Assembly: GCA_017610225.1 (NCBI GenBank)
Contig: JAFCCM010000039.1
Coordinates: 1 to 18,149, forward strand
DNA from: Candidatus Aenigmatarchaeota archaeon
Lineage (GTDB): Archaea; Aenigmatarchaeota; Aenigmatarchaeia; CG10238-14
Length of the DNA: 18,149 nucleotides
Reading direction: 5' to 3'
Shown here: positions 1 through 18,149 of the stretch, in pieces
How positions within the stretch are numbered: position 1 is the first letter of the stretch
Layout of the letters: each line of letters begins with the position of its first letter
Position numbers and translations under genes: made by a program
Notes under the pieces: model-generated
Database searches by the model: none
Told to the model about the DNA's origin: nothing
The model's input: the letters and a program-made list of their open reading frames with translations, nothing else

Positions 1-66
1 GTTCAACTGGTAGAATACTAGGGTGCCATCCTGGTGATGTGGGTTCAAATCCCATCATTTGCTCCA
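1..66 (+). tRNA. tRNA-Gly(GCC), 5' end cut off by window
   Basis: The D stem is gttc (1-4) with gaat (13-16). The anticodon stem is ctagg (18-22) with cctgg (30-34), enclosing the loop GTGCCAT, so the anticodon at 25-27 is GCC (Gly). The T arm is gtggg/ttcaaat/cccat (39-55). The 3' acceptor strand catttgc (56-62) is followed by discriminator T and an encoded CCA (64-66). The first nine or so bases (5' acceptor strand and positions 8-9) lie before the window. It is the first member of a phage-type tRNA cluster. Confidence 0.9.
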
Positions 67-85
67 ACATTAAAACGAGGTTTAT

Positions 86-298
86 ATGAAATTTGAATTA
101 TTTGGTTCTGAATTAAAATCATATCTAGAATGGGATCGTGAACATAAAAAAGTTTGTAAATTATATAATAATGAAACTCAACCTGCTATTGGCGGTCGTC
201 TAACATTTTCATTTACTCCAACTAGTTTAGGTCCAGCAGTTAGTGTGGAATGTGCTTGTGGTGAAAAGCATAATTGCACTGATTATGATTTCTGGTAG
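86..298 (+). CDS. Small unknown protein with C-terminal CxC motif (70 aa)
   Basis: A 70-residue protein starts 19 nt after tRNA-Gly. An ACGAGG ribosome binding site lies about 7 nt before the ATG. The product is soluble with no membrane segment, and ends with a Cys-Ala-Cys-Gly-Glu-Lys-His-Asn-Cys cluster that could bind a metal. I do not recognise the family. It terminates with TAG immediately followed by TAA in frame, so suppression of the amber by the tRNA(CUA) at 3192 would add only one residue. Its reality rests on the binding site, the tight placement and the non-random composition. Confidence 0.75.
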   Translation: MKFELFGSELKSYLEWDREHKKVCKLYNNETQPAIGGRLTFSFTPTSLGPAVSVECACGEKHNCTDYDFW

Positions 299-366
299 TA
301 AACTATATATATTAATATACATATAACACAATGAGTATTTGTATATTAATACTAAAGGAGATCAAA

Positions 367-1278
367 ATGAAAAGACAAGCATTAATAAAAAGTTTTAAGA
401 AGGTAGGTTTGGTATTAAAAATTACTAATGAACCTATTGGACGTACAACCAATGATGATATCTTTCAAATGGATATTGGTCGTAAAGTAGTTGGTACAAG
501 AAGAACTGAATGGTTTGAAATCTGGCCAGGACACGATGATAACAAAATTCAGATTCTTGATGTTGATCATAAACTTAATCAGATTCTTCTTTTGGTGCAT
601 GAGTCTGAAAGAATTTTTGAAACTGAAGAAAAGAAACAATATGGAAAATGGGCTACTAAACCTGTAGATAGAAGATATAGTTTAAATAAACAATATATTA
701 AATTCAAAGAAACAAAAACTCATTTTATTATTACTGAAAAAACAACTCCGGTTGTTAGACACTTTCTTATGGGTGTTGATGAACGTCAACTTTTTGTTGC
801 TCAACTTGTTTCTGGAACAGCTAACATTAATGAAGCAAGAAAACAGTTAGGTAGTACTGTTAAGTTTCATGAAGGTGTTAGAAAAATGTCTCCAAAAAGA
901 CAAGGTGAATGGTTCTTCCTTAGAGCAACCAGAGATCAAGAAGATATTATTAATTTGTTTATTCAAAAAAATAAAGTTTGGGTTATTAAAAAAGCAAACA
1001 TTGGTGAGTATGCAGGAAGAGCAAGTGGTAATCCTCATGTTGCTGATGAACTGGTTGTAATAACAGATGATGAAGCAACTATTGAAAGATTAGGATGGTC
1101 TAAATTTAAACGGAAAAGAACTCCAAAAGGAACTTTTCCTGTTAGATATGAACAGGTTTATGTTCGTGGTAAAATTAGACATATCGATCATAAAACTCTT
1201 AAGTATACTCATTGGCATCAAGTTGTTCTTAACAACGAAGGTGCCACTGAATCAGCTACTCAAAGCTGGATTGATTAA
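367..1278 (+). CDS. Conserved-looking unknown phage protein (303 aa)
   Basis: The start at 367 is chosen over an in-frame ATG at 331 because a strong AAAGGAG site lies 6-7 nt before it. The product has about 303 residues, is Lys/Arg-rich and mixed alpha/beta in composition, with no signal peptide or membrane helix. The C-terminal third is the most patterned: a Gly-Asn-Pro-His-Val-Ala-Asp-Glu stretch, then a segment rich in Tyr, His and Trp (around 'RHIDHKTLKYTHWHQVVLN'). The His and Asp residues there could form a metal or catalytic site, but I cannot tie it to a named family. It ends one base before the next start codon, so the two genes are probably co-translated. Function unknown. Confidence 0.85.
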   Translation: MKRQALIKSFKKVGLVLKITNEPIGRTTNDDIFQMDIGRKVVGTRRTEWFEIWPGHDDNKIQILDVDHKLNQILLLVHESERIFETEEKKQYGKWATKPVDRRYSLNKQYIKFKETKTHFIITEKTTPVVRHFLMGVDERQLFVAQLVSGTANINEARKQLGSTVKFHEGVRKMSPKRQGEWFFLRATRDQEDIINLFIQKNKVWVIKKANIGEYAGRASGNPHVADELVVITDDEATIERLGWSKFKRKRTPKGTFPVRYEQVYVRGKIRHIDHKTLKYTHWHQVVLNNEGATESATQSWID

Positions 1279-1279
1279 A

Positions 1280-1564
1280 ATGAGAATGACTAATTGGAAA
1301 AAAATACTTGGACTAGTTAGTGAAAGATCTATTGGTGATTTAATAACAAGAAAAGAATTAATAGCTTTAATATATAATCCTTGTTATACAGGACTACAAG
1401 ATGGTGTTGATCCAAGTAGAATATTATTAACTAAAGTTGGAGTTTTAGAAATACATAAACGTGGTGTTTATATTAAAAAGAAATCTATTAAACCAACATG
1501 GTCTATGTTTAAATTACAAGAAATTACAAGAACATGGAAAGGTTGGTTTATGGAATTAGATTAG
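1280..1564 (+). CDS. Small unknown basic protein (94 aa)
   Basis: The ATG at 1280 follows the upstream TAA by one base, which fits translational coupling; an alternative internal ATG lies 6 nt further on. The product is about 94 residues, basic, without membrane helices. The C-terminal half is rich in Lys, Trp and Ile. The family is not recognised. The stop codon is TAG at 1562-1564, and its last G is also the first base of tRNA-Cys, so the CDS and tRNA overlap by 1 nt. Readthrough of this TAG would translate into the tRNA sequence, which argues that TAG is a genuine stop here. A longer reading starting at 1148 lies inside the previous gene and is rejected. Confidence 0.75.
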   Translation: MRMTNWKKILGLVSERSIGDLITRKELIALIYNPCYTGLQDGVDPSRILLTKVGVLEIHKRGVYIKKKSIKPTWSMFKLQEITRTWKGWFMELD

Positions 1565-1640
1565 GTGACGTGGTCCGAGATGGCATAGGCGGCGGTCTGC
1601 AAAATCGCATACGTGGGTTCGAGTCCCTCCGTCACCTCCA
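1564..1640 (+). tRNA. tRNA-Cys(GCA)
   Basis: A full cloverleaf is visible. The acceptor stem is ggtgacg (1564-1570) with cgtcacc (1630-1636). The anticodon stem is gcggt/atcgc around the loop CTGCAAA, giving anticodon GCA (Cys). The T loop is TTCGAGT, with one T-T mismatch in its stem. Discriminator T and encoded CCA (1638-1640) end the gene. Its first base is the last base of the upstream TAG stop. It is followed directly by a hairpin-T-run terminator. Confidence 0.93.
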
Positions 1641-1672
1641 AAAAGAGTTTGTGGTTTAAACTCTTTTTTTTT
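1641..1672 (+). terminator. Rho-independent terminator after tRNA-Cys
   Basis: An inverted repeat AAAAGAGTTT (1641-1650) / AAACTCTTTT (1658-1667) with a 7-nt loop is followed by an uninterrupted T run to 1672. It starts immediately after the tRNA CCA end. It probably ends the transcript covering the first two proteins and tRNA-Cys and separates it from the cold-shock gene. Confidence 0.8.
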
Positions 1673-1684
1673 GTTTGTTTTTTA

Positions 1685-1706
1685 TATAAATAGAACATAA
1701 TATAAA
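1685..1706 (+). promoter_or_regulatory. Likely promoter: TATAAATA box plus shared 16-mer
   Basis: TATAAATA at 1685-1692 is a perfect match to the T4-type late-promoter -10 box. It overlaps TAGAACATAATATAAA (1691-1706), a 16-mer found once more at 4095-4110 upstream of the PIG-L gene. The element lies just after a terminator and about 85 nt before the cold-shock start codon, which leaves a leader with a small possible hairpin (ATCTG 1738-1742 / CAGAT 1752-1756). Which of the two overlapping motifs is the functional element cannot be decided by eye. Confidence 0.5.
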
Positions 1707-1789
1707 ATCAATGACTATAATAATTAATAATTACCAAATCTGAGTTGGTCGCAGATGTATAAGGTATTAAAATTTAAAGGAAAGTTAGT

Positions 1790-1990
1790 ATGGCACAAGG
1801 AATAGTAAAATGGTTTAATGATGAAAAGGGTTTTGGATTTATTGAAAGAAACAATGCACCAGATGTATTTGTACATTATTCAGAAATTCAAAGTAATGGT
1901 TTTAAAAAATTAGAAGAAGGTGACAAAGTCTCTTTCGATGTTGAAGAAGGAGTAAAAGGTCCACAAGCAAAAAATGTTATAAAATCTTAA
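1790..1990 (+). CDS. csp: Cold-shock-domain protein (CspA family)
   Basis: A 66-residue protein of the usual single-domain Csp length. It is a five-stranded OB-fold RNA/ssDNA-binding protein that acts as an RNA chaperone in the cytoplasm. The start reads [10 protein letters not shown] as in bacterial Csps. RNP1 KGFGFI is at residues 13-18 and RNP2 VFVHY at 26-30. The C-terminal '[20 protein letters not shown]' pattern is typical. A GGAAAG site precedes the ATG. It has its own upstream promoter-like element and a leader of about 80 nt; host csp leaders are often temperature-responsive, but nothing here proves that. In phages such proteins may melt mRNA structure. Confidence 0.96.
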
Positions 1991-2008
1991 ATATAAATAG
2001 GTGAACTA

Positions 2009-2254
2009 ATGGGTGACTTTGAATTTGCTATAAGTGTTATATTATGCTATTTTTCTTTATTATTATTTAGTTGGTTTTGGTTTGAAGAAATATTAAACTT
2101 TAAATTTACATGCCATCTTTATTTAGCAATAACATACGTTGCTATTAAATGGTGTTTTTATTTAGGAAGTAAGAGTTATATAATATCTTATTCTTCAAGT
2201 AAAGATGAAGAAGGTGTAAAACATTTTATAGAATTTCCAGTCATCTGGATGTAA
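2009..2254 (+). CDS. Small membrane protein, two predicted helices (81 aa)
   Basis: An AGGTGA site lies about 4-9 nt before the ATG, 18 nt after the csp stop. Residues about 7-27 (Ile/Leu/Phe/Trp-rich) and about 33-53 form two strongly hydrophobic segments joined by a short loop. The C-terminal tail of about 27 residues is polar and probably cytoplasmic. The family is not recognised. A second TATAAATA sequence (1992-1999) lies just upstream, but so close to the start codon that it would give an almost leaderless transcript, so it may be coincidental. Confidence 0.7.
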   Translation: MGDFEFAISVILCYFSLLLFSWFWFEEILNFKFTCHLYLAITYVAIKWCFYLGSKSYIISYSSSKDEEGVKHFIEFPVIWM

Positions 2255-2261
2255 AAATAAT

Positions 2262-2357
2262 AACCACGTTGAGGGATGAAAGATTCCCAAAGTTGAAATC
2301 CTTAGGGAGACGAGATATCTATGAACCCTTTGCAGTAAGTAGACTACGTGGTTTTTT
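2262..2357 (+). ncRNA. Structured RNA of about 96 nt of unknown class
   Basis: Eight perfect closing pairs, AACCACGT (2262-2269) with ACGTGGTT (2346-2353), enclose a 76-nt interior and run straight into a T stretch (2352-2357). The 3' arm therefore also looks like a terminator stem. Inside, GGGA/TCCC near 2273-2288 and AGGG/CCCT around 2312-2335 can form two hairpins, giving a multibranch shape. There is no T-loop signature, so it is not a normal tRNA. No reading frame here is convincing. It sits 5 nt before tRNA-Arg(UCU). T4 also carries unclassified stable RNAs in its tRNA cluster, which is an analogy only. Confidence 0.55.
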
Positions 2358-2362
2358 AAACA

Positions 2363-2438
2363 CCCCCCGTCGCTTAATGGATAAGCACGAAACTTCTAAT
2401 TTCGTTACATGTGAGTTCGAATCTCATCGGGGGGTCCA
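2363..2438 (+). tRNA. tRNA-Arg(UCU)
   Basis: The acceptor stem ccccccg (2363-2369) pairs fully with cgggggg (2428-2434). D stem gctt/aagc. The anticodon stem cgaaa/tttcg encloses the loop CTTCTAA, giving anticodon TCT (2395-2397), which reads AGA/AGG. T arm gtgag/ttcgaat/ctcat. Discriminator T and encoded CCA (2436-2438). AGA is by far the commonest Arg codon in the genes of this window, so the tRNA matches the phage's own codon use. Confidence 0.95.
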
Positions 2439-2459
2439 TAATTTAAAAAGGGGAAATTT

Positions 2460-2495
2460 ATGAAAAAATTATTTTGGATGGGTAATTGGCATTAG
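2460..2495 (+). CDS. Possible 11-residue micro-ORF, amber-terminated
   Basis: AGGGGA, then ATG, gives MKKLFWMGNWH ending in TAG. The ribosome binding site is good but the ORF is too short to be convincing by itself. With amber readthrough the frame would pass two TAGs (2493-2495 and 2508-2510) and end at a TAA at 2529-2531 after 23 residues. It could be a leader peptide or chance. Recorded because the window also carries a CUA-anticodon tRNA. Confidence 0.2.
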   Translation: MKKLFWMGNWH

Positions 2496-2497
2496 GG

Positions 2498-2535
2498 TTC
2501 ATTCCCGTAGGTTAGAATTCGTTCTCCGTAAGTTA
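2498..2535 (+). repeat. Imperfect tandem repeat, about 17 nt x 2
   Basis: TTCATTCCCGTAGGTTA (2498-2514) is followed by TTCGTTCTCCGTAAGTTA (2518-2535). The units differ by two substitutions and one inserted T. They lie immediately upstream of the extended -10 promoter for the next gene. Two phased copies beside a promoter would suit a protein-binding operator, but that is inference. Confidence 0.5.
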
Positions 2536-2539
2536 ATTT

Positions 2540-2571
2540 TTGTATTATATATTTAGTTAAAATGATATAAT
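2540..2571 (+). promoter_or_regulatory. Extended -10 sigma70-type promoter
   Basis: TGATATAAT (TG at 2563-2564, TATAAT at 2566-2571) is a perfect extended -10 element. The candidate -35 (TTGTAT, 2540-2545) is at a 20-nt spacing, which is poor, but extended -10 promoters tolerate that. It would start transcription around 2578, giving a short leader carrying the TTAGGAG ribosome binding site of the next gene. The transcript would cover the 107-aa gene, the PTH2-like gene and the CUA tRNA. Confidence 0.6.
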
Positions 2572-2600
2572 GGAAACAAACTTAACTTAGGAGAAAAATC

Positions 2601-2924
2601 ATGACTTTTAAAGAACTAAAAAATAAAATAAAAAAAGAACAAAAAGAAAGAGCATCCTCAATTAGGATACTTAAAGCAGCAAGAAAACCTCACGTTTATA
2701 ATTCAAATCCAGCATTATATAATAAGATTGGAGATCTAGATAGTCTTAGATATAACTACAGACATGTTCATATTGCTTATTGTATGTATTTTAATAATAC
2801 AGAATATGGTGATATTGAAAAAGAATGTAGAGAGAGTCCATACACTGGAAAGATTGATGGATATATAAAAGAATGGTCATATATTGTGGAGGCAAGCAAA
2901 GATGAAACTTTACATACTAGTTAG
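2601..2924 (+). CDS. Conserved phage protein of unknown function (107 aa)
   Basis: A TAGGAGAA site precedes the ATG by 8 nt, downstream of an extended -10 promoter. The product is soluble, with a basic coiled N-terminus (residues 1-30, Lys/Glu-rich). Its centre pattern, Arg-Tyr-x-Tyr-Arg-His-x-His-Ile-Ala-Tyr-Cys, I recognise as recurring in uncharacterised phage proteins, but no biochemical role is known to me. It ends in TAG (2922-2924) and overlaps the PTH2-like start (2902) by 23 nt. Two codons beyond the TAG is a TGA, so amber readthrough would scarcely change it. Confidence 0.8.
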   Translation: MTFKELKNKIKKEQKERASSIRILKAARKPHVYNSNPALYNKIGDLDSLRYNYRHVHIAYCMYFNNTEYGDIEKECRESPYTGKIDGYIKEWSYIVEASKDETLHTS

Positions 2925-3189
2925 AAATGATTTGACGCCTTCACAAACAGCTGTTCAAGCAGGACACGCAGTTGCGGAGTATCTAATAAATGATCCATAG
3001 ACTTGGAAAAATAGTACCTTAATTTATTTAGGAATTAATAATCTAATGGTTATGGAGAAGTGGATGTATAAACTTGATTCTCTTGGAGTTAATTATACAA
3101 TTTGGAGAGAACCTGATATTAATAATGAAGTGACAGCAATAGCTACAACTGGTTCAAGTGAATACTTTAAAAAACTGAACCTGTTATAA
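2902..3189 (+). CDS. Peptidyl-tRNA hydrolase 2-like protein with in-frame amber codon
   Basis: A GGAGG site (2888-2892) precedes ATG 2902. The 96-codon frame reads MKLYILVRNDLTPSQTAVQ, then AGHAVAEYL. This is the N-terminal strand and QAGHA helix of the PTH2-related family, which hydrolyses peptidyl-tRNA to release trapped tRNA. Codon 33 is TAG (2998-3000). After it the same frame continues with TWKNSTLIYLG, a Trp-rich middle and a C-terminal 'EVTAIATTGSSEYFKKLNLL' typical of the fold, ending in TAA. The TAG falls in a variable loop (DP-x-TW). The only obvious lesion is this single amber, and no frameshift is seen. A CUA-anticodon tRNA starts 2 nt after the stop. It is either a readthrough gene made full-length by that tRNA, or a nonsense-mutated gene. 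If readthrough fails, only a 32-residue fragment is made. Confidence 0.8.
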
Positions 3190-3191
3190 AT

Positions 3192-3267
3192 GCCAGTTTA
3201 GCTCAGTTGGTTAGAGCGGAGAACTCTAAATTCTTGTGGACGGGTTCGATTCCTGTAACTGGCACCA
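3192..3267 (+). tRNA. Amber-suppressor-type tRNA, anticodon CUA
   Basis: The cloverleaf is complete. Acceptor gccagtt (3192-3198) / aactggc (3257-3263), fully paired. D stem gctc (3201-3204) / gagc (3214-3217). Anticodon stem gagaa (3219-3223) / ttctt (3231-3235) with one G-T pair. The loop is CTCTAAA with T33 present, so the anticodon at 3226-3228 is CTA, which reads UAG. T arm acggg/ttcgatt/cctgt; discriminator A; encoded CCA (3265-3267). Nothing suggests decay. The amino acid it carries cannot be read from the sequence with confidence; phages with reassigned UAG usually insert Gln, but this tRNA lacks an obvious tRNA-Gln body. It lies 2 nt after the amber-containing PTH2-like gene. Confidence 0.9.
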
Positions 3268-3290
3268 AATATAAATCCTGGAGATTGAAT

Positions 3291-3785
3291 ATGTACTATA
3301 CAATTTATAAAACTACTAATAAAGTTAATGGAAAATTTTATATTGGTTGTCATAAAATAAACAATCTTCAGGATAGTTATATTGGATCTGGAGATCTTAT
3401 AATTAAAGCTATTAAGAAATATGGAAAAGAGAAATTTAAAAAAGAAATAATGCATCTTTTTAATTCATCTGAACAAATGTATGATATGGAAAGATTACTT
3501 GTTAATGAAAGCTTTATTAAAAGAGAAGATACTTATAACGTTCGAATTGGTGGAACAGGTGGAAGAATAAGAGTAGATTTAGAATATAATAAAAACATAT
3601 CTAAAGGCTTAAAAAAATATTATAAAACTCATTTTAATGTATTTAAAGGTCAACACTATAGTGAGGAAACAAAAGAAAAAATAGGACAAAAAATTGCTTT
3701 TTATCAAAACGGAAAAAATAATTCTCAATATGGAACAATATGGATAACTAATGGAGTTGAAAATAAAAAGATAAAAAAAATATGA
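3291..3785 (+). CDS. GIY-YIG homing endonuclease (Seg-like), C-terminal tail frameshifted
   Basis: A GGAG site precedes ATG 3291, 24 nt after tRNA(CUA). An upstream in-frame reading begins inside the tRNA and is rejected. The 164-residue product has the GIY-YIG core in its first 90 residues: YTIY at 3-6, FYIG at 16-19, then the usual 'AIKKYGKEKF' helix. A NUMOD3-type DNA-binding motif (HYSEETKEKIG) lies near residues 117-127, and the C-terminal 'IWITNGVENKKIKK' box follows. Homing enzymes of this class usually end with Ile-Pro-x-Gly-Phe-x-x-Gly-Arg. Here exactly that (DLIPQGFYRGRKI) is present one frame over, up to a TAA at 3823-3825, beyond an A8 run (3773-3780). Removing one A restores it. 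Free-standing and next to tRNA genes, a common site for such elements. Confidence 0.88.
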   Translation: MYYTIYKTTNKVNGKFYIGCHKINNLQDSYIGSGDLIIKAIKKYGKEKFKKEIMHLFNSSEQMYDMERLLVNESFIKREDTYNVRIGGTGGRIRVDLEYNKNISKGLKKYYKTHFNVFKGQHYSEETKEKIGQKIAFYQNGKNNSQYGTIWITNGVENKKIKKI

Positions 3786-3826
3786 TTTAATTCCTCAAGG
3801 GTTTTATAGAGGTAGAAAAATTTAAT

Positions 3827-3903
3827 ACCCTCATATCTCAATGGAATAAGAGTCTAAGATTACGAACCTTAGTATCCGAGTTCGAATCTCGGTGGGGGGT
3901 CCA
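3827..3903 (+). tRNA. tRNA-Arg(ACG), slightly irregular
   Basis: T arm ccgag/ttcgaat/ctcgg is perfect and is followed by tgggggg, T and an encoded CCA (3901-3903). The 5' acceptor accctca (3827-3833) pairs with an A-G mismatch at the first pair and one T-G wobble. D stem tctc/gagt has one mismatch. The anticodon stem taaga/cctta has an A-C mismatch at its base; the loop TTACGAA then gives anticodon ACG (Arg, CGN codons after A-to-I editing). The mismatches suggest a decaying or unusual tRNA, and the anticodon depends on accepting the A-C pair. It begins two bases after the restored end of the GIY-YIG reading frame. Confidence 0.75.
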
Positions 3904-3959
3904 TATTGCTGGTGGAAGTCAGCATGTTCGTGATGGGGTTCCGGTGTTGGTTCTGGAAT

Positions 3960-3973
3960 ATAATATAAATTAA
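3960..3973 (+). promoter_or_regulatory. Promoter-like ATAATATAAATTAA element
   Basis: ATAATATAAATTAA (3960-3973) is repeated exactly at 4101-4114 upstream of the PIG-L gene and overlaps a TATAAT hexamer (3959-3964). Between tRNA-Arg(ACG) and this element (3904-3958) there is only a short hairpin TGCTG/CAGCA near 3907-3924 and no gene. No clear -35 is visible. It would transcribe the long hairpin at 3991-4044. Confidence 0.35.
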
Positions 3974-3990
3974 TCAACTGGTCAAGGTAG

Positions 3991-4060
3991 GGAATTTAAT
4001 GAGCGAGTGTTTAGGTAACCATACTAACACTTGCTCATTATTCCGTTTACATTTTTTTTG
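3991..4060 (+). terminator. Long hairpin with trailing T8: terminator or small RNA
   Basis: GGAAT (3991-3995) and AATGAGCGAGTGTT (3998-4011) pair with AACACTTGCTCATT (4026-4039) and ATTCC (4040-4044). That is 19 pairs (one G-T) with only a 2-nt bulge and a 14-nt loop. A T8 run follows at 4052-4059, but 7 nt after the stem end, further than in a classical terminator. With a promoter-like element just upstream it could be a short hairpin RNA; otherwise it ends the tRNA-cluster transcript. Confidence 0.65.
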
Positions 4061-4094
4061 TTTAAATTTTAAATAAGAAACTATTTTTAACAAT

Positions 4095-4114
4095 TAGAAC
4101 ATAATATAAATTAA
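4095..4114 (+). promoter_or_regulatory. Promoter-like element with shared 16-mer
   Basis: TAGAACATAATATAAA (4095-4110) is identical to 1691-1706. Both copies follow a hairpin terminator and precede the first gene of a new block (here PIG-L at 4129, there csp at 1790). The spacing to the start codon differs (about 18 nt here). The conserved context supports a promoter rather than chance, but no consensus -35 is seen. Confidence 0.5.
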
Positions 4115-4128
4115 AAGGAGAGTGAATT

Positions 4129-4599
4129 ATGAGTGAAGTAGTAATAGTAGCACCACACGCGGATGATGAAATTCTTGGCTGCTTTTCAATCTTAAATAAT
4201 CCAGATATAAGACCTGTGATTATTTATACAGAAGAAACAACTAAAAAAAGACAAGAAGAGACTAGAAAGATTGCAGAACATTTTACAATTAAAGGTCAAA
4301 TGTTTTGTAAAAGTATTCCACCAATTTTTTTAAATCAAGAAACCACATTCTATTTTCCAGGGCCTGATGAAATTCATCCAGCTCATAGAGCACAAGCTGC
4401 TGTAGGGGAAGCGTTAGCAAGACAAGGGCTGAATGTTATATTCTATACTACTAACATGAATGTTCCATATATAAGAGAAGTTAAAGAAGCATCTAATAAA
4501 AAAATAGCTTTAGACACTATATATGGAAGTCAATGTAAACTATGGAAATATGAACATAAATTTTTCCTGTTTGAAGGATTTTGTAAATGGTTCTTTTAG
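4129..4599 (+). CDS. PIG-L family (LmbE-like) deacetylase
   Basis: A strong AAAGGAG site precedes the ATG. The 156-residue product starts with a beta strand and then APHADDEILGC (residues 8-18), the zinc-binding signature of the family. H10 and D13 are metal ligands and D12 the likely base. The second motif is DEIHPAHRAQA (80-90), with H86 the third ligand. Family members remove N-acetyl groups from amino sugars such as GlcNAc conjugates; the phage substrate is unknown. It is shorter than cellular members (usually 220 or more residues), mainly at the C-terminus. It overlaps the next gene by 13 nt. It ends with TAG (4597-4599), followed in frame by two more TAGs at 9-nt steps, so TAG is very likely a true stop here. 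Confidence 0.87.
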   Translation: MSEVVIVAPHADDEILGCFSILNNPDIRPVIIYTEETTKKRQEETRKIAEHFTIKGQMFCKSIPPIFLNQETTFYFPGPDEIHPAHRAQAAVGEALARQGLNVIFYTTNMNVPYIREVKEASNKKIALDTIYGSQCKLWKYEHKFFLFEGFCKWFF

Positions 4600-4829
4600 A
4601 GAATGTAGGTGATATAGTTGGTGTTGTTTCATTAATAACTACTGTTATTGGAATGTATTATGTTTCTAAAAAAATAAAAACTGGATTTATATATTATAGT
4701 ATAAGTTTAATTGCTCAATTAATTTTATTTACAATGTTATCTAATTGGTTTTTAGTTTTACAAATGGTGGTATTATTAACATCCAATGTGTATATCTATT
4801 GGAAGTGGAGAAAAGACGATGTTGGATAA
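4587..4829 (+). CDS. Small membrane protein, PnuC-like pattern (80 aa)
   Basis: The ATG lies inside the end of the PIG-L gene, so expression is probably coupled. Three hydrophobic segments are visible: residues about 10-27, about 32-50 and about 54-71. They are followed by a 'NVYIYWKWRKDD' tail. That Asn-x-Tyr-x-Tyr-Trp-x-Trp-Arg ending and the segment layout resemble the C-terminal half of PnuC-type nicotinamide riboside transporters, and small phage proteins of that shape. At 80 residues it is far too short to be a full transporter alone. The function is inference only; the membrane location is well supported. Confidence 0.7.
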   Translation: MVLLENVGDIVGVVSLITTVIGMYYVSKKIKTGFIYYSISLIAQLILFTMLSNWFLVLQMVVLLTSNVYIYWKWRKDDVG

Positions 4830-5106
4830 AGATGATATAATATTTCAAGATTGTATTGATAAATGGGGGTTAGAACTCCAAACAAAAATGACAATTGAAG
4901 AAATAGGTGAATTGATTGAACAGTTAGGAAAAACATTAAAATCAACTATTCATTTTGAAAGAGGTCGAATTAGTAAGGAAGATATGATGGGTGAGTTTGT
5001 TGATGTTACTTTAATGATGCAGCAAATGAGATATATTGATAAAGAAACCTTTGATAGGATATATGAACAAAAAGTAAATCGAATAAGAGAAAGGTTAGAG
5101 AAATGA
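4819..5106 (+). CDS. MazG-like nucleotide pyrophosphohydrolase
   Basis: A 95-residue all-alpha protein starting at ATG 4819, which overlaps the previous gene by 11 nt. It carries the MazG/dUTPase-like NTP-PPase metal motif: EEIGE at residues 27-31 (E28, E31), then EFVDV at 59-63 (E59, D62). That matches the ExxE-n-ExxD pattern with the expected spacing. It opens with 'KWGLELQTKM', as do many phage members. Such enzymes hydrolyse (d)NTPs or related alarmones to the monophosphate and PPi. In phages they may adjust nucleotide pools or ppGpp signalling; the substrate is not predictable here. A better-supported start than 4786, which lies inside the neighbour. Confidence 0.85.
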   Translation: MLDKDDIIFQDCIDKWGLELQTKMTIEEIGELIEQLGKTLKSTIHFERGRISKEDMMGEFVDVTLMMQQMRYIDKETFDRIYEQKVNRIRERLEK

Positions 5107-5282
5107 TAATAATTCAAGTTATAAAAGTTGAGGATAATTCAAATATGCCTAATCTAGTATTAGATGATGAAGGTTATGTTTGGAGATCATATTATACTAA
5201 AGACTACCCTATTACTATAAAATGGGAAAAAGTTGATATGAGTTTACCTTATGAATTAAAACCTATAGCAGAAAGAAAATAA
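5103..5282 (+). CDS. Small unknown protein (59 aa)
   Basis: The ATG overlaps the MazG-like stop in an ATGA arrangement. The 59-residue product is acidic, with a DDEGYVWRSYYTKDYP centre and no membrane helix, ending in TAA one base before the next endonuclease start. I do not recognise it. It is supported by perfect translational coupling and unbroken reading in a densely packed block. Confidence 0.6.
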   Translation: MIIIQVIKVEDNSNMPNLVLDDEGYVWRSYYTKDYPITIKWEKVDMSLPYELKPIAERK

Positions 5283-5283
5283 T

Positions 5284-6029
5284 ATGATTAAACTTTGTGA
5301 TTATGGTTGTGGGCAAGAGGCTACTTACCAATTTAAGAATGGTAAATGGTGTTGTTCTAAATATCATACACAATGTCCGTCAGTAAGAAAGAAAAATTCT
5401 CAAAATAATATTGGTTGGAAACCAAGTAAAGAATCAAAATTGAAAAATTCTATTTCTAATAAAGGATAAAAAAGATCTAAAAAAGCTAAATTAGCTATGA
5501 GATTATCAATCAATGAAATAAAAAAGAAATATCCTATTTTCTTTAAAATTGAAGAAATGAAATATGATGATAAATTAGATATACAAGTACATTGTAAAAA
5601 TCATAAATGTAAAAATTCTAAAGAAAAAGTGGTTGGTTTACTCCAAATAAAGGTTTATTTTTTGATAGAGTTTATTCAATAGAAAGATCTGTTGGTTATG
5701 GAGAATCAAATTTTTATTGTTGTAATAAATGTAAAAATGAATGTCCATTATTTAATAGAAGAAGTGATAATAAAAAACTAAATATAAAAAATTATACAGA
5801 TTCTGAATATCATATATGGAGAAATGAAGTATTAAAACGAGCTGATTATTTATGTGAATACTGTGAAGAACCTGCAATAGATGTTCATCATTCACGTCCA
5901 CAGAAATTAGAACCAGGTTTTGTTTTAGATCCTGATTTTGGAATAGCTTGTTGTGAAAAGTGTCATTATAAATACGGACATAAAGATGAATGTTCAACAG
6001 GACAATTAGCGAATAAGGAGTGTATTTAA
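5284..6029 (+). pseudogene. HNH homing endonuclease, inactivated copy 1
   Basis: Homologous along its whole length to the intact copy at 13066-13875. The N-terminal Cys-rich finger (CDYGCGQEATYQFKNGKWCC) is intact. An in-frame TAA (5467-5469) then stops it after 61 residues. The same frame resumes (SKKAKLAMRLSINEIKKKYP) up to 'CKNSKEK', where one base is missing near 5624-5632 (GTGG where the paralogues have GGTGG). The rest, 'WFTPNKG' through the HNH core (CEYC, HHSRPQK, CCEKCH) to the TAA at 6027-6029, is in the shifted frame. Two independent lesions make a true pseudogene likely, although the frameshift alone could be a sequencing error. The ribosome binding site of the next gene lies in its last codons. 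Confidence 0.85.
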
Positions 6030-6030
6030 T

Positions 6031-7002
6031 ATGTCAAGGTTAATTTATGTACCCCAATACCCAACGGAACTTCGATATCAAAGCTGGTGGCTTCCCGAGT
6101 TTACTAAAGAATTTAAGAAACATTATGATGAAGTGGTAGTTTTAGGGTTTGATTGGTTATGGAAAAATCATCATGATGGTAATTATGATAATGCAATGTT
6201 TTCACCAATTAAAAAAGCTATTGAATTTGAAACTGCTCAAATGAATGATTATATGTCTATTGATATACGTGATGATGATACTCTATTTCTAGCAGATATA
6301 TCATTTTTAGGACTCTTCTGTAATGTCTTATATCATAAACAATGTCCAAAAATGTTCGCGTTTTGTCACGCCACAAGCTTAAATGCTTATGATTATTTTG
6401 CACCTATGCGTAAGTATAAAAAGAAAATTGAATTAGAACATGCGAAATTATTTGATGGAATTTTCTTTGGAAGTTATTATAGTGTTATTAAAACTAAATG
6501 GAGTCAAAAAGGAATTAATTGTCATGTTGTTGCTCTTCCAGATTCTCCTGATAGTATACTCAAACCAATTAAACCAAGTAATATCAGACCAATTGATTTA
6601 GTATCTGTATGTAGATCCTCTATTCAAAAAGTAAATAAAAAACTTGAGAAAAAAGTTGAAAAAGCATTAGGAAAAAAGATATATAGAGAAGAAGTTAATA
6701 CTTGGAATGATTATAATATATTATTAGGCAATTCTAAAGTGCTTATCATATCGACAAAAGAAGATACATATAATTTGACAATTCTTGATGCTATTAAATG
6801 TGGCTGTGTACCATTGGTGCCAAATAAATTATGTTTTCCAGAAATACTTCCAGAGTATTGGAGATATAATGATGCTGATGATTTAATAAATAAATTAAAA
6901 CATATGTTTGAAGATAATCATTTTTTATTACCAGATGTGATTAATAGAGACAAAGTAGATAATTTTTTTAAAAATATTATAAACATAATGAAAAATGAAT
7001 AA
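6031..7002 (+). CDS. Glycosyltransferase, GT-B fold
   Basis: AAGGAG, located within the end of the preceding pseudogene, serves this ATG. The 323-residue protein is soluble. The N-terminal domain opens with 'SWWLPEFTKEFKKHYDEVVVLG', a pattern seen in phage glycosyltransferases. The C-terminal half contains a Rossmann-like nucleotide-sugar site: a VLIISTKEDTYNLTILDAIK stretch, then GCVPLVPNKLCFPE, the Glu-containing segment that in GT4-like enzymes contacts the sugar nucleotide. Acceptor and donor are unknown. In phages such enzymes modify DNA bases, host glycans or virion proteins. The PIG-L deacetylase upstream also acts on sugars, so the two may be linked. It overlaps the following endonuclease start by 8 nt. 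Confidence 0.8.
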   Translation: MSRLIYVPQYPTELRYQSWWLPEFTKEFKKHYDEVVVLGFDWLWKNHHDGNYDNAMFSPIKKAIEFETAQMNDYMSIDIRDDDTLFLADISFLGLFCNVLYHKQCPKMFAFCHATSLNAYDYFAPMRKYKKKIELEHAKLFDGIFFGSYYSVIKTKWSQKGINCHVVALPDSPDSILKPIKPSNIRPIDLVSVCRSSIQKVNKKLEKKVEKALGKKIYREEVNTWNDYNILLGNSKVLIISTKEDTYNLTILDAIKCGCVPLVPNKLCFPEILPEYWRYNDADDLINKLKHMFEDNHFLLPDVINRDKVDNFFKNIINIMKNE

Positions 7003-7679
7003 ACCACATTTTAATAAAGGTCGAAAAATGTCTGAAGAAACTAAAAGAAAAATTAGTCAAACATTAAAACAAAAATATAAAGATTCTGTGTTTAAAAAGA
7101 AACAATTTGATAGAACACCAAAAGGTGAGAATCATGGTATGTATGGTAAAGAAAGTGCTTTTAAAGGCAAACAACATACAGAGGAATCAAAACAAAAATC
7201 TAGAGAATCTCAATTAGGTGAAAAAAGTTGGTGGTATGGTCAAACTCAAAAAGAATCATCGAATATAAAAAGAAGCAAAACTTTAAAAGAAAGATATAAA
7301 AATGAATCTCATTTTAACAAAGGTAAACCTTTATCAAAAGAACATGCTTTAAAAATAAGTATTGCTAATAGTGGAGAAAAAAGCTTGGAATTGGAAAGGT
7401 GAAATTTCTTCACAAGGATATTGTTCATCATGGTTGGATAAAGAATTTAAACAAGATATAAAAGATAGAGATGGTAACAAATGTTTAAATCCAATATGCG
7501 AATCTAAAAATCCAAATGATTTAGTTGGTCATCATATTGATTATGATAAACAAAACTGCAATCCAATAAATATTATAACAGTTTGTAGATCATGTAATCT
7601 AAAAGCAAATTATGAAAGAGATTGGCACCAATCATGGTATGAAGCTATAATATATAATAGATATATAAGGAGAATATAA
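6995..7679 (+). pseudogene. NUMOD3-HNH homing endonuclease split by a frameshift
   Basis: Two adjacent frames together make one homing endonuclease of about 227 residues. The first (6995-7402) is a string of NUMOD3-type DNA-binding repeats: 'KMSEETKRKISQTLK', 'GKQHTEESKQKSRES', 'GKPLSKEHALKIS'. It breaks at an A6 run (7377-7382). Dropping one A gives 'SGEKAWNWKGEISSQGY' and joins the second frame, which holds the HNH nuclease (CLNPIC, LVGHHIDYDK, VCRSCN, then 'ANYERDWHQSWYEAI', typical of the family) and ends in TAA at 7677-7679. The nuclease half has no ribosome binding site of its own that fits. It could be a real inactivating insertion or a homopolymer sequencing error. Confidence 0.85.
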
Positions 7680-8392
7680 TGGGAAAAGCGATACCAATGA
7701 AACTTGGAAATAAATTGTTTAAAACAAAACAAGAAGTATCTTATCATTTTAAAAATATGTTACATTCATATAAAGTTGGAGATATTTTAAACGAAGAAGA
7801 TAGAACTCAAATGTTTGATTTATTATTAAGACATCCAAATTTTTATTGGAAAATGTCTAAAGGAATTAAAGATTTTAAAGTAGGGTTATCTTATGAATGG
7901 AAAAAACCTGCTTTTGAAATTATACAAGATGATGGATGTATAAATGATTTTAGTTATATTAAATGTATAAAAGGTAAAGACCCTACACGTAATCATATGT
8001 TTAATGAAGCATGTAGAGAAGCAGTAAGTGTTGATATAATAATATTTAAAAAAGAATTTTTTAAAAATCATCCAAATGAAGATTGTCCAGTTACTAATAT
8101 GGATATAGGATGGGGTAATTGTCAAGTTGATCATGTTGCTCCTATGGTATTTAGAAATATAATTAGAAAATTTGTTTATACTTATGATATAGATATTAAT
8201 GAAATAGATGTTCCTCTTGGAGTTCCAGGTGCAACTAGATTAAAATTTTCAGACAGATCGTTCGCTAAAAAATTTAAAGTATTTCATAAAGAACATGCAA
8301 CTTTACGAATGGTAAGTCCAATGGGAAATAGTATATCTATGAGACTTGATAAAAAAGATGGAGTTTATGATATACTTACAGAGGATTTATAA
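7679..8392 (+). CDS. DUF3223 / DCL-like protein with HNH-like core
   Basis: TAATG overlap with the preceding stop; AAGGAG lies 6 nt upstream. An internal Met at residue 7 is an alternative start. Residues about 7-95 ('KLGNKLFKTKQEVSYHFKNM' then 'LLLRHPNFYWKMSKGIKDFKV', ending 'DDGCINDFSYIKCI') match the DUF3223 domain shared by plant DCL proteins and many phages. A central 'HMFNEACREAV' follows, then CPVTNMDI plus VDHVAPMVFRNI. That CxxT...VDHxxP...F pattern resembles a treble-clef HNH core, so a nuclease or nucleic-acid-binding role is plausible but unproven. 237 residues, soluble. Confidence 0.75.
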   Translation: MGKAIPMKLGNKLFKTKQEVSYHFKNMLHSYKVGDILNEEDRTQMFDLLLRHPNFYWKMSKGIKDFKVGLSYEWKKPAFEIIQDDGCINDFSYIKCIKGKDPTRNHMFNEACREAVSVDIIIFKKEFFKNHPNEDCPVTNMDIGWGNCQVDHVAPMVFRNIIRKFVYTYDIDINEIDVPLGVPGATRLKFSDRSFAKKFKVFHKEHATLRMVSPMGNSISMRLDKKDGVYDILTEDL

Positions 8393-8394
8393 AC

Positions 8395-8901
8395 ATGCCC
8401 TTTCGTACTTTTTATAATTGGTGCTTTGATGGAAACATTAAAAATCCAATTCCTCAAGGTGGTAATATTCCAGATATATTAAAATATAACTCACCTATTC
8501 ATGCAGACTTCTTAATGAAATCTTTTGTTACTAATGGTAAGTTAAATCATTATCTAAATAAATATCTTAATAATATTGGAGTTAGATATATTAGTAAAGA
8601 GGATTTATTCTTTTTCTTTAAACAGTGTGTAATAGATTTTAAAATTAAAAGAAAAGATATACATTATGTTGGATGGGCTAAGAATGATATCTTAGCCAAT
8701 AAGTTATCTAAGAAAAGACCTTTATTAAAGAAAGATGAAATTCAAATTGTTTGTGAGTTAATTAATAAATCAGATGATAAAGATGCTATATATAGATCTC
8801 TTGGTATTGATAAAAAAGAATTTAAGAAAAAGAAAATAAAAAAGAAGGCAACTAAAATAAGTAGCAAGAATTATATTGCTCAAAATTTTGGAATCATGTA
8901 A
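8395..8901 (+). CDS. Unknown basic protein (168 aa)
   Basis: It starts 2 nt after the DUF3223 gene, using a GAGG site inside that gene's end. The product is basic, with a strongly Lys-rich tail (about residues 140-160) and a helical middle region (the 'LNHYLNKYLNNIG' and 'KEDLFFFFKQCVID' segments). I do not recognise it. The charge suggests nucleic-acid contact or a structural role, but no motif proves that. No promoter or terminator separates it from its neighbours, so it shares their transcript. Confidence 0.7.
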   Translation: MPFRTFYNWCFDGNIKNPIPQGGNIPDILKYNSPIHADFLMKSFVTNGKLNHYLNKYLNNIGVRYISKEDLFFFFKQCVIDFKIKRKDIHYVGWAKNDILANKLSKKRPLLKKDEIQIVCELINKSDDKDAIYRSLGIDKKEFKKKKIKKKATKISSKNYIAQNFGIM

Positions 8902-8918
8902 AATAAAAGGATAAAAAA

Positions 8919-9725
8919 ATGAAACATGAAAAAGTAATAAGTGAACTGGCGAAATTGAGAAATGGAAATGAACAAAATGAAGTAATAGCAAAATATTTTA
9001 AATATGCAAAACAAAATATTATATGGTTTTTTAGTTTATCAAAAGATCCAGTTGGACATAAGGAATTAAAAAATATACTAGACTTTAAATATTATACTAT
9101 TAAAAATGCATTAAGAAAAATTATGAAATCAGAGTTTGCTTTACAATATATTAAAAAAGAATTAATAAATAATCAAAATATATATACTAATACTATTCCC
9201 GTTGATATGGATATTGAATGGTTTGTTAAAGAAGTAAACAAAACTATTGATATGGATTTAGTTGAATCAAAAATAGGTTTTGCTAAAAGAATACAAAACT
9301 TAAATATAACTCTTCCATATGAACATGGGTTTCCTTGTGTAATTCATTATTTACAAAGAGCTGGTGAAAGAGGATTATCATTTGATGAACTTGTAGAATC
9401 ATTTGGTTGGAATGATGAATTAGAAAATATAGACCCTGGACTAAAAAAACATGGATTAGGTTTCTTAAAAAATGAATTTGGTAGATGGAAAGCATCAGCT
9501 TTAAGGATAATGCATTCAACTAGAATAGTTAATAATAAAAAATATTATTTTTTAACTCAAGGTTTTGATTTAGATATGGTAATATTTAGACAAATACCAA
9601 AAGGAACATTTAAACTTGAAGAAGATATGAAAGGTAAAACAGTTAGAAGTACTACACAAGTTTGGGATAAGAAATCAGCATTAACTATTATAAATAATGA
9701 TAAACAAAAAACTAAAACTGCTTAA
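8919..9725 (+). CDS. Unknown protein upstream of DNA polymerase (268 aa)
   Basis: AAAAGGAT lies about 8 nt before the ATG, and it ends 12 nt before the polymerase start, so it is likely in the same operon. Residues about 120-230 contain a winged-helix-like pattern: 'CVIHYLQRAGERGLSFDELVE', then 'FLKNEFGRWKASALRIMHSTRI', then 'KKYYFLTQGFD'. That suggests a DNA-binding or regulatory role, but the resemblance is only by eye. No signal peptide or membrane helix. The position next to the replication polymerase makes a replication or regulatory function possible. Confidence 0.7.
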   Translation: MKHEKVISELAKLRNGNEQNEVIAKYFKYAKQNIIWFFSLSKDPVGHKELKNILDFKYYTIKNALRKIMKSEFALQYIKKELINNQNIYTNTIPVDMDIEWFVKEVNKTIDMDLVESKIGFAKRIQNLNITLPYEHGFPCVIHYLQRAGERGLSFDELVESFGWNDELENIDPGLKKHGLGFLKNEFGRWKASALRIMHSTRIVNNKKYYFLTQGFDLDMVIFRQIPKGTFKLEEDMKGKTVRSTTQVWDKKSALTIINNDKQKTKTA

Positions 9726-9737
9726 AGGAAATATTTC

Positions 9738-12700
9738 ATGAAAATAATGCAATCATTTGCAGATTGTTTAGGTTGTAAATTAGTAGGTGCTGAGTCATGT
9801 ATTCTTGATACTAATTCAAGAGGTGATATGTCTAAAGTGGATATAGTATTTGTTGCTGAAAACCCTGGTAAAGATGAGATTAAAGCAGAGAAACCTTTAG
9901 TGGGTAGATCAGGAAAAACTTTTAGAAAATATTTTGATAAGTATATTAAAAAAGAATATAAATGGTTATTAACAAATACGGTATTATGTCTTACATTAGA
10001 TGATAAAGGTAATACAGGTAATCCTGATGATGAAACAATTGATAGATGTAAAGTAAATTGTTTTAATATTATTAAAACTTGTAACCCAAAATTAATAGTA
10101 TTGCTTGGCACTAGTCCAATGAAAGCATTTGGTATTGCTGACAATGGAGTAACCAAAAGACGTGGTCAATTCTTTAAATGGGAAGGGTTTGATGTTCTAT
10201 TAACAATTCATCCAAGTTATGTTAATAGAGATAAAAAAGAAAGAGAACCAATATTTGAAGATGATATAAAAACTGCAGTTGATTTTATTAGTGCTGACGA
10301 GATAGGAAGTTTTGATCTGAAACCTAAAATAGCATTTACTAATACTGATCTAGCTACTGGAACAAAAGGAATACATAGATATAAAATACCAAAAAAGTTT
10401 TACACAGAAGATTATAGATTAGTTGATATACAATACTTAAGTCGTACTGAGAAGGTGTTATATATCTTTAGGGATAAGGATAACAATAAAGTATACCACC
10501 ATGAAAACGACGATTATTACTGTTATCAATCACCTGGTAATATTGAAGCTAGAAAGATTGTTCCTTATGATAAATTAGATATTGTTAAATTAGCTTATAA
10601 AGATAAAATAAAATTAAATAGTGATATAACATATGAAGGTGATTTAAGATTAACCGTTAAACATGCTTTTGATTATTATGCTCAGAGTAAAGGTGAAGCT
10701 AAAAGACTATCATCTAATATTATGTTTTGTGATATTGAGATTGATGTTGGTATTGATAATCAAGCATTTCCTCAACCAAGTGAAGCTTTACATCCAGTTG
10801 ATATGATAACAAGTATATTTCAAAGTCCTAATAAAAAGATTTGTTATATTCTTGATAATGGAACTGAACCAATAAAACAAATTGAAGGGGTTGAATTAAA
10901 AATCTTTAAAAGTGAAAAGAATTTAATTCATTCTTGGATTAGAGATTTTAAAACATATGATCCTGATTTTATGTCTGGTTGGAACTTTATTGGATTTGAT
11001 ATGGAGTATATGTTTAATAGAATGAAGAAGCTTAAAATGGCTACTTCTATAATGTCAAAGTTTAGTGAGTTCTATGTTGATGGTGAAAGGTTCTTATGTA
11101 AGTTGCCTGGTTGTATTGTATTAGATCAAATGCATCTTTATAAAATGTTTACATTTACAAAAATGGAAAACTATAAATTAGACTTTATTGCATTCCATGA
11201 ACTTAAAAGAAAAAAATTAGAGTTACCATCAAAATTTAATAAGATGTATTGGGAACATTTGAATACTCTAATTGAATACAACATAAGAGATACAGAACTT
11301 CTAGAAGATTTGGAAAATAAGCTTGCTCATATTAATTTATTAAATGAGCTAAGAACTATTTGTACTGCTAGTTTTGAGGCATCAACTTCTCCAATGAATC
11401 AAGTTGATTCTATTATAGTTTCTTGGATGAGAGATAAAGGACTTGCTTCTAAGAATGCAGAAAATCGTGCAAAGAAAAAATATCCAGGAGCATTTGTATT
11501 AACTCCAGAACCAGGTATTTATAATACATTAGTCGACTTTGACTTTGCATCACTATATCCATCTTTGATTCGTACATATAATATTGGACTTAACAACTTC
11601 ATAATGAGAACAAAAGATCCCGCAATAGGTTATGACTTAGCTTATGATAGAGATAATATTCCTGATAAAGTTGCAATGATAATGGACCCAATGTTTGAAA
11701 ATAAAGAAGTTACAATGTCAAAGGAAGATCTTTTTAAAGTTATTAAGGATGATAAATTAGTTCATACTATCAATGGTTGTTTTTATAATAATCATAAAGA
11801 TAATGAATCATATTATAGTTTAATTCTAAAGAACCTTCTGGACTCAAGAAAGAATTATAAAAACTTGATGTTCAAAGCTAAGGATGAAAAGAATGAAGAA
11901 TTAAGAGAATTATATTTTACTAAACAATTGGTATATAAGGTTCTAGCGAATACTCTATATGGTGTTATTGCAAATAAGCAATTTAGATTTTTTAATCTTG
12001 CTTGTGCTGCTGCTATTACCCTGTCAGGCCAAGAAGCATTGAAAGCTTCTATTATTGAAGGTGATAATTTTATGGATCATCTTAAAACTAAAAAGGAATT
12101 AGTAAGAGAGCCAGTAACAACTAAAATTGAAATGTTTCATGCTGATCCAGTTAAACCTCCATTTCCTAATAGAGAATTTGATTACATCGTGACAGGAGAC
12201 ACCGATTCAATTTTTTGTTGCTTTGAAGATTTTAAAGAAGATTTAACAACTGAAAAAATCCATGGATACTGCGAAGAAATTCAAGAGTATTTAAATAACG
12301 GAATTATGAGAGAAATAGTTGAAGCTCATAATGTTGAATTTGAGAATTGTCATTTAATATTGAAAAATGAGTTGATTATTTCAAGAGGTTTATTTCTTGC
12401 TAAAAAGAGATATGCAATTAGAGTAACTAACAATGAAGGTGTTGACTGTGATGAAGTTAATTACATGGGTATAGAGGTCAAACGTAGCGACTTTCCAAGT
12501 TATTCTAAGGTGTTTTTAAAAGAGTTACTTGATCTAGTTCTAAAATCTGAAAAAGTAAGTTATCCTAAATTGATGAAATTTGTACATAGTCGAGAAGCTC
12601 ATTTTAGAAAACTTATTAAAGACGGAGATAAAACTGTAGGTCGCCCAGTTTCTTTTGGTAAAGAGTTGAAGCATTATAAACTAATTCCTCAAGGTGTAAG

Positions 12701-13010
12701 AGCTATGCTGGCATTTAATGATATCTCATATACAGCTCATTACCATGGCTCAAGGGGATATATGTTTAGAGTTAGGGGCATCGACTACGACAAAGCACCA
12801 AAAGAAGTTATTGATAATTATGAAAAGAACTTTATTGCTAAAGGAAAAAAGCTTGAAGTAGTTGCTATCCCAGATGAAGAAGATAAACTTCCTGAATATT
12901 ATCTACTTGATGTTAAGGGAAATCTTGACTTTGCTTACACAGCTAGATATAAATTGATGTTAGATCCATTAATGAAAGTCCAGCAGGCACAAAAGATATT
13001 AACGATATGA
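9738..13010 (+). CDS. Uracil-DNA glycosylase-like domain fused to family B DNA polymerase
   Basis: 1090 residues; AAAGGAA precedes the ATG. Residues 1-185 look like a family 4 UDG. Fe-S ligands C10, C13, C84 (NTVLC) and C104 are present; AENPGKDEIKAEKPLVGRSG at 40-59 is motif 1; 'LIVLLGTSP' precedes the HPSY motif at 158-161. Residues about 325 onward are a family B polymerase. Exo I is CDIEID (D332, E334), Exo II NFIGFD (416-421) and Exo III YNIRD (514-518), so proofreading is intact. Motif A is DFASLYPS (602-609), motif B KVLANTLYG (734-742) and motif C TGDTDS (819-824). T4 gp43 is about 900 residues, so the extra length is the N-terminal domain. A fused UDG could sense or remove template uracil at the fork. 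This is surely the phage replicase. Confidence 0.97.
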   Translation: MKIMQSFADCLGCKLVGAESCILDTNSRGDMSKVDIVFVAENPGKDEIKAEKPLVGRSGKTFRKYFDKYIKKEYKWLLTNTVLCLTLDDKGNTGNPDDETIDRCKVNCFNIIKTCNPKLIVLLGTSPMKAFGIADNGVTKRRGQFFKWEGFDVLLTIHPSYVNRDKKEREPIFEDDIKTAVDFISADEIGSFDLKPKIAFTNTDLATGTKGIHRYKIPKKFYTEDYRLVDIQYLSRTEKVLYIFRDKDNNKVYHHENDDYYCYQSPGNIEARKIVPYDKLDIVKLAYKDKIKLNSDITYEGDLRLTVKHAFDYYAQSKGEAKRLSSNIMFCDIEIDVGIDNQAFPQPSEALHPVDMITSIFQSPNKKICYILDNGTEPIKQIEGVELKIFKSEKNLIHSWIRDFKTYDPDFMSGWNFIGFDMEYMFNRMKKLKMATSIMSKFSEFYVDGERFLCKLPGCIVLDQMHLYKMFTFTKMENYKLDFIAFHELKRKKLELPSKFNKMYWEHLNTLIEYNIRDTELLEDLENKLAHINLLNELRTICTASFEASTSPMNQVDSIIVSWMRDKGLASKNAENRAKKKYPGAFVLTPEPGIYNTLVDFDFASLYPSLIRTYNIGLNNFIMRTKDPAIGYDLAYDRDNIPDKVAMIMDPMFENKEVTMSKEDLFKVIKDDKLVHTINGCFYNNHKDNESYYSLILKNLLDSRKNYKNLMFKAKDEKNEELRELYFTKQLVYKVLANTLYGVIANKQFRFFNLACAAAITLSGQEALKASIIEGDNFMDHLKTKKELVREPVTTKIEMFHADPVKPPFPNREFDYIVTGDTDSIFCCFEDFKEDLTTEKIHGYCEEIQEYLNNGIMREIVEAHNVEFENCHLILKNELIISRGLFLAKKRYAIRVTNNEGVDCDEVNYMGIEVKRSDFPSYSKVFLKELLDLVLKSEKVSYPKLMKFVHSREAHFRKLIKDGDKTVGRPVSFGKELKHYKLIPQGVRAMLAFNDISYTAHYHGSRGYMFRVRGIDYDKAPKEVIDNYEKNFIAKGKKLEVVAIPDEEDKLPEYYLLDVKGNLDFAYTARYKLMLDPLMKVQQAQKILTI

Positions 13011-13065
13011 ATCAATCAAGCCACTATATTGAATATTAAGAACATATATTAAATAGAGGGTTATT

Positions 13066-13875
13066 ATGATATGTGACTATGGTTGTGGTCAAGAAGCTAA
13101 ATATCAATTTAAAAATGGTAAGTGGTGTTGTAGTAAAAATTGTTCACAATGTAAAAAAATAAAAAATAAAATGAGTATTACTAGGAAAGGCAAACAATCA
13201 TTTAGAAAAGGTAAAATTAAAGTTTTTTCTAAAGAAAGTAAAAAGAAAATGAGTAATTCTCATAAAGGTAGTTTAAATTGGTTAGGGAAAAAACACAAAA
13301 AAGAAACAAAAACTAAAATAAGTAATTCAAAAAAATTAACAATTATTCAAATAAAAGAAAGATATCCAACATTCTTTAAAATTGAAGAAATAAGATATAA
13401 TCCTAATAATTTAAATGAAATTCAAGCTCATTGTAAGAATCATAATTGTAAAAATTCAAAAGAACAAGGTGGGTGGTTTACTCTAATAAAAACACAATTA
13501 TATGAAAGAATAAGACAATTAGAAAAAGATTATGGTAATGGTGGTTCATATTTTTATTGTTCAGAAGAATGTAAAAATGAATGTCCTCTATTTAACATAC
13601 ATTCTGACCCAAATAAAGAAATACAAGATTTATATACATCAGAAGAATATCAAACTTTTAGACAACAGGTTCTTAAAAGAGAAGATTATCTTTGTGAGTA
13701 TTGTGAAAATAAAGCTACACATGTACATCATTCTCGTCCTCAGAAATTAGAACCAGGTTTTATACTTGATCCTGATTTTGGAGTAGCTTGTTGTGAAAGT
13801 TGTCATTATAAATATGGTCATAAAACCGGTACGGAATGTAGTACTGGACAATTAGCAAATAAATTATGTAATTAA
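13066..13875 (+). CDS. HNH homing endonuclease, intact copy 2
   Basis: GAGGG precedes the ATG, 55 nt after the polymerase gene. The 269-residue protein has a Cys-rich finger (C3, C7, C21, C22, C29) and Lys-rich NUMOD3-like repeats (KESKKKMSNSHKG, KKETKTKISNSKK). A middle domain carries HCKNHNCKN, GGWFT and YFYCSEECKNECP. The C-terminal HNH nuclease has C210 and C213 (CEYC), H221/H222, and C243/C246/H247, ending in 'CSTGQLANK'. Homing endonucleases cut alleles lacking the insertion so that the gene spreads. The same family occurs as a broken copy at 5284 and a third copy at 17337. A 65-bp stretch (13669-13733) is identical to 18084-18148. Location next to the polymerase gene is typical, since such elements often sit by essential genes. 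Confidence 0.93.
   Translation: MICDYGCGQEAKYQFKNGKWCCSKNCSQCKKIKNKMSITRKGKQSFRKGKIKVFSKESKKKMSNSHKGSLNWLGKKHKKETKTKISNSKKLTIIQIKERYPTFFKIEEIRYNPNNLNEIQAHCKNHNCKNSKEQGGWFTLIKTQLYERIRQLEKDYGNGGSYFYCSEECKNECPLFNIHSDPNKEIQDLYTSEEYQTFRQQVLKREDYLCEYCENKATHVHHSRPQKLEPGFILDPDFGVACCESCHYKYGHKTGTECSTGQLANKLCN
13669..13733 (+). repeat. 65-bp perfect direct repeat with 18084-18148
   Basis: Positions 13669-13733 and 18084-18148 are identical over 65 bp, while flanking parts of the two endonuclease genes are clearly diverged. The stretch encodes the first HNH zinc-ligand pair and catalytic His region (VLKREDYLCEYC onward). The second copy may extend only to the window edge; its base 18149 (A) already differs from 13734 (T). 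Confidence 0.95.
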
Positions 13876-13887
13876 AAAAGGAGAAAA

Positions 13888-14544
13888 ATGAAAAGTGTAA
13901 ATTTAATTGAATGTATTAATACATGGCAAGGAGAAGGTGTTGATACTGGTCAAAGAATGCTTCTATGTAGATTCAAATATTGTAATAGAAAATGTAGTTG
14001 GTGTGATACTCTTGTTAAGATGAGAGCAGAACAAGAATTAGAAATGCCAATATCTAAATTACAAGAAATTCTTGATGAACAAAGAACTGGTTTAATGATT
14101 ACTGGAGGAGAACCAACATTCTCTAATCAACTTAAACAAACAATTACTATGTTAAATCAGTTGGATTATCCAATTGCTAATGTTGAAACTAATGGACTTC
14201 AATTATTAGATCTAATTAAAGATGTGGATTCTAATAAAAATGTTCATTATAGTTATTCACCAAAAATCTTTAGTGATAAAGATTATGAAGAAGCTCTTGA
14301 ATTATCAGATAAATTAGCATTAAATGGTAATGTGTTTATGAAAGTTGTATATGCGAATGAACAAATTGTATATGATTTTCTAGAAGCTGTAGTAAAGGTA
14401 TTTCCATCTAATAAAATTTATTTAATGCCAAATGGTAAAGATAAAGAAACAATGTTTAGAAATGCTCAAGATGTATTTGATAAAGCAGAAGAATTTAAAA
14501 CTAATGTAAGTAGTCGTATGCACCTTGTATATGATTTTGTATAA
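13888..14544 (+). CDS. queE: QueE-like 7-carboxy-7-deazaguanine synthase (radical SAM)
   Basis: AAAAGGAG lies 8 nt before the ATG. 218 residues, the usual QueE length. N-terminal 'IECINTWQGEGVDTG' is the family's substrate/SAM entry segment. The radical-SAM cluster is CNRKCSWC (C32, C36, C39; CX3CX2C), followed by DT. GGEPT (73-77) contacts SAM, and 'VETNG' comes later. QueE converts 6-carboxytetrahydropterin to CDG, a step towards preQ0. In phages this pathway feeds either 7-deazaguanine modification of the genome, which resists restriction, or host queuosine. FolE, QueD, QueC and a DpdA-type transglycosylase are not in this window, so which role applies cannot be said. A related NrdG-type activase is less likely given the WQGEG and CX3CX2C context. 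Confidence 0.88.
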   Translation: MKSVNLIECINTWQGEGVDTGQRMLLCRFKYCNRKCSWCDTLVKMRAEQELEMPISKLQEILDEQRTGLMITGGEPTFSNQLKQTITMLNQLDYPIANVETNGLQLLDLIKDVDSNKNVHYSYSPKIFSDKDYEEALELSDKLALNGNVFMKVVYANEQIVYDFLEAVVKVFPSNKIYLMPNGKDKETMFRNAQDVFDKAEEFKTNVSSRMHLVYDFV

Positions 14545-14556
14545 AGGAATATTAAA

Positions 14557-14694
14557 ATGATAGGATTAATGGGAGTAAAAGGTGATAACACATTAGTTAC
14601 ACCATCTGGTAAATCATTATTTAAAGTACCAAGTTGGCTATCATGGAGAATTCAAAGAATACAACATTGGATAGCAATAAAAACTTGGAAATAA
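14557..14694 (+). CDS. Small basic protein (45 aa)
   Basis: AAAGGAA lies 8-9 nt before the ATG, 12 nt after queE. The 45-residue product is basic and Trp-rich at its C-terminus ('VPSWLSWRIQRIQHWIAIKTWK' in part), forming a possible amphipathic helix that might associate with membrane or nucleic acid. Not recognised. Supported by its binding site, clean packing between queE and the GroES-like gene, and use of TAA. Confidence 0.55.
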   Translation: MIGLMGVKGDNTLVTPSGKSLFKVPSWLSWRIQRIQHWIAIKTWK

Positions 14695-14718
14695 TTATTA
14701 ATTTAAGGAGAATTGAGA

Positions 14719-15036
14719 ATGGTGCCAATCGCAGTAGGAGACAATGTAATTTGCCAAGAGATAACAGAAAGTAATATAACATCTGGAGGAATTGTAATTC
14801 CAGATTCAGCGCAGAAACAATTACCTCAAAAAAACGCAATAGTTGTTTCAAAAGGTGAAAAGTGTGAAGCAAATTTTAAAGCTGGTGATACTATCGTATG
14901 TCATACACAAGCTGGTCAAGTTATGGTATATGGAAAAGATGTATACTTTGTTCTCAAAGAACCAGAAATTTATGGTATTGTTGATAGAGTAGAAGTGACA
15001 GAAGAAGTAATAGAAGAAACAATTAAAAGAAGATAA
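14719..15036 (+). CDS. GroES-like co-chaperonin (Cpn10 family)
   Basis: The start is set at ATG 14719 because AAGGAG (14705-14710) is then 8 nt away; a TTG at 14713 would be too close. 105 residues. After the N-terminal strand comes 'ITESNITSGGIVIPDS', the GroES mobile-loop region with the usual SGGI-PD signature, which contacts GroEL. It continues with 'PQKNAIVVSKGEK', 'FKAGDTIVCHTQAGQ' and the final 'YFVLKEPEIYGIVD', matching Cpn10 order. T4 encodes the analogous gp31, which adapts host GroEL for folding its capsid protein. A similar role is likely here. The last 12 or so residues are a charged tail beyond the core. Confidence 0.9.
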   Translation: MVPIAVGDNVICQEITESNITSGGIVIPDSAQKQLPQKNAIVVSKGEKCEANFKAGDTIVCHTQAGQVMVYGKDVYFVLKEPEIYGIVDRVEVTEEVIEETIKRR

Positions 15037-15043
15037 AAACAAA

Positions 15044-15175
15044 GGTCGGAGAGCTGAGGAAAGACTCTTAAAGTAAGATACGCGACTGAAACAAGAGTTA
15101 TCAAAAAGCACTGTCTTTCATATAGCGCGCTATTGTTAGTCAGAGATCAAAGGGGGTAGTGTTCCTTTTCCGACC
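15044..15175 (+). ncRNA. Structured RNA of about 132 nt with RNase P CR-I-like motif
   Basis: GGTCGGA (15044-15050) pairs with TCCGACC (15169-15175), closing a 118-nt interior. Near the 5' end is GAGGAAAGACTC, which matches the universal RNase P CR-I element GAGGAAAGUC at nine of ten positions. GACTCTT can pair with AAGAGTT downstream, or GACTCT with AGAGATC near the 3' end (one bulged A), the latter resembling P4 in position. A hairpin ATAG-CGCG-CTAT (about 15122-15133) presents a CGCG loop complementary to an upstream CGCG, a possible pseudoknot. A last hairpin AAAGG/CCTTT precedes the closing strand. No frame is open. It is much smaller than bacterial RNase P RNA (about 350-400 nt) and the CR-V element is not clearly found, so function is uncertain. 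Confidence 0.65.
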
Positions 15176-15199
15176 ATAATTTAAAAAGAGAGGTATGTT

Positions 15200-15466
15200 A
15201 TGGAAATATTATATTTAATAATAATAGCATTATTAGCTTTTGTATTAGGAATTTTATTTTGTCCAATTGTTATATTTTTAAGAGCTAGAAATGATGATGC
15301 TTGGGATGATTCTAATATGACAAATATTATTAGGTTAGTAGCTCATATTGCAACTCATCCAAGTGATTTTGGCAGAATGAAATATGATAATGGTATTTAT
15401 CCTTTTTGGTATATTAATAAAGACGAGTTTAGAAATGTAGTTAAAACAAGACCAAAAGGAAAGTAA
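15200..15466 (+). CDS. Small membrane-anchored protein (88 aa)
   Basis: An AGAGAGG site precedes the ATG. Residues 3-27 are one strongly hydrophobic helix (signal anchor, no cleavage site evident). The rest is a soluble tail with a conserved-looking 'HPSDFGRMKYDNGIYPFWYI' pattern and the ending 'DEFRNVVKTRPKGK'. I recall similar tails in uncharacterised phage proteins but know no function. It begins 25 nt after the structured RNA. Confidence 0.75.
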   Translation: MEILYLIIIALLAFVLGILFCPIVIFLRARNDDAWDDSNMTNIIRLVAHIATHPSDFGRMKYDNGIYPFWYINKDEFRNVVKTRPKGK

Positions 15467-15474
15467 AAGAATTA

Positions 15475-15625
15475 GTGAAGATTTTAGAAAATTTGGATTC
15501 AGAAAAAGAAGTTGTTATTCAAGGAAATGCAAAAGGTAATAGTTATATGAGTTTATATAGTTATTGGTTTGGCGCTTTTAATGAAAAAAGGTGAAGCTAA
15601 TTATTTAAAATTAACTGATAAATAA
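15475..15625 (+). CDS. Small unknown protein, frameshifted near its end
   Basis: From GTG 15475 the frame reads VKILENLDSEKEVVIQG and on to FNEKR, stopping at TGA 15592-15594 after 39 residues. An A6 run (15584-15589) sits just before the stop. Dropping one A gives FNEKGEANYLKLTDK and a TAA at 15623-15625, about 49 residues. The 'KILENLDSEKEVVIQG' opening resembles short phage proteins that begin LLEILN-LDP-EV-I-G, of unknown role. The start is uncertain: the frame is open a few codons further upstream, but with no ATG. The ribosome binding site (AAAGGAAAG) is rather far from the GTG. Confidence 0.5.
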
Positions 15626-15676
15626 ATAAAGGTTATGATAAAGAAAAATAATAAAATATATTAGAAAGGTATAATT

Positions 15677-15931
15677 ATGTCATTAAAAGAAAATATGAAA
15701 TTAACTAAAATTAAAGTAGTTTTAATATCTGGCAAATTAATTGCTGGTCATATAAATTTTTATGGATTTAATAGAGCAAGTGAATATATTAATAAAGTTT
15801 TTAATGATGATAAATTATTAAAAATTATTGATGGAATATCAGGCGGTGCTGAATATCCTTTTACTATGATTCCTATAAATAAAATTGATTATTTTAGGTT
15901 CCCAAAAAAGGATGAAATAGAGATGAGGTAA
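15677..15931 (+). CDS. Unknown protein (84 aa)
   Basis: AGAAAGG lies about 8 nt before the ATG. 84 residues, soluble, with alternating hydrophobic/polar residues suggesting a small beta-rich domain ('KIKVVLISGKLIAGHINFYGF'), then a polar helix and 'AEYPFTMIPINKIDYFRFP'. The 'LISGKLIAGHI' segment recalls Sm-like barrel strand patterns, but I cannot confirm that. TAATG overlap with the next gene indicates translational coupling. Confidence 0.7.
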   Translation: MSLKENMKLTKIKVVLISGKLIAGHINFYGFNRASEYINKVFNDDKLLKIIDGISGGAEYPFTMIPINKIDYFRFPKKDEIEMR

Positions 15932-16092
15932 TGGAAAAACCTTATATAGAAATAAGAAGAGTTGTTATTAGATGTTTAAATTGTGGCCAACACCTTGTAG
16001 AAAAAATTGCAAGATTAGATAAAAATCAAACAGAATTATATAAATATAAAGAACCGCTAATAAACCTTACTGATAAGAAGAAAAAATGTTAA
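15931..16092 (+). CDS. Small protein with CxxC motif (53 aa)
   Basis: The ATG overlaps the previous TAA (TAATG). 53 residues, basic. A CLNCG motif sits near residues 15-19, and a last Cys is the C-terminal residue. One CxxC could make half of a zinc ribbon, perhaps completed by dimerisation. Not recognised. It overlaps the following membrane gene by 7 nt. Support comes from the coupled overlaps at both ends. Confidence 0.6.
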   Translation: MEKPYIEIRRVVIRCLNCGQHLVEKIARLDKNQTELYKYKEPLINLTDKKKKC

Positions 16093-16271
16093 CATTAATA
16101 TTTCCGTATTGGTTAATTCCAACAATAATTACTATAGTTTGTTATGTATATGCATTATATATTTATGATGATAATACTGAATATGGTAGAGGTATGGATA
16201 ATTTACTTATGTTAATTCCAGCTTTTATAATTTCATTAATATCATGGATTGTATACGCAATATTTAAGTGA
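16086..16271 (+). CDS. Small membrane protein, two helices (61 aa)
   Basis: The ATG lies within the end of the CxxC gene; the purine-rich GATAAGAAG stretch upstream is a weak binding site. Residues about 3-26 and about 38-60 are hydrophobic and separated by a short acidic loop (DDNTEYGRG), so a hairpin in the membrane is expected. Function unknown; it may be a lysis or superinfection-type small protein, but no motif supports either. It ends TGA, overlapping GTG 16268. Confidence 0.65.
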   Translation: MLTLIFPYWLIPTIITIVCYVYALYIYDDNTEYGRGMDNLLMLIPAFIISLISWIVYAIFK

Positions 16272-16508
16272 AAAAATAGAAATATCTAAATTACAATTAG
16301 AACAACTAATGATTCATAATAATTTACAATGCGTTTGTAGTTTATCATATGAAAAATCTCATAAAGAACCATGTGCATGTGGTGGACTCATGCAGCAGAA
16401 TGGTTTGAAGATAAATGTGATATGGAATTTAAATTTTATCAAGAATCTTTTAAAAAATTTTATAAAGAATATTATGATATGGATATAATAATTAAGGAGA
16501 AAAAGTGA
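16268..16508 (+). CDS. Unknown Cys-rich protein, apparently frameshifted twice
   Basis: The pieces make sense as one protein only with two single-base corrections. GTG 16268 overlaps the upstream TGA in the GTGA style used by the next gene. One extra A in the A6 run 16271-16276 would read VKKIEISKLQLEQLMI (initiated as Met); as given, GTG meets TAG after three codons. The open frame then runs to 'KEPCACGG' near 16383. One missing base at GGTGG there joins it to 'WWTHAAEWFEDKCDMEFKFY', ending at TGA 16506-16508. Cys spacing (CVC, CAC, later C) hints at metal binding. Not recognised. The separate pieces could instead be distinct tiny ORFs, for example one from the ATG near 16369. Confidence 0.4.
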
Positions 16509-17335
16509 AACACGAATTTATTGAGGCAAATACTTTAGAAGATGCATGGTTTTTAACCTTGTATAGAATGATTGATGAAGGACAAGTGCATAAAATTTCA
16601 AGAGGCTCATTTGCCGGACAGAAAAGACTTGAGTTTGATTATGTAACTATACAAATTAAAAACCCTGGTAAAGGTAATTTAATTCCTAAAATTCCAGAAT
16701 CATATAATATTGATAATCCAGTTGCTGATGGTTATTGTGAAGAATATAGTCAACAATATTTAATGGGACATGAATTAGCTGATAATGAAAGTTATACTTA
16801 TGGTCAAAGAATAACTAAATATCCTATTACAGATCCAATAAAATTCTTTCATAGGACTGGACACGAAAATATTGTAATAAAAGATATACCAGAATTGATA
16901 AACCAAGGTATTATTTTGAAAGAAAAAAGTAATGATCATGATGAGCATTTTAATTATTTTATTAACCAGATTGAATTAATCAATTGGTTATATAATAATA
17001 AAGGTCATAGAAATAATCAAACAGTTCTTCAAATTGCACATCCGACAGATATGTTATTACAAGACCCACCATGCTTAAGACAAATACAATGTCGTGTTCA
17101 AAATGGTAAATTACACTTTTTTGTATATTTTCGCAGTTGGGATCTCTGGAACGGTTTTAGCGCAAACCTTTGTGGGATTGAAATCTTAAAACAATATATG
17201 TCAACTATGATTGGTGTAAAAAATGGAGAAATTATTGCTACATCTGGTGGACTTCATGTATATGATTATGCCTTTTCATTAGCTAAAGTATTGCGTATGA
17301 GAAATGACATTGAATTAAAAATTGGATCAAATTAA
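16505..17335 (+). CDS. Divergent thymidylate synthase (ThyA superfamily)
   Basis: The GTG start at 16505 is supported by AAGGAG 5-10 nt upstream and the GTGA overlap. 276 residues. The C-terminal half carries the ThyA active site in order: DPPC with catalytic C190; RSWDLWNGFSANL (R210, S211, D213 and N221, aligning residue for residue with the dUMP-binding segment of E. coli ThyA); and HVY (H251, Y253) after 'GEIIATSGGL'. The retained Asn favours dUMP over dCMP, so thymidylate synthesis rather than dCMP hydroxymethylation is predicted. The N-terminal 150 residues are unlike standard ThyA and the usual N-terminal folate segments are not obvious. It may be a phage-specific subclass. Confidence 0.85.
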   Translation: MKHEFIEANTLEDAWFLTLYRMIDEGQVHKISRGSFAGQKRLEFDYVTIQIKNPGKGNLIPKIPESYNIDNPVADGYCEEYSQQYLMGHELADNESYTYGQRITKYPITDPIKFFHRTGHENIVIKDIPELINQGIILKEKSNDHDEHFNYFINQIELINWLYNNKGHRNNQTVLQIAHPTDMLLQDPPCLRQIQCRVQNGKLHFFVYFRSWDLWNGFSANLCGIEILKQYMSTMIGVKNGEIIATSGGLHVYDYAFSLAKVLRMRNDIELKIGSN

Positions 17336-17336
17336 A

Positions 17337-18149
17337 ATGCCAATTTGTGATTATGGTTGTGGACAAGAAGCTACCAATCAATTTAAAAATGGTAAATGGT
17401 GTTGTTCAAAACATCCTAAAAAATGCCAAAAATCTAGAGAAAAATTTAGTAATTTTTTAAAAGGTAAATCATCTGGAATGAAGGATAAAAAACATTCAGA
17501 AGAAACTAAAAAGAAAATGTCTGAATCACATATTGGTTTAAATATATGGACAAAAGGAACCAACCATTCAGAAGAAACTAAAAAGAAAATGTCTGGTAAT
17601 ATTCCTTGGAATAAAGGAAAAGTTGGAGTTTATTCTAATGAAACTATTGATAAAATAAAAAAAGCTCGTTTAAAACAAAAACCTACAATGTTTAATAAAA
17701 AACATTCTAGGAAATCTCGAAAAAGAATGAGTATATCACATAGACCAACTATTAAACAAATACAAAAAAAATATCCAATATTTGCTAAAGTTGAAGAAAT
17801 GAGATATGAACCTGAAAAAGAAAATGAAAAAATAATACAAGTTCATTGTAAAAATCATCTATGTTCAAATTCAAAAGAACAAGGTGGTTGGTTTACTCCA
17901 AATCGAGATCATATATTTTATCGAGCAAGATCAATTGAAAAAGAAAATGGCAATGATGCAGCTTATTTTTATTGTTCCCAAAAATGTAAAGACATATGTC
18001 CATTATTCAATTTAATAGTAGATCCAAATAAAAAAAGTAGTGAATTATATACTCCATCTGAATATAATATTTGGAGAGAAGAAGTTCTTAAAAGAGAAGA
18101 TTATCTTTGTGAGTATTGTGAAAATAAAGCTACACATGTACATCATTCA
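17337..18149 (+). CDS. HNH homing endonuclease, copy 3, 3' end outside window
   Basis: The ATG follows the thymidylate synthase stop by one base, and the frame stays open for 271 codons to the window edge. Same order as the copy at 13066: Cys-rich finger (CDYGCGQEATNQFKNGKWCC), two near-perfect NUMOD3 repeats sharing SEETKKKMS at about residues 59-67 and 80-88, the HCKNH/GGWFTPN/YFYCSQKC middle domain, and the start of the HNH core (CEYCENKATHVHHS). The last residues and the C-terminal zinc ligands lie beyond the window. It looks intact so far. Its insertion behind thymidylate synthase parallels the polymerase-linked copy. Confidence 0.92.
   Translation, partial: MPICDYGCGQEATNQFKNGKWCCSKHPKKCQKSREKFSNFLKGKSSGMKDKKHSEETKKKMSESHIGLNIWTKGTNHSEETKKKMSGNIPWNKGKVGVYSNETIDKIKKARLKQKPTMFNKKHSRKSRKRMSISHRPTIKQIQKKYPIFAKVEEMRYEPEKENEKIIQVHCKNHLCSNSKEQGGWFTPNRDHIFYRARSIEKENGNDAAYFYCSQKCKDICPLFNLIVDPNKKSSELYTPSEYNIWREEVLKREDYLCEYCENKATHVHHS

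Follow-up and report, generated by a model that had tools for sequence, protein, structure and literature searches.

A PTH2-like gene with an in-frame stop codon and a linked suppressor tRNA: a putative stop-codon lock in phages

The window analyzed here, an 18,149-nucleotide stretch of DNA, carries a PTH2-like gene with a single in-frame TAG and, on the common strand, a tRNA with the anticodon CUA (Table 1). The frame opens with an ATG, and its product is 95 residues long if the TAG is read and 32 residues long if the TAG terminates. The tRNA starts two bases past the TAA of the gene, and the two probably share one message, as their arrangement suggests. ORF reading, ARAGORN and Pfam confirmed what a sequence-only reading had described at this locus, namely one in-frame TAG in an otherwise clean PTH2-like frame with a CUA tRNA adjacent to it. 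ARAGORN names the tRNA "tRNA-Pyl", a label that derives solely from its anticodon. The window also holds several homing-endonuclease-like genes, two of them with SegE-type GIY-YIG and NUMOD3 matches and one lying directly behind the CUA tRNA, and a DNA polymerase gene.

Table 1. Features of the window (positions counted from its first letter)
Feature	Position	Strand	Basis
Upstream ORF overlapping the PTH2 start; own stop TAG, with TGA two codons further	2601..2924	+	
PTH2-like gene with one in-frame TAG; ATG start at 2902	2902..3189	+	ORF reading, Pfam, AlphaFold2, Foldseek
In-frame TAG at codon 33, followed by A; placed in a loop by the fold prediction	2998..3000	+	
TAA closing the full-length PTH2-like frame	3187..3189	+	
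tRNA, CUA anticodon, loop CUCUAAA, acceptor GCCAGTT/AACTGGC, encoded ACCA end	3192..3267	+	ARAGORN
Homing-endonuclease-like gene	3291..3785		
Homing-endonuclease-like gene; looks broken	5284..5682		
Homing-endonuclease-like gene	6995..7679		
Family B DNA polymerase, N-terminal uracil-DNA-glycosylase-like domain	9738..13010		
Homing-endonuclease-like gene	13066..13875		
Homing-endonuclease-like gene	17322..18149		

The Pfam PTH2 family (PF01981) matched residues 1-79 of the window protein, a span that includes the TAG, with E = 5.7e-5 and 23.7 bits against a cut-off of 23; for this match and for the fold prediction the TAG was taken as a residue. AlphaFold2 predicted a single compact domain (mean pLDDT 95.4), with residue 33 within the loop that leads from helix 1 (residues 13-30) to strand 2 (residues 39-45). 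Among relatives, this loop differs in both length and letters in the alignment. A Foldseek search with the model returned 14 PDB matches with E < 0.001, headed by PTH2 entries (2zv3, 3erj, 1xty), with E = 3.7e-7 to 2zv3. Gln19, His22, Glu70 and Thr78 are invariant in 37 aligned phage PTH2 sequences. The Lys of 2zv3 (kgKMVAQ), the catalytic residue of archaeal PTH2, aligns with a Gln position in the phage profile and is mostly Gln or Tyr in the 37 sequences; within the 2zv3 alignment and these sequences, the catalytic Lys of the archaeal enzymes was not found in phage PTH2. Judged by alignment and predicted fold, the window protein, like the phage proteins, is a divergent PTH2-fold protein, for which we claim no enzymatic activity.

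A single TAG could reflect a pseudogene or a sequencing error, and the nearest relative (L003/G001, whose PTH2 is 71% identical) does have Lys at that position. An alignment of homologues at this codon, which the sequence-only reading had proposed, nevertheless placed a TAG at the same column in L005 and inside the same loop in L015, L028 and L035, which argues against a read error. The frame is intact on both sides of the TAG, and many PTH2 genes elsewhere, in other contigs as well as in named isolates, contain in-frame stops. We therefore consider error or decay highly improbable. The Lys in L003/G001 also indicates that the window TAG is not fixed in the clade, and in G001 the tRNA adjoins PTH2 even though Lys stands instead of TAG. 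The stop is optional in the window's own subclade, where most PTH2 genes have no in-frame TAG.

We examined the start of PTH2 in a wider set of 146 loci, which is partly redundant (114 clusters at 80% identity, 63 at 60%) and retains repeats such as L034/L332, L037/L385, L133/L311 and L149/L309. Dropped before the counts were the duplicates L303, L304, L307, L320, L330, L331, L386, L400, L403, L410 and L290, the near-copies L022 and L033 (of L021 and L032), L152 (whose PTH2 is that of L302), L157 (weak match) and the loci in which the anchor motif was absent (L371, L345, L351, L355 and L411), L345, L351 and L355 of these having an early TAG. RaK2, Phabba, Cane17 and L506-L523 were added later and stand outside the 146. 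L071, L075, L104, L133 and L149 entered by the tRNA pattern; apart from L104, each has its contig or its PTH2 in common with a locus retrieved by PTH2 alone. Reading upstream from the conserved core, we met TAG first in 77 of the 146 loci, TAA in 2 (L387, L388), TGA in 2 (L329, L367) and a start codon in 65, and the commonest form of early stop was ATG-NNN-TAG. A wider reading, which admitted only ATG as a rival start and added four fused genes, gave an early TAG in 88 loci, TAA in 2, TGA in 2 (L306, L329), an inner TAG in 7 and no in-frame stop in 44; a stop without a preceding start remained in three further cases (2 TAG, 1 TGA), and L367 has its TGA with neither a preceding ATG nor a suppressor. 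L306 is locked, that is, closed by an early stop, only when the GTG right behind its TGA is disregarded, and L387 (TAA) has a frameshift in the last third of the gene.

The early stop (n = 92) falls at codon 3 in 49 loci, codon 4 in 18, codon 5 in 10, codon 2 in 8 and later in 7, so that most locked relatives have it at codon 2-6, compared with codon 33 in the window. The lock is not universal, since 44 of the 146 PTH2 genes have no in-frame stop; a CUA tRNA is nonetheless present at 33 of those 44. The base after the early stop is a purine (A or G) in 92/92 loci, which are related and hence not 92 independent trials, against a purine background of 63.4% at codon 4 of 1792 genes and 63-71% at codons 3 to 8. 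A purine after the stop favours suppression.

A further set of PTH2 loci came from scanning IMG/VR viral contigs by protein alone. ARAGORN found a CUA tRNA in 23 of these 27 loci and none in L017, L026, L027 and L029; in many of the 23, the tRNA begins <30 bases from the PTH2 stop. A reverse test gathered 120 loci through a T-arm pattern, 32 of them with an ARAGORN CUA tRNA, and PTH2 was present in 9 of the 32, on the same strand in all nine (two of the reverse-test loci, L101 and L114, lie on contigs that the set already contained). PTH2 thus usually has a CUA tRNA, and a CUA tRNA often lies without PTH2 in the flanking DNA examined. Wherever a locus had CUA (114/114), at least one CUA tRNA was on the PTH2 strand. 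At loci with at least three tRNAs, CUA was the tRNA nearest to PTH2 in 52 of 66 (expected 13.0; 0 of 200,000 simulations as high). The tRNA lies 0-40 bases downstream of PTH2 in just 3 of 73 early-stop loci; it is directly behind PTH2 in 21 of 41 loci without an early stop. Going by this gene order, there are two coupling arrangements, and the window is in the group with the tRNA directly behind, plus an inner TAG. PTH2 of RaK2 is unlocked, and its 10.3 kb piece yielded no CUA tRNA (one case). A whole-record pattern search confirmed CUA in none of the records of the unlocked loci L017, L026, L029, L361 and L399, nor in that of L367.

The CUA tRNAs have a common anticodon loop, mostly CUCUAAA, and differ in acceptor stems and discriminators. 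A single amino acid for the suppressor was set aside as a candidate: the non-suppressor tRNAs nearest to them span 16 isotypes, with Met 22, Arg 21, Trp 18 and Lys 10 besides 12 others, and the discriminators vary. Among other translation-related genes, ARAGORN reported tmRNA genes at L006:12054-12404 and L016:8356-8751, in loci with the PTH2/CUA pair. An RF-1 (GGQ) domain occurs in 10 of 26 records (G001, G010, G011, G013, G015, G018, G020, W01, W04, W06), nine of them with an open frame of 118-222 aa and the Lak record with one of 383 aa, and most of these look like stand-alone rescue-type factors.

Early stop and anticodon vary jointly. Early-TAG loci have a CUA tRNA in 73 cases and no suppressor in the examined flank in 15, while both early-TAA loci (L387, L388) have a UUA tRNA and both early-TGA loci (L306, L329) a UCA tRNA. 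No mismatched suppressor was present among the early-stop loci of the 146-locus set, and the chance of a full match on random re-pairing of the 77 pairs is about 1e-7, kinship ignored. Clustering at 80% identity (n = 114) leaves 59 early TAG (50 with CUA), 2 TAA and 2 TGA. L329, with its TGA and two UCA tRNAs, lies within one protein family whose 15 other loci show TAG with CUA in 11, TAG with no suppressor in the examined DNA in 4, and no mismatch. Several contigs of this family repeat contigs of the 146, and one of the four, L515, matches partially from residue 15 on, has TAG followed by T, and is no test of an early stop.

For the 15 early-TAG loci lacking a nearby CUA tRNA, a whole-record pattern search with ARAGORN located CUA in another part of 5 records (CM1, XacN1, LR756511 and the L313 and L398 records); the same two methods found none for the other 10, several of which are short contigs. 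LR756504 and LR745206 (>600 kb each, early TAG) gave no CUA by whole-record pattern search, nor by ARAGORN, which was run on stretches of 98 kb and 49 kb in addition to the PTH2 and pattern loci. The sequence-only reading had held that a PTH2 broken without its tRNA would speak against a paired module, and these two large records, with an early TAG and no CUA found by those searches, may be such cases. Its broader claim, that gene and suppressor tRNA form a self-contained module, gains support from the comparison, both through their linkage and through the joint shift of stop and anticodon.

An early stop near an ATG might also have nothing to do with suppression. It could close a very short leader reading frame of the minigene kind (for example ATG-AAA-TAG), after which PTH2 re-initiates at an unusual codon, often ATT, the tRNA not being required. 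In keeping with this, 45 of 92 loci have ATT, ATA or ATC, all rare start codons, right behind the stop, and Mycobacterium phages have a GTG behind the TAG at good Shine-Dalgarno (SD) spacing. Re-initiation, however, leaves the pairing of TAA with UUA and of TGA with UCA unexplained, and it is inapplicable to the window, where the TAG at codon 33 is inside the domain. Only 27 of 71 loci have an SD 4-mer between -16 and -3 relative to the early-stop ATG, compared with 15.6% of random ATGs, and 43 of 71 have no SD within 22 bases of the ATG, a scarcity that weighs against the lock. Of the 28 SDs present in that range, 25 are spaced (3-12 bases) for the ATG preceding the stop, again contrary to re-initiation. 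We regard this explanation as unlikely. The Mycobacterium phages ArcherS7, Phabba and Cane17 (L300, L504, L505) read start-TAG-GTG, with a CUA tRNA 129-306 bases downstream, and because the SD spacing favours the GTG after the TAG, their PTH2 is probably an unlocked remnant; ArcherS7 is included among the early-TAG counts.

Nine named, cultured phages carry an early TAG in PTH2: Serratia BF and Erwinia pEa_SNUABM_19 (ATG-ACG-CAC-TAG), CBB and GAP32 (ATG-GCA-CAA-TAG), Kaldavass and XbC2 (ATG-GCT-CAC-TAG), Arash (ATG-CTG-TAG), ME3 (ATG-ACT-TAG) and pT24 (ATG-AAA-TAG). In the deposited annotation the gene is absent from BF and pEa_SNUABM_19, and in the other seven it starts past the stop, inside the conserved region. 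For 8 of the 9 phages the annotation lists a suppressor tRNA no more than a few kb away; in Arash, a tRNA called CUA by ARAGORN is entered as tRNA-Phe. In XacN1 and CM1, ATG-AAG-TAG heads a longer ORF whose end is PTH2, and an in-frame ATG about six codons past the TAG is the annotated start in XacN1. A far stronger PTH2 family match (E about 1e-28 or lower) lies away from the locked copy in 7 of 20 records searched (G021, G022, G024, W02, W03, W05, W13), which makes the locked copy a second, divergent PTH2 in those records.

Several further loci differ in form. In XacN1, CM1 and pT24, PTH2 is fused to an HD-like domain that matches Pfam weakly or not at all, and the HD-type hydrolase gene at L302:6480 (also L152:885), whose frame overlaps the PTH2 end, has an in-frame TAG near codon 53. 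In L030 and L031 (Lak-B4 and Lak-C1), from Lak phages that recode TAG, a UUA tRNA lies about 0.6-0.7 kb upstream of a PTH2 without an early stop. Atu_ph07, reported to have a UCA tRNA and two PTHs (PMC6102473), gave no match.

We next considered whether TAG is recoded throughout these genomes. TAG ends 4 of the 27 called genes of the window, 9-23% of genes in 14 large relatives and 448 of 2958 called genes (about 15%) in 15 contigs. Whole-genome reassignment (code 15) was rejected on this basis, TAG being an ordinary stop in the window and its relatives. The sequence-only reading had stated that other window genes stop at TAG and had favored selective suppression over reassignment; the first statement holds, and the comparison supports the second. 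Code-15 phages (Lak, crAss-like) likewise combine a phage suppressor tRNA with in-frame TAG, as in a 12 kb piece of Lak-B4, where 5 of 13 called genes contain 41 in-frame TAGs between them. In the present phages, by contrast, about 15% of genes terminate at TAG, the in-frame stop is confined essentially to one gene, and there are UAA and UGA counterparts. A timing role for suppressor tRNAs in such phages was reportedly proposed by Borges et al. in 2022.

A homology screen was then applied to in-frame TAGs. On the sense strand, those with homologues in at least five other contigs fell in PTH2 (window, L005, G011, G012, L035) and in one HD-type gene adjoining PTH2 (L152). Five minus-strand rows of the same screen (L024, L025, L104; at least five contigs) were taken as antisense shadows. 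In the 15 contigs no supported TAG appeared outside PTH2, bar rows read as antisense or out of frame without a row-by-row check, including those with two to four contigs. The denominator was 407 genes and 120,441 codons with homologues in at least two other contigs, with at least five for only 63 genes, and the screen favours PTH2, most loci having been chosen for it. A hunt for start-proximal locked genes in 12 contig sets passed 5 TAG, 2 TAA and 0 TGA candidates. Two of the TAG candidates are PTH2 (GAP32, G005), and in two of the other three an in-frame Met, some 13 and 27 codons downstream, is likely an ordinary start. The hunt is not sensitive, because it missed the PTH2 of ME3, XacN1 and G023.

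These screens bear on the possibility that the TAG in PTH2 is neutral, the suppressor existing for another reason and the co-transcribed PTH2 merely tolerating the codon. The window subclade, where the TAG of PTH2 comes and goes and many tRNA-bearing relatives have none, would suit such an account. Against it stand the 15-contig screen, the concentration of early stops at codon 3, and the purine that invariably follows them. Neutrality accordingly has a small probability in our estimate.

We propose instead that the stop codon very probably locks the PTH2-like gene, with a suppressor tRNA of the phage as its dedicated key; this degree of confidence covers the lock alone and not the use of PTH2. 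What the sequence itself shows is the stop and its cognate tRNA, the linkage of the two, their change in step and the purine context; from these we infer the readthrough. A release factor would end translation at the sense-position stop and leave a short peptide, whereas the cognate suppressor tRNA, usually near and on the same strand, would read the stop and yield full-length PTH2. The level of PTH2 would then report the suppressor's success against the release factor.

Partial parallels exist in known systems. In the autoregulation of prfB (RF2), an early in-frame stop makes the level of the protein depend on termination. The likeness is an early in-frame stop in a translation-factor gene, and the difference is that prfB uses +1 frameshifting and senses its own factor, whereas here a suppressor tRNA would read the stop. 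Pyrrolysine decoding relies on a CUA tRNA dedicated to the UAG codons of a small number of genes; the phage system would share the dedicated CUA tRNA and the few genes, but acceptor stems and discriminator bases vary by phage, so that no single amino acid is implied. bldA (PMC2000904) is the UUA-reading tRNA of Streptomyces, one dedicated tRNA that governs chosen genes via a codon that little else reads. It differs in being chromosomal and developmental and in acting on a sense codon, in place of a stop codon contested by a release factor. A bldA-like gating of PTH2 would have comparative support in the agreement of codon and anticodon. An engineered feed-forward loop (PMC7969014), in which, according to its title, dependence of a gene on a suppressor tRNA removes leaky expression, is synthetic; the phage lock, if true, would be a natural, widespread counterpart.

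As to use, the PTH2-like protein may relieve a cost of suppression, either dropped-off peptidyl-tRNA or excess charged suppressor, in a feedback resembling that of prfB for RF2. This is a tentative guess, taken from the family name and the shape of the circuit alone, and the replacement of the archaeal Lys weighs against it. A fuller and equally doubtful version would have a natural, widespread lock built with any one of the three stops and a co-evolving suppressor tRNA as its only key, in which the ATG-NNN-stop leader is a minigene that sheds peptidyl-tRNA when termination is slow. The phage would thereby sense release-factor competition and answer with a peptidyl-tRNA hydrolase, forming a self-setting feedback loop that is sometimes extended to an HD-type hydrolase, either fused or as the next gene with a TAG. 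The minigene-sensing part is suggested by the PTH2-like nature of what is locked and by the prevalence of ATG-NNN-stop as the seal.

A jumbo-phage review (PMC7824862) treats PTH2 as a ribosome-rescue enzyme, and its text does not contain the word "suppressor". In the open-licence literature, screened by title and the start of the abstract, no description was found of a PTH2 with an in-frame stop matched to a suppressor tRNA. If true, the lock would account for missed or truncated annotations in known jumbo phages, and the matched pair of stop and anticodon across three stop codons would constitute a natural translational switch.
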